Source: Rhododendron vialii
Lineage: Eukaryota; Streptophyta; Magnoliopsida; Ericales; Ericaceae
Reading direction: 5' to 3'
Assembly: GCF_030253575.1 (NCBI RefSeq)
Contig: NC_080568.1
Span: 20,236,501 to 20,300,500 of the forward strand
Length of the DNA stretch: 64,000 nt
Shown here: piece by piece, positions 1 to 64,000 of the stretch
Numbering within the stretch: the stretch's first letter is position 1
How the letters are laid out: the number at the start of each line of letters is the position of its first letter
The notes under the pieces: generated by a model
The model's database searches: none
What the model saw: the letters and a program-made list of their open reading frames with translations, nothing else
Told to the model about the DNA's origin: nothing
Translations under genes and position numbers: made by a program

Positions 1-711
1 CAAAAATTAGAAGCAAAAGGGAAAAAGCCAAAACAACTATATATATTGTAATGGAGACATAAATAAAGTTAAAGGGCATGGATGAAATAAATACCTTAGG
101 TGGGTTGGTTCGTTACTTTGAAAAGCAAAAGGTTAACACTCCTGGCCCTACAACACAATCTTCTTCTTTTTAAAAAAAAGACAAATAAATAACTCAGATG
201 TGTGGATTTTTTGGGGACCAATCCCACCGACCACTTTGCGGTGTCCCAATTAACAAAATTTCTCATTCCCCTTATGTTTACAAGCTAAACCAAAGGAGAT
301 ATTGGCCTCAAATTAGTCACTTTCTTATGTACGTAAGAGGTAGCCCTCCCGTCTTTCATAAGCCCTTCACTTCTTTCTATAGTGTTTCTGGCTTAATGGC
401 ATGCTCAGCTATTAAATTTTTGTAATTTGAAGTCTAAACCTTTTGATGAATTCAAATTTTAAAAACGCTTTAGCTAGGGAGATAAGAAGTATCAATTAAA
501 TCGCTCAAACCACCTTAACTGAACCAAATCAGGGGATAATTTTGTCCAAGTTTTTACCTGTGATTGGTCTAGGCGATTTTGTTTATGGGAAAACTAAATA
601 AATTGGTTTGGTGGTGGTTCATATACTTGAAAATCGTTTGACACCGAAATCAACCAAACATAACCCTCTCGATATATAATCCTCTATTTATTTGATATTC
701 AAATTAGTCAA
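1..711. other. Intergenic, no gene seen
   Basis: AT-rich sequence with no recognisable coding region. Short open frames here have no family resemblance, no splice structure and ordinary intergenic composition. Confidence 0.5.
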
Positions 712-714
712 TTA

Positions 715-963
715 GGCTCCGTTTGTTTGGGCATAAAATGTTTTTCAGTAAAATGCATGTTTTACCTATTTTCCAGTGTTCGGTTGTGTAAAAAATTAGA
801 AAAATATTTTACATGTACAACATTTTCCATCAATTGGATGAAAATAACTTACCCTTAAATATTATGTAAGTTATTTTCCGAAATGAACTTGTTGCCTTCT
901 ACTGCAATTCTCACTGCTCAATTTCATGAATCGTCAATCCTGACGCTCTCTCTACTGTTTAAG

Positions 964-1006
<43 letters not shown>

Positions 1007-1139
1007 ACTATTTTGTAAAGATTTCTGAAAATATTTTCAAGTGCCAACCAAACACCGAAAAATAAAAGTTTGAAATTTATTTTCTGAAAAAACATTTTAC
1101 ATGTAAAATTACATATTTTCCATCAAAACAAACAGAGCC
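715..1139. mobile_element. Tourist-like MITE (PIF/Harbinger type), copy 1
   Basis: The element begins GGCTCCGTTTGTTTGGGCAT and ends with the inverse, AAAACAAACAGAGCC. It is flanked by TTA on both sides (712-714 and 1140-1142), the 3-bp target duplication of PIF/Harbinger elements. It has no coding capacity. A CT microsatellite sits inside it at about 965-1004. A second copy with the same ends and flank lies at 49494-50062, so the family is dispersed in this genome. Confidence 0.8.
965..1004. repeat. (CT)n microsatellite
   Basis: About 20 CT dinucleotides in a row inside the Tourist-like MITE. The second copy of this MITE has a much shorter CT tract at the matching place, so the tract expanded within the element. 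Confidence 0.9.
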
Positions 1140-1142
1140 TTA

Positions 1143-2453
1143 GTTTCCTAAACATTCTGTGGTAGAGTTTGTAATCCATTACATGCATGTAATTTACTGA
1201 GCTGATTTGTTTTCTAACCATGATTTGTACACAGAATTGGTTTTGAGTTTGCTGGTTTTGTTTATGACAAGGAATAAACCCAACCCAATTATGTAAAGTC
1301 CAAAGCGATAAACTGCACTAAACCAAAGCAGCTAAATATGATGCGGTTTGGTGCAATTCGTTGGTGGTACTAGTTGGTTTCAGTACACAATAATTGAAAA
1401 TCGATTAAATTGATTCGGTATTTTTTTTCCCATAAAAAACGATTGTACCGAACCTCTTACATCCCTAACTATCGCTAAAATTTTAGCATTACAGTTAATG
1501 TACTAGGAAAAATTATATTACTGCCACTTGGCACTCACAGGGCTCTTTTCACTAAAAGAATCTTGTCTTATTTCTTATGTCTACAGTCTACACTATGTGG
1601 ATAAATACATGGTAAAAGTACACAAACTTTCTCGATAATTATTTTTTCTCACGAAGACTCTTAACATTTGAAATTGTCCATACAGACCCTCTGTTTGCCA
1701 TTCCATCTCCCTGCATCTTCACTCTTTTGCAGATGTAAAGATGCAGAGAGATGTTGGCAAAGAAATGGAATGATAGTTATTTTATTTTTTCAATGGAATG
1801 ACAATTTCTTCACTAAGGCGAATAGTGATTCCATTTGACATGATCATTTCATTATTTAATGGTGAACCAAACATAGAAATAAATATGTCATTCTTTGATT
1901 TCATCGAACCAAACATACCCTTAGTTTGATGCCATAGTTTGTTTGATCAGGCTCCGATTCAATTATAGTTTGTTTGATCAGGCTTCGATTCAATTTGGAA
2001 TCCTCCAATCCCCTTTGGTTTTTATTTTTTGTTGGCTTTCATAGGTCCGTAAGGATGATCTAGACCGTTCATCTATTAGACTTTGCCAAAAAAAGATACA
2101 TGACCACGAGAAAAAATAACTTGACTAGACATCAAAGTTACATGAACAAATAACACTTGTGCAAGAAGTAGTGAACCAAAAATATGATCTGAGACTTAAC
2201 TATCCGATTTCTCATGGACGAATTTGATATTTTTATGTAACTATAGATGTCGAATAAAGCTGATATTTTTACGTGGTGATTTTTTTTTTTTTTTTTTTTT
2301 TTTGCGAGACCTATGAAATGAATGATTTGATTAATCCTTTTTGTGGGTCTGGAATGAGGCCGCAAAAATTGAAAACAAGAGGGGACCGGACTGGAGGATT
2401 GCCAAGTTGATAGAAGCCAGGTCTGTGGGTGTTGAGGGCACAAAAAGAACATG
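1143..2453. other. Intergenic; small repeats
   Basis: No gene is seen. A roughly 40-bp segment (TTTGTTTGATCAGGCTCCGA and following) is tandemly duplicated near 1935-2005. The stretch ending near 1920 in AACCAAACATACCCT resembles one end of a Harbinger-type MITE without a partner. There is a long T run near 2281-2303. Confidence 0.45.
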
Positions 2454-2462
2454 AACTAATAA

Positions 2463-2506
2463 GGGAAAATTTCACCCAAACCCCCTGAGGTATCTGACAA
2501 TGACAG

Positions 2507-2538
<32 letters not shown>

Positions 2539-3182
2539 ATTTCACAGTTTGGGTTTCATTCCGTTAGTTCCGTTAGTGAAATGGACGGAAAATGAAATCT
2601 TCAATTTTATTTAGTTCTACACAAGGACGGAACCAGAATTTTGCCCTAGCAGTGGCGAAATATATACCAAAAAAATCTAGTGGTGACAAGACTATATAAG
2701 TTGGGCATAAAACCAAATGAAGAGCAGATACTTAAGTGCTCCAGTTTTTAATTCGTTTGAATCGGTGCAAAGATTTTTATTTTTTTATCATTTTATCCTA
2801 AATGGTCATAGTTAAGTTTTGGCCCCAAGGCTTTCAATGAGAGCCATAGAACCAAATGAAGAGAAGACACTTAAGTGCTCCAATTTTTTATCTGTTTGAA
2901 TCGGTGCGAAGATCTTATTTTTCTGATCATTTTATCCTAAAAGGTCATAATTAATTTTTTGCTCTAGGACTTTTAATAAGAGCCCTAAGATAGCTGTAGA
3001 ACTATATAAAATTGAAGATTTCATTTTCCGTACATTTTTGTACATTTTTCGTCCATTTCACTAACGGAACTAACAGAATGAAACCCAAACTGTGAAATAT
3101 GGGAGGTTTATGTCATTTTTGAAAACTCAGGGGTATCTTCTGTCATTGTCAGATACCTCAGGGGTCTAAGTGAAATTTTCCC
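2463..3182. mobile_element. MITE with long inverted repeats and 9-bp target duplication (Mutator type)
   Basis: The ends are long inverted repeats of about 150 bp, beginning GGGAAAATTTCACCCAAACC on the left and, read inverted, GGGAAAATTTCACTTAGACC on the right. The flanks carry a perfect 9-bp duplication AACTAATAA (2454-2462 and 3183-3191), the length typical of Mutator-like elements. The interior holds two degenerate copies of a roughly 130-bp unit containing ACTTAAGTGCTCCA; similar sequence occurs in the inverted-repeat element at 58.7-59.4 kb. A run of about 28 C interrupts the left repeat near 2511-2538. No coding sequence. Confidence 0.8.
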
Positions 3183-3217
3183 AACTAATAATTCATTGTA
3201 TGTTATCAATTTAATAA

Positions 3218-3541
3218 GGGCGCCGCTATTCGCAGCCCTTTATTTACTCTCATAGCCCGTTAAAAATTTTCAATTATACTCGACAGTTAGTTACCGAAAT
3301 TGAGATATATTTTCAGCATCCAATTACCGAAATATAATATTTTTTTCAACAGATGTTTACCGAAAATGCATGTTCGGCAGTTGTTTACCGAAAGTTGAAC
3401 ATATTTTCGACATGTAGTTACCGAAATATAATCTTGTTTTCAACAACAATTTACCGAAATGTTATTTATGATTTTCAACAACCATTTACCGAAATATAAT
3501 GGGCTACGGGAGAAAATAAAGGGCTGCGAATAGCAGCACCC
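3218..3541. mobile_element. Non-autonomous MULE-type MITE sharing the terminus of the 36.5-kb MULE
   Basis: A 324-bp element. The left end is GGGCGCCGCTATTCGCAGCC; the right end inverted is GGGTGCTGCTATTCGCAGCC, with the inverted repeat running about 45 bp. The flanks are a perfect 8-bp duplication TTTAATAA (3210-3217 and 3542-3549). The core GCCGCTATTCGCAGCCC is identical to the left end of the MULE at 36530. Between the ends are about seven TACCGAAA motifs (near 3293, 3325, 3358, 3386, 3419, 3452 and 3487) in a repeating 28-35-bp unit. No open frame of note. It is probably mobilised by a transposase of that MULE family (inference). Confidence 0.85.
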
Positions 3542-3549
3542 TTTAATAA

Positions 3550-4277
3550 AGCATTCTATCCAAACAATTGCTTCCTTGGAGAAATTCAAATGTCAGGGAT
3601 TGGGAACTACACACACAATATCACAGACACCGAGAGTTAAACGTGATCGGGCCAGAATGCCCTCTCCATGGAGAAATACACCACTCCATAACACACGCGC
3701 CGCTAATAATGGAATACAGACACTGTCTATCAACCTCAGCCAGACTCTGATTCTATATGTCTTTTTAATTTGTCTCGTCACACCCTACACAGTAGACATG
3801 AACATACATAAATAGAGTTACAAAGAGAGAAAAACCACAAGGCCATTCAATGGGGGTTTCGGCGAGCGTGGGAGGCAGAGGATGACATGGGTCTGTCCGT
3901 CTCTCAAGCTATATTCTCAATGCGGACCTAAGTCAATGATCTCTGCCAAACGTGCGCGAAGAAAACGCAGTGAATGTAGATGTACGTAGTCATTAGTCCA
4001 TTTGGTATTGCCTTCAAAATCCGGTATTCTATCTAAGCCTTTTCATAAGGAAAACAGAGTGGTGGCCAATACATCCAGTGTTGTATAACATTCCCATGTA
4101 TTAAACGTCTTAAGAAATAAGAAGTCAATACACGATTGTCTTCGAATCGAATAACATAACACAAAGAACATTAGCGCTGGAATATATACTTTACAGTCGC
4201 CACAAGTAACAAAATAATAACCAATGTCCAAGTCATTTCCGCAACCATGTATATAGTTCAACCTACCACCGAGTTGT
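3550..4277. other. Intergenic, no gene recognised
   Basis: Overlapping short frames on both strands near 3570-3815 show no family resemblance. Nothing else is supported. Confidence 0.4.
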
Positions 4278-4591
4278 GCTATATGTACCGACCATGGGGG
4301 AGGGAAATCGTACCGACGGCCGCCGGCGGGCCGTCTCCGGCTACCGGACGGCCGATCCGAGCCGTCCAAAAATTCTAAAAAAAAAACCGATGGGGCCTGC
4401 GCGAGAATCAACGGCATCCGAGATGTGTAGAGTACTTGATCCGAGCACCTATTTTTCATGTATATACATGTATATACATATATACACGAAAAAAGGATGC
4501 TTGGATCAAGCACCCTACACACCTCGGGCCGGAGACGACCCGCCGGCTGCCGTCGGTACGATTTCCCTCCTCCATGGTCGGTACTCATAGC
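4278..4591. mobile_element. Foldback-type MITE with GC-rich inverted repeats
   Basis: About 75 bp of inverted repeat bounds an AT-rich centre. The left arm reads GTACCGACCATGGGGGAGGG and continues through GACGGCCGCCGGCGGG. The right arm inverted reads GTACCGACCATGGAGGAGGG and continues through GACGGCAGCCGGCGGG. Similarity extends a few bases further out to GCTAT. The arms are rich in CpG, unlike the surroundings. No convincing target duplication was found, so the superfamily is not assigned. Long open frames crossing it are by-products of the inverted repeat. Confidence 0.7.
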
Positions 4592-5230
4592 TTTTCTGTA
4601 CTGGTACTGACAATCCATGTGCGTAGACTCCAGGGGAAATCCGTCAGTCCCACCTGCACAGATAGCCGAAAGGTGTGATCAGCAGAAACACAGAGGCATC
4701 CAAGCAAACCAGAAGTTCGCCAATGTTGATTACCAAAGACACTTTTCCAGATGTATAAAACCTTTTCCTTCACAGAAGACGAATGGTACTTTTGTTTTGC
4801 GTAAGATTATATAACTCTGATCACAGCTTTTAAAACAATGTAGACAGATTGGTAGTAGGGACCCAAATTATGCTAAAGAAAACTTAGGTTACTGTGGTGC
4901 CAAACTTAGGTTTCAAATTTACTCTAAGTACGCATTCTCTAATGCCATTGCGGTTGACATAATGGTGTAAGACAGATCTATGAAAACTTAGGTTACTGTG
5001 GTGCTTTAAGAGTTTGGATAATCCCTAAAATAATCATTACTTCGAAGAAATGCATTATGGATAAATTTTAAAAAAATTCTTCTAAATATTGGCGTCCCAA
5101 GAGGTTCATTGGCCCGAGTGTACATGTGTCAAGAGGAAAAGAAGTAAGGTAATACTGAAACGTAAAATCATCACCAGTCCAATAAAAATAGGAACTAAAA
5201 CAACTTGAACACAAACATGCTTTAGGGTAA
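4592..5230. other. Intergenic; short direct repeat
   Basis: No gene is seen. A segment reading GAAAACTTAGGTTACTGTGG occurs twice, near 4879 and 4981, about 102 bp apart. Confidence 0.45.
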
Positions 5231-5675
5231 TCAACATTCTGGTTTACGCCAGCAAAAGATAACCTCCGGATCCTTTCTTATTCCAGCATACACCAGAGCT
5301 TGGAAGTACATAGGAGCAGCAGCCTTAGCCTTGGCCTCAAAGGTAATATAGTGATTGTAACTAGCAACCGCCTGAGAGCCTACCTTCATGACCCTCATAA
5401 TTAAACTGGTAGTTTGTATTCTGCAGAATAACAAAAAGGTTTGAACACCAGTGATACCGAGTAAGAGGACCTAACAAAGAGGCGATGATAGAAGAATTAG
5501 GTGGACGCGAAAAAACGCAGAATGACACGCATACGTGTTTATTGTTGAAGTCTTCAATAGCATTGCTCAAACACTTATTGGGCTCCTCGAACACCCTGGG
5601 ATTCTTCTCAAAGTTTGGACATGGATAAGTTAAGCCACAGTTAACCACACTGTCGGGAACGTCAACATCAAACCC
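5231..5675 (-). CDS. Cystatin-like (cystatin/monellin fold) protein, partial or frame-disrupted
   Basis: Two exons are clear. The upstream exon (about 5535-5675) encodes 47 residues beginning GFDVDVP, a signature of plant cystatin-like proteins, and ends with a helix-like stretch (LSNAIEDFNNKH). The downstream exon (5231-5420) encodes the strand region with SQAVASYNHYITFEAKAK and ends IFCWRKPEC. Splice sites are visible (CAC|GTATGC and CTGCAG|AATAC). Joined this way the exons are one base out of frame: the junction gives NTNYQF as the family expects, and the frame is then lost before RVMKVG. An alternative donor at GT|GTCATT, 11 bases further downstream, restores the frame but adds residues and loses NTNYQF. 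A possible first exon (REYGDELFETEFPP, about 5755-5850) lies upstream. This is either a decaying gene or one with unusual splicing. The protease-inhibitor role is family knowledge only. Confidence 0.5.
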
Positions 5676-6014
5676 CTGTAGATCACGAATAGGAATGTTA
5701 GAAACAATGTTAATGAGAGCATGCTCTACTGGGGCAGCCAAATCCATTGCCAAAGCTATACTTTGGCGGGAACTCTGTCTCAAAAAGTTCGTCTCCGTAT
5801 TCTCTCATTTCGGGCACAATAAATGGCTCTACCTGAATTTCTTCTCTTTATCACTGTATGCGTAACACCAATGGGAGAGCTAGATTTTTGCGAAACTACA
5901 TGAGAGTGGGTGGACCAAAGTAGTAGCCGAACGCCACAAGTCGTTCACTATTCGAGCGCAGAGGCTAACCATATACAAAGAGTCGTTGTGATGATCTTCT
6001 TACGTACGTAGGTA

Positions 6015-6600
6015 TAGGGATGGCAAGTGTACCCGCCCCGCCCCGAACGGGGCGGGTTTTTCACTCCATTTTCGGGGGTCGGGTCGGGGTAAAATTTTCA
6101 AGGCCCGCCCGGGTTCGGGGCGAAAGTACCCCGACCCAGCGTGTGTGTATATATATATATGTATATGTATTTATTTATATATGTATATATACTTATATAT
6201 ATATATGTCCTTTAATTTTTTTAGCATTAATCCAAAAAACAATGTCTCTTTACTGTCAAGTAATCTAATCAAATTTTAAAAAGAAATAAAAATTGATATT
6301 TATTGGTGTTTAGTGAATTTTCTAAAAAGTTTTCTTCAAAAATTTATAATAAATCCTACACATAAAGAAATGGAATGAATCATCCAAAATATTGATTGCA
6401 ATTAAAAGTTTAGATAAAACCGCGATACCAAAAGACACAAAAATAATTTCAAAACTTTTATTTTTTAGATAATTTTTATTCTTATTTTGCCTTTTTTAAA
6501 AATTTTACGGGGCGGGGCGGGTAAACCCGTTCCCCGATCGGGGCGGGGATGGGAGTACCCCAAAAAAACCCGGTCGGGGTCGGGGCGGGGGCGGGTAATG
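6015..6600. mobile_element. hAT-like MITE with G/C-rich ends
   Basis: Begins TAGGGATGGCAAGTGTACCC, a terminus style common in plant hAT-type MITEs, and runs into CCCGCCCCGCCCC. The far end has the inverse GC-rich block (GGGGCGGGGCGGGTAAACCC, about 6507-6596). The centre is AT-rich with TA-type repeats at 6145-6210. The outermost right bases are not clearly inverted to the left end and no target duplication was found, so the right border is approximate. Confidence 0.55.
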
Positions 6601-7273
6601 TCGATCGTGGTTGATGGTATCTCTCATGCTCGGCTGGGGTCATCGATCGTGGTTGATGTTGGTGTTTGTTGTCATGAATGTCCTCCTCCGATGACCCACG
6701 CATTCCGTTCGGACAACGGGATCCAACATGTAGATCGTGGTCGACAACGTCGTGGGAGGCCATATTTTCTCCTCTCCACCTTACGCAGAAACCTAGCGTT
6801 AGGAGTGATATCGTATCGGAATTTTGGTAACGAAGTAATATTACTAGGGTCGGTGTAACAGAAAAGACGCCCATGCAGCAACCAGTAAATTAAATAGCAG
6901 TCGAAAAACAAAAAAAATAGCCGACCGGACGAACTTGGCTAGATTCTATATTCCGTCTTCTATATGGATTAGAATTCTCAATCCTGGAACTTTTTTTCAG
7001 AAAAGTTTTATTAAAATCCGGACACATTAATTGTCAAAACGGACGGCGACTGTGCCGTGAGTAATTCTCAAATTTCGTCCTTCAATTTCTAGACACCGTT
7101 AACTTCTTACAGTTTTGCACTTTTTTTTTTATATTTATCTAGTATTTAATTTCGTAGTCTTTTGCGAATAAAATATATAGGAATAGAAACAAATACTATA
7201 AATAAGGAAAAAAAGAGCCCAGGCGATATAATGGCTGGAAAAAGCTCTCAATGAAAAGCAAAAGTTTTATTGA
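6601..7273. other. Intergenic; repeated GATCGTGGTTGATG motif
   Basis: No gene recognised. The motif CGATCGTGGTTGATG occurs twice within 60 bp (about 6603 and 6646), with a related AGATCGTGGTCGAC near 6732. Open frames on both strands here have no recognised similarity. Confidence 0.4.
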
Positions 7274-7759
7274 ATGAAATTCAAGGATGAAGATTTAAAG
7301 ATCTCAATGGAAAGTAGAAGGTTTAGTGAAGAAACTTCAAGGATATTGAAGATTGAAAGAATAATAAAGGACTACATGGAGAATCATTCTCAAATTGGTG
7401 GTATTCGAATCGGAATTCAAATGAACAGACAGAAGATCTGCATAGTTATTGAGCTAGCTAGCTCCATGGAGATTGAGTTAGCTCAATCAATACTTGTGAC
7501 CAACTTTGAATGCTTCTTGAAGGCCACGAATTTGATTAAGAAAAAGGGGGGGGAAAAAGAAAAAAAAAAAAAAGGTGTTGGAGATCATATCAAGATATTC
7601 GACCTTGGAAGGAAGTTGATTTTTTATTTTTATTTTTTAAATAGTGGAAGGAGCTTGATTGAAGACAGACAAATCAAGATACAAAAATGGATAGAATTGA
7701 AAGGACAAGAATATTTGTGCGAGAAGATTATTCTTCAACAGCTATATTCCACAGAATAA
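7274..7759 (+). CDS. Hypothetical 161-residue open frame, doubtful
   Basis: An uninterrupted 161-codon frame rich in Lys, Ile and Glu. It contains a purine-run segment (KKKGGEKEKKKK, near codon 90) and a hydrophobic patch (LIFYFYFLNSG, near codon 114). No domain, signal peptide or splice structure was recognised. The purine composition can by itself suppress stop codons. It lies 150 bp beyond the SEO gene, tail to tail. It may be a chance frame or an exon of an unrecognised gene. Confidence 0.2.
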   Translation: MKFKDEDLKISMESRRFSEETSRILKIERIIKDYMENHSQIGGIRIGIQMNRQKICIVIELASSMEIELAQSILVTNFECFLKATNLIKKKGGEKEKKKKGVGDHIKIFDLGRKLIFYFYFLNSGRSLIEDRQIKIQKWIELKGQEYLCEKIILQQLYSTE

Positions 7760-7909
7760 AATGGAGAAAATGGCATATATACATCATCTTGAAGACCACA
7801 AAAAAAATAATCCAGAGCACTTTGCTAGCAAAGAACTGTAAAATCTTACAATGCAATAAAATTTAACATGATCAGTTGATAACTGTATACAGACATCGAC
7901 GAAAATGCC

Positions 7910-10900
7910 CTACTCCACTACATTGCATTTATAGACGACAAATTTCTCCAAAGTTCGCTTACATTTTGCGCAAGTTACAGTCTCCTTGAGTCCGTCAACA
8001 AATGGTATAATATCAGAGTGATCGCAAGGCTCAGCTACAAGAGGTTTTGGTTCAATTGCAGTTCTAATTGCACCTGCTAGCCCCAAAACAGCCACATTTT
8101 CTCCCCACTCTGGAAAAAGATCCAAGCATTCCATGACTTCTCTCCCTTGAAGCCTAACCATATCAGTAGAAGAGCCTCTCCCAATAAGTACCCAACCTTT
8201 TTCATTTTCACCGGTGTCCATTAGCTCCAACAGTTGTTTTAGTAGCTGATCTTTATCGTCTGTGCAACCTAATCGGAGTTTTGATCTTCTCATGCTATCC
8301 AACCGATGCCAAAAGAAGTTAATCTTGGTGAAAGTTAAGGAACCGGTTAGCTTTTCATCACGTATGGTGGCTACAATGCTTCTTATTTGCTCACTTGGAA
8401 TTTTATTGCCAACATAAACCATCTTCAGTTGAAGGCCTGAATTTATAATATCCCGTATCTTATCGGTGAATTCTTTGGTCCAATCTATGTTGTTGCTTCC
8501 GTAAACGCAAAGGTTTTGGTCCTCTTCTACCTGACATTAGTGCGTCAAACATTAACACAGGTAAGTTTTCATTTGATCAATGCAAGAAAGTTGAGTTGAA
8601 ATCTTACCCAATTGGCAACCAGAGGGTCAATTCTGTCAAGCAATAGTTGGAAATTCCAAGCTTCTTCTCCCCATAGCTCATTTTCTCTTGAAATAGAAAA
8701 GGGATAGGCCCTAGCACCCCATACCATTGCCATATCAAAAGCATTTGAATTTGTAATTTTACCTTGGCTATCCAATACTACCATTATGGGATCCTGTTTG
8801 AAGTTCCATTCTTGTTGGATGAATTTAACAATAATCGGGTGTAGTGACCGTGGTTGGCGAATTGTATACCACGGCAAGGATTTTGACAAGAATTCATAAA
8901 TCTGCTCTTCAGTGTAAGTCCATGTATCGAATGTTGGAATGGGAATCCATAGAACTTCATAGCGCCCTTCTAACGTCAACCGTTGGGGGTGGTCGTGCAT
9001 CTGTTGCACCAACAAGAGCAACACTTCTATAGGGAGCAGCTCTGGATTTGAGACCAAGAGTATCACTACCTTGTTTTTTAGGTCAGACAACCCAATCTAC
9101 CAATAAGTTCAAAGCTCTTAGTTATATTCTCAACGAAGAGATAATGTATAGGGATGCGTAAGGTATTACAGTTCTCTAAAAGAAAACATACCTTCGCTTT
9201 CGTGGAACAATCCATCAACGGAAAGTTATCAATTGAAGCAAATAACATATCAAGCGCCTCTCGATTGTCAATGTGGGGCTCCTTAAATAGATTCAAGAGC
9301 TTTTTATGCATCTTTGTCTCTATTAACTCACACAAAGAGGTGAAAATATTAGGATTTGATGTTGATACTTGATAGTAATTCCATTTTTAGGCTTTCAGTT
9401 GTGAAATCATGCTTTCAGCTGTGAAATCAAAGGACTCCAGTTATTCCAAAAGAGTCTAAAACTAACCTATCAGCTGATAACAAAGATCCACTTGCCGCTT
9501 GAGGCGACTGCTAATATTGCTCAACTTACACACCAAGCTTGAGAGTTCCCATGATGCACTTATTTCTGAATTTAAATGCCTGAAAATTGAAAACAAAAAT
9601 GATTTTAAACGATTTTAGCATGCAACCTATAATTAACTGATAATCAAGTATGTCCTTTACTACTGAAGTGAAAACATCCTATGGATGGGCAGATTGAAGA
9701 GTAGGAACATGCACTTGCATATTCTTCAGGGCTATCAAGTCTGTGATTTGAGAAGAGCATGCCAAGGCACTTCTAATGACCCAATAAGTAGTGATATAAA
9801 TCCGAGACTTTGCAACCATAATAGCGTCATTTTCCACGACTACATGTTGCAGAGGCAATCCTTCGAATTTGATGATGCACTTTGTCACATCTATAATGGT
9901 TTTCACCAACACGCTCAAAGACTTAAAACGAGGCTTAAACAATCTCGAATTGTTCGGCAACTGCTTAAGCAACGCAACCGATGCTGCCAAGGGGTTGGAA
10001 AGGTAAAGCTGCATTATTAGCCAGAATTCACCATAGCTTGTTGCAAAAGCTGAAAGCACTAGGACAGCTTTTGCATCCCATTTGTAGTGTCCTAGCATCT
10101 CAAACAGTTTCATTGTCCTTTCATGTGTATTCCCTCCCACAGAGCAATTGCAAAGTATCTGCAATAGAATTGATAGTATGCACCTATATCTCATATGCAC
10201 AAACAAATTCAAAGATATAGAGAGTGGAGAGGGAGAGAGATTGCCTCGCTTGAGAGCTTATAGATGGTATGTCCCAGTGGCTCTTCAGATCCAACCACCT
10301 CAATGTTGCATATATTGCTCTCGGCCATGGCCCCAACATGTTGATCAAAAACCTAAAACAAGGTATTTTATGGTTATTGAAATCTTGAAATGGACTTTTG
10401 GTTGCATTCAGTCAACTGTACTTAGTAGGGTGAAAGATATTAGTATGAAAGATGAGTTCTACATAAATAGCAATAGAACTAGAGTCGAAATGTGTAAGCT
10501 TAAATGGTTCTTATTGGCAATAATCGACAGAGAGTAGCTATTCAGAGAGTCAGATTGATTACATATATGGAAGCCGTCAATATACATTTCATTGAATCAA
10601 ATAAGAACCCATATCTCTGATCAAAAAATAATAATAATAATAAGAACCCATTTCTTAATCTGGTTTTCTCTGATATACAAGTCATTTGAAGAGAACATGA
10701 GTCCAAAAAATAAAAGATTTGGTAGGCAGAGGCATAGGGGTGAGTTAATACTTGAGATATGGTAGCATAAGACATGACGGTCTCCATTGCGTGAAGCAAT
10801 AGCTCAGTATCAATGTGGTGACCATCAGGGTCGTGGGTGAGCACGATCTGCTTTATGAGGAAATCGTCCTCCTCCAAAGATAGCGATGATTTAGCACTTC

Positions 10901-10919
10901 CTATGAAGGTCATGGCCAA
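7910..10919 (-). CDS. Sieve element occlusion (SEO/SEOR) protein, 688 residues, 7 exons
   Basis: Structural phloem protein family: SEO proteins form the filaments (forisomes or P-protein) that plug sieve tubes after wounding. Exons read on the minus strand: 10752-10919, 10245-10352, 9719-10158, 9467-9579, 9192-9319, 8608-9096 and 7910-8530. They give one open frame of 688 codons, within the family's normal size. Family landmarks appear in order: LTHDPDGHHID near residue 30; a Cys-rich turn and YKWDAKAVLVLSAFATSYGE near 115; WELSSLVCKLSNI near 250; a thioredoxin-like core with VVILLVSNPE, YEVLWIPI, PWYTIRQP and PIMVVLDSQGK around 320-435; WGARAYPF and W-x-x-E; and the C-terminal CAKCKRTLEKFVVYKC. 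Five introns are GT-AG. Introns 2 and 3 appear to use GC donors (GAG|GCAATC and AT|GCAAGT), which alone keep the frame and the family sequence. The start is the first ATG of an N-terminus that matches the family. A partial copy of exon 1 lies immediately upstream. Confidence 0.9.
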
Positions 10920-10985
10920 AGAAAGCCTGAAGGTTAGAGGTTGATAGGTTTGATCTGGCCTTCTGACCTTGCTCTTTCGCTTTGT

Positions 10986-11147
10986 CAGGGTTGTGGGTGA
11001 GCATGATCTGCTTTATAAGGAAATCTTCTTCCTCCGAAGATGACAATGATTTTTCACTTCCTAGGAGTGCATGGCCGAAGAAAGCCTAAAGCTTATAGGT
11101 TGATAGGTTTGATATGGCCTTGTGACCTTGCTCTTTTGCTTTATATG
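10986..11147 (-). repeat. Tandem partial copy of SEO exon 1 and 5' flank
   Basis: About 160 bp here repeats 10826-10985 at roughly 85-90 % identity. Both contain GTGGGTGAGCA(C/T)GATCTGCT and the flank GGTTGATAGGTTTGAT. The original copy holds the coding start; in this upstream copy the equivalent ATG is soon followed by a stop, so it cannot encode the same N-terminus. It would be 5' leader or promoter of the SEO gene. Confidence 0.8.
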
Positions 11148-13025
11148 GGATGACTTTAGTAAAAATGACAAACATGTTCCCTACTTTGCTTGGACAAGTC
11201 ACATTCTCATTTATTCCTCTCTCAAATAGAAAAAAAAAAAAAAAAGTGGCTGTACCAAGTACTAACATATCTAACAATAAACAGCAGTGACATAGAAGCT
11301 CTTGGTATGTGGCTTCAAATGTTTGTAGTTCTCACTTTAGGTACTTACTATGGATTCTGACGCACACAACTCATTTTCATTAAGCCAAATTAACGGCAAC
11401 AAGAAAAGAGAAAAGGTAAAGAATTCGAAAAAGTAAAGGCAGGAGTAAAACATAAAAATATATATATCTTCGAAGTGTCCAGCAGCTAATTAATAAGTCT
11501 CATTTGCTCCAATGGCAGGCCAGAAAGTGGTAAGTGACTAGTATGCCATGATTACAGATTTGTGGAAATACTTGCAAAGAGGAAAGAATAGTGTCGATCT
11601 ACGCATTTCCGCTCTCTGCAATCGCTCTAAAATAGACTCATGGGTACGATGTAGAATGTCATGAACAACATAAGTGATGCCCCGCTAACACCAAGTGATT
11701 TTAGGAGAAATGGTGGAACTTGAAAAACCAAAGATACATGAGCTTTTTCACTTTAAGTATTTACCCTTATTCTTTCCTTCTGAAGATTGTCGTACGGATA
11801 CATGCTTAAAATATAGTTTCAAAGACCACTGTTTCTTGAAGAAAAAGTAGTTAAAGCAAATAATGGGGAATTAGATGTGGGGGCCTTATATTACACTTTT
11901 GAAGGTTAATGCAATTTTCCCACTTCATATGGAGCAACATACTCCAAGACTGAGACAGGATCCTATACCACACAATGGGCCTATCGAGCTTTTCTCTACC
12001 ACACGATGAATCTATCGAGCTTTGATCGTGGTGTGGAGACAGAGACAAGGAAGAATCAATGCACTACAATGCACCAAAGTGTGAATCTGTCTTTTGGTCA
12101 TCTGAAATCATACTAGAATTAGGCAAAGCTTTACTCCAGAGCATTTAGAAATTAAGGTGCTAGTTCACTTTTTCAAGAATTAATGAACATGACCCATCTC
12201 ATAATTTCCCCCCGCTACCAGGAAGACTAATTTCCTGCAATGTGCATTAAAAGAGAAAATTAAGCACTAACCTGAATTTGCAAATGAGTGGCCAGACTTC
12301 ATTTCAAAAGCCAATGGTGCTTCAGAGTCCACTAACTAGAAAGAATGGCTTAAGCCAAATTCATATACCCAAGCTGAGGTGACCAACTCTCTCCTTGGCC
12401 TGTTGATGAGCTAATGCCATTCTTGGTAAAGTCAGCAACTGCTCAACTACACTTTTCTTTCTTTTCTTTTTCATCATTATGTTTACCCTCGTACAGATTT
12501 CGAAGGGGAAAATAAAAATTGTTTGGACACAAAGATTCAGGCATAGATACATACGCAAGTGTCCAAAGCTGTTCAATGTATGCGTTCCACATGATGCATC
12601 ATTCATGTGGGAGGATCTAAGTCCGAACATCTATGTACATATCATTGCTAAAAAGAAAGGAATAATTTTGGGCTGCTGAAATGCGAGTATTTGACCAATT
12701 CATTTTTTAAAAAGGATCAGACATAGTAGAATCCATTTTTGCCACACTCTGATCTTCACAGCTGTCCTCTATTCTTGATCACAATGGATCCATGTTCGTT
12801 ATTTTTATTAGGTTCGAAATTTATTTGAAATTTAGGCAAACTCTACGTGTGTTATTTTTGGCCATTTCCACATGTTCGTTATTTTTGTTGGTCATGCTAG
12901 AAATTTATTTGAAGTTCTCAGAGTGCCCTCACATTGGCCACTCTGTAGACTGTACCAAAGAAAGTAAAAGGAAGCAATCATTTGACATGATAATATGGGA
13001 TAGTGAAGACTACAATTGACTATTC
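11041..13025. repeat. Segment X, copy 1: SEO upstream region duplicated at 54.1-55.8 kb
   Basis: Collinear similarity to 54111-55840 runs through the whole segment. Examples are CTTGTGACCTTGCTCTTTTG with AACATGTTCCCTACTTTGCT, AGCAGCTAATTA(A/T)TAAGTCTCATTTGCTCCA, AAGTGATGCCCC, and at the far end CCCTCACATTGGCCACTCT with GAAGCAATCA. Many small insertions separate the copies, so the duplication is old. No conserved open frame is shared, so it looks like non-coding promoter or flank sequence. Confidence 0.85.
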
Positions 13026-14439
13026 TGGTATCTATCATAACAGAAAAAAGACTACCCAAGAGTACTTCAGTTCCAAAGAGATGCCAAAATCCCCAAACAA
13101 TGTGGTCCAAACTCTTAAATAATTTTAATGATACAGAACTAAGAAGCATAGACATGGATAAACGTCGGAGACATTTTAATGCGTCCTTAGCATGTTCCAA
13201 GAGTATTGCCAACATGTCCTAGACTATCCACAAAGTGTCCAAGTAAAACAAAATATAATAACAACACTGGACAAGCATTTTGGCATGTCCAATACATGTC
13301 TAGAGAGTGCCGTGTGGTGTCTGCGACCAACACATGTCGGATATGGATTCTTCTCTGCTGCAGGGAATCACATAACGAATCAAGGATAAGAAAATCCATT
13401 CAAATAGGACACGGGCACCGAAAAAATCCAGAAAACTTGACATTCAATACTAACCACAAGATGCACATTCATTTATCTCAGGTAAAGAACCATCTGACAA
13501 ACATAGAGGGAGGTTGTACACCCTACTATAATCCTCCCAAAATTTAGCTCTCATGTAACTGCAACATAAACCAAATACCTGAAAAGCCAGGACAAAACAA
13601 AAAGCATTACTCTGGGAACAAGAAAGAAAGTGTAAAAGAAACATAACATTAGGAGAGGAAAATGATGGAAGGACAGAACCACATAACAAATACCACCAAC
13701 GACAGCTAAAAGAAAAACAAACAGCGAACTTGAACGAGGTTTGCACACCTTGAGTATTGTAAACATCAAGTAGAACAAGAAAATTACAACAGTGAACCAT
13801 CTCAAAACCACATCAAATAACAATCCACCTGAGTTAGGCATTCCCCGGCATGTGACAAGGGTGTGCCTATATCTAAAAGTAAACCTCAAAAGTTCCTGAT
13901 AAACAAGCAAAAAGATTGTACTGTTCAATAGATGTTTCAGTTAAAAAGACTAATAATCACCATTCACCGGATAATGTGGTTGTAATGAGAATCACATTAT
14001 GCTAGCAAAAATCAACTTTCTGAAAAACAATTTAAAGGTGGTTGATAAAACATTACTTGGTTCTCATCATATCAATGTGATCGGCACTGAATAATAAAAC
14101 AATACCCATATAAGTCCCTTGAGTGAAGAACATTTCTTAAAATAGCAATATATATACGTATAAAATATATTTCTTACTATCAATATGAAAATACACGTGA
14201 TTTGGACCACTGCTAAACACAAATTCTGCGTATGCCACTTACAGCAACTCCAACCAAATTACGAAAATCATCAATCCATGAAACAGGAAATATCAGTTTC
14301 TTCAAAGAAAGCAGGATCTTTCGATATTACTCCGAGGAAGAAATACATCAAAATTACAAACTAGCCTTGTAGCAAAATCAACGAACAACAAATTTAGGTC
14401 AGAAATGGAAAAATAACATCGAAAATCAGATCCTCATTT
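13026..14439. other. Unassigned; no gene supported
   Basis: Overlapping minus-strand frames near 13450-13928 encode very hydrophobic, Phe/Leu/Cys-rich chains. They reflect the pyrimidine-rich strand and have no recognised family. Several near-repeats of a TGTCC motif occur around 13195-13345. Confidence 0.35.
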
Positions 14440-14947
14440 TCAGAACCACAACACAAACAATGCACCAAATTACAAAAATCCCAAAAACATACCTCAAAAT
14501 AATCATCACAAACAGATTGAAAAGAACTAATCGAACCTAAATGAGGTAGGAATTGGACGAAAGCTCGGACATTAGTAGGGAACAAAGGTTAATCGATCAG
14601 CTATTGGAAGAAATAAAGAACAAGAAACACACCTGATACTGACGATTGAAACCCTAGAAATTACTCACCCCAGTTCGCACAGCCTTAGGAACACATAAAT
14701 GGAGCAATAATCGAGCGTCTTCTCTCAAGGACAGCAACAGCCGCTACAACAGTTGAACGGTACTTCCGCCTTGCCGACAAAGCAATGGAAAACGCAGTTA
14801 GACGCCAACAGTTTCGCCAGGAAATCAAGAAAAGAGTCATCTACAACTAAGAGGTTATTGCGTGAATGAAGGAAACTTAAAAGGACAATAACGTAATTTC
14901 ACGGTGTGGCTTGGCTTGCCGTCGTTCGTTCTTTTATTACAAGAGTA
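14440..14947 (-). repeat. Dispersed repeat with leader-like sequence, copy 1
   Basis: About 500 bp is roughly 90 % identical to 31890-32394, including AATTGGACGAAAGCTCGGAC, CGATCAGCTATTGGAAGAAA and GCTTGGCTTGCC. On the minus strand it resembles a 5' leader with a first intron (GGTGAGTAATTTC then CAG). Similarity stops exactly at A14947, where CTAG of a Helitron-like 3' end follows; the other copy continues with TTGATTGATC. The last ~85 bp also match 30414-30499, so they look like a mobile-element terminus. Confidence 0.7.
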
Positions 14948-14975
14948 CTAGTGTAATGCCCGTGCTCCGCACATT
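14948..14975 (-). mobile_element. Helitron-like 3' terminus
   Basis: On the minus strand the sequence reads GTGC-GGA-GCAC, then ten bases, then CTAG. This is the hairpin-spacer-CTRR layout of a Helitron 3' end, bordered by A on the plus side. The comparable site at 32394/32395 is A|T, the Helitron target. The element would extend to the right; its other end is not identified. Confidence 0.55.
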
Positions 14976-16000
14976 TTCTCGTGCTCATTGTATTCATTGG
15001 TAATCGTGTGTTTTTTGGTTCCAAAATTTTTGACTTGCACTAAAGACCCAAAAAAGCAGGATATGCAACAATAAGGAGAATCAACCTTAGAACCAGAGAG
15101 ATGAAAATATACATAAAAGTCGTATATTTTGAACTTCGTTCATAAAGTTTAAATTTCATTACCAACTACTAGCTGGAAAACGTCATTTGTAATAACCTCC
15201 CCAGGAAAGAAAACGCAAAGGCTGGCCAGAAGAGCCCTATCCTTGTATCCTACATCTTTGAATGGATAAAAGCCGCCTCGCTCACTCCCGGAACTTCAAC
15301 ATACATCCCAAGTATGGAGGACCCCATGCATACCAACTCTGTCAAGACGTAGACAACTCTAAGACCAATCCAAACATGCCGATAACCTATCCTACCCCCA
15401 TTACATGCAAACGGAAGGAAACTGCTCGCGTTCTCCAAAATCTAAATGGCATTCTCCAATAGCATGGACATCACCGTATTGGACCAATGGACCTCAAGAA
15501 GTGGAAAGTTCCTTTCTCCTGACCACACCAAGATATGCCACGGTAAAATATACCATGACAAGCCATCTTGGCAATCTATCAAAAGCCCGGTAAAATCCGG
15601 ATGTCAAGAACTCAACCCAAGAATGGGTAGAGACAATACGCTACTTCCCAATACTTCCATGTATCGCGAAGGGATATGATATATGGGAGACATGCTAGAG
15701 TTCTCCACCATCACTTTACCTACTCGCCTTTTGAAGAAAAGTAATGAATGCTCAAAGGCATCTCGATGGAAGATCTTGGTGGGGCCAGAAAATGTTGTAG
15801 CTTCCACCAACCAACTATGGGTATCGTACTACATAAAAAGCGACAATTATTACCACTAAAGCGACAATTATTCCCTGCTATATGAATTGGAAATATTCCA
15901 CATAAGCATTCCCAGGGAAAAGGATAATTGACTTTAAAAAATAAGGAAAAAAAGAAGCACACCCATATCCCTGCTTCCATATAATTTTATAGTACTACTA
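14976..16000. other. Possible interior of a Helitron-like element; no gene recognised
   Basis: Between about 15200 and 15810 the GC content is higher and both strands carry open frames of 60-80 codons. None could be matched to a family. On the minus strand several frames follow each other (for example SWLVEATTFSGPTKIFHRDA near 15800), which may be a decayed coding fragment. Function unknown. Confidence 0.3.
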
Positions 16001-16036
16001 CTAGGTGAGGCACGCGTGCAGCACGCGGAGTGTCGT
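16001..16036 (-). mobile_element. Helitron-like 3' terminus
   Basis: On the minus strand a GCGTG-CTG-CACGC hairpin is followed by about nine bases and then CTAG at 16001-16004. This is the same layout and orientation as the termini at 14948 and 21266. It is bordered on the plus side by A. Confidence 0.5.
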
Positions 16037-17880
16037 GCCTGTGAATTTTGTGTCCGTGATGCGGTAGTAGGTTTCATGATGAAGTTTTTAGGTATGTACA
16101 TTGAGGTAAACGTTAAGTCTATGTGAATACCAATTATCAGTTTTGAAATCCGAAAATACCAAGGATGAAGTAAGCACACACCCCTTTAGAGCCTGTTTTT
16201 TGCAGCTTGAATTGATAAGCCAGGATCAAACTCAAATGCTAAGGCTAACATTCTACAATCAAATATGAAGTTTTGTAGTAAAATAAACATCAGTGCAATA
16301 GGTAAGAATGTCGACGCATATAAGACCTTTGGTCTTAACCCATCTCAAAGGCTGAAGAGAGGCCAAACTTGCACTAAAGTTGCTGAAGCAGCGTCCACAC
16401 AATTAGAGGTGGGACAATATGGAAGTTTTCATCTCCAAACTACCCAAAAGTCTTCATGCAAGTGGAGAGAACCCTATGCATTCTATTTCATTTGACACTT
16501 AAACTAAAATTCTTAGCCAATGATTAAAGGTAGAAAACATTACATAGAGCATCACATTGAAGCTCATAATCAATGGTCAACAATCAATGGTCAACGTAGA
16601 GTGTGATTGAAGGCTTACTGCTTCATTAAACAAGCTACTGATCTATGCCAAGGACAGTATCAAAGGGTGATTATAATCCTGTCGTTAACCCATACAATCA
16701 CCAATCATACCTGAAAAGGATAAAATTGAAATTAGCTCCAAGAATGACTTACCCAAATTGTGTATTTCTTGCATGATATCTATTATTTGTCTCTATGTCA
16801 CATTACAACATGCTGAAGGGAAAATGGGAGGGAAGTTTTGGGTGGTGATGCATCAAAAGCGAGACACAGAACTTAATTTAGCACATGTATAAAATGTGGG
16901 GGAGAAGGATAATACTTCTATTATTTGTTATATACGTATCGTTACATATTTATAACTGGTTTGCCATGGTGATAGTTCTCCTGCGAAAATGAATTTTATA
17001 GGTATCAGTGACACAAAAACAAAGGAATCATGCCAACTAAATCATAGCAGCTACTATTAGATAAAGACAAAAACAACACTCACTATCGTTCACTATATAT
17101 CAAACACTTCATTGACAACTAAATATGTACACTTATGAATATGTCATCCATCTAGCTATTGCTTTTTACATCCCAATTGTGGATGTCCTTGTTCAAAATA
17201 AAGGCAGCCACATTTTTCTCTAATTTATTTATTTACTTATAAATAAATAAAAAACAAAGGCACCCGCACTTGAATAAGTAGTCTGCTTTGTTTAGATGGG
17301 TCGTAGTTTTAAACGAATTCGGTTTAATCAATTTGTTGGAGCCATGGTAACAAATTTGGTTTATCGATTCTAGATGGTACCCAATTTCAGCCTCAAAACG
17401 AGTTCATGAGTAGGGATTGTGGCCTATAGTGAAGTATAGCTTCGAGAGTCTACAAAAATAAAAATTGGAGATAAAGAAAAAGTCTCTTAAATAGGTGATC
17501 AAAAACACATGGTCAAAAAAAAAAAAAAAAAAAAATTATTCAGCACAACAACATATCAATCCTTCATTGTTCCATATAGATCATTTCATAGAAAACTCAC
17601 CTAAATGTTGAACCCAAATAAAGCAGAATCAGTGAGGCAGTGGTGTCCAATCATTCTCTGGCAGTCTCAATAGAAACTCTAGACATCAGTACGAGAAAAA
17701 GATAAAACAATCCTCACTTATATTCATACATCATCTGCTGAAAACATTAAATAATTACAAGTCAAAATATATAGGAGAAGAAAGTGCCAAGTTCTACGAA
17801 GCGGACTTCATGTTGTACCTCACCTGCCGAAAGCTACAAACATCACTGCCACAGCTCTGTCATCGTTTGCATACAACAAT
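16037..17880. other. Unassigned, no gene recognised
   Basis: AT-rich sequence. A 76-codon plus frame at 16265-16495 has no recognised similarity. There is a poly-A run near 17516-17535. Confidence 0.35.
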
Positions 17881-18076
17881 GGCCTGCAAGTAACTGTCAG
17901 TACAATAAGCAATACGAAAGACATATCATAAAAAATAAAACATAAAGATATCTTTTTTGGGACGTATTCATGTACAATGGCCTGCAAGTAACTATCAATA
18001 CAATAAGCAATACAAACGACATATCATAAAAAATAAAACATAAAGATATCTTTTTTGGGAGGTATTCATGTAGCCG
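17881..18076. repeat. 98-bp tandem duplication
   Basis: GGCCTGCAAGTAACT begins at 17881 and again at 17979, and the following ~95 bp match with a few differences, including CATAAAGATATCTTTTTTGG. Both units end in the first ~20 bp of the SINE remnant at 18057, so the duplication arose after that insertion or across it. Confidence 0.85.
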
Positions 18077-18129
18077 ACCCCAAGTGATTGGGACGTAAGG
18101 CTCGGTTTGGTTTGGTTTGGTTTGGTTTA
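18057..18129 (+). mobile_element. 3' remnant of an Au-type SINE with target duplication
   Basis: The text CATGTAGCCGACCCCAAGTG followed by ATTGGGACGTAAGGCT and a (GGTTT)n tail matches the 3' region I know from plant Au-type SINEs. It is bordered by a perfect 16-bp repeat TAAAGATATCTTTTTT (18041-18056 and 18130-18145), as expected of LINE-style integration. Only about 70 bp of the element is present, so it is 5' truncated. Confidence 0.6.
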
Positions 18130-18145
18130 TAAAGATATCTTTTTT

Positions 18146-19610
18146 GTTAGGACGAAGCAATGTTACCACAATGGAGTTCCCTAACAGGTCATATGATCAT
18201 GTTCAGTTAAAATCTCATCAGAAACCAATATACAGGATAGCCAAAAGTGAGGCCCCATAGCTTCTCCAGAACCCACTAGAAAGAAATCTATTTTTTAGTT
18301 GTGTTCTTTGTAATATCAGTTTCCACGTATATTGTATCATAAACTTGAGCCCGTTGTACAGAAGATACCAAGAGACAGTATTGGCCCATAAAACCATATA
18401 TCTCAACTTCCAATTTAAAATACTTAAATTCTTTAAACCACCCAGTTTCAACCACCAATGCTCCTTTTTGCATTTAGAGAATCACAAACTAATAGCATAT
18501 ACCTCAAAGTGACTAACCAAGTTTGTTAAGGCATTAGCTTAACAGGTGCAGGCCTGGAGGGATCCGCAAAGATGCTGTGTTTGTCAAGACTCAAAATGAG
18601 AGGCAATCTATGCCAAAAATGGGCATGCATGTACATAGAGATAAATGGAGTAGGACTTGGAACATTTTTTCTCAAGAAGTCGATTAGTAGGTTCTGCGAC
18701 TCTGTGAACATATTGCTGACAATGTATCAAATATCCTCGATCCATATATCTTCACTATTTATGTTAGTTTACCACAACCATGCCCAATTTCCCTTGAAAA
18801 GTTAGATAACTAATCGGTAATACGAACTCAATTTAAATAAACTACATCAAGAGGGTCCAAAATAGTTTTGTGAGGTAAAAAATTCTTTTTGAGTGAAATT
18901 CAGCATTGATAGCATGCTCCAACAAATTGACCAGAGCAAAGCACACTCAAACAAATTCATTCTTGAAATAAGAGTACCATCCCTCCAAGCACAAATAATA
19001 CAAATCATCCATATAGGCCATATGTTTTTCTTACTGTATCAGAATACGTAATACAATAAAGATGCTACACATACAAACGAAAACCTTTTTACAAATCTTC
19101 TCTCTAGTTGGACTTTCATGAGCCATCTTTTGGAGAGGGTGTTAAAATCTTTGTTCCAAAGCTTCACACAGATGAGTTGAGCAGAACTTCGGGTTTGATA
19201 AACTGGTTTGATCATTTGGATAAATGCAGTAAAAACACTCACAATAAGAACCGGCCGTACTCGCACTAACAAAACAGAACCTAATATTAATTGTTGATCA
19301 ACCTATTGAGTCATTGATTGTGGGAGGTGGTGTTGAGTCTGTTGGCTATGCAGTTTAAAAATCCATTTTAAACATCAAATGCCTCTTCTATCGCTACATC
19401 AAGACAGATTTTTTGAAGCGGAAACTCGTGGGAAAAAAAGAAAACATGATTTCAACCATTAAAGAATTCAAAGCCAGAGAGATCTCATAAAACCCTATTT
19501 TCCCACATCAGAGGCAAATAGTGACAGAAATTAGCAGGAAAGACACAATAGTACAAACAATTCATACGAGAAAACCAAAAAAGGAAAAGGAAAGAGAGTC
19601 AGAAAGAGAC
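18146..19610. other. Unassigned, no gene recognised
   Basis: AT-rich sequence without a convincing open frame or terminal repeats. Confidence 0.35.
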
Positions 19611-20080
19611 CTATGGGCTTTGTTTTGACGCTTAGCTCCGCTGACTTTGGCGAAGAACTTGTTGAGAAGTAATCTCTTCATGGCTTATCAAAACTACAAT
19701 GACAAAGCCAGACCATGTCTGCCAGGTGAGTTAGGAAAATTTTAAAAATAAGTCCCTGATTGTAGATGCTAACTTACATCGCAAAACTTTTCGAACCTAA
19801 AAGGCATCCAATTCCTGCAAACATCAAGGGAAAATAGTAAAGATCTACGATCACAATGAAGCCAGTATAATCGATCATGGACACAACAAACTATGTCAAA
19901 AAAAGAAATTTTTTTAAAGATTGCCAATCCGAGTTTTTTATTTCATCATTCAGATATACCTATTCTTTTGCATTTTCTTCAAGTTTTTCCAAATCGATTG
20001 AGTTTCATGGTCAATATCCTCATCTATACCATCGGAGTCTTCAATTCCCTCCAATTCCTCGTTCTTTTCGGGTGTGGTTT
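19611..20080 (-). pseudogene. Possible exon fragments of an unidentified host gene
   Basis: One candidate first exon (19611-19681, minus) starts ATG and reads MKRLLLNKFFAKVSGAKRQ up to a clean donor, AG|GTCTC. Another (about 19960-20080) reads KNEELEGIEDSDGIDEDIDH followed by SIWKNLKKMQKN and ends at AG|GTATATC. Their order on the minus strand does not place the ATG exon first, so they need not belong together. The family was not recognised. Given nearby Helitron-like ends they may be captured fragments. Confidence 0.3.
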
Positions 20081-20433
20081 TGACACTCAAAGCGACTATA
20101 AATTTATGGAAAACTCAACTCGACGGAACTCATTTGTTCACGTCGTCAGCCTGTATTTCCAAATGAATCTCGTCAAGCAAAAAATGTGAGCAGAAAAACT
20201 AAAAATCAAGATCAACTTGCCCTAGCACAAACAGAAAATCAAAATTCCAGGAAGACATCAACTCACCCAACTCATGAGATAAGCGCAGAGGCAAAGGAAT
20301 GGCAGATATCAAAGGACCAAACTCGTACAGTTCCCTTGGTTGTTAGCGATGATCTCGATGCGATTGTGCTCCCAAACTTTGACGCATGAGTATGTTGTTC
20401 CGAGATCTATTCTAATCACTGGTCCTGAATAGC

Positions 20434-20656
20434 AAATACACCCTCAATAGAAAATATATTGCAAAACTAAGAACACTACAAACAAATCTATAAGCACCAT
20501 GTGGTATGCTTAAAACAATCATATCAAACACTACAAATGGATCTATAAGCACCCTCAAACACACTCAATAGCAAATATATATTCAAACCAAGAACACCAC
20601 AAACAGATCTATAAGCGCCATGCGACATGCTTAAAACAACCATATCAAACAACACA
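20434..20656. repeat. Degenerate tandem repeat, unit about 125 bp
   Basis: AAGAACACYACAAACARATC, ATAAGCRCCATG and ATGCTTAAAACAAYCATATC recur about 125 bp apart. A partial third match lies between them (CACTACAAATGGATCTATAA). Confidence 0.7.
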
Positions 20657-20968
20657 AGAAGCAAAGAACCCAACCTTAGGGGAAAATAGTATCAACTTAA
20701 TCGCATAAAAAAACCCAGCTATTGTATCATCAGAAGAAGAGATAAACAAAACAATATATATCACACATTCAGAACTATATTGCTTCTTTTGATTGTCAAA
20801 AAAACTTTTGTCCCAAAATTTCATATAACTCTTATAAACTCCATCATAACGTATGCGTCAGGAAAATCTGGAACATTATGAATACCTAATAAAAAAGAAG
20901 CAAATATTAAAAAAATACAGGAAAGCACAAACAGGAGACCAGAATCACAGGAAAAATCGAGAGGAATG

Positions 20969-21248
20969 TACCCTGGATGGGTAGGAAACATGTGGATTAA
21001 GTACGCATGGATCAAAACAAATCAGGAAGCACAATAAATCGGCTGGACTACGTATATATTTATGGAAGGGAGATCTATAGCCACGATCGATTTCGGAAAC
21101 CAACAATCTACAGCTTGCATGGGTAAAAAACATGCAGATTAAGTACGCGGAGAAACAAAACAAATCAGAAAGCACAATAAATAGTCCAAACTACATTTAT
21201 GGAAGGGAGAACTACAGCCTCGATCGATTTCGGAAACCAACAATCTGC
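20969..21248. repeat. Tandem repeat, unit about 140 bp, next to a Helitron-like end
   Basis: Two copies share GATTAAGTACGC, AACAAATCAGRAAGCACAAT, TTATGGAAGGGAGA and CGATCGATTTCGGAAACCAA. The second ends 17 bp before the CTAG at 21266. Confidence 0.75.
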
Positions 21249-21265
21249 AGCATACAATATAAATA

Positions 21266-21295
21266 CTAGTGTAATTCAACGTGCTTTGCACGACA
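21266..21295 (-). mobile_element. Helitron-like 3' terminus
   Basis: On the minus strand CGTGC-AAA-GCACG, then ten bases (TTGAATTACA), then CTAG: the hairpin and CTRR end of a Helitron. It shares ATTACACTAG with the terminus at 14948. It is bordered by A on the plus side. The element would extend to higher coordinates, across the gene fragments at 23.4-29.2 kb. Confidence 0.6.
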
Positions 21296-21475
21296 CCACG
21301 TGCTCAATCTTTGAGAATTTTGGTTGAGCTTGGACAATAGTGGTTTCATAGAGAAAAATATTTAGAGTATCAAGCATTTCTTATTTGCAGATACATAAAT
21401 CATTCAGCCTCTAATATTATGCTAATAATTATCCTCCAAACAAAGAGACCCTGCAAGTAATTCTATATTCAATAT

Positions 21476-21931
21476 ATGCATGGAGTGGAAAAAGAGAGTT
21501 ACAAAGGGATCAAAGCCCTAGAAAGCAAAGTACTACATATCTTTAAAAGTACTCCATATGATAGTGAAAATAAGAGATGCGAAATGCTATTTACAAAATT
21601 AACAAGGAGCAAGCAAGAAGAAGACAATAGAGAACCAGCTTTGCCTATAAAGAAAACATTCTCCTACTTGGCAAGCGCAGATCTCTCGCCAAATATCGGA
21701 GCGAAACTGCAAAGTCACTCTGTTGCTCTTCCGGTAATTGATGGTAGCCTGTTAACTAGAACAAAAATCAGAAGGCTTATTCTTCTCAACTTGGTTTTTG
21801 AAAGATCCAAAGCTAAGACACTCTTAAGGAGATTTACAAGATTGTATCTGTCGAGTGGCACAAAAAACTCAATCCATCAAAAAGATCCTCCAACCAAGTA
21901 TCAAATGGACATTAATAATTTACCTAAATAA
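21476..21931 (+). CDS. Hypothetical 151-residue open frame, doubtful
   Basis: An open frame of 151 codons just inside the proposed Helitron 3' end. It is basic and Lys/Ser/Leu-rich (for example LLRRFTRLYLSSGTKNSIH near its end). No domain, homologue or splice signal was recognised. It is longer than neighbouring chance frames, but its composition does not argue for coding. Confidence 0.2.
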   Translation: MHGVEKESYKGIKALESKVLHIFKSTPYDSENKRCEMLFTKLTRSKQEEDNREPALPIKKTFSYLASADLSPNIGAKLQSHSVALPVIDGSLLTRTKIRRLILLNLVFERSKAKTLLRRFTRLYLSSGTKNSIHQKDPPTKYQMDINNLPK

Positions 21932-23395
21932 GCTAATCCCAAGAACATGCTATTAAGGACAACTGTCCTAGTTATTGAAAGGAAAGTTCGGCCATTCATC
22001 TTTTTTGTCTTTTTTTTTTTTGACAAGAAAAAAAATTCCATCCCCCGTGTTCATTCTGGCGAGTTTTAGCATCCATCTACCGAAAAAGGCATTTAACAAG
22101 GATAGATTTTTTGGGAAGGGGAAGAGTGAAGCTTATAATCATAGATGTTCAATCTAGAAATTATTCTTTCCTCCTTTGCCTGATGGAATTCACTGCATAG
22201 GCTACATGATAACATTCTACTCAACTCAACTCAACAGACCTTGTCTCAATTATATTTGGTTCCAAATTTCAGCAGTGTCGTTTGACACCACAACACTTGG
22301 CTTCGCACTTGAGACAGGAGAAGATGACCTAAAGCTTAATTGAGGACATAAGATTTCAAATGTAGTCAAACAAGAGCAAACAAATAGTAGTAATGGCATC
22401 AAAGATTGGATATCATTTCTCTAGATGCTACTGGAAATAATATGGTATCACATTGATGTTTTGAAACTTGATTTTGATAGGTCTTGTAGAACTAAAAACT
22501 AGCATTAATCATGACTTCTTGAATAAGCCTATTGAACGAAATCTTTGTCTGTGACACTGTCCTACCTTATCGCCCCAATCAATGTTCTCCTAAGCCTTCC
22601 AACTATTTCTTTGCCACTGTCTTTCATTAGTGCTGCATCTCAATTCATCCTGATAGATTCATTTCAAATTATAATTTCTCATAATGCCAACATCGATTTC
22701 AATACTCTCGTCCAGCTACAGTAATTGTGCAAATATATTCTCCCTAACCAGTAACCACCTAACATGGGTGCATACAGCATAGTAGATCTTATATCAGGCT
22801 TATCAAATGTACCCTTTCAACTTCATTGCTAACTTCTGTTAAAAAAAAAAAACTTCACTGCTACCCCGTGATCACACAACATATCTGATGCACATCTCTT
22901 TCATCCATCCCTCCCTAATTCCAAGATTCACATCCTCCAAAAGTTGTCCATGTTTCTGAGTAAATGACCAAGCTATCAAAAGTCTCCGCTCTTAAGTATC
23001 AGCTGCCTATAAAGTTCTACTCAATCTTCATCTTAATCTATCTTTGCTAAAATTACACTCCATCTCTCAGTTCTCCTTACACAGTTCAGATTCCAGTGTA
23101 TATTATGACAAGTCTAGCTCATAGTTTACTTTTCTGTTTTCCCCAGCCAAAACTATATCTTCGGCCTCTATAAACAAGATACACCAATTATCATCCTCTT
23201 GAATACTCCTATTTAGTTCATCCACAAGGACCACAACTAAGGTCAGCAAATTCAAAAAACTTTGAAACACTCATTTTAACCTAGCTTACAAAACAGAAAA
23301 CAGAGTGGATGGCATCTATGTAGACACTATCAAACGAAGATGATGACTTACCCCATAAAAAAACAAACAAATACGTGCCCCGTCAACAGAAGAAG
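21932..23395. other. Unassigned, no gene recognised
   Basis: Mostly AT-rich, with a run of pyrimidine-rich text near 22540-23130. Nothing could be assigned to a family. Confidence 0.35.
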
Positions 23396-24345
23396 TTACT
23401 CCCTTGGTTTGAGGCATTTCAGGAATGATTTCAAGCTTGGTAGGTGTCGCATCATTCTCCCAAGAGTATATTCAGCCACACTTTCATTTTCCGTGCCTAA
23501 AGAATAACGAATGAAAGGTTTTCCTTCTGCAGTTTTAGCTTCTGATCCTTGGTTCAACCTGCGAACTTCATAGTTTGGGCAGCCACCTTCCTGAACACAA
23601 CAGTAACAGAATGTCAAACAATTAGGCAAACTGGAACGGGCACTTGTTAAGGACAATTAACAAAGAAATGGAAAATGGGAGAAGTAAATGCCAGGATTTT
23701 GTCTTGAACAAGGAGGAAAAGATGCCAGGAAGAATAGCATCGACTGTTGCTTCTAAATTGCGATGAACTTGTAGCTCAGTCTTCGAAATTATCTCTACAC
23801 CACAACTAAAGGTTGAGGGACCTTTCCTCTCTAGTATTGTTTTCTGAACACCCCTCCGACTTGCTTCTTCGTCCCCTAGAGTCACACTCTGAAAAATAGA
23901 TAAGTAATGTGACAAGCCATCACAAAGTAAGCCATTCTTCTCCTAGAGAATTAACATTACAGACCCAAATAGTCATAAAATCCCATAAAGTCACAAAATG
24001 AGCTTTGGTAATGATCCATGCATGTCATTGGTACCATTATGCGAGTACAAGACACAAATAAAAAACTATTAACAGAAATGGTATAGCTGTATGAGAATTA
24101 CTTAAAGTAAACACCTGATAAGTGGAAGTAACAATTATTCAAAGTATCATTAGAAATTGCATATCAAGTAGAAAGCACACATCACAACCAAATGCTATAT
24201 CACCTGTATTCCTCCAACAAGCATCCCCAGTGAAGATTCATAGTTAAATTCTCTATTGTCACCCCATGAGTAGTGGCAACTAACTGAATGCCATGCTGTG
24301 CAATTGTGCTCGCAGAAATTGCTTCTAGTTTTGTACCATGATATT
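23396..24345 (-). pseudogene. Fragment of a Ycf45/SpoIIIAA-type P-loop ATPase gene (SPD1-like), 3 exons
   Basis: Exon a (about 24204-24345) encodes GTKLEAISASTIAQHGIQLV-A-x-x-HG. This matches the region after Walker B in plant Ycf45-like ATPases, a chloroplast-related family that includes Arabidopsis SPD1. Within it the frame shifts by one base before LVGGIQ. Exon b (starting 23888 after TTTTCAG) encodes SVTLGDEEASRRGVQKTILE, then a segment with the family's ISKTE-x-x-VH and ATVDAIL motifs. Exon c (23396-23590) is a 64-codon frame with an acceptor and a stop (GGCPNYEVRRL onward) that I could not match to the family. The P-loop and both termini are absent. Hence a broken gene fragment, probably captured by a mobile element. 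Confidence 0.65.
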
Positions 24346-26605
24346 GATACATGGGATAGGGAAAGAAAAAAAAACTCCAATAAAGCATTGGATGTTGAAG
24401 AAAAAGGTAGAGGCAAAAACAAGTCCACGCGCAAGATTGAAGCACTACAGTTACAAAAGGCATCAAATTCAGTACCAATAAGCCAGCAGCAATAGAGCCC
24501 GAACAGTGGCAAATTGGATCAAACAAAGCCACACAAAATAGTCATGTATCCATACAGCAATGGCAGCAGCAGCACACCAAAAGCGAGGCTAAAACCAAGG
24601 CAAACTGATGAATTGGTTCCAATAAGCGAGGCTAAAACCAAAACTTTGACAGCCTGTCAGCCTCATCTCTTAGCTCTCCAAGATGTAGGAGTTGCAAGAG
24701 AGCAAGCAACATCAACAACAGCAAAACCAAATAAGTGTCACAGTACCAAAGCAATCTGGTATGAGTTGGATCCACAAGAATGTCATCACAACTGAAATCA
24801 ATTACTTAGCCAGCAGCATCTCTTAGCCATCAAAGATTTAGAAGTTGAAGAGAATAGAAACAGAGAACAAAAATGACAGTAGCGTCATTAACTAACTGTT
24901 AGGCCTCTTGAAGAGGAAAAAAGCTACCATTATACCCTCAAAGAGCAGATATTGAAAATCTGACTTACAGACATTTTGGACTGCTTGGAGTTGGCAAAAA
25001 TACGAGTACCTAAAAAGGAATGAGATGTGTTTTTCCATGTGACATTCCAAAATAGAAGAGTAGGCTTTGTGATTTGTAGCTGTCTCTAAATACATATTAA
25101 CTTATAAAATATATAAGCAAGAGAGTTTACAAATTTCTCATAGACATTACTTCATTTCATTTCGCTATATAAACTCATGGAAAATTAAATTTGAGAATAT
25201 GTTCTTCACAGTACAGGAATCGCAAGAATATAGTCTATATAGATGAGTAAGTCTTGCCGGCCAAAAAAATTTCTGAAAGAGTTAAAAAGAATAACAATCC
25301 ATACTCCATAGTAAGACTAATTAGCAGAATACTATTTCGTTTGATAAATTGAAGACCCAAATTAAACCTAAAAAAAGTCTAAAATGAATACAAACCTATC
25401 TTCCAAATGTAAAACTCGTGAGAAAATAAAGGTACAAAAATGCAGTAAACCCATTATTCCAATGACAGTATGCAGTTGCATTTGGAAGGTGGAAACTATC
25501 AAAAACTGAAACTATGCTCTATTTCTCAAAAGGAGTTATCAAGCTTTTGAAGAAGCTGAAGCACTCATGTTTTGCCAGTTTGATTTATTCAACTTTGCAC
25601 TCAACTCAATGACATTTACACATTCATTTGCCTCTAACTGTGCGCATGAAATAAAACTAACTTTAGCCATCTTCTCTTGTTGCACTTTTCTGTTTCTATT
25701 TCGGGCACAATCTGTGATCTCAGTGCAAGAAACGAAGCAAGACACAGGTTTTCCCAAGGAAATTTCCACACTTTCAAAGCATTTAAGAACCAGAACCTTA
25801 TGTTTTATGGAGATTTGAACCATTGCTTGAAACTATAATTAGTGCATGCCATGGTTTTCTATACTCACAGAAGACTTCATGACTGAATGTTCTATGGAGT
25901 CTGAAGGTTCCAGAGCCACAAGGAATGGAGAGCAAAGGTGGTCTGTGGAAGATGTCCAAATTTCAGTGTACTGAGATGGGGTTGTTAAGTCCTCCTATTT
26001 TGAGGCTGTATTGACTCATAAAATTTGACTCCTGATTGATAGTGGATTAGGGGATCCGTAGAATAGTCGATGCATTGTATATAAGTTTTTTTTTTTTTTT
26101 AATCCTCCAAAACGCCCCTCGGGCCTACCATTTTAATAGTATGAGAAATGCTACCCCATCCCAGTCCTTCTGCACTGCCTCAAAGTCTTGCTTCCATTAC
26201 TCGACAGAATAATGCCATTACAAATCAACATTTTGACAGTACATATTTTCATGCTAATACGTATGTGCTTGAACACAAGAATGAACAAACCAATTTTTTT
26301 CATCCTCAGTTTCAAATAGGATCCATCTGAAAACACCCATATAAGCTAATTTTATTGGCACCACATTGGATAACGTAAGGTGTCCAAACTTTGCAAATAC
26401 AGTCACAGAGCAACAAAAGCCAACAAGCAATGGGGATGTCAAATCGTTTGCATTATTGCAACCCTCATGTTGGGTAATTCAAAATTCACGGGTGACCAAG
26501 AGGAGGCATTCTAATCAGCAGATACAACTATTGTTGATACAGTTAAAATTCCAAAAGCAAACTATTGGGAAAGGAAAAAAAAAAAAAAAAAAGAGTCGAG
26601 CACAC
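24346..26605. other. Unassigned, no gene supported
   Basis: A 94-codon minus frame at 25539-25823 (VQISIKHKVLVLKCFESVEI at its start) has no recognised family. Plus-strand Thr/Lys-rich frames near 24514-24795 also look non-genic. An AACCAAG(A/G)C... segment is imperfectly repeated near 24580-24640. Confidence 0.35.
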
Positions 26606-27797
26606 CTATAATAGTCCCATGAAGTATACCAGCAGGAGTGAGTATGGTTGAAATTTCGAGTTGCTCCTTCAAAAACAAATAGATATGGCCCACTATCTCA
26701 TGATTCTCATCCAATGCAATATCAAGTGATGTGCTTACTGATATATAAAGCACTATACCTCCTGCAAAAAAAGAGAGAAATATATGATAGACCAAGTCAC
26801 TTAGAATATGAAAGTAGGCCAACAAATGTAACTTAACGAAACGCAAGCAAGCCTGAATATTTTAAAATTGCTATTACAAATAGAGCACACTATCATATTA
26901 GGACCCAACAGAAGTTATAGTTTTTGGTTGTTAAATTCCAGAGCAGATCAACAAAATACGACATTACGATGCTGAATTATTAATTGTTTGCATCAAGGAA
27001 AAAATCACACCTTGCTCAGAGGTTTCAGTTCTTACTTTGGTCTTGGACAATAGCTTAAGTTGGTTACTTACAAAAAGACAAATTTTTTGGTGACCATGGA
27101 CAACATCCACGGAAACAGACAGAATAAGAGAATTATGTGTGCCTTCTTCAAATGAAATCTGACGCCATGGTCATTTAGTTTTAGAGATAAATCCTTTAAA
27201 ATTAACAAAAAGAACGTCAAGGTTACAGTAATGAGGTAAAATTGTTTCATAAGAAGATTTAAACTTCCTATCTTCTTGGGAAATGAACGACAAGTAAACA
27301 AGAGATAGAGTAGGGGAAGGGAGAGAGGACATTCATTTGAAAAATACCTTTTGCTCAATCCTCAAGGGATAGGCCCAGGCCACCTTTTGGCATGGCCAGC
27401 AAAAGGAAGATTTCTGAGAAGGGCAGCATTCCACAGACATTCTTCTCGAAACAGGCTAGCCCACTGCTTCTTCACACAAGAAAATTGCACCCATTCCAAC
27501 ATGGGAACCCAGATAAAGATTTCTATTAGCAGGTGATCTGGAAGCTTCCCAATTGGGTAATCAGCAAAAATGGAAGTGATAATTTTGCTACTGTCGGTCA
27601 TTAGGCTATGGAACTGCTCAATACATAAGCAAACAACAGAGTCAAATTAAAAGGAGTTTTGAAAGAGCGGGATTCTTTATGACCACTAACAGGCCAATTC
27701 ATCCACAACAAAATCAAGTTGCCCAACTTACCAAATTCTTGAGAGCCACAACTCTTTTCTCTGGTGGTTCAATTGAGTTTGAAGTTTCACCTGACAT
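26606..27797 (-). pseudogene. Truncated F-box protein gene, 3 exons
   Basis: Exon 1 (27732-27797) encodes MSGETSNSIEPPEKRVVALK and two more residues. Exon 2 (27348-27613) encodes the F-box: PIGKLPDHLLIEIFIWVPML, then SCVKKQWASLFREECLW and KRWPGPIP. Exon 3 (26606-26761) carries ALYIS and EIVGHIYLFLKEQLEISTIL up to GILHGTII. All joins keep phase, so the exon structure is original. Exon 2 has an in-frame TGA where the family has Arg (PIP-R-GLSKR), consistent with a CGA to TGA change. Exon 3 contains at least one frameshift and further stops. The family's C-terminal half is missing. In the intact family the protein would be a substrate adaptor of SCF ubiquitin ligases; this copy cannot be. Confidence 0.75.
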
Positions 27798-29067
27798 GAC
27801 ATTGGACATAAAGTAGAATCAATTAGCAAAATCAGAGCAGGATTAAAAATGAATGAGCTAATTGTCCAACTGTCCACATTGACCTCGTGCTTAGTCTCGC
27901 AATGAGATTGCAGAGGGGCTGAGGTAGACGCTCATGTCTTCTAGATTATGTATAGATCATCATGCATCGGTATTGTTCTAGCGATGTTATGAGCCACCTT
28001 AACTATTGTGTTGTACTTCCCAGGTGTCCATATAGCAAGAAGGTATGAGCATGGGTCATCTGGTTCTCGATTGTCCAACTGTAATTTTAGCAAGTCCATT
28101 GAATTAGAGTGTGCATCTAAACATGTAAGAGTCTAACCCCTTTAAGTAGAGGATGCAAATCTGGAAGCTCGTAGCTGCAGAATGTAGGATAGGCAATTGA
28201 TATAAGTTAGCAAGGATCAACACTCATTACATGTTAGGGAAAATATAAGTTTGATTTCTCGATCAACACTCATTACATCTATCTGGTGTTTTTAAAATGT
28301 GGGCTCTTTTCCAAAAATTCGTTAAAAACAAATTGGGAAAACATGTTTTCTTTTTTTAAGTGTTCTTAACAAGAAAACATTGATAGCAAAGCCAATTTGA
28401 AAACTAATACACAAAAGAAATGTTCTTCAAATGAGAACCCAAAGGGTTAAACCTGTAGAATAAGACCAGAGATCACAACTTGCCTGTTATAGCTTATCCC
28501 ATGGCCATATTCAGCTTCAACAATGGGTAGAAATTATCCAGATAACCCAAAATCACCCCCAAACATCACAAATTGGGAGGCAGAGATTGAGAAATGAGAT
28601 CGAGAGAAACGCATGGCACAAGGAGAAATCAATAAATCTAAAATACTAAGAGAGGCAGAGATTGAGAAATGAGATAGAGTACTTACTGTATCAATTCCAC
28701 CGGCAGATGGAGAGACAGTAGAAACAAGCTTTTGTAGATAGAAAATCAGTAATGTCAGGAGATAGACCGTCTAGTATTGGAGGATGCTCATCCAGAGAAA
28801 TCAAAAAGGAAAATCCAGTTGCTATTGCTATTTCCAAGATTCCCAATCTAATACACAATATCAAAATGGTCCAGTTGACTTCCGAGAGATATTAAGCAAT
28901 ATTCTTGACTATACATCCAGAATGAACAATGGAAAAAAATGGACTCCAATTACTACTAAAGATAATTAAAGATCAAGTATAACCACCACAGAAGAACAAG
29001 GCATTTAGGGATCACAACTGTTTCATCATGAGAGCAGTACAAACTGTATAACACAAAGAAAAGAAAC
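27798..29067. other. Unassigned, no gene recognised
   Basis: Non-coding sequence between two gene fragments. AGAGGCAGAGATTGAGAAAT, or close variants of it, occurs twice (near 28576 and 28651), a local duplication. Confidence 0.4.
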
Positions 29068-29187
29068 CTGGACGATTTGGAAGAGCTGGAGATCATAGTA
29101 TGGAGGCACGCATGTAAGAAGTTCAATCATTGTGCAGCCAACACTCCATATGTCAGATGCAGCACAAACCCCTGACATCTCAATGAC
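29068..29187 (-). pseudogene. Single-exon fragment of a MAP3K-epsilon (CDC15/Cdc7-like) protein kinase
   Basis: Forty codons read [20 protein letters not shown], then [14 protein letters not shown]. This matches kinase subdomains VIII-IX to X of plant MAP3K-epsilon almost residue for residue, including the subdomain IX Asp in SDIWS. The donor at the 3' side is intact (CAG|GTTTCT). The acceptor side reads TTAA instead of an AG, and a few codons after DLQ are lost compared with the family. No other kinase exon was found nearby, so it is an isolated piece. Confidence 0.7.
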
Positions 29188-30098
29188 TTAAGCATTTTGA
29201 ATTTCTATCAGACGCAAATATTCATGATTGCATCTCACATATGAGCTACTTAATTACTATTAGATGATGTCATCCATTGGATTGCTCAACTGAACACCAT
29301 GATATCCAAAAAATTGTCCTCACAACCTTTAATGTGGTGACTTGAGTAATCTTTTCAAGCCATCAATTCTCTAGAAATTGCAGCAATGTTTAGCATGGGC
29401 TATCAATAGTTAGCCATGGTTAGTAATTAGCAAACTGCATAAATCTTGGTAAACAGCAAATTTGCTCCTGAAAATGTATCATAAAGGATCAGTTTACAAA
29501 CTCACTACCTTCAATCTACTAAACATGTATTTTAATGAACAATTTATATGCATATATACATATACCGATATACATATTCAAAGACCCACATGACTATTAG
29601 CGAATAGAGGGTTTTTTGTTTTCGTGCTAACTTGGTTCTAAAATCAGTTCATCTTATTCAATGACCAACACCCTTGGTTCTAACAAAGTTAAACCCAATC
29701 ATGATACGGCAATCGATAAATACAACCGTTATTGGTGGCTTACCTGAAAACGGCTTCACAGTTCACACTACATCTGCAGATTCTGCACTCGAAGAAACCA
29801 AGGAGATCAGAGAAAGAAAATAAAGTTGCATGTCCAAAGAATTCGTGAGAAAGAGAGAGCAACCGTTAGAATCTCAACATTTAAGCGAAATCAAAAGCTG
29901 ATCATGTAACTACTGGACTGAGAATTTAAGAAAGGGATTTAATGCATAAGAAATCGCAAAATTTACTAGTGTTATGCGTATTTCGTTTCGAGGTGGATAG
30001 GTTTTCAAGTGTGTTCATCTTTGTCGGCAACTTCTTCTTCAATTTTACTTGCCATGGAAGAGAGGAGAGAGCTCTGAAATTTGTTGAGACTTGTTGTT

Positions 30099-30145
<47 letters not shown>

Positions 30146-30413
30146 ATACCTTTCTCTGTAGTTCTTGCTTCCCGGCAAAGCAACGAAAAAACTGGTAAAG
30201 GTTAGGGTACGATCACTGGAAAATTCGGAAGGGTCAAACTGAGTACAAATCAATCGGCTGAATAAGGACCAAAAATCAGTGAAATCCGAAAGCAGAGCAC
30301 CAATTTGCTGAGTGAATTCCGGAGAACCACCTATCATCTCTATCGCTACCGACCGTTCCCAACCCAAAGGCAAAATACCAAAACTAACCCCAGCTGCACA
30401 CATGCAAGGACCA
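29188..30413. other. Unassigned, with a (GA)n tract
   Basis: A (GA)n microsatellite at 30101-30140 produces a false Ser-Leu frame on the minus strand. Near 29990-30052 the minus strand has a short frame starting MASKIEEEVADKDEHT after the repeat, which could be the start of another captured leader or exon, but it ends after 16 codons. Confidence 0.35.
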
Positions 30414-30499
30414 AACAGCAAGGAAAACTTCAGAGGGCGAAAACATAAATTCAAATCATGGTTTGGCTTACCATAGTTGGTTCTTTTATTACAAGTGTA
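30414..30499 (-). repeat. Dispersed terminal repeat, copy 2 (about 85 bp)
   Basis: Matches the last ~85 bp of the segments ending at 14947 and 32394, including GGTTCTTTTATTACAAGTGT and GGTTTGGCTTACC. Sequences inside and outside the shared block differ among the three places, as expected of a conserved element end. Confidence 0.6.
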
Positions 30500-31889
30500 T
30501 TGATGAGCGTCACAATCCTGTTTGCCATTTTGTTTGAACACAAATCCATAAATTCAATAGGTATGCCACACAGTCGAAGCTTATGACAGATGTCTTAATG
30601 GCTATGTACTATGCATTATAGGACCCATCCCAATCCGGTTATATAATCCTAGAGCAGCAATGTGAAGGCAATACTTCTGTTCCACGGCCTTAACACACTC
30701 TCACGACTTCAATCTACCATAACATATGCCTCCTAGATATATGCAGTCCGACATTATTACATGCCTCCAATGTATGCATTATTGGATAATGTAGGCTGAA
30801 AGAAGCCCGTGCCAAAATAATTCAAGCCTTGATCAACTAAGATTTTGAATAAAAATGACCACATAGAAAAAACATCACTTAGCAAGAACCAAAGCCATAT
30901 ATTCCTTCAACTAACATCATACAATCTGGGTACAAGAAACTAAGCTTTTTTACTGCAAAAATCACTCCAATTACACAAATCCATCTAATTTCAAAACATG
31001 AAACCTAAATCAAAAAAATGAGAGAGCATCAACTTAACAACCATGTCTACATACCGATGAAAGACTGCATTGTCAGCCCTTGAAAGGGTTTCCATGAACT
31101 TTTAATGCTTCGACATGAAACACGGGAAGGCAGAGGAGGGATGCCACCATATGAACCCGAGAAATGAGACTTTGAGTTGAATACCCTCGGGGAAATACAC
31201 GGAGTGACCAAGGAGCATCCATTCAGAATTATCTTCTGGCAATCAAAACAACATTTTATGTATATATGTGTATAACGTATATACCATCACAAGATACAAA
31301 ATATTTGCCTGCAAGAGTACAAAGAAACATAAATGACACAAGCAAATTTTTCCAGCTCCCGATCAGATACCAACAGATATATGTATCCAAGACTCGTGAG
31401 ACTCACAACCTAAAAAAGTAGTATTTCTTGGAGAATAAATACCACCTTTTTGAAATCACTCATTACTCATTAGTAATTGACCCCATACGGAACGATGTGT
31501 TTGGATCTTGAATTTTTCATGGAATTGAATGTGAATGCCAACTAAATGAGTCTTGCCTACAATATTTTTCTTCTCCAATAATCAGCAGAAAATGAAGTTT
31601 TTTCCACTAATAACTCTTTGTTCTCATCTCTCACCAAACGCAACAAACAACATATTAGCTTCTTTGAAATCATGTTATTCTCTTACCTACTTATAATCAT
31701 CTCAGACATACCAAGCAATACAATTATTCACGAAAACAGAAAAACACAATAGTTTTACAGCTTCAACACCAATTCTTTAAAGACACCAATTCTTTAAAAT
31801 CACTCACCAAGACAATGATGAAAGTAACATATTCCAAAGCATTTTATACTAAGTCATGGCCTTATACATTCACAGTAGTTCCTATTTTC
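30500..31889. other. Unassigned, no gene recognised
   Basis: AT-rich sequence with only short frames of no recognised family. Confidence 0.4.
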
Positions 31890-32394
31890 ACAACCACGAC
31901 ACAAACAACGCACCGAATTACAAAAATCCCAAAAAATACCTCAAAACAATCATCCCAAACAGATTAAAAAGAAGTAATCAAACTTGAATGAGATAGGAAT
32001 TGGACGAAAGCTCGGACATTCAGTAGGGAACAAAGGTTAATCGATCAGCTATTGGAAGAAATAGAGAACAAGAAACACACCTGATACTGACGATTGAAAC
32101 CCTAGAAATTACTCACCCGAGTTGGCACAGCCTTATGAACACATAAATGGAGCAATAATCAAGCGTCTTCTCTCAAGGACAGCATCAGCCACTACAAAAG
32201 TTGAACTGTGCTTCCACCTTGCCGACAAAGCAATGGAAAACACGGTAAGACGCCAGAAATTTTCTGGGAAATCAGGAAAAGAGTTGTCTACAACTAAGAG
32301 ATTATTGCGTGAATGAAGGAAACTTAAAAGGACAATAACGTAATTTCACGGCGTGGCTTGGCTTGCCAACGTTCGTTCTTTTAGTACAAGAGTA
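31890..32394 (-). repeat. Dispersed repeat with leader-like sequence, copy 3
   Basis: The partner of 14440-14947, about 90 % identical over 500 bp. At its right edge the sequence continues AGTA|TTGATTGATC, where the other copy has a Helitron-like CTAG. A 64-codon plus frame inside it (32122-32316) is broken in the other copy and is probably not a gene. Confidence 0.7.
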
Positions 32395-32728
32395 TTGATT
32401 GATCTTCAAGAAAAGCACATAGGAGTTGGACTTCAATTTACACACCACACATTTGCTGAAAAGACTTGTCTCTACTTCCGATGCACTAATACAAGCAAAA
32501 CCCATGACCCCAACAGACGTATGTAACACATCTCCAAAAATGGACGAACAGAGTGTTTTTTCTTTGCATAAAAAAATAGTACAACGGCTTTCCTTATCGC
32601 CATAATGACTGCACTAACAACTCGAACAACTAGCATATGGTGCCATCAGTTATACGGGTACACTTCTTGTCCAGCCAGCACAGTTCTAGGAGTATAATAT
32701 TATAGACTATTGGGGTTGTGAAGCGATC

Positions 32729-33049
32729 GTGCCCACAACACAAACATCTCGCTTTTTCAGACCTACAAAGAGAGAGAAGAGAAAGAAACGATCTCTTTCT
32801 TCGTGCAGAAAAAAAGGTGGGAATTTGGGGAGATTTGGATGGAATAAATCGTCGGTACCTGTCACCGCTGCAGAATTCGAAGAGGCAGCTGCGGCCGGAG
32901 AAGATGAAGAGGCCGATATCAACGTCGCAGAGGATAGAGAGTTCGCTGTCGTTCTTCGTGAGACTGCTGCGTCGTTTGGAGGAGACCTGGCGGCTGTTCT
33001 TGTCTTCTATTCGCTTCAACTCAGGAAAGGCCAGAAAAGTTCCTTATAA
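32729..33049 (+). CDS. Hypothetical 106-residue open frame next to the Harbinger insertion
   Basis: GC-richer than its surroundings. A basic N-terminal part (PTKREKRKKRSLSS) is followed by an Ala/Glu-rich part (AAEFEEAAAAGEDEEADINV) and a hydrophobic C-terminal stretch (GGDLAAVLVFYSLQ). No family recognised. Other frames are also open across this GC-rich patch, including one of 129 codons on the minus strand, so strand and reality are uncertain. The Harbinger element begins 13 bp after its stop. Confidence 0.25.
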   Translation: MPTTQTSRFFRPTKREKRKKRSLSSCRKKGGNLGRFGWNKSSVPVTAAEFEEAAAAGEDEEADINVAEDREFAVVLRETAASFGGDLAAVLVFYSLQLRKGQKSSL

Positions 33050-33330
33050 CCAAAACCCTAAGGGTGCGTTTGGTTGGATGGAATGGAATATAAGTTGGAA
33101 TAGAATTAAGAATGGAATGGAATTTGAGGAATTGAAATTGGAATAATCATTCCTATTCCCATGTTTGGTTGTGACTAGGAATCAATAGAAAGAATGGAAT
33201 TCACATTCCAATTCCTGTGTTTGGTATGCTAGAATCACACATCAATGGAATGAAATTAATAAATACCCCTGCACAATATCAGGCTAATTTTTGCACGTCT
33301 CCCAACAATAAAATCTCACATGGCAAGTAT

Positions 33331-33516
33331 GCCATGTTCATAATTCACACATATTTTAGCGTATCTCTCTTCTACAAAAATCCAAGAACATAAGGTACGA
33401 CTATGAAAAGAGGAAGATTACCTGCCATGTTCATAATTCACACATATTTTAGCGTATCTCTCTTCTACAAAAATCCAAGAACATAAGGTACGACTATGAA
33501 AAGAGGAAGAAGCCGA
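33331..33516. repeat. 93-bp near-perfect tandem duplication inside the Harbinger element
   Basis: GCCATGTTCATAATTCACAC starts at 33331 and at 33424. The copies are essentially identical, so this duplication is much younger than the element. Confidence 0.9.
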
Positions 33517-33733
33517 GCTACAAGAAAAATACCCGCTGCTACCATGGTAGCAGCATGGATAAGAGCTGAAATAGGAGTAGGTCCTTCCAAGGCAAGCCAA
33601 ACGGTCACATTTATAAAATCCTAATGATAGATCTAAAATATGAGAATTCCCAACACTTCAAATTTAACATCCAAAGTAAATCTTCTTGAAAAAGAAACAA
33701 AGCAAATTAAAATAAATACACCAAGTAGTAACT

Positions 33734-34740
33734 TCACAGATCTCCCCTAAGCAAAGCCATCACAAAATCTTCTTTCTCATCATCTTTCAAGGTAAAGAAA
33801 CACGCAGTCGTCGCATGATCACGAGCTATGGCAAGTAAGGCTCTATGGCGTTGAATCATAGATAGATTTGAAAGCTTCCGAAGCTCATCATTTACTTTGT
33901 CCCTCATCTTAGCTATAGCAAGATCGACACCAAGAGCTTGACTGAACTTATTAGTAGCTTCTTCAATCTTTGAACCAATGATCGTTGCTGCTTCATGGAA
34001 AGCATCCAAGCTATCATCATTCCTCTTTCTTTTTTTCCCGTTAGAATTACTCTCTTCTCCGTTTGTGGATGACAAGAAGTGCTCCATTTCTTCAATACCA
34101 ATGCCTAAATTTTCTCTATCACAACTCTCTTCATTCCTACTCTCCTCCTCTAATACATCCTCAGCAGTAACAGCACTCTTACCTGTGGCACGGTCTTTCC
34201 CGAAGACTGTTAAAAGCATGTCAAAGTGTGGGAAACTCCTATTCCTCCAGTTAGCTGCATCTTTATGGCTCTGAATCAAAATGAAATATGATATAATCTC
34301 TTCAATGCTATGTAAAATCTAGCAGGGTGGGGATTTAAAAAAGAGTAGGAAAGAACCGAAAACATATCAGACAGCACAACGTACACTACCATTTTGTAGC
34401 TAATTGGTATATTGGTCTACAATAGAGTGGAAATTTTGTATCAGACAGAAAAGGTAACAGGTCAGGCAAAAAAAGGGAAAAGAAATGACTTAGCGTGAAG
34501 TGGAAATGCACAATACCTTAACATAGCCATCCCAAATATGTGTTTCAGCGACCACCATATTTGTGTTTGGATCCCATCCAAAGCCACTAGTACTCTCTCA
34601 TAGATCATATCATACACGATGCAAACATCCTTCTTTAATGTCTTGATCCTAGATTCGATGTGTGGTTTAGCCTTTATCCCATGTCCAGGTAACTTCTCAT
34701 GCAATACTCCTTCAATTACTGAGAGGGAACTTGCCTTGAA
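33734..34740 (-). pseudogene. Harbinger Myb/SANT-like accessory protein, frame-disrupted
   Basis: Plant Harbinger elements encode a Myb/SANT-like DNA-binding protein that brings the transposase to the ends. The upstream exon (about 34500-34740) reads DNGFKASSLSVIEGVLHEKL and KAKPHIESRIKTLKKD, a match to this family. After YDMIYE the frame must change by one base to read SGFGWDPNTNMVVAETHIWD. The downstream exon (33734-34279) continues SHKDAANWRNRSFPHFDMLL and FGKDRATGK, followed by an acidic linker, a basic KKRKRN patch and a helical tail ending ALLRGDL. The first Myb helix is missing. Confidence 0.7.
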
Positions 34741-34824
34741 CCCATTGTCCCTTTACAAATGAACACAGTTTAATTATGTCAGTGATCTATGACTTCAAAA
34801 ACAAAAGTCCAATTGTTTTTGGTG

Positions 34825-35030
34825 TCATGGTGTCTTACCACGTGGAACAACTAGACCATGGGTTCTATTAATTGCATCTCGTAACACCCATCCATCCGCT
34901 GCTGATCCCTCCCAACTAGGTAAAACAAAAGTGAATTGAAGGTTTGGGGTACACGCTGCCAAGACATTCGTAGCAATTTGACCTTTTCTGTTTCGATACC
35001 GAGGGCTATCAACAGCCGGCACATTTTCTA
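34825..35030 (-). pseudogene. Central exon of a Harbinger DDE transposase
   Basis: About 60 codons read NVPAVDSPRYRNRKGQIATN, then TFVLPSWEGSAADGWVLRDA and GLVVPRG up to a donor CGTG|GTAAG. This matches the DDE_Tnp_4 core, including the Asp of SAADG; the first catalytic Asp (in a DGT motif) and the C-terminal acidic residue lie outside what remains. It is read in the same direction as the accessory protein and upstream of it. Confidence 0.75.
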
Positions 35031-35504
35031 TTAGATAACAAAAGCAGTCATGCCTATATAGAATCTTACGCAAAAAAAACTAATGGCAAATATAGATACA
35101 TGTATTCATACAGACATGAATATATGGTATACCAGATTCCTGAGTCACCACAACGAAATTTTCACAACTGTAGGAGCTAATTGTCCATTGCAGATTTAAA
35201 GCACACACAACACAAACTAGGATGGGTTCTCTTTTGTTTGATGAGCTTTAGAATCGATGATTTACAAAAACCAAGGTTCAAATCAATTATCAAACTATGG
35301 AGAAATCTACCAAACCCTAGAAAATCAAATAGCAAATCTCCATCATACATAGGAAGAATTGATCGATCGATCGATCGATTAGCTTATCAAAAGGAGAGAG
35401 CAAAAGTACATATAGAAAGCACGTACTGCACCTGGAGAGAGAGAGAGAGAGTACATACGAGATCCAGATCGACGAGAGAGAAGCCCTTTGAACCCGATCA
35501 AGGT

Positions 35505-35505
35505 G

Positions 35506-35536
<31 letters not shown>

Positions 35537-35548
35537 GAGAGAGAGAGG
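35505..35548. repeat. (GA)n microsatellite
   Basis: A GA-rich tract with one GGGA interruption; a second GA-rich tract lies at about 35436-35451. Open frames across them (Arg-Glu or Ser-Leu repeats) are artefacts. Confidence 0.9.
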
Positions 35549-35857
35549 CAAGAGTGGAGAGAACTGATCGATCTTTCTTTTCTGTAGTTGTGAGAGGCGA
35601 GAGACACGCTTCGTAGTTGTGAGAGGCAAGAGATATGAAGCGTGGGTTTCCCGACAAAATGACAAAATATAGAAAGCACTGGAATAACTATTCCCTTCTC
35701 TTTTTAATGGAATTCCTATTCTCTCATTTGGGGGAATTGTTATTCATTTTGAAATACATATTCCTTTATTTATTTGTGAACCAAACACAGGAATAACAAT
35801 CCGTTGGAATAATAATTCCATTCCAAAACTTATTCCATCCAACCAAACACACTCTAA

Positions 35858-35885
35858 CATCTTCTGGAAGAGGATCCAAGATATT

Positions 35886-35924
<39 letters not shown>

Positions 35925-36521
35925 ACAGGAATGAAATGTTATGCGTGATACGCGATTTATAGGTTGAGGTAGGTGACGAATGCCGATGGCTGAGATCGAA
36001 CGGCTGATGACTGTTTTCTCAAAGGCGGTGCTAGCTGGATTACGTCATCAACAACAAGGCGGCAACGGTTGGTTTTTTTTGAACTACAACAGTTTGTTTT
36101 TTTTTTTAAACGGTTGTGTCAATATTTTGCAAATTATTGGTTTGTTGCATATTTGATGGTTTTGTCTTAATATATTTTGTAAATTATTGGTTTGTCTCGA
36201 TGAGTGAAATTTAAATTCAAGAAAAATTATCAAAATCTTTAAAAAAAATCATTGAAAGCAACTTTTTAGATTATTTGTGCCTTTATTGAAAAAATTCTAG
36301 TAATTTGGTTTGTAATTTTGTATTTTTTCGATTCCTCTTGCCTAGACCTGTGAATGAACCGGATTAGATCCGAATCTGATGCCAATTTAAAAGTGCTTCA
36401 ATTTGATCTGAATCCAAACTTTATGAATCGTCTAAAGTGTTTTTACTTCTAGAATTTTAGCAAAAAAGAGAGAAAAAAAATATACATTTCTTCTCAAAAA
36501 GGGAGTGAGAGAGATGGGGGG
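35858..36521. other. Intergenic, no gene seen
   Basis: GA repeat at about 35886-35922, then AT-rich sequence. The first ~100 bp resume the sequence interrupted by the Harbinger insertion. Confidence 0.45.
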
Positions 36522-36811
36522 ACATACTTGGTGGCCGCTATTCGCAGCCCAGTTCTTGCTACTCGCAGTCAATTGCTACCTACAAACCACCACCTTATAA
36601 GGATTTGCTACTTGCAACCAACAAATTATCCCTGAATTCCCCTTTTTGCCCTTCTATACAATAAACATACAACCCAATTCAGTCTGTTCATTCCCTTCCC
36701 TTTTCTAACCTAGATTCCACAGCTCCAGTTCGTTCCAGTCCATAGCTCCTCCACCACCCACGAGTACCGGCACCACCTACCTATCCACCATTACCGGCAC
36801 CACCAACCCCC

Positions 36812-36862
<51 letters not shown>
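36812..36862. repeat. (CT)n microsatellite in the MULE left end
   Basis: About 25 CT repeats. The corresponding tract in the second copy of the left end (37846-37878) is shorter. Confidence 0.9.
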
Positions 36863-36865
<3 letters not shown>

Positions 36866-37139
36866 GTTTCTTCTTCTCTTCTTGCCCCGTTTCTTCTTCT
36901 CTTTCATCAATCATCACAACACCACTCTCACCACACCATAATAGCAGTACAACTTTGAGGCGAAGGAGGTGTGAGAGGAAAGCACAACACACCGGCATCA
37001 CCAACTATTTCGAAGTCGAACATCGGTAAAATTTTGAATCTTATAATTACGCGGTTTTTTTTTTTTTTTTGTTCGATTTTTGTTTGAATTTTTTTGAGAA
37101 ACCCATAGTAAGTATGTACTGCTATTTCGTATATTTCAG

Positions 37140-37365
37140 ATTTAATCGAACATTAGAGTCCAATTGTTTTCCACAGCTTCGAATATTAAAGTCTAATTGT
37201 TTGCCCCCTATTCGGATTTTCATATCTGAAATTGATTACATCATTCGGATTTTAATTTCCGATTGTTAGATCATTCAGAATTTAATATCCAAAATGTATT
37301 GCCTCATTTGGACTTTAAATATCCAAAAGTTTATACCTCATTCGGACATTACAGTCCGATTAGTA
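37140..37365. repeat. Palindrome cluster 1 (left outer)
   Basis: About seven copies of a 20-bp dyad of the type TTCGGATTTTAATATCCGAA, spaced 30-35 bp, for example near 37210, 37243, 37272, 37307 and 37340. They alternate in sequence between an ATTTTAAT-type and an ACATTAGAGT-type centre. Confidence 0.85.
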
Positions 37366-37519
37366 CCATCTAATGAGTTTCTGTAATGCTTACGGTGGTT
37401 TGTTGCTTGATAAATTATAAGTGTGCTAGAACTCGAGGATACACATATTGTCTATATTTGGTTATTCAAAATGGCTAAATATTAAGTTTCGATTGGGTTG
37501 TAGACTTGCTATTCGAATA

Positions 37520-37842
37520 GGTGGCTGCTATTTGCAGCCCAGTTTGTGCTACTCTCAGTCGATTGCTACCTACAAACCACCATCTTATAAGGATTTGCTA
37601 CTTGCAACCAAAAAAATATCCCTGAACTTCCCTTTTTGCCTTTGTATAAAGAATACATACAACCCAACAATCAAATATCCCAACACCTCTTTTTTTCTCC
37701 CCGTTCGTTCCTTTTCTGACCTAGGTCTTCACCCACCCCCCCCCCCCCCCCGTTCCTTCTCTGGTCCACAACACCACCACCCACCCACCCACCATTACCG
37801 CCAGGTTTGCCACCACCCACCCCACAGTGCCATCTCCCCCTC

Positions 37843-37881
<39 letters not shown>

Positions 37882-38400
37882 CCCCGTTTCTTCTTCTCTT
37901 CCCTCTGTGACCACCACAACACCACTCCCACCACACCACAACAACAACACAACTTTGAGGTGAAGGAGGTGTGAGAAGGAAGCACAACACGCCGGCATCA
38001 CCAACAATTTCGAAGTTGAACATCGGTAAAATTTTGAATCTTGTTATTACGCGGTTTTTTTTATTTCCGTATGATTTTTTTCTTGATAAACCCACGAGCG
38101 TACTGCTATTTCATGTATCTATTTCATGTATTTTGAATATAATCGAACATCAGAGTCTGATTGTTTGACACGATTTTGGATATTAAAGTCTGATTATTTG
38201 TCCCCTATTCGGATTTTAAGATCAAAAATTGATTACCTCATTCAGATTTTAGTATCTGATTGGCCGATTGGCCCTTGTGTATTACAGCAGTAGCTAAATT
38301 TGTTAGTATAGCTCATTCGGAATGTAATATCTGAAATTTTTTGCCTCATTCGGATTTTAATATCCGAAATATTTGGCCCCATTCGGACTTTAAATTTTAC
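37520..38400. repeat. Second copy of the MULE left end, in direct orientation
   Basis: The sequence from 37520 (GGTGGCTGCTATTTGCAGCC) repeats that from 36530 in order: the TIR, CTACCTACAAACCACCA, a CT tract, AGCACAACACRCCGGCATCA, and the palindrome cluster. The offset is 990 bp. Its first 19 bases match the right TIR better than the outer left TIR does. Either a tandem duplication of the left end or the remains of a second MULE nested end to end. Confidence 0.85.
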
Positions 38401-38705
38401 CCGAGTTATGTATGTATTTTACCCCAATTCTGTAATCGGTCTCTGTAAGTTTTTCACTCTAGACGTTTTCATCATATAATGTGAACCGATTAGACAATGA
38501 CACAAACCATTGACATTGTCCAGGAATGATTGACAAAATTTTTGGATTTTAATATGTAGCTGAATTTGTAAGGTAAGGTCATTCAGAATTTAATATCTGA
38601 AATGTTTTGCCTCATTCGGATTTTAATATCCAAAGTATTTTACCCCATTCGGACATTAGAGTCCGATTTGTTCCCTCTATTTCAATCATTAGAATCCGAT
38701 TGTGA
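38150..38705. repeat. Palindrome cluster 2 (left inner)
   Basis: About ten copies, including CATTCGGATTTTAATATCCG and CATTCGGACATTAGAGTCCG near 38340-38365 and 38590-38675. Two centre types recur, as in the other clusters. Confidence 0.85.
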
Positions 38706-39403
38706 GAACGCATAAACATTCATAACATTACCCCACTCGGAGTTCTTTCTTCCCCATTGAAAAAGAATAGGAAAACCCTAGTTTGGCATGAAGAACTTGA
38801 AGTAATCTCTTGGAGTTTGACAAGTAATCTGAAAATTTCTCTTCTTGTGGTAAGAAATCTTCCTTAAACTACGAGTATTGATGAATATGTGCATATAGAA
38901 TCAACCTACATGGAAGAGATTTAAGAATTATGGTTCTATAGTGCTTACATGGTGATTTTATACCTAATTCATCTTAAATTCTCAAATATTGTTAATTTGT
39001 GGATAATATGATTTTGATCATGGAAACCCAAGATTGATGCATGTTAGTTGGTATATAGATGGATTATGAGCATGAACTTGTAGAATTTTGAAGTTGCTTA
39101 CTGCTATTGATGTGAAGATATTTTAGAAAATTTGGGCAGCATCCAAAGCTGTATTTTTCATCAAATTTGTTATACTTAGACAAGTTTATTGGTTATGGGT
39201 CCTTTCGACAAGGACGGGACATTAACAACTACAAGTGGGACTTGGATTCGGACACGAACACGACACCGTGTCCAACACAGACACGAGATATTGACAACTA
39301 TGAGTGAGACTTGGATATGGACTCAGACACATTCATAACTGTGATGTATTCTTATTCCATTTAATCATTAGTAATTATATGTATTATGTGTAATAAAATG
39401 CAG

Positions 39404-40255
39404 GCATGGGTTCGGGAGCATTTTCCTATGTTTCGACACGCTAGGGACCCAGCCTACACGGAGGACCTACCACTGGCAGCACGTTGGTTGTCACGTTGGG
39501 AGACTACCATGGAGACCACTTACCACTACCGTGGGATGTTAGACGATCTACGTCCTAGTCAGGTTAGTGGAAAACTTAAGTATGTTTTGAGTTAGATACT
39601 TATCTTCAAATACGAAATTATGTATTGTAACATGTTTTTTTTTTCGCAGGTTGTTTTTGACCCGTACACAGATCGCAGGCAAGTAGTCGCAGATGTTGTT
39701 TTTTACACGGGCTGCAACCGTGCCATGGTCGTCTTTGAGCCGTATCTACCTGATAGAGTATTGAGGCAGTTCGGCATGGTGCAGTTGGTCCCTGGGCCTC
39801 CGTTAGTCCCATTGCGAGGTAGTAAAGGCGCTAATAGTCATTCATACAGTGTGGTTTACGCGTACACAGATGGTCAATGGGAAAATTGGCGCGATCATGT
39901 CATGAATGCAGAGAAACGAGTTGCGATTCAGCCTGGAGTCCCGTGGGAGTCACACCCCGACTACCTTCCTTGGTTTTTGACGGTCTCCCACTTCAGGGTC
40001 TCACCCCGTCCCGTAGAGGTGCCGTATACCGAGAGTACGGAAGAGCACAATGCAGCGGCTTTGGCCATTTTGGACAGTGTTTTGGGTGGGACTAGGGCTA
40101 GGACTTCAACTTGCCCGTATGAACTACGATAAGCACTTGTTGAAGTGCAGATGACTTTGAGGGGACCGGAGGCTGCTGAAGCAAGCATAGCAGGCCCTAG
40201 TTCTAATCGTTACTCGAGTCGTTACACTAGGTGCCGGCGCCATGACCGCACTTGA
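39404..40255 (+). pseudogene. Plant mobile domain (PMD, MAIN-like) gene, C-terminal two exons with one stop
   Basis: Exon 39404-39562 starts after TGCAG and encodes AWVREHFPMFRHARDPAYTE and the conserved WETTMETTYHYRGMLDDLRP. Exon 39650-40255 encodes VVFDPYTDRRQVVADVVFYT, the strongly conserved RVLRQFGMVQLVPGPPL, a WRDHVMNAEKR helix and PYTESTEEHNAAALAILDSV. An in-frame TAA at 40130-40132 follows YELR; the frame then continues with family-like LRGPEAAEA and a basic tail to TGA at 40253-40255. No N-terminal exons were found. PMD proteins occur both as host silencing/meristem factors (MAIN, MAIL1) and inside transposons; here the gene lies inside a MULE, so it is treated as transposon cargo. 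Confidence 0.8.
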
Positions 40256-40835
40256 GACTTGGTGTTCTCTGGCTTGTTTTTAATGGACTTTATGGCTTGT
40301 TTTTGATGGCCTTTATGGCCTTGTATTTATTTTGGACACTTTATGACCATGGTTTATGGACTACTTTTCGTGGCGGAATGAATTTTGTTTTAGTGCGGAT
40401 AACTATTAGGATATTTGTAATAATTGGATATCGTTAAAATATGAATGTTAAGTAGGGCACCAAAACGTAAATTTTATAGTTGAATCATTCTTGATACTTT
40501 TCTAGGCACAAATAATTCGCTGCACAATAGTCGTATGTGAAAATTTAGATTTAAATGAGGAGTGCCGTACGAACCGACAATGCTCTAGACAAACAAAGAA
40601 CACTACCAAAAACAAGGGTTTGCATAAATTTCATGTTTTACAATAAGATTCTATGAACTAAAATTTTACATAAAAGTCCTTCGAGCCAACCTAGTCTAGT
40701 TTGATTATGTCCGTCATTGCCACATTGTTCCCCACTATGTTTTTAAACTCTTCAATCTTGTTTGAATATTGTGTATCCTATCCATTCGCGAATGAGTAGT
40801 GATGTATATACCAATTCCTTGCAATAGGCGGGATG
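40256..40835. other. MULE interior, no gene seen
   Basis: AT-rich spacer between the PMD gene and the OTU remnant, with no palindromes of the repeated type. Confidence 0.5.
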
Positions 40836-41010
40836 GGGGAATTTGGTCGTAAATGTACCGTTACAAAGTGATCGCCGTTAACGTGTCCGAGCGCAATCAA
40901 ACGTCAACTCTCAGGGGGAAGGGGCAGATATCGTAGTGGGAGGAACGTAAGACATTGATGATTCGATAAAAAGACAACCACCGCCTGAAAAGCATATGCT
41001 ATGAGGTGAA
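40836..41010 (-). pseudogene. Second, degenerate OTU-domain C-terminal fragment
   Basis: The minus strand reads HLIAYAFQAVVVFLSNHQCL then TFLPLR, and after a break GHVNGDHF. This parallels HIIASAYNCVVVHLSNVQCL and TFLPLQ in the transposase-linked OTU domain at 42.3-42.6 kb. The DNA shares GGAGGAAYGTAAGACATTGA. It may be an older duplicated 3' end of the transposase gene, or part of a separate MULE joined to this one. Confidence 0.6.
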
Positions 41011-41444
41011 CATAAGAATTTTGCTCCAAAAACCCATTTTGTCGGTTTCCAGTTAACCCATTGTAATTTATTGTAGAGAATCTGAAATTTCATTGAATAG
41101 TCATGTCGGAAAAATTTCTACACAAAATCCGTTCTCTTATTCAACAAAATCTCAGGTGTCATTTAATAGTCCTATCAGCACGTATTTTGAGGCATAAATT
41201 CGCTCCATATAACCCATTTTTTACTACAGAAAAATGCCAGCATCATTGGATTTTTGGACACAAACACGTTTTACGAGGAATAAAATTCCTGCAAATGTAT
41301 ATTTTCATGTTGCCACGCTATACGAGGAAGAATTACATCCCATTTTCACCAATAATAAATAAGGGAGTTAATTTTCAAATTTTCCTTTTAATATCCATAC
41401 TCTTTTTCGTCCATTACAGCCCATTCATTCGGAGAAACTTCAAT

Positions 41445-41845
41445 TCGAAAATAAATATCCAAAATATATAACAAGTTTTGGACTTTAATTTCTGATTTAT
41501 ATATCAGTACTTGGATTTTAATTTCCGAACAGAATGAGAACTATCAGATAGAATAACACCAATCGGACACTAATGTTCGAACTGGATCAATCATTTCGGA
41601 AATAAATATCCGAAAGTTATACCCATGTTCAGACTTTAATATCTGATTTTCATACCTTTAATTGGATTCTAATTTCCGAACAGGATGAAAACTATGAGAT
41701 AGCCTGACACCATTCAGATACTAATGTTCGAATTGGATCAATAATTTCGAAAAGAAATATCCGAAATTTATACCCATGTTCAGACTTTAATATCTTATTT
41801 GTATACCTTTAATTGGATTCTAATTTCCGAACAAAATGAAAACTA
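41445..41845. repeat. Palindrome cluster 3 (right inner)
   Basis: About ten dyads in three repeating blocks of roughly 120 bp, such as TTTCGGAAATAAATATCCGA, GTTCAGACTTTAATATCTGA and CGGACACTAATGTTCGAA. Symmetry is looser than in cluster 4. Confidence 0.8.
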
Positions 41846-42312
41846 GTCAAATGCATGACACCATTCTTGTTTCTGAACAGAATGTCACCAACTTGACAAC
41901 TATGAGTTTTCAAACAGAAATACAATATAAGAGTTTCATTGATGATCCGAAAACTACTAGCAGACGTAATCATCCAATTTTCATAATATTAGAACACATT
42001 ATATAATACAACACATTAAATCGTTTCTCAATCTTCTGAATGGCTAATTGACATGGATGACCTCCTTTGTTGCTACGTCAACGCCGATGATTTCATTGAA
42101 CTTCTGAATGGCTGCAACATGTGCTGCATCCCAATTTTTAGCGATAGAAAGACGATATTTTTTCCAATTGCAAGCTATTGGCGGCATAGGGGAACCTTTT
42201 TTAAGGAATACCTATCAAATTGCATTACGTACTTATAAAAGATAAATTAAGTTGGATTTAAAGAGCACAATTCATTATATAGATGACAACAAATCATTTA
42301 CCAAAATAATAC

Positions 42313-45300
42313 TTATACAAAGTGTCCGCCGTCAACAAACCTGATAGTAATAACCTTTCGTTTCATGGAGGGTAAAGGCTTCGATTGGAGGGGGAGGAAT
42401 GTAAGACATTGAACATTTGATAAATGGACAACGACACAATTATAAGCAGATGCTATGATGTGACCCATGTCTGGCATTGTCATCCAATGTTCCTGGGGCG
42501 CCGGACTTTCATACCATGACAAGATGTGAAGTAATTCCCTAGCCCTCTGCGTCACCCCTACCACTTGTTCATAAACGTGTAAATGTGTTTCCAACTCTTT
42601 CAGCAAATCACTTCTTACCATTAACCACTCATGAACATCGTCTTTCATGAAGTCCGACACTGCTCAAAACCCACAATTCCCATCATCTTCAACATCCTTG
42701 ACCGATTCTATGTAAGGTCTTATTGCTTCTGGGAACTGATTGATGAAGGGGCATATAAAAAGTTGTGCTAGAACTTTTGCTTTCCCTTTCAGATTACACC
42801 GCGGTTTCTCTTTGACAGGCTTAGGGGTTTGAAGGAATGCCAGAACATGCTCAAATTCCGAGGGATCCCTACGCGTCGAATTTTGTTCTTTGGCTGCATT
42901 TTTTTCTTTCGTTGACTTCCGACCGCGTGGTTGTGCATTCACTTTGGGTTCAAGGAGAGTATTGGTTTTCGGATGAGCAAGCTCTTGCATTTTCTTAACA
43001 TAATTTAGCTTTACATCAAATTGATCTTCATTCAAGAACTTGTTGTAAAAATAATCAAAGTGAGCCAAAAGCGTCTCCTCCATCGAACCCTCATTCTGGG
43101 GTGCAAGCAAAGAAATCCTCTTCCAATGGTCGTAGATTAACTCAATCGGTAGAGGGATATTTGCCATCTTGTAAGGAGCAATCTCATGAGCGCAAGGTAA
43201 ACCATGGGTGTGCCTCAAAGAACACTCGCATTGACGCTTCGATTCCACAAACCATTCGACTTGATAGGATGCCACTAAAACAAGTGTCATGGCATTTGAC
43301 GAAACAACTCCCCTTAGCCTATCAAATAGAGTTGTCCTAAAATCATGTTGCACAGAATTAAGGCTCTTCTCAAACGAAGCTTTGACTTCAGTAACTTGTA
43401 ACAGCATCAATCTGTGAATCTTCTCCCATATAGTATCAAAATTGCATTGCGAGCTTTCAAGATGATTTTTTAGCTTCAAATGTGAACTCTCCGCCCTATG
43501 AATAAATATGGCAAGATATTAACCGTAGCAAATAACATGAATAAATGAAAATTTTCCAAAAACGCGTGAATAACATGAATATTAAGGAAAATGCCAAAGT
43601 TATGAATGAAGCATTTACCTGTTACTTGTTAGGTTTTCGAAATGCATGACTTTGTCCGTCCAAGCTCCTACAAACCTCTCTTTGTAGGGTACCAACCAAT
43701 TTTTCTCGACGTACTTAAGTGCTGGAGGAACCATTTCAAAATTACGCCTCAAAACACAAAGGCGCTCCTCATACTGTGCAACACCCGATGAAAGGACGAC
43801 TAGGCCCCAACTGCAAATAAATTCCTCCCACATCTTGTCATCAAACATCTTTCTACACTTGGCTAATACGTTCTTGCCAATATGCCACCTACATAAGAGG
43901 TTGGTAGCTTGAGGGAAAACATGTGCGATGGCATTCATAAGCGCCAACTCTCTATTTGTGACAATAACGGACGGAAGCGCGTTGGGATCCATCATGCCTT
44001 TTAGCTTCTCCAAGACCCCAGTGTAGTTTTCCGTTTTTTCACACTCCATGAAAGCAAATGCTGCACAAAAAGTCATCTCCGTCGATGTTACACCAACAAT
44101 TTGAAGCAAAGGAAACTTGTACTTATTCGTCTTGTATGTGCAATCCATCATTAAAACGTGGGAAAAAGCACGTAACGTCTCCCCGGCAGATGGAGGAGAC
44201 CAAAATAACTCCGTGACATTCTCAGTCTCGTTCCCACGGGTCCAATGAACGTAGTGGTACTTTTCTAGCCGATCCAACAAATGTTGCATTTGAGATTTTC
44301 CAGCTTTCTCTATCACTCGATACTTTTGTCGTACATTGTACACGGTTTTGATAGACGTTACGTTCTCAGGATCTTAAACCTTCAAATGGGTTAGGATTTC
44401 TTTGGATTTCACCAAAGCAACTAACAAATCAACCACCGTGCTAGTCTACTCTGCCAACAACCTCCCGGCATACGAATAGCCCTCCAAGTACACCGCTGGA
44501 GGATGGTTATAAGTGCCATTGTGGATAAAAACAGTCCAACCATCATTGCCCTTTACAGCTTTCAATTCAAATGGGCATTGACATTTTTTGGTGCTCGTGG
44601 ACCGTACTCTCTTCTTCACAGCTACCTCCTTCCCATCAACTTTCTTCATAAACGGCCTATACTTACCACTCCTTTCACATGAAAATCTCATCCTATGTGT
44701 GCGATTCTTAATACATTTCTCAGAACCCTTAATCACAATGATAAACCCGTGTTGTTTTCCAGTGCATCTTATCCAATCTACCAACGCTTCATCGGATAGA
44801 AAAACCTACACACACATAACAAAAAATTATAGCCCATAATATAAGATTGCACAAAATAAAAACACTTACCATCTCCGTTGTAAAATGCTCCATATAATCG
44901 TATGAAGGACAAGTTGAAGTAGGTATAGTCGATGGCCCTACATAACTACCAAGTGTTAAAGTGTCAACCTGTAACACCCAAAGACCAACCAGGTAAGTGT
45001 AGGATTTTCTGCAGTTTTATTCAGATATTAATATCTGAAAACTGGCACTAAATTCGGATATAAGAGTCCAAAAATGTTGACAATATTTGGATATTAATAT
45101 CCGAAAAGTTGTACATAATTCAGACATTAGAGTCCGAAAAGTTAGTAAATTTTTGGCACTATGTATCCAACTGTAAATACAGGATTTTCTGCAGTTTCAT
45201 TCAGAGATTAATATCTGAAAACTGACACTAAATTCGAATATAAGAGTCCAACAACGTTGACGATATTCGAATATTAATATCCGAATAGTTGTACATAATT

Positions 45301-45565
45301 CAGATATTAGAGTCTGAAAAGTTAGTTAAGTTTTGGCACTGCGTGTCCAACTGTGTCAGGCCAGAACTGAAATTGAAAATGGAGGGCTTCTGAAATTGAA
45401 AATGGAGGGCGGGCTTACCTCTTGCTGCGATTTTTGCTCCGTCACTACAACATCTTTGACATGTTTCTCAACATCCATTGTGTGATCTTCCGACTTCAAA
45501 TCGTGGTCAACTATTGCTTGTTTATCAATGGATGGAGAAGAAGCAATCGAGGTTTCCATTGACAA
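42313..45565 (-). pseudogene. MULE transposase (MURA) fused to SWIM zinc finger and OTU-like protease domain
   Basis: Four exons, minus strand: 45419-45565, 44870-44968, 43619-44805 and 42313-43495, all GT-AG and in phase. In order: an acidic leader; a FAR1/WRKY-like DNA-binding region (RMRFSCERSGKYRP, CQCPFELKAVKG and TYNHP); the MULE core with LMMDCTYKTNKYKFPLLQIV, VTNRELALMNAIAHVFP and LLCRWHIGKNVLAKC; a SWIM finger CECSLRHTHGLPCAHE; and an OTU domain with DDGNCGF and VDGGHF. The second catalytic Asp of the DDE triad, normally in VTDRELAL, is Asn here. In-frame stops lie after GRLLAE (TAG), after ILTHLKV (TAA) and directly after DDGNCGF (TGA, next to the OTU Cys). Otherwise the frame is intact over about 1000 codons, so inactivation looks recent. 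Confidence 0.85.
45001..45354. repeat. Palindrome cluster 4: 180-bp tandem repeat with four dyads per unit
   Basis: Two 180-bp units start AGGATTTTCTGCAGTTT at 45001 and 45181. Each has four 20-bp dyads. In unit 1: TTCAGATATTAATATCTGAA (45020-45039, a perfect palindrome), TTCGGATATAAGAGTCCAAA, TTTGGATATTAATATCCGAA (45086-45105) and TTCAGACATTAGAGTCCGAA (45119-45138). They lie in the first intron of the transposase gene, about 600-900 bp from the right end. Confidence 0.9.
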
Positions 45566-45903
45566 TGTAGGAGGAAGAGGAGGGGAGGAAGATAGGCAGA
45601 CTTGGATGCTGGTGGAAGGAGCCTGGTGGTGGGTGATGGCAGCTGGGGATGAAAATGGAGGAATTTAAGTGGGGGAGGGAGGAGATGTTCTGGGAGGGAG
45701 GGAGGGAAATCAGGGAGATGATTTTTTGTGGTTGTATATAATGAGTTATATAATATTTTTAAAGGGTAAAATGGTCAAATAAAATGAGGTTTTAGGGGTA
45801 TAATGGTCAAACTGCTGAGGGCATTTTTGTCCGTAATTGATAAAAATTTTAATCAACTGCGAGCAGCAAGAAGTACGCTGCAAATAGCAGCCACCACATA
45901 CTT

Positions 45904-46417
45904 TGATGGGAGAGGGAACATTGAGGTGAGAGGGAGGAAAAGGGCTGATGTTTTTTTTATTTTTTATGTTTTATTTTTATAACCAAGGAACAGCCATACA
46001 GCCGAGCCACAGTTGAACCCGATTGTGCAATCCAAACCTCGGGGGAACTAGAGATTTGAACCTTTTTATCTCCCTCCCCTCCATGGCTGAGATTGTTATC
46101 CTCGATCTAAACCATCGCTCTACAAAATTAGAGCTTAACAATCAATCAGGCTCACGCTGTGCGCAGCAGCAACGAATGCTTTAAAGTCTTCCAGGAAAAC
46201 AGATTTTTTTAGCAAAGGGGATCAAACTTCGAACTCTTTCTTCTTCTTCTTCTTCTTGAGGTTAAAAGATATGGGCTCGTGATTGCAATTAGCATGCATG
46301 ATGTCTAGGCTCATAGTAGAATCAAAATCTTTTTTTTTTTTCCTTTTTTTTTTTTGTGTGTATGAAAACAGTAGAATTAAAATCTCTAATAGTTCGGTTC
46401 GGATTGTTAACAAATTT
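45904..46417. other. Intergenic, no gene seen
   Basis: Begins with the MULE target duplication. Contains a CTT/TTC microsatellite at about 46235-46258 and a T-rich run near 46331-46355. Nothing coding. Confidence 0.45.
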
Positions 46418-46456
46418 GGTGTATTTGAAGTAGCAATATCAAAAGCTTATACCAAA
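46418..46456 (+). pseudogene. Possible short remnant of a CYP86-type P450
   Basis: GTGTATTTGAAGTAGCAATA followed by TCAAAAGCTT aligns with 57365-57398 of the intact P450 (GTGTATTTGGAAGCAGCAAT and onward), around the ExxR helix, at about 85-90 % over 34 bases. Alone this is weak. It gains weight because the 3' flank of the intact P450 is also duplicated about 1 kb downstream of here, in the same orientation. Confidence 0.35.
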
Positions 46457-47029
46457 ATTCTTGAGGATTTGGCTTTGTGATGGTAATGTGAAACCAAAAT
46501 TCACCATTCAGACCGTTACACATATGCTTCTTTCGGGCATGAGAGGATTAGAATACTCAAAGTTTGTCTTTTCTAGAAAGAAAAAAAAAAGTCACTCATG
46601 TTGTTGTTGGGCATTTGGTCATTTACAAAGCCTAAGGACAGAATTCTTTGACATATATTGGTGGATATGGTCTATTTCGTATTGAAATATGTGGTGGTCT
46701 GCTTCTTATTGAATATCTGTTAATGGCCCTGGCGGGGTAACTTTTGTTGCAGCCAGCCAGGAGTACTTTTGGCTATGATGTGTGATAAAGCTAAGCCAAA
46801 ATATATGAGTTACTTCTAGTTTTCAGTGATTTCTTTGGTGCAGAATGTCAGCAATTTCACATTAAGGGTTTCCACCGCATATAGGATTTCTTACAAAGAA
46901 GCAATCAAGAGAACTAAAAATAAGAAAAATCTTTTGGCTACCAATTGCTTATTCTGATTGTTGGTTTTCTTTAATAAGCAATTAAGCAAATCAGCCGCAC
47001 CAAACAAGCTTATTTGCTCTTTGTAAAAC

Positions 47030-47480
47030 GAGCACGGTACGAAGCACTGCACGATTGAAAAATGGCACGACATGACACGATTAAGTAAATGAACTAGCAC
47101 GGTACTGCACAATTAAAAAATGGGCTAGCACGGCACGACACGATTTAAGTAAATGGGCCTGGTACTGTACAGCACGATTGAAAAACGACACGACATGATT
47201 AAAAAACGGGCCGGCACGACACGACCCGATTTAAGTAAATGGGCCCGGCCCGACACGACACAATTGAAAAACGGCACGGCATGGCACGACACGATTTAAG
47301 TAAATGGGCATAGCACGACACGACACGATTTAAGTAAATGGGCACGGCACGGCATGACACGATTGAAAATAGCAAGGCACGGCATGACATAATTTTAAGT
47401 CAAAGGCCGGCACGGCACGAAGCACGGTTGACGCGGAAGTTGAATGGCCCGGCACGACACGACACGCATGTTTGACACCT
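47030..47480. repeat. Degenerate CACGACACGATT repeat block, possible hAT-type MITE
   Basis: About ten imperfect copies of a 35-45-bp unit built from CACGACACGATTTAAGTAAA and TGGGC, or CACGATTGAAAAACGGCACG. The block ends ATGTTTGACACCTCTAG, which inverted begins CTAGAGGTGTCAAACAT, a style seen in hAT-type MITEs. The left border was not defined. Frames across it encode repetitive Ser/Cys/Arg chains and are not genes. Confidence 0.55.
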
Positions 47481-47929
47481 CTAGTTCCATGTGTACGTTT
47501 TACGTGGTTTTCCCTTTTAATATGCTTCAAATTCATGCTAAATTATTCGTGAAATCACATTTAGGAACTACTTGTAGGCATGATGCACACATGTTTTGCA
47601 ACAACGAGAAGTAGCATCAGAGGTCAATGATGAATTTGAGCCTTGCTAGTTTCAAAAGAGTATTTTAGAGCTTACCAAAAACGGTCAACCATGATAGTTC
47701 TGCCTTGCAACACCCCATTACCCGTATTTATTTGCCGTATATATATATATAGCAGGTTATATGAGGAAGAGAGAGAAAGAAAAGTTAAAATGCTTAATAT
47801 CTCACTATTTTCTATATCTCTTTTCATCTAACAAATTAATCAACTAAGCAATTTTGCTTGCCAATTGATTTGTGTATAGCAACGTGAATGATAAGACAAC
47901 TTGTAGATTTTCTAGAGAAACTATAATTA

Positions 47930-48166
47930 GCCCCGTTCCGGTACTCAAAAAAAGCCCTTATTTTTTAAGAAGGCAATTTCAAGTTAAAAAATGAGGGGCT
48001 TATTGAAATCTAAAAATATACACTATGGATCTTGTTTGAAAGATCTCATTGAGATCTTTTATACGATGCAAAAAAAATTTAAAAATTATTTTTCATTTAC
48101 ATTATTTTTGAGTTTGAAAATGTGAAATAAGCTGCTTATTTTTTAAGAAGGTTTCTGGAACGGGGG
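47930..48166. mobile_element. MITE with GCCCCGTTCC ends
   Basis: The left end is GCCCCGTTCCGGTACTC; the right end inverted is GGCACCCCCGTTCCAGAAAC. Internal TTATTTTTTAAGAAGG occurs at both sides in the same orientation. It is absent from the matching place in segment Y copy 2, so it inserted after the duplication. Confidence 0.6.
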
Positions 48167-48239
48167 TGCCTTGCATTATACCGTGACATGAATTTTCGAA
48201 ACCAATTGAAACATGGCTCACAAAATCACTTATCCTTGC

Positions 48240-49060
48240 ACATATGTTAAGGATGGAACCAGGGGGTTTAGTAGGGGCGGCCGCCACAACATGAATTTTA
48301 GAAAATGCAATTATTATATGTAATGAAAAAAAATTATCCCCAACTTATATGGACTCGCCACCGCTAGATTTTTTTTCCTCTTATTTTGTGTTATATACTA
48401 GTCATAAATCCTCTGTGTTTTTTTTTTCAAGAAAGGATATCCAAAATAGTATTCCAAAACTAAATTCAATGGGCCAAAGTAAAATAATAAAAATGATGAG
48501 GTCTAATTAAGAAAAAAACTCCACACTTTAACCTAAAATAATTTAGCATAACATAACTTAACCTAAAAAATTAAACAAGTTAACCAAAACAGTCGGCATT
48601 GTGCACGACTCAGCAGTAGTGGATTTTTCATTTAGTGGACTTCCAGATTTCCAAATTTCCAATGCCGACACTATTTAGTAGTAGAATTTTGAAAAATTAA
48701 AAAATCATTTTTCGTTGCGTGTTTGTGTGGATTTCTTAAACTCTATTAGGAAAAAGGTTAGTATTCTTCAATTTTTCAATATTCAATTAAAGTTAGAGAA
48801 ATTATTAAATGTTTTGAATCCCTTATTGAGTTTGTATTGAGCAATAGATGGTATTTGTACTATATGAAGAAAAAAAAAAAAGCAGTTTTATTGATTTGTG
48901 TAAATTGATGTGGTAGGTAATCACGGTCAGGAAAATAATTGACTCGTTGAGAAAACAAGTGTTGAACACATATTGCAATGCATCTTTTTATTTTTTTAGT
49001 ATACATTTCACAACTGTTAGGGTAAAATCATGGCTCCGTCCCTCTATGTTACATTCTCAA
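48240..49060. other. Likely transposon-derived, no gene seen
   Basis: The sequence begins near GGAACCAGGGGG and ends near CATGGCTCCGTCCCT, resembling the ends of a non-autonomous element, and it is missing from segment Y copy 2. The family is not recognised. A related GGACGGAACCAG motif is at about 2625. Confidence 0.4.
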
Positions 49061-49493
49061 ATTAATGTGAGAGTTAAATAACAAAAGAGATGAACTACAC
49101 CATTTAAAATTTTAGGATTTACCCACTAAACTTTCCAACTAAACCAAACGCTTAGATAACATTGATACAAGAGTACTCTGCTCGATACTTTCTACCGAAA
49201 TTTTTTCTTTGGTCTAATGTGAGCTTGCCTCGATGCAAGAAAGAAGATATCTAAGACCAGCTACAAAATTCAAATTGAACCCTACCAATCAATTCCAAAC
49301 CAGGGGAAAATTTCAATTTTTGGAACCAACCTGTGGCTGTTGCAAGATCTGGTAATAGCCAGGATTGTAAACCTATTTTGCAATAAAATAGCGTAAAATG
49401 AGTGAGGTTGGGCCTCACCGGAGATGGCTTCTCAATGGTCCAGGTGCAATCGCCATTTTTTGGGCCCATTGAGGGAACATTTAGGCTCCGTTT

Positions 49494-50062
49494 GTTTGGG
49501 CATAAATATTTTCCAATAAAATGTTTTATCGATTTTCCGGGCTTAGTTTGTGTAAAAAATGAGAAAAAAATTTACATGTAAAAGATTTTTCATTAATTGA
49601 ATGAAAATGACTTACCCTTAAATTTTTCGTAAGTTATTTTTAGAAATGAACCATCTACCTTCTATTGCAATTTTCATTACTTAATTTCATCATCATCAGT
49701 CCTAACCCATATTCAATTCCAATATTTTCAGATCCCTTCACCGTTTAAGGCCCCCTCCACCCCTCTCTCTCTCTCTCCACTATTTTGTTGATTTTTGAAA
49801 ATATTTTTAAGTGCCAACCAAACACAAAAAAATAAAAGTTGAGCTCGTTCGTTTTGGGATTTTGGATTTGAATTTATAGGTAATGAGTGTAGAGAGAAAT
49901 AAAGTAATGATTGAAAAATATAGGTAATGATTTGAGAGAAAAATGAGAGTAATGATTAAAAAAAATAAAATAATTATTAGAATCTAAAATTCAAAACTCT
50001 TAAACGAACGGAATGAAAGTTTGTTTTTTCAAAAAATATTTTACATCGAAATAAACGAAGCC
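49494..50062. mobile_element. Tourist-like MITE, copy 2, with a nested MITE
   Basis: Same ends (GGCTCCGTTTGTTTGGGCAT and AAATAAACGAAGCC) and the same TTA flank (49491-49493 and 50063-50065) as the copy at 715-1139. It is about 145 bp longer, mainly because another element is inserted at 49841-50013. Confidence 0.8.
49841..50013. mobile_element. Nested hAT-type MITE
   Basis: The ends are GAGCTCGTTCGTTTTGGGAT and, inverted from the right, TTCCGTTCGTTTAAGAGTTT. An 8-bp flank TAAAAGTT / TGAAAGTT (one mismatch; 49833-49840 and 50014-50021) fits the hAT superfamily. The copy of the host MITE at 715 lacks it, giving an empty-site comparison. Confidence 0.7.
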
Positions 50063-50099
50063 TTATTAATGAAAACCATTGATTTATCATAACACTTTA

Positions 50100-50314
50100 C
50101 TCCTTTCGTCCCATAATATTTGTCCGGTTCGCAAAACGAGGACTATAAAATAATGTATTTCTTTCAAGAAAAAATTCAAATTTTTTTCATAAGTTAAAAG
50201 AACTCTTCAAGATCTAGTAAATTGTTGAATTTTTTTTCAACTTTTCTTACAAAAATTGTATTATTTTTACGTCTCCATTTTGCGGACCGGACAAATATTA
50301 TGGGACGGAGGGAG
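50100..50314. mobile_element. Stowaway-like MITE (Tc1/mariner type)
   Basis: The ends are CTCCTTTCGTCCCATAATAT and, inverted, CTCCCTCCGTCCCATAATAT, flanked by TA dinucleotides (50098-50099 and 50315-50316). This is the classic Stowaway terminus. 215 bp, no coding sequence. Confidence 0.9.
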
Positions 50315-50502
50315 TAATAATTAAACTGTACACTTTTTAGAGCTACGAGAATGTCAGGTTAATTGTCAGAAAACTAGGGGAGGTTGCTACATTTGCCAGA
50401 AACCTGGGGAGATGTCAGTGAAATTTAACAAAAACAAAAACAGTGGAGATGGGCGTATTAAGATAATATTCCTACGGAGAAATAGTACTCCAGAAAGGAG
50501 CG

Positions 50503-50677
50503 ATGGCTTTGGCTCTGAGCATTTCTTCTGCAAGGCTCAATTTCCTGGTGATGAAGAAGATGAATATTGGTGTATTCGAGCCATCATCGTCCTCGTCAGT
50601 AAAGGGGCGTTCTCTACAACCTCTACATTGCACACCACTTCAGCAAATCGAGCCCCAGGTATATTTTATATCATAGT

Positions 50678-50708
<31 letters not shown>

Positions 50709-53670
50709 TGATATATGTGTATTTTTTGCAGGGAGTACAATTTCTTGGTTATTAAACAGGTAGAGGCTGTATACATGAGGGCTGGTAACCAATCGAAAAT
50801 ATTAAGTTATTGTTGGAAGTAATATATGTTGGTTATTAACTGGCCTTGCTTATGCCCAAGAGGTTGTGGTTTTGGAGCAAGTGATGTGGGTTACGCCCTA
50901 TAGTCGTGCTTATGGGACAAGTGTTACGGTTTATGTCCCAGAAAAAGCTGTGGTTATGAGGCAAATGGCATTTGTTATTGTTAAAGCATCCAACTCAAAA
51001 TCAATTGGCAATGAGTGGAGAGGCCGCCTAGGTCATATTCTAGTTTTAGAGCCGATGTAAGACAAGCTCTAACACTCCCTTGCACGTGCGGCCTTTGACT
51101 CACAATTGGCGAGGTAAACAAACGATTCAACACATACGACAACAATCAACCATCAACGGGGTATCCTACTATGAACAACATAGAGTCTTGTCCAAAAGCC
51201 TCCGAAAGCCTAGCTCTGATACCATTTTGAAGCATCCAACTCAAAGCCAATTGGTAATGAGTAGAGAGGCCGCCCAGCCCAGGCTCATATACTAGTTTTA
51301 GAGGTGATTATTAACCGATGTGGGACACGCTCTAACAGTTATGTACTACCAATATGATTCGATCATAGCACCTGATTTTATGCCATTTTCATGGCTAGAT
51401 AGCATTGGTTTGAACATATCCAATGAGTTGTTGGGGGTAATGGGGGAAACTATCTATGCAAAACCTGATTCTACTGCTACTGCAGCAGATCAACAAATGT
51501 GCCAAGGATTTTTAAGTGGGGAACATGGTGCTTTTTTTCTTTGATCGGCGGGAACATGGTGCTATTGCAGTTGATTCTTACGTGATAATTGAAAACATAG
51601 GTATTGTACGTGACAACAACATTTGTTTCTTAACCAAAACGTAGCAGTCTTCATCAACGTTGAGCTTTATCCTGTTGACGGATATAGTTGATGACTGTCT
51701 TGGCCCTCTTGGCGTTGAGGTGAAGTCTCAGAGGGACAAACTATACTATTTAGTATTTATTCTTACCCAATTGGACCAGCAAGCAAGCGACTACTGAAAG
51801 AGTAAATGCAGCAGATGACCAAGATATGCAGTTGTAAATGTCCTCACGTTGTCCTTAAACCTATATTTTTTCCAAAACTCAGGAGTTTGATGCAAGTGCT
51901 AAGAGGTTTAAAGGCTAAGTGGGTCACTGACTTGATCTAATTTTCTGTTCGTTCTCAGGAAAAGTAATAGTAGGACCTAAATTTATTAGCAATTCACATG
52001 GGCCATCTTTGTTGCAGTAGATGTGTTATTTGCCTTTTTAAGGCCCACCTATGAGCTATCTATTTGACTATACATGCACTGTTAACGAAATGAGAGAGTC
52101 GCTTGCTATTTCTATCCCTTGAGACCCGGTGAAGAACAGCTTTCTTCAGTCTCAATCCCCTAGATTCATCTATTATCCTTGTCCATTTCTCTACTACACC
52201 AGAATTAAAAGTGAACAATAGCATGATGATTTATCCAAGTGTTACACTCAGAAGTGAAAAGGGTAAGGATAAGGTATTTTAAAAGCTACAAAGAAGTGAA
52301 AGATTCTTGAAGTAGTTGGTGTGAGATATGCTCTCTTTCAATGATATAAACGTTTTCGAGCATCTTTTAATATGTAAAAAGCAGCACACAACATAAGGAA
52401 AAAAAATTTCAAAAGACCTTAACTCATTATCATTGATGAGGACGCAGTCTTTTATTCCGAAACTTAGTTAGCTTCGGTTAAGAAGTCATGTCCTCAAGAA
52501 GAAGAAAAAAAAAGTAAAGAAAAAGGAATTTTAAGTTTAGCCATCAAGCAACGGTTTTGGCTGAAACAGAAGGTATTCCTATTTCTATGTCATAGAAAAC
52601 AGTTTCATAGGACTACCCAATCACTTTTTTCATGTACATTTCTTTTAAATACTTCAACTATTCCATTTCCTTCTCCTAGTTCGAGTCCTTTATCCAATAC
52701 ACCCTTAAAGAAATCGTAAGAATGTCAATTTGATATTGTTTTGTACAAAGTTTAACAGTAGTCTAGGGATGTTAGAAACCTATACGCGCAATACTATTCA
52801 ATAAATACTGAGGGCAGGATAATTTTGCAGACTTTGTTGGCTTAAGCGCATTAGTTATTTGTTTGCTTCCTTCCTAGATCACATAAATCTTTGAGGGCTC
52901 TGAATGTAATTCTCACTTTGCTGCTGTTTAACTTTCTTTCTTTTCTAATTCTTCTTGCATTTGAGCTCTTTCTTACTATGTTCTATTTTTGTCAATTCGA
53001 AAGGTTGAACCACAAAGTATGTGTGAACCTTGCGGTGGAATTGGATGGCTACTTTGTGATTTTTGTAAAGGCCAGAAAACCAATGTGAAATCTGCAAACA
53101 ACCGTATCTACCGTCGTTGTCCGTCTTGCAAAGCTGTAAGTAGTTTCTTAGAGTACATATTGGAAACACACAGAAAACAGGTGAACGGAAAAATAGATGT
53201 TTGACTCCTTAAGCCAATGGAGGTTATTTTATTTCAGTGGAATTCTACAAGAATCGTAATACACAACAGGCTGGAGGGCTGATGTACATGTCCTTAGGTT
53301 TGAGATAGGAAACAGCCGCTTTGCATGTGGAAGTGAGGCTGCACACATCTGACCCTTCCCATGCTCTGTAGTGGCAGTAGCTTCTTGTATTAGACTTCCC
53401 ATTTTTAGTCTTCTTGGTAATTTGTTAAAAGAAGTTAAATACAAAAAAAAAAAATGCAATTGTAAGAAACTTTCTGTCTTGGAGTTCAAATATAAGTAGG
53501 TGGCCTTATCTTGCTTGTTTGCAACATGTCTGTGTGATATGGACACCACACACCCCCCCTCCTCTAACTATTTACCTCATTACTGCCTGCAGATTGGATG
53601 CATCCTATGTTCGAAGTGCAAAGTCTTCAAATGTGTTACCTTTCCTAACGTTAGTGATGTAGCCGTTTAA
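50503..53670 (+). CDS. DnaJ-type cysteine-rich zinc-finger protein, probably plastidial, 121 residues
   Basis: Three exons: 50503-50658, 53004-53135 and 53593-53670, all phase 0 with GT-AG introns. Exon 1 encodes a Ser/Leu-rich N-terminus (MALALSISSARLNFLVMKKM) that looks like a chloroplast transit peptide. Exon 2 encodes CEPCGGIGWLLCDFCKGQKT, then NNRIYRRCPSCKA. Exon 3 encodes IGCILCSKCKVFKCVTFPNV and ends after DVAV. The CxxCxGxG-like repeats are those of the DnaJ central domain, as in the small BSD2/LQY1-type plant proteins that assist assembly or repair of plastid complexes; which subgroup this belongs to I cannot say. Intron 1 (2.3 kb) contains a complete TRIM element. A TATA-like signal is not obvious, and a Stowaway MITE ends about 190 bp upstream of the ATG. 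Confidence 0.75.
50681..50704. repeat. (CT)n microsatellite
   Basis: Twelve CT repeats in the first intron of the DnaJ-type gene, 23 bp after its donor. Confidence 0.9.
50979..51337 (-). mobile_element. TRIM (miniature LTR retrotransposon), structurally complete
   Basis: A fossil of the terminal-repeat retrotransposon in miniature type. The long terminal repeats are 50979-51074 and 51228-51337, each bounded by TG and CA. The target duplication is GTTAT on both sides (50974-50978 and 51338-51342). On the minus strand the right-hand repeat is followed by TGGTATCAGAGC, the usual initiator-methionine tRNA primer site, and a purine-rich tract precedes the left-hand repeat. The interior is only about 150 bp and non-coding. 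The two repeats differ in length and at a number of positions, so the insertion is not recent. Confidence 0.85.
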
Positions 53671-54110
53671 CCCTATTGCTCAATTTGCTGGCTTGCATCC
53701 AACACTTCTACAACTAGAGTTGACTCCGGATATTTTGAACTGCTTACATGCAGGTACTAAGTTTCTTTCACCTCATGCAATTTCAAACCTCAGAAGGTGT
53801 TCTTTGAGATACATTTTTTGTACACTAGCATATTCATAGAGAAGATGCTTATGTTTTCTGATCTATGGTGTTTCTTTGTTTCCAATTGCAATTGGGGCAA
53901 ATATATCAGTGAAAAGTTTAGAAGTCATTTCCATTCTTTGCTGAATGCGGGCATTTTTGCCTTTGACATGTCTGGGAGATGGTTAGAGAATGAAGCCATT
54001 GGCCCTTAGCTGGTTGGAGAATGAAATGGTGTGTTTGTTGTCGTCTTTGACCTTTTTCCTTCTCTGTACTTTCTTTTTGTAATTTTTTTTCATTTGTTTA
54101 TTTGTTTGAG
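53671..54110. other. 3' flank of the DnaJ-type gene
   Basis: AT-rich; no gene seen. A 70-codon frame at 53797-54009 has no recognised family. Confidence 0.45.
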
Positions 54111-55840
54111 TTTTCACTTCCTAGAAAGTTCATGGCCAAACGCCTAAAGCTTATAGGTCGATAGGTTTGATATGGCCTTGTGACCTTGCTCTTTTGCTTT
54201 ATATGGGACGACTTTAGTAAAAAAGGCAAACATGTTCCCTACTTTGCTTGGTCAAGTCACATTTCATTTATTCCTCCCTCAAAAAAACAGTGGCTGTACC
54301 AAGTACAAAACAAATCTAACAGTAAGCAGAGCTAATGTAGAAGCTCTTGATATGGCTTCAAATGTATGTACTTCTCTCTTTATGTACTTCCTATGGAGTG
54401 TGACACACAGAACACATTTTCATTTAGCCAATTAATGGAACAGGAAAAGAGAAAAGGTAAAGAATTCAACAAAACTAGAGGCAGGAGTACTACAGAGCAA
54501 AGATCTCTTGCAAGTTTCCAGCAGCTAATTATTAAGTCTCATTTGCTCCAATGGCAGGCCAGGAAGTTGTAATTGACAAGTATAGGCCATGAATGACAGC
54601 ATATAAGGTTGCTTTCAGCAAAACTCTCATAGGTTGCGTTTGGATTACAGATTTGTTGAAAGACTTGCAAAGAGGAAAAGATAGTGTTGACCTACGCATT
54701 TCTGCTCCCTACTATTGCTCTAAAATAGGCTCACGGGTACAATGTCGAATGTCATAAACAGCATAAGTGATGCCCCCTAACACCAAGTGATTTTAAGAGA
54801 AATGTGGGAAACCAAAGAAACATGAGCTTTTTCACTTTAAGTATTTACCATTTTCTTTACTACTACTGAAGATTCTCACATGGATTCATGCCTAAAATAC
54901 AGTTTCAAAGTCCACTATAATCTTGAAGGCAAAGTTATTGAAGAAAATAATGGGGAATCTTATATTTCACTTTTGAAGGTTAATCCGGCCCTTTTCCCAC
55001 TTCATATCGAGCAACATTCCATTCCAAGTTTCAAACAGGATCCCCTGCCATATTTCTTTCTTCTTTTTTCGGAAACCTTTTCTCTACCAGATGATGAGTA
55101 TATCGACATTTGATCCTGCGGTAGAGACAGAGACAAGGGAGAATCCGTGCACTCCAATCCACCTAAGCACTAAAATGTGGAACTCGTGTAACTGTCTTTT
55201 GATTATCTGAATACATAATTGAATTAATGCAGGAATTAATGGACAATATCCATCTCATAATTTTTCCAGCTACCAGGCTGACTTGTTTCCTGTAATGTGC
55301 CTCAAAAGAGAAAATTAAGCAATTCCCTGAATTTGCAAAAGAGTACCCAGACTTCATTTCAAAGCCAATGGTGCTTCAAAGTCCTACTAACTGGAAAGAA
55401 AGACTTTAGCCAAATTAAGATACCAAGTCTGAGATGGCCAACTTTCTCTTTGGCCTGATGATGATCTCATGCCATTCTTGGTAAAGTCGGCAACTGCCAA
55501 GTGCCAACTATTTTTCCCTCGCCATTCCGTTTACCCTCTTACAGATTTCAAATGGAAAAACAATTAATCCATGTTAGTTATCTGTGTTATTCATGAACAG
55601 AATTTTATTTAAGTTTTGGCCAACTTAACATGTGAGTTCTTCAGTTTATCATATCCAGCATTTAAGATATGATTTGCTCAGATTCTTGACTTCAATTAGA
55701 GGAAAGAAATTGCAGTCCAACTAACTATGCTTTCAAGAGTACCCTCACATTGGCCACTCTAAACCGAAGAAAGTAAAAAGAAGCAATCAGTTGACTTGAT
55801 AATATTGGATGGTGAAGAATAGAATTGACCATTTCCAGTT
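54111..55840. repeat. Segment X, copy 2: duplicated SEO upstream region in front of the P450
   Basis: Begins at TTTTCACTTCCTAGAAAGTT, matching the 5' part of the SEO exon-1 copy at 11.05 kb, and continues collinearly to the region matching 13.02 kb. Near its right end a roughly 41-bp unit (GTGAAGAATAGAATTGACCA and following) is tandemly duplicated. A 77-codon frame at 54880-55113 is interrupted in copy 1 and is probably not a gene. Confidence 0.85.
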
Positions 55841-56263
55841 CCCTTGGCTAGTGAAGAATAGAATTGACCATTTCCAGTTCCCATCACACCCAGGAAAATA
55901 CGGCTAGGGAAGAGTTTAAAAGCCAGTCTGTCTCGGCAATCAATGGTCCGGATTTTGAAAGAACTCTTTTAGGGAAGAGTTTAAAATCCTGACCGTGTAG
56001 ATTGAGCACTGCTGAATGTTGTTGCCCCAAACCCCAAGTCCGGAAAAATCTACCTGACACTACTGGAATTGTTCTCGAACTCTCTCTCATGGTAGTTGGT
56101 ACGTGGATGGATCATAGGTGCATTGACTACAATTAGTTACCTAACAGATTGGGTGGCCACTTCTGAGCTCTTTCACCCTTTCTATATATTAAGCCATGTA
56201 ACTCCATGGTGGTTCTTGTATTAAACTGAGAAGCCTACCTCTGCTCTCACAAATTAGCAAATA
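55841..56263 (+). promoter_or_regulatory. Proximal promoter and 5' leader of the P450
   Basis: A TATA-like TCTATATATTAAG lies at 56181-56193, about 80 bp before the ATG. An AGGGAAGAGTTTAAAA motif occurs twice (near 55907 and 55972). The segment starts where duplicated segment X ends. Confidence 0.55.
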
Positions 56264-57811
56264 ATGGAGGTGTTAAGAAGTTTGTTTGATCACACATGTT
56301 TTTCAGACATGGCAATAGTTCTGCTACTTGTATTCACCTTAAGCAGTGTGATTCAGAAACTCACAAGCCAGGGTCCCATGTTATGGCCAGTGATGGGGAT
56401 CATACCATCCTTATTCTTCCACTTCAACCATATCCATGATTGGGCCACAAAAGCTTTGATCAAGACAAATGGAACATTCAACTACAAGGGAATGTGGATG
56501 GGCAGGTCGCACGGGATCATAACCTCTGATCCACTAAAAATAGAGTACATGCTCAAAACAAACTTCAAAAACTTTCCAAAAGGGAAGTACTACAGAGAAA
56601 GGTTTCATGATTTGCTTGGGGATGGTATTTTCAACGTCGACGGGGAATCATGGAAAGAGCAGCGAAAAGCTGCGATTTCCGAAATGCACTCCACCCGTTT
56701 TGTCGAATACTCGATTCAAACTGTACAAGCTTTGGTGCACCAGAAACTGCTTGAAGTAGCAGAAAATGTGGTGAAGTTGGGAAACTGCATTGATTTACAG
56801 GAAGTGCTTCTTCGGTTTATGTTTGATAACATATGCATAGCAGCATTCGGAATCAACCCAGGGTGCTTGTCTATAGACTTCCCAGAAGTTGCTTTTGCTA
56901 AGGCTTTTGAGGAAGCCACTGAAATGACTTTGATCAGATTCATGGTGCCTCCATTTGTGTGGAAGCCGATTAAATTTTTTCAATTGGGATTTGAGAAAAG
57001 GCTAAAGGAAGCTGTGAGAGTTGTTCATGACTTTGCTGAGAGGACTGTGAGAGACAGGAGGGTAGAGTTGAGTAAAACTGGTAGCCTGGAAAATAAGTCT
57101 GATCTATTGTCAAGACTTATGGAGAGTAGAAAAGGCCAAAATTCTCATTTCACTGATAAACTACTTATGGATTTCTGCATAAGTTTCATTTTAGCTGGGC
57201 GTGACACAAGCTCAGTGGCCTTAGCATGGTTTTTCTGGCTTATTGACATAAACCCACAAGTCGAAAACAGGATTCTTTACGAGCTAAATGGGATTATCAA
57301 TCAAAGGAAGGGGAAAAAGGAAGTGGACACAATTGTTTTCACAGGAGAAGAGCTAAAGACAATGGTGTATTTGGAAGCAGCAATATCAGAAGCCTTACGA
57401 CTATACCCACCAGTTCCAATTGACTTCAAAGAGGTCACAATCAACGATTTTTTCGCAGATGGCACTTTTGTGAAAAAGGGTGCTAGGGTAATTTACTCGC
57501 TTTTCTCAATGGCGCGAATGGAATTCATTTGGGGGAAGGATTGCTTGGAGTTTAAGCCAGAGAGATGGATAAAGAACGGGGAATTTGTGAGTGAGAATCA
57601 GTTTAGGTATCCGGTTTTCAATGCCGGGCCTAGACTTTGTGTGGGGAAGAAGTTTGCTTACATGCAGATGAAAATGGTGGCTGCTTCTGTCCTGTTAAGG
57701 TATTCTGTTAAGGTGGCTGAAGGTCAAAATGCAACTCCAAAGGTAACTACCACACTTTATATGAAGCATGGTTTGTTGGTGACTTTGGTGCCTAGGTTGA
57801 GCTCAATATGA
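56264..57811 (+). CDS. Cytochrome P450, CYP86 family (CYP86B/C-like), fatty-acid omega-hydroxylase, 515 residues, intronless
   Basis: Haem-thiolate monooxygenase; the CYP86 family hydroxylates the omega carbon of fatty acids for cutin and suberin at the endoplasmic reticulum. An N-terminal membrane anchor (AIVLLLVFTLSSVIQ, about residues 17-31) precedes GPMLWPVMGIIPSL. The I-helix oxygen-binding motif AGRDTS is near residue 311, ExxR (EALR) near 376, PERW near 438, and the haem loop FNAGPRLCVG near 452 with the ligand Cys near 459. KTNFKNFPKGKYYRERFHDL and LLGDGIFNVDGE are typical of CYP86. All key residues are present and no frame break is seen. Assignment below family level is from memory of sequence style. 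It is flanked by duplicated segments X and Y. Confidence 0.9.
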   Translation: MEVLRSLFDHTCFSDMAIVLLLVFTLSSVIQKLTSQGPMLWPVMGIIPSLFFHFNHIHDWATKALIKTNGTFNYKGMWMGRSHGIITSDPLKIEYMLKTNFKNFPKGKYYRERFHDLLGDGIFNVDGESWKEQRKAAISEMHSTRFVEYSIQTVQALVHQKLLEVAENVVKLGNCIDLQEVLLRFMFDNICIAAFGINPGCLSIDFPEVAFAKAFEEATEMTLIRFMVPPFVWKPIKFFQLGFEKRLKEAVRVVHDFAERTVRDRRVELSKTGSLENKSDLLSRLMESRKGQNSHFTDKLLMDFCISFILAGRDTSSVALAWFFWLIDINPQVENRILYELNGIINQRKGKKEVDTIVFTGEELKTMVYLEAAISEALRLYPPVPIDFKEVTINDFFADGTFVKKGARVIYSLFSMARMEFIWGKDCLEFKPERWIKNGEFVSENQFRYPVFNAGPRLCVGKKFAYMQMKMVAASVLLRYSVKVAEGQNATPKVTTTLYMKHGLLVTLVPRLSSI

Positions 57812-58146
57812 ATATGGATTTGTGTTTTGTTGTTTTGGAGAACTAGGGGTGAGATGTGAGAAGAAGTAAATAAGAGAATAAAGAGAGGATGATGTTGTTC
57901 CACAATCCAATGTTCAGGAAGTTTTTGTGTATGTTTTAATCCAATGTTCATTAGAAACATGTCATGAAGACACATTAGTAACTACTTGTAGGCATGATAC
58001 GTATATTTCTTGCAACAATGGATGGGTAGTTACACTATTTTTTTTACAATCCACACTCCTTTTTTCTATTTTTATTCACTTGAAAATATAATTTTACCCT
58101 TTTCATTAGTTCACTTTGAGCACCTCCAGATATACTGTAGTATAGT

Positions 58147-58593
58147 AAGAGCAGCCCCATTGTAATAAGTAAATGAGTATAGATAATCAAATTTAATAGT
58201 AATGCTCAAAAAACATCCATATCGTAATAAACAAAGTTACAAGTCTTTTAGCAAATAACCAAATTCCATCCATTCCATAACCAAACTTAACAACTTTTAC
58301 CAATAATCAAAACTCAATAACCAAACCCAAAACTCAAAAACTCAAAAACACCCCACATTGGAATCGTCTCATTGAGACAAATAATTTGGTGTGGTCGGGT
58401 GCGTGATTGGAACTCATTTGCGATTAGACAAATGTACATTGTGTATTGTGGGGGTTTTTTTTTGTTAGGGATGCAAAAATAACCAATGTGAAGATAGAGG
58501 TTGTTAAGTTTGATTATGGACTAAATGGATAATCAAATACTAACGTGACACATTTTAGTTATTGGTTTTGATTATTACCATTGTGGATGCTCT
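58147..58593. mobile_element. MITE with AGAGCANCCNCATTG-type ends
   Basis: The left end is AAGAGCAGCCCCATTGTAAT; the right end inverted is AGAGCATCCACAATGGTAAT. It lies in a gap of the Y copy 1/copy 2 comparison. No convincing target duplication was found. Non-coding. Confidence 0.6.
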
Positions 58594-58739
58594 ACAGTCA
58601 TGTGCATAAAAACAGAAAAGTAGTATGGTAAAAAGAGAGCTTGAAAATCAATTCCCCTATAAAAAGTAGCATTAGAGGTCAATGACAAATTTGAGCATCA
58701 GTAGTTTTAAAGAGAGTATTTTTGAGGTACCGACCAGGG

Positions 58740-59438
58740 GGTGGCACAGCAGCCCCCACTAAAACGGCAACGTTTTGATTAAAAAAAAATCATTATCTTC
58801 TATTTGCAATCTTATGGAACAGAAACGTAATTATGAGAGCTCTGGAAACAAAATTTAATTATGTCTCTTTAGAATAATATGATCAGACTAATAACATCTT
58901 CACACCCGTTCAAACGGATTAAAAATTAAAACACTTAATTTTTTAACCATATTTTTTAATATATAAACGGTCTCAAAAAATTAAGTGCTCAAATTTTCAC
59001 TCCGTTTGAATCAGTGCAAAGATCTTATTATTCTGATCATATTATTTTAAAAGGTCGTAATTCATTTTTATCTTTAGGGCTCTCATATTAAGTATATGCT
59101 ATTTATTTAGGACCATATGGAGCAGAGATGTGATTATAAGAGTCCTAAAGACAAAAAATAATTATGACCCTTTAAAATAATATGATAAGAATAACAAAAT
59201 TATTGCACCGGTTCGTATATAACCGTCTCAAAAAAATTAAGTGCTCCAATTTTCACTCGGTTTGAACCGATACAAAGATCTTATTATTCTAATCATATTA
59301 TTCTAAAGAGACATAATTAAATTTTATCTCTAAGGTTCTCATAATCACGTTTCTACTTCATAAGATTGCAAATAGAAAATAAAGATTTTTTTTTCACCAA
59401 AACGTTGCCGTTTTAGTACTAGGGGCTGTTGTGCCATG
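58740..59438. mobile_element. Foldback-like element with arms of about 300 bp
   Basis: The left arm begins GGTGGCACAGCAGCCCCCAC; the right arm inverted begins ATGGCACAACAGCCCCTAG. Both continue with ACTAAAACGGCAACGTTTTG, then TCTATTTGCAATCTTATG and AATTAAGTGCTC. The arms pair over most of their length around a short centre. The matching place in Y copy 1 is empty. Sequence around AAGTGCTCCA with GATCTTATT is shared with the interior of the MITE at 2463-3182. Confidence 0.75.
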
Positions 59439-60120
59439 GAGGTAGCAGAGCCCCCCAGTCCCAAAATGGGTCAACCATGATAGCTGCCTTGCAACACCCC
59501 CATTACTAGTTGTTTTAGCCGGTTATGTGAGAGAGAGATCGAGATGAGAAGAAAATTGAAGAAGTTAAAAGACTTGTTCCTCATTATTTTCCAAATTTTT
59601 TCCATCTATCAAATTGATCGATTATGCAATTTTGCTTGATCTCGTTTTGACATTATGACATGTAGCAAAGTGAATGATAATGCTACTTGAAATTTTCCTA
59701 CCAAAAGGACCCAAGACAAAGTGTGTGGCTCCCACCACAATGTGAGGTGGATAAGGGGTCTGGGACACCAGGGGAACATAATAATTACTCCTATGTAAAC
59801 ATGACCCAAAATCGTTGATCCTTGCACCTTCCTATGAGAAATATTACATTTTCAAATGGATGTGACAAAAAAAAAAGAAAAAAGAAAAGAAAGAAGGTAA
59901 CTCATTCTTTTGTTTGCATCTTGCGAAGGCATCATCGATCTTTAAGCTTAATGAAAGATGAAATAGATGAACCACAATAATTAAAAGTTTCAAATTCACC
60001 TTCCAAACTTTTCATCTAAACCAAACTCCCTACATTTGAGGAATTAGTGCTCGATCATTGCTGCCAAAGTCTTAATTTATCTTGTGCGAAGTTTCCCCGG
60101 ATAGGTTCAATGTGAGAACA

Positions 60121-61302
60121 GCGGCAGACCCATGTTATGAGATGGCGCGACATGCACCCCTATTTAACCAGTAACACTTTTACATATAGATCTTGTTTGA
60201 TTTGCAGACTGAAAAAGATCGGATTAATAATCTAGGGACTATTTGTCCTGAATTAATTTCATCTCTAATTTCACCCAATTTCATATTTGATTCGCATGGG
60301 ATTATTTACGGGATAAGGAATAGTATTTTTAAAAAATGTTTTTGAAAAACAATTTTCTAAAAAAAGAAAGTTTTGAAAAAGAAATAGTTTTAAAAAATAG
60401 TTTTGGGTATTGCAAATTAATTTGGGAAAAGCTTTTTTAGAACTAATTTTTGAAAAATCAAAATTGAAAACAATTTTTTTTTTTTTTAAAAAAAAACTAG
60501 TAGAAATTTTTTTTGAAAATTTTTGAGAAATTTTTTCAAACAAAATAGTTTTTAAAATCATTTTTTAAAAATTTTTGTAAAACATTTTTTGAAATTAATA
60601 TTAAAGAACATAATTTTGAAAACGCTTTTTGAAATCAATCCCAATATCATCGAAATATTTTTGAAAATAATCCCTTCTTTATTAATCCTTCGTAATCTCA
60701 CCTTATTGGGATAAAATTAATTCTGGGATAAATAATCCCGACAGTCATTTCGAGAATCAACTGTGGGATAACTCATGATTAGATATAGTTAGTTTATTCC
60801 AGGCAGTTAAATCCACTAATCAAATGAGGCCATAGGATATATACATTCTAAAGCAACATGTTTCTATGTTATTGGCACCATCCTTAGTGCGTTCACTAAT
60901 TTACCCGGTAAACTTAAATTGAACTTTTCATTTATGTTCTAAAGTTATTTTATACCTACAGTATAAAATAAGTGAGCTTCATTCAAAAATGCTAAAAAAT
61001 ACTCAAAATTTTATTTAGAGGGAATTTATTTTTTCTTATCAAATGTCATTTTAGGCTTTGAGATGGGGAATTGGGGATTTGTTTCTTTTGGGAAGAGACA
61101 CTAGAGTTTCTAAATTCATGGATTGTTAAGAAATTTTCATCAATAGAGTCCAATTACATATGTTAGCTTTCATTCATTATGTTTTCATATTTAAAAAAAT
61201 TATTTCCTATACATTTTTTTTAACAGAAATTATTTCATGTTCTTGAATTTTATATTTAGATACCCCCATTAAAAATAAATAAAAAATTCTGATCCCGCCA
61301 CT
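60121..61302. other. AT-rich intergenic; possible MITE at 60196-60832
   Basis: TTGTTTGATTTGCAGACTG near 60196 is loosely inverted to CTCATTTGATTAGTGGATTT read back from 60832. The centre (60310-60660) is A/T homopolymer-rich with many TTTTGAAAA units and gives false Lys/Phe-rich frames. Confidence 0.4.
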
Positions 61303-61458
61303 GTGAAAACGAGTCGGATTGGGTTTGCAACTCATTGGTCCAGTCCATACTTGAGTGATCCGGGCCGGGCCACAAACATCAGCCCAACCGAATTTTCATT
61401 CCTACTCCGGTCTGGCAAATTCCAAACCCCAATTTCGTATGCCCCAAGACACTGCTAT

Positions 61459-61462
<4 letters not shown>

Positions 61463-61503
<41 letters not shown>
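61463..61503. repeat. (CT)n tract in the proteasome gene 5' region
   Basis: About 17 CT repeats plus a CTTTCTCT tail, just upstream of the putative 5' leader. CT/GA tracts are common at plant core promoters of housekeeping genes. Confidence 0.85.
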
Positions 61504-61504
<1 letters not shown>

Positions 61505-61699
61505 ACCAGATCTTCGACCCAAATCAACTTCACATCGCCATTCACAGTGAGCTTTTGAAGCATTGAAGTATGTACTCTGTAATTCCTTCGTAAACTAGTG
61601 TTTGATTTTAGTGTTTAATGGTTAGCATCAAGATGCAATTGTGCTATTTATTGATCTTTTAAATTTCCTATTATGCGTTAGGTCGTGCAATATTGCAAA

Positions 61700-64000
61700 A
61701 TGTCTCAGGCAGCAGTAGATGTTCCGATGAAGGGCGGGTTTAACTTCGACCATTGTAGAAGGAACGAGATGCTCTCCAACAAAGGGTTCAAACCTCCGTC
61801 TTTTCTCAAAACAGGAACTACTATTGTCGGCTTAATTTTTGAGGTTCGTGTCGAGTTTTCTTGTTCGATGTGATTCCTATTTTCGCTGCGGTTCGATATA
61901 ACCTAATGGCCTCCGAGTTGTCATCTATTGTCTCCATAACTTCATTACTTGGTCTATTTGCCTGCACTAGAGAATATTTTTTGGCATTGGGATGGCTATT
62001 CTCGGGCCGATTTATCAGATTCTGATATTATTGAGGCATCATAAGTCAAGGTAAAGTTGGGACCACATGGAACTGTCTGTGGGGCGGGAGCCCTCACAGC
62101 TCAGGCACAACAATGCAATTACCTAGGGTGAAATAGATCACAATGATTGTTCATGAGGTAGTGAAAATGTTTTGCGTCTTATGTTTGGGAAGTATTTTTG
62201 GAAAAATCCCTGCAACATCTGCTAGTATGTATCTGCGCAGGGATTGTATCTGACTTTAACTTCTGCCGTTTTTAATCTCTAGAACAATTTCCTTGAACCC
62301 AAACCGTAGAACCATCCTCTTGTTAGCTTGGCCATGCTATAGCGAGGTCATAAAGTCAGCATCACCAAATCATGGTGTTGGTGGATGCTGGATAACAAGG
62401 ATTTTAGAGAGCATTGCAGCATTTTTTTTTGTAACTTGATGAATGCTAGAGTTGTGCAAATTTTTCCTGATTATGTCTTTCTTTGTAACCGAGTGTCTAG
62501 TCAGGTTACGCATGCCCTCACTAATTCCCTCACTAATCGAACTCCCAAGGTCATGAAGATAATCACCAGGTAAATGGTTCCAATAGTTCCAATGGTTTTT
62601 GGCAGGCGGATGTAGTCGAATTGCAAAACTTGGGAGAGTAGCCTCTTTTGCAGCCATGCCTCCATTCAACCAATCCCTTGGGGTTGATTCTTTGTTTTAG
62701 AATTACTGTCAGAATTGATGGCACATGCACCTTGCATGGACGTCATCTATATTTTAAGATAGCGTTTAAGTACATTCAAAAAGTTAACTTCCTCCACACT
62801 TGTAAGACATTGAATGAGGCGTTCGAAGTAATTCTTTAGCTATGCGAACCTACATTGTAACCACTAACTATTTGGGTTATGATTCCTGTGGACTGTATTA
62901 TAGAACAATGGTGAATGCCTATAGACACACACATGTTTTATAATTTTGGCCCAATACTTTTTGAAGTTACAAATATTTTACCGCAGAAAAGCTATTAAAA
63001 TATATAAAAATCACCTTGTCGTGTCTCCATGTGTCTCCTGTGTGTCCCCGCATAAAAAAGTAGGTAAATGCAATGGACACGTCACATGATGTGCCCCCAC
63101 GTGTCCCTGCGTGTACCCGGATGTCTAACACGGATACGGTGATCTCTTGAAGTGTCGATGCTTCATGGGTTATTTGAAAGGTGGACACACAAAATGGGAC
63201 GGAGGGGTACGTATTTCTGGACATATCCCAATTCTCAACATGAGCAGAAGAGGTAAGAAGAGAACTGAGAATATTCGGTTCAACTCCTCTTCAGCTAAAG
63301 GCAAAAACTGGAGATTTAAATGAATCCTATGTCAATGGATTCTCAATCTCTGCCATGGAAGTGATTTATGAGCCTGTGAGGGGAGTTAGGCATGTATAAT
63401 GGTAAACCCTTGGGTGATATCTCATGTAAAGCCCTCTTGCCTAATTATTCCAGCTATGCATGACTTGCCCATTTATTGCGATTACCTGCAATGAATCAAG
63501 GAATGAATAATTAGATGATTTCACAATGACAATGCAGAGTCCAGGGAGAAGCCTTTGCTTTGATGTTTGTAGAGGTTGAAAATCTGGAAGTTCGACAAAA
63601 AAGATTGAGGTGTCAGATAGTTTGACACCTGCAACATATAGGACAAATAGATCGGTTCCTTTTGAAATTGACTTTAGTGTTGTAGCTGCCCTCCATGTTA
63701 GGTTTGTTCACAGTGCATACTGTTATTTGATTCATAGATTTTTGGAGTCGATTGTCTTTGTAGATGCTTCTCCAACTCTCCGTTGATGATCACATTTTAT
63801 GTTCAGGATGGGGTTATCCTTGGTGCGGATACAAGAGCTACTGAAGGGCCCATTGTTGCTGATAAGAATTGTGAGAAAATCCACTATATGGCACCCAATA
63901 TTTATTGCTGTGGAGCAGGGACTGCTGCTGATACGGAGGCAGTGACAGGTAATTTCAAGTTCATGCTATGTATCGGAATTTTGGCAGATGGAGTTGTGCT
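61700..64000 (+). CDS. 20S proteasome subunit beta type-7 (PBB), 5' part, runs off the window
   Basis: The beta-2 subunit carries the trypsin-like activity of the 20S core. Coding exon 1 (61700-61843) gives [20 protein letters not shown], then [14 protein letters not shown]. The propeptide would be cut before the Thr of TTIVG, the N-terminal catalytic Thr. Exon 2 (63807-63948) gives [37 protein letters not shown] and [14 protein letters not shown] includes the active-site Asp, and Lys of VADK is conserved. Both joins are GT-AG and in phase; the next exon lies outside. A leader intron probably runs from about 61570 (GTATGTACT) to 61681 (TTAG). Start chosen at MSQ rather than the upstream MQYCK because it fits the family and lies after the leader intron. 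Intron 1 is about 2 kb. Confidence 0.93.
61844..63806 (+). other. Large first intron of the proteasome gene
   Basis: Begins GTTCGTGTCG and ends ATGTTCAG. It contains only short frames. At 63000-63135 there is a cluster of CGTGTCTCC / GTGTCCC motifs, of a kind also present at 39.2-39.3 kb (CGGACACGAACACGACACCG). No gene is recognised inside. Confidence 0.6.

What the first reader, a model, noticed from the sequence alone, without database searches (positions are those of the whole stretch)
37140..45354. Clusters of a 20-bp palindrome with paired arm changes inside a MULE
Several dozen dyads of the type TTCGGATATTAATATCCGAA occur in four clusters toward both ends of the element. Variants change both arms together: TTCGGAT..ATCCGAA, TTCGGAC..GTCCGAA and TTCAGAT..ATCTGAA all keep the inverted symmetry. 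Such covariation is hard to explain by simple repeat spread. It suggests that the symmetry is selected, as a dimeric binding site for the transposase or PMD protein, or as a hairpin in DNA or RNA. I know of no described MULE family defined by such arrays. What is seen: the motifs and covariation. What is inferred: the function.
Basis: partly seen in the sequence, partly recalled or inferred. Interest (0 to 1): 0.78.

Follow-up and report, generated by a model that had tools for sequence, protein, structure and literature searches.

The report
Phased dyad arrays in Rhododendron MULEs
A family of jumping genes in a Rhododendron-like plant carries rows of short mirror-image DNA sites mostly 33 letters apart, and a distant sister family and an abundant miniature element keep that layout with a changed motif, which suggests a protein-docking array, although the reported matched changes in the two arms are not above chance.

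Summary
The motif clusters are real. A 9,366-bp MULE (36530-45895, 8-bp TSD) holds about 39 copies of a 20-bp dyad (TTCGGA-N8-TCCGAA), mostly 33 bp apart, in four arrays: two left, one middle, one right. The claimed covariation is not supported: arm matching is not above shuffled pairing in the window (p=0.10) or in homologous units of sibling copies (830 matched, 829.7 expected). Many arm variants look like one-sided CpG decay. What persists is half-site sequence, the 20-bp frame and the 33-bp pitch. Of 39 exact motif places in the 532.6-Mb genome, 29 were read and lie in copies of this family; the other 10 lie within 9 kb of its TIRs. A sister family (MULE domain 60% identical) has the same two convergent genes and the same array geometry, including transposase intron 1, but another inner motif and almost no alignable intron sequence. 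A 324-bp MITE (283 genome places) is little more than two TIRs plus such an array. Best reading: a phased binding-site array for a dimeric element-encoded protein, most likely the transposase, comparable to Aedes Muta1 subterminal repeats or VANDAL/VANC arrays. Binding and function are inferred, not shown. New variant of a known kind.

The parts
36530..45895 (.). MULE element, 9,366 bp, TSD ACATACTT on both sides
36530..36548 (+). left TIR start, GGTGGCCGCTATTCGCAGC
37520..37538 (+). inner copy of the left TIR; the left end is duplicated in tandem with an offset of about 990 bp
45877..45895 (-). right TIR start, GGTGGCTGCTATTTGCAGC
37145..37360 (.). dyad array 1, in the putative first intron or leader of the PMD gene
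38142..38700 (.). dyad array 2, the counterpart of array 1 in the inner copy of the left end, extended
41444..41883 (.). dyad array 3, between the convergent 3' ends; 151-bp higher-order repeat
45020..45351 (.). dyad array 4, in intron 1 of the transposase gene; 180-bp higher-order repeat
39620..40132 (+). C-terminal part of a plant mobile domain (PF10536, E 9.1e-9)
42313..44784 (-). transposase region in four ORFs; MULE domain PF10551 in 43615-44343
3218..3541 (.). separate 324-bp MITE, TSD TTTAATAA, sister-type TIRs, seven dyads mostly 33 bp apart

Best explanation
The arrays are phased rows of binding sites. Each 20-bp unit offers two inverted half-sites (TTCGG plus two or three inner bases) to a dimer, and units repeat mostly at 33 bp (about three helical turns), so that bound dimers sit on nearly the same face of the DNA. 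The binder is probably encoded by the element, most likely the transposase through its FAR1/WRKY-like N-terminal region. Many dimers loaded near the ends would help to assemble the transposition complex; binding inside intron 1 could also feed back on expression. Shown: the geometry, its confinement to these elements as far as read, its persistence in a sister family and in an amplified MITE. Inferred: that a protein binds, which one, and what binding does.
For: Half-sites 8 bp apart 168 times, any other gap from 0 to 24 at most 15 times; 87 of 88 steps under 50 bp are 33 in 20 sibling loci; arms 0.72-0.78 identical between neighbouring units, spacers 0.38-0.44, composition alone 0.28. Confinement to the family. 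A sister family with the same gene layout and 33-bp pitch, changed inner motif, array again in transposase intron 1, introns alignable over only 26 bp. MITE made of TIRs plus array, at 283 places, its parts over 500 bp apart in the full sister element. Larger indels in the intron array are 33 and 180 bp, in register; small ones 3 in 5,308 bases against 11 in 3,546 of other intron, p=0.005. Close homologue of the transposase folds like the IS256-type ISCth4 transposase (E 8.9e-10, TM 0.40).
Against: No binding data. Among sibling copies spacers are about as conserved as arms, and in 10 MITE copies outer arms vary no less than spacers (2 of 50 against 6 of 92 non-CpG sites, p=0.71). The indel contrast falls to 3 against 6 (p=0.17) when events beside homopolymers are left out. 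The middle array is far from both ends. Some ends show few dyads (L036: 3 weak ones; L027: 2; L030: 3). The MITE is one founding event. The DNA-binding domain matches are weak: FAR1 E 0.001, below Pfam's cut-off, and a WRKY33 chain E 0.08, both for the sister protein; the window's own exon had no Pfam match.
Confidence: 0.5

Rival explanations
1. Anti-silencing array: an element-encoded protein (PMD or another product) binds the arrays and lowers DNA methylation, as VANC does on VANDAL elements.
For: Arrays lie in noncoding parts: an intron of the transposase gene, the 5' part of the PMD gene and the intergenic middle, much as VANC21 motifs lie in introns of VANC21 and VANB21 and upstream of VANA21 (PMC5735166, passages). 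The motif differs between sister families, as VANC targets do. CpG in the half-sites decays as if methylated.
Against: No VANC-like gene was looked for or found; YAGTATTAY is absent from the element; a MITE without genes keeps the array, though it could be de-silenced in trans.
Confidence: 0.22
2. Neutral tandem repeat: the units spread by slippage and unequal exchange with no function.
For: Higher-order repeats of 151 and 180 bp show that duplication occurs; copy number differs by 33 and 180 bp between siblings; arms and spacers are similarly conserved among recent copies.
Against: Spacers of neighbouring units are far less alike than the dyads while pitch stays at 33 (the arm figure is inflated by how units were found); the same frame and pitch persist in a sister family without alignable intron sequence.
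Confidence: 0.14
3. Intronic enhancer read by a host transcription factor.
For: Array 4 is in intron 1 of the transposase gene in 19 aligned copies and in the sister family.
Against: The exact motif was found only in or beside these elements; the gene-less MITE keeps the array; array 3 lies between 3' ends.
Confidence: 0.09
4. DNA or RNA hairpin selected for pairing.
For: The array folds far better than shuffles (z -6.7), as any row of palindromes would.
Against: No excess of paired arm changes in the window, in siblings or in the sister family; sister-type dyads have poorly paired inner positions; arrays on both sides of the genes and in the middle share no transcript strand.
Confidence: 0.04

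Closest known systems
Aedes aegypti Muta1 and Muta5 MULEs (PMC5225508, passages seen)
   Same: MULE with 8- or 9-bp TSD whose ends hold rows of short subterminal tandem repeats; many non-autonomous derivatives keep them.
   Different: Repeats are 12 bp (Muta1) or 15 bp (Muta5), Muta1's with 3-4 bp spacers, inside the TIR; no 20-bp dyads at 33 bp, no intron or central arrays, in the passages seen.
VANDAL elements with VANC target arrays, Arabidopsis (PMC5735166, passages seen; PMC10398659, outline and abstract seen)
   Same: Short motifs in tandem arrays in noncoding regions, introns included, that differ between related elements.
   Different: Motif YAGTATTAY in one orientation, bound by VANC; here inverted half-sites, short TIRs, PMD gene, no VANC known.
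MULEs with tandem TIRs (PMC3310237, passages seen)
   Same: The left end of the window element is doubled, and so are TIRs of some relatives.
   Different: That paper's passages concern TIR doubling, not dyad arrays.
SIRC, short interrupted repeat cassettes in Arabidopsis (PMC10342631, passages seen)
   Same: Short repeats with diverse spacers, enriched in MITEs, some repeats with palindromes.
   Different: A repeat class of its own; no linked autonomous MULE and no fixed 33-bp dyad pitch in the passages seen.

Membership tests
Mutator-like element (MULE) | MULE transposase domain | tested here: met
   PF10551 E 5.8e-26 in 43615-44343
Mutator-like element (MULE) | TIRs and a target site duplication of about 8-11 bp | tested here: met
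   8-bp TSD ACATACTT; TIR identity high over the first 40 bp or so only, so the TIR is short
MULE with tandem TIRs | second TIR copy next to the first | tested here: met
   TIR at 36530 and 37520, 148-bp stretch 89% identical
VANDAL with VANC targets | YAGTATTAY motif arrays | tested here: not met
   0 in the element
VANDAL with VANC targets | VANC gene | not tested
   no VANC profile or sequence was compared
VANDAL with VANC targets | array-directed loss of DNA methylation | not testable with these tools
   no methylation data
Muta1-type subterminal repeat MULE | rows of short repeats inside the terminal inverted repeats | tested here: not met
   arrays start over 500 bp from the ends of the window element; in the MITE they start about 60 bp in
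PMD-protein DOWN-motif target | CATGCAGTTT | tested here: not met
   0 in the element
structured hairpin under selection for pairing | two-sided changes that keep pairing, above chance | tested here: not met
satellite DNA | arrays widespread outside the element | tested here: not met
   39 exact places: 29 read, all in family copies; 10 judged by TIR distance only

The most novel reading that the evidence does not exclude
A lineage of PMD-carrying MULEs uses a phased nucleoprotein array, dimer sites every 33 bp, as an essential cis part beside short TIRs, so that the smallest mobile unit is TIR + array + TIR; array motif and binding protein diversify together between families, perhaps so that each family mobilises or de-silences only its own copies.
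Probability: 0.22. Interest if true: 0.78.

Novelty: new variant of a known kind. Interest (0 to 1): 0.52.

Why it matters
If the arrays are binding sites, the two families and the MITE form a natural test of how a transposase or anti-silencing protein and its cis sites change specificity together while spacing stays fixed. It would add a case outside VANDAL and outside Arabidopsis of array-based recognition in plant MULEs, and could help to explain how a MITE with short TIRs reached hundreds of copies. It also shows that covariation read by eye from repeats needs a shuffled control.

Tried and rejected
Covariation was tested on window units, on homologous units of siblings and on sister-family units (p 0.52-0.84, 23 and 40 units) and rejected. 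The DOWN motif and YAGTATTAY are absent from the element. The motif in viral contigs: one scan, 0. Arm against spacer variation in 10 MITE copies: no difference. One search had some MITE copies in the wrong orientation; its site counts are void and one search replaces them (its TSD reading stands). The sister-unit list was extended in steps of 33, so the step count (33 in 45 of 62) is biased; the unextended lists give 33 in 20 of 36 steps for L026 and L029, with 11 of the other 16 between 46 and 60. Array-free mini-elements: only the class with 60-90 bp between TIR cores was answered (0 places); 120-150, 190-220 and 380-410 did not complete. PDB sequence search of the sister transposase pieces and NCBIfam gave only weak matches or a relation to IS256. 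Paper searches (all 10 used) gave no description of such arrays in MULEs among what was listed; no paper was read whole, and the library lacks most subscription journals, so absence there proves little.
Full report
WHAT IS THERE. The window lies in a 532.6-Mb, 13-contig assembly. The best named relatives of its transposase are from Rhododendron, so I call the host Rhododendron-like. The element is a MULE of 9,366 bp at 36530-45895 with an 8-bp TSD, ACATACTT. Its TIR start, GGTGGCYGCTATTYGCAGC, is at both ends and again at 37520, because the left end is duplicated in tandem. It carries part of a plant mobile domain (PMD) gene on the plus strand and, convergent with it, a MULE transposase on the minus strand that reads as four ORFs; I did not settle which interruptions are introns and which are damage.

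THE DYADS. I placed 39 units in register in four arrays, at 7-9%, 17-23%, 52-57% and 91-94% of the element. The usual step is 33 bp: 20 bp of dyad and 13 bp of spacer. Among dyads with at most 2 mismatches, 87 of 88 steps under 50 bp are exactly 33 in 20 sibling loci, and 10 of 11 in the window element; longer steps such as 52, 66, 75, 81 and 114 also occur. With at most one mismatch per arm, the half-sites are 8 bp apart 168 times and at any other gap from 0 to 24 at most 15 times. Between units of one array (35 of the 39 used) the outer arms are 0.72-0.78 identical and the spacers 0.38-0.44, against 0.28 expected from composition. The arm figure is inflated by the way units were found; the gap count scanned every gap alike, although the element was met through its 8-bp-gap motif.

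THE CLAIMED COVARIATION. It does not hold. In the window 185 of 273 arm pairs match, against a shuffled mean of 177.7 (p=0.10); positions 1-6 give 170 of 234 against 163.0 (p=0.07); all ten pairs give 247 of 390 against 246.7. Cells changed on both sides and still paired number 19 against 13.7 expected; 84 cells are changed on one side only. The pair G4A/C17T reaches p=0.03, one of three tested and uncorrected, and its seven units include two pairs of tandem duplicates. In homologous units across 20 loci plus the window, 830 of 1064 arm pairs match against 829.7 expected (classes a-d; class e, left out, 135 against 133.3, p=0.13), although each locus was chosen for holding one exact dyad. Much of the arm variation is C-to-T or G-to-A at the CpG, as decay of methylated cytosine would give. 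The quoted TTCGGAC-N6-GTCCGAA does not occur in the window. So the arms look alike because each keeps a consensus, not because one follows the other: that fits recognition of each half-site and not a hairpin. RNA folding of part of array 4 is strong (z -6.7), as palindromes give by construction.

GENOME CONTEXT. TTCGGATNTTAATATCCGAA occurs exactly at 39 places, by my count (one is the window's own). Of these, 28 lie within 12 kb of one of 67 TIR ends of the GGTGGC type or close to it (0.12 expected), 22 of them 603-829 bp from an end. The other 11 fall in L005, L008, L015, L017, L019 and L048-L052, which carry transposase exons or align to this element. In all, 29 of the 39 places were read and lie in copies of the family; 10 were judged by position only, nine of them 603-665 bp and one 8.7 kb from a TIR end. 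Of 20 array-bearing copies assigned, 19 with a recognisable TIR (the window included; L015 dropped; L013 and L014 not assigned) were aligned: the array lies between a conserved donor (CAAGAG|GTAAGC) and acceptor (TTACAG|G), in intron 1 of the transposase gene as read from sequence, without transcripts. There, distinct small indels number 3 in 5,308 bases of array and 11 in 3,546 bases of other intron (p=0.005; 3 against 6, p=0.17, without events beside homopolymers), and the larger ones are 33 and 180 bp, in register. Substitution levels are similar, 43.9 per kb against 45.0 and 35.7. Spacers are about as conserved as arms among these siblings.

A SISTER FAMILY. The TIR search also found 31 ends of a GGGGGC type; seven pairs mark elements of 1.3 to 14.4 kb, and 0 of the 39 exact dyads lie within 12 kb of them. 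Their arrays have the same 20-bp frame and, largely, the same pitch (33 in 20 of 36 steps in L026 and L029) but another inner motif: one half-site TTCGGTAA, the other, weaker, near TTCRRCA (57 units from L025, L026, L029, the MITE copy L033 and three from L039). The element at C1:16066722-16080283 encodes a PMD protein convergent with a transposase 53% (DNA-binding exon) and 60% (MULE domain) identical to the window's. Its right-hand array is again in transposase intron 1, judged from a donor site and weak exon 1 and 2 matches and a clear exon 3 match; other clusters lie toward the left end and between the genes, one of the latter being a nested MITE. The two 5' regions share only a 26-bp stretch. 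Between families pair 7/14 changed on both sides (T-A to A-T), but pair 6/15 did not stay complementary and pairs 4, 5 and 8-9 are poorly matched in the sister, so symmetry is only partly kept. Some ends hold few dyads: L036 three weak ones, L027 two, L030 three.

A MITE. At 3218-3541 of the window lies a 324-bp element with 8-bp TSD TTTAATAA whose body is seven dyads of the sister type. The genome has 283 places with exact TIR cores at this size (about fifty were listed and I looked at those only); of 1,265 first-look candidates 40 were scored, giving 43 rows of at least 322 bp at 93-100% identity. Its first 59 bp match the end of the sister element and its middle matches the intron array, which lie over 500 bp apart in the full element, so I infer that flanking DNA was lost while the array stayed. 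This is one founding event, not 283. A search for TIR pairs with 60-90 bp between them found none; other sizes did not complete. In 10 copies outer arms vary no less than spacers.

INTERPRETATION. Kept half-sites, frame and pitch with drifting spacers, confinement to these elements as far as read, persistence in a sister family and in a stripped-down MITE fit a phased array of dimer-binding sites. The transposase is my first candidate as binder: both families encode it, the sister's N-terminal region has weak FAR1 and WRKY matches (E 0.001 and 0.08), and a homologue's model resembles the IS256-type ISCth4 transposase. VANC-like anti-silencing is the main rival and would better explain the middle array (PMC5735166, passages). 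The nearest structural precedent for repeats kept by non-autonomous MULEs is Muta1 of Aedes (PMC5225508, passages). No tool here can show binding or effect.

Noticed in passing
3218-3541: 324-bp MITE with sister-type TIRs and dyad array, 8-bp TSD, one of at least 283 similar places in the genome.
   Followed up: yes
G000 C6:3217764-3218421, C2:9523454-9524111, C1:17066071-17066726: Pairs of full-length MITEs in tandem with only 10, 10 and 8 bp between them, as if inserted beside each other at or near the TSD.
   Followed up: no
36530-38510 and G000 C11:38766434/38768269, C5:12988860/12990969, C13:26563357/26565129: Doubled TIRs at one end of the window element and of some relatives.
   Followed up: partly
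39620-40132; 42313-44784: PMD gene lacks its N-terminal part here and the transposase reads as four ORFs; the sister element has a longer PMD reading frame.
   Followed up: partly
homologues P0040, P0058, P0064, P0073, P0097, P0099: MULE transposase relatives carry the public name 'PKS-NRPS hybrid synthetase', probably a propagated misannotation.
   Followed up: no
G000 GGGGGC-type pairs: Sister elements fall in two tight size classes, 13,549-13,562 bp (three) and 14,386-14,390 bp (two), suggesting recent copies.
   Followed up: no
arrays in L026, L029 and the window: Irregular steps cluster near 46-53 bp, about one and a half units; unexplained.
   Followed up: no
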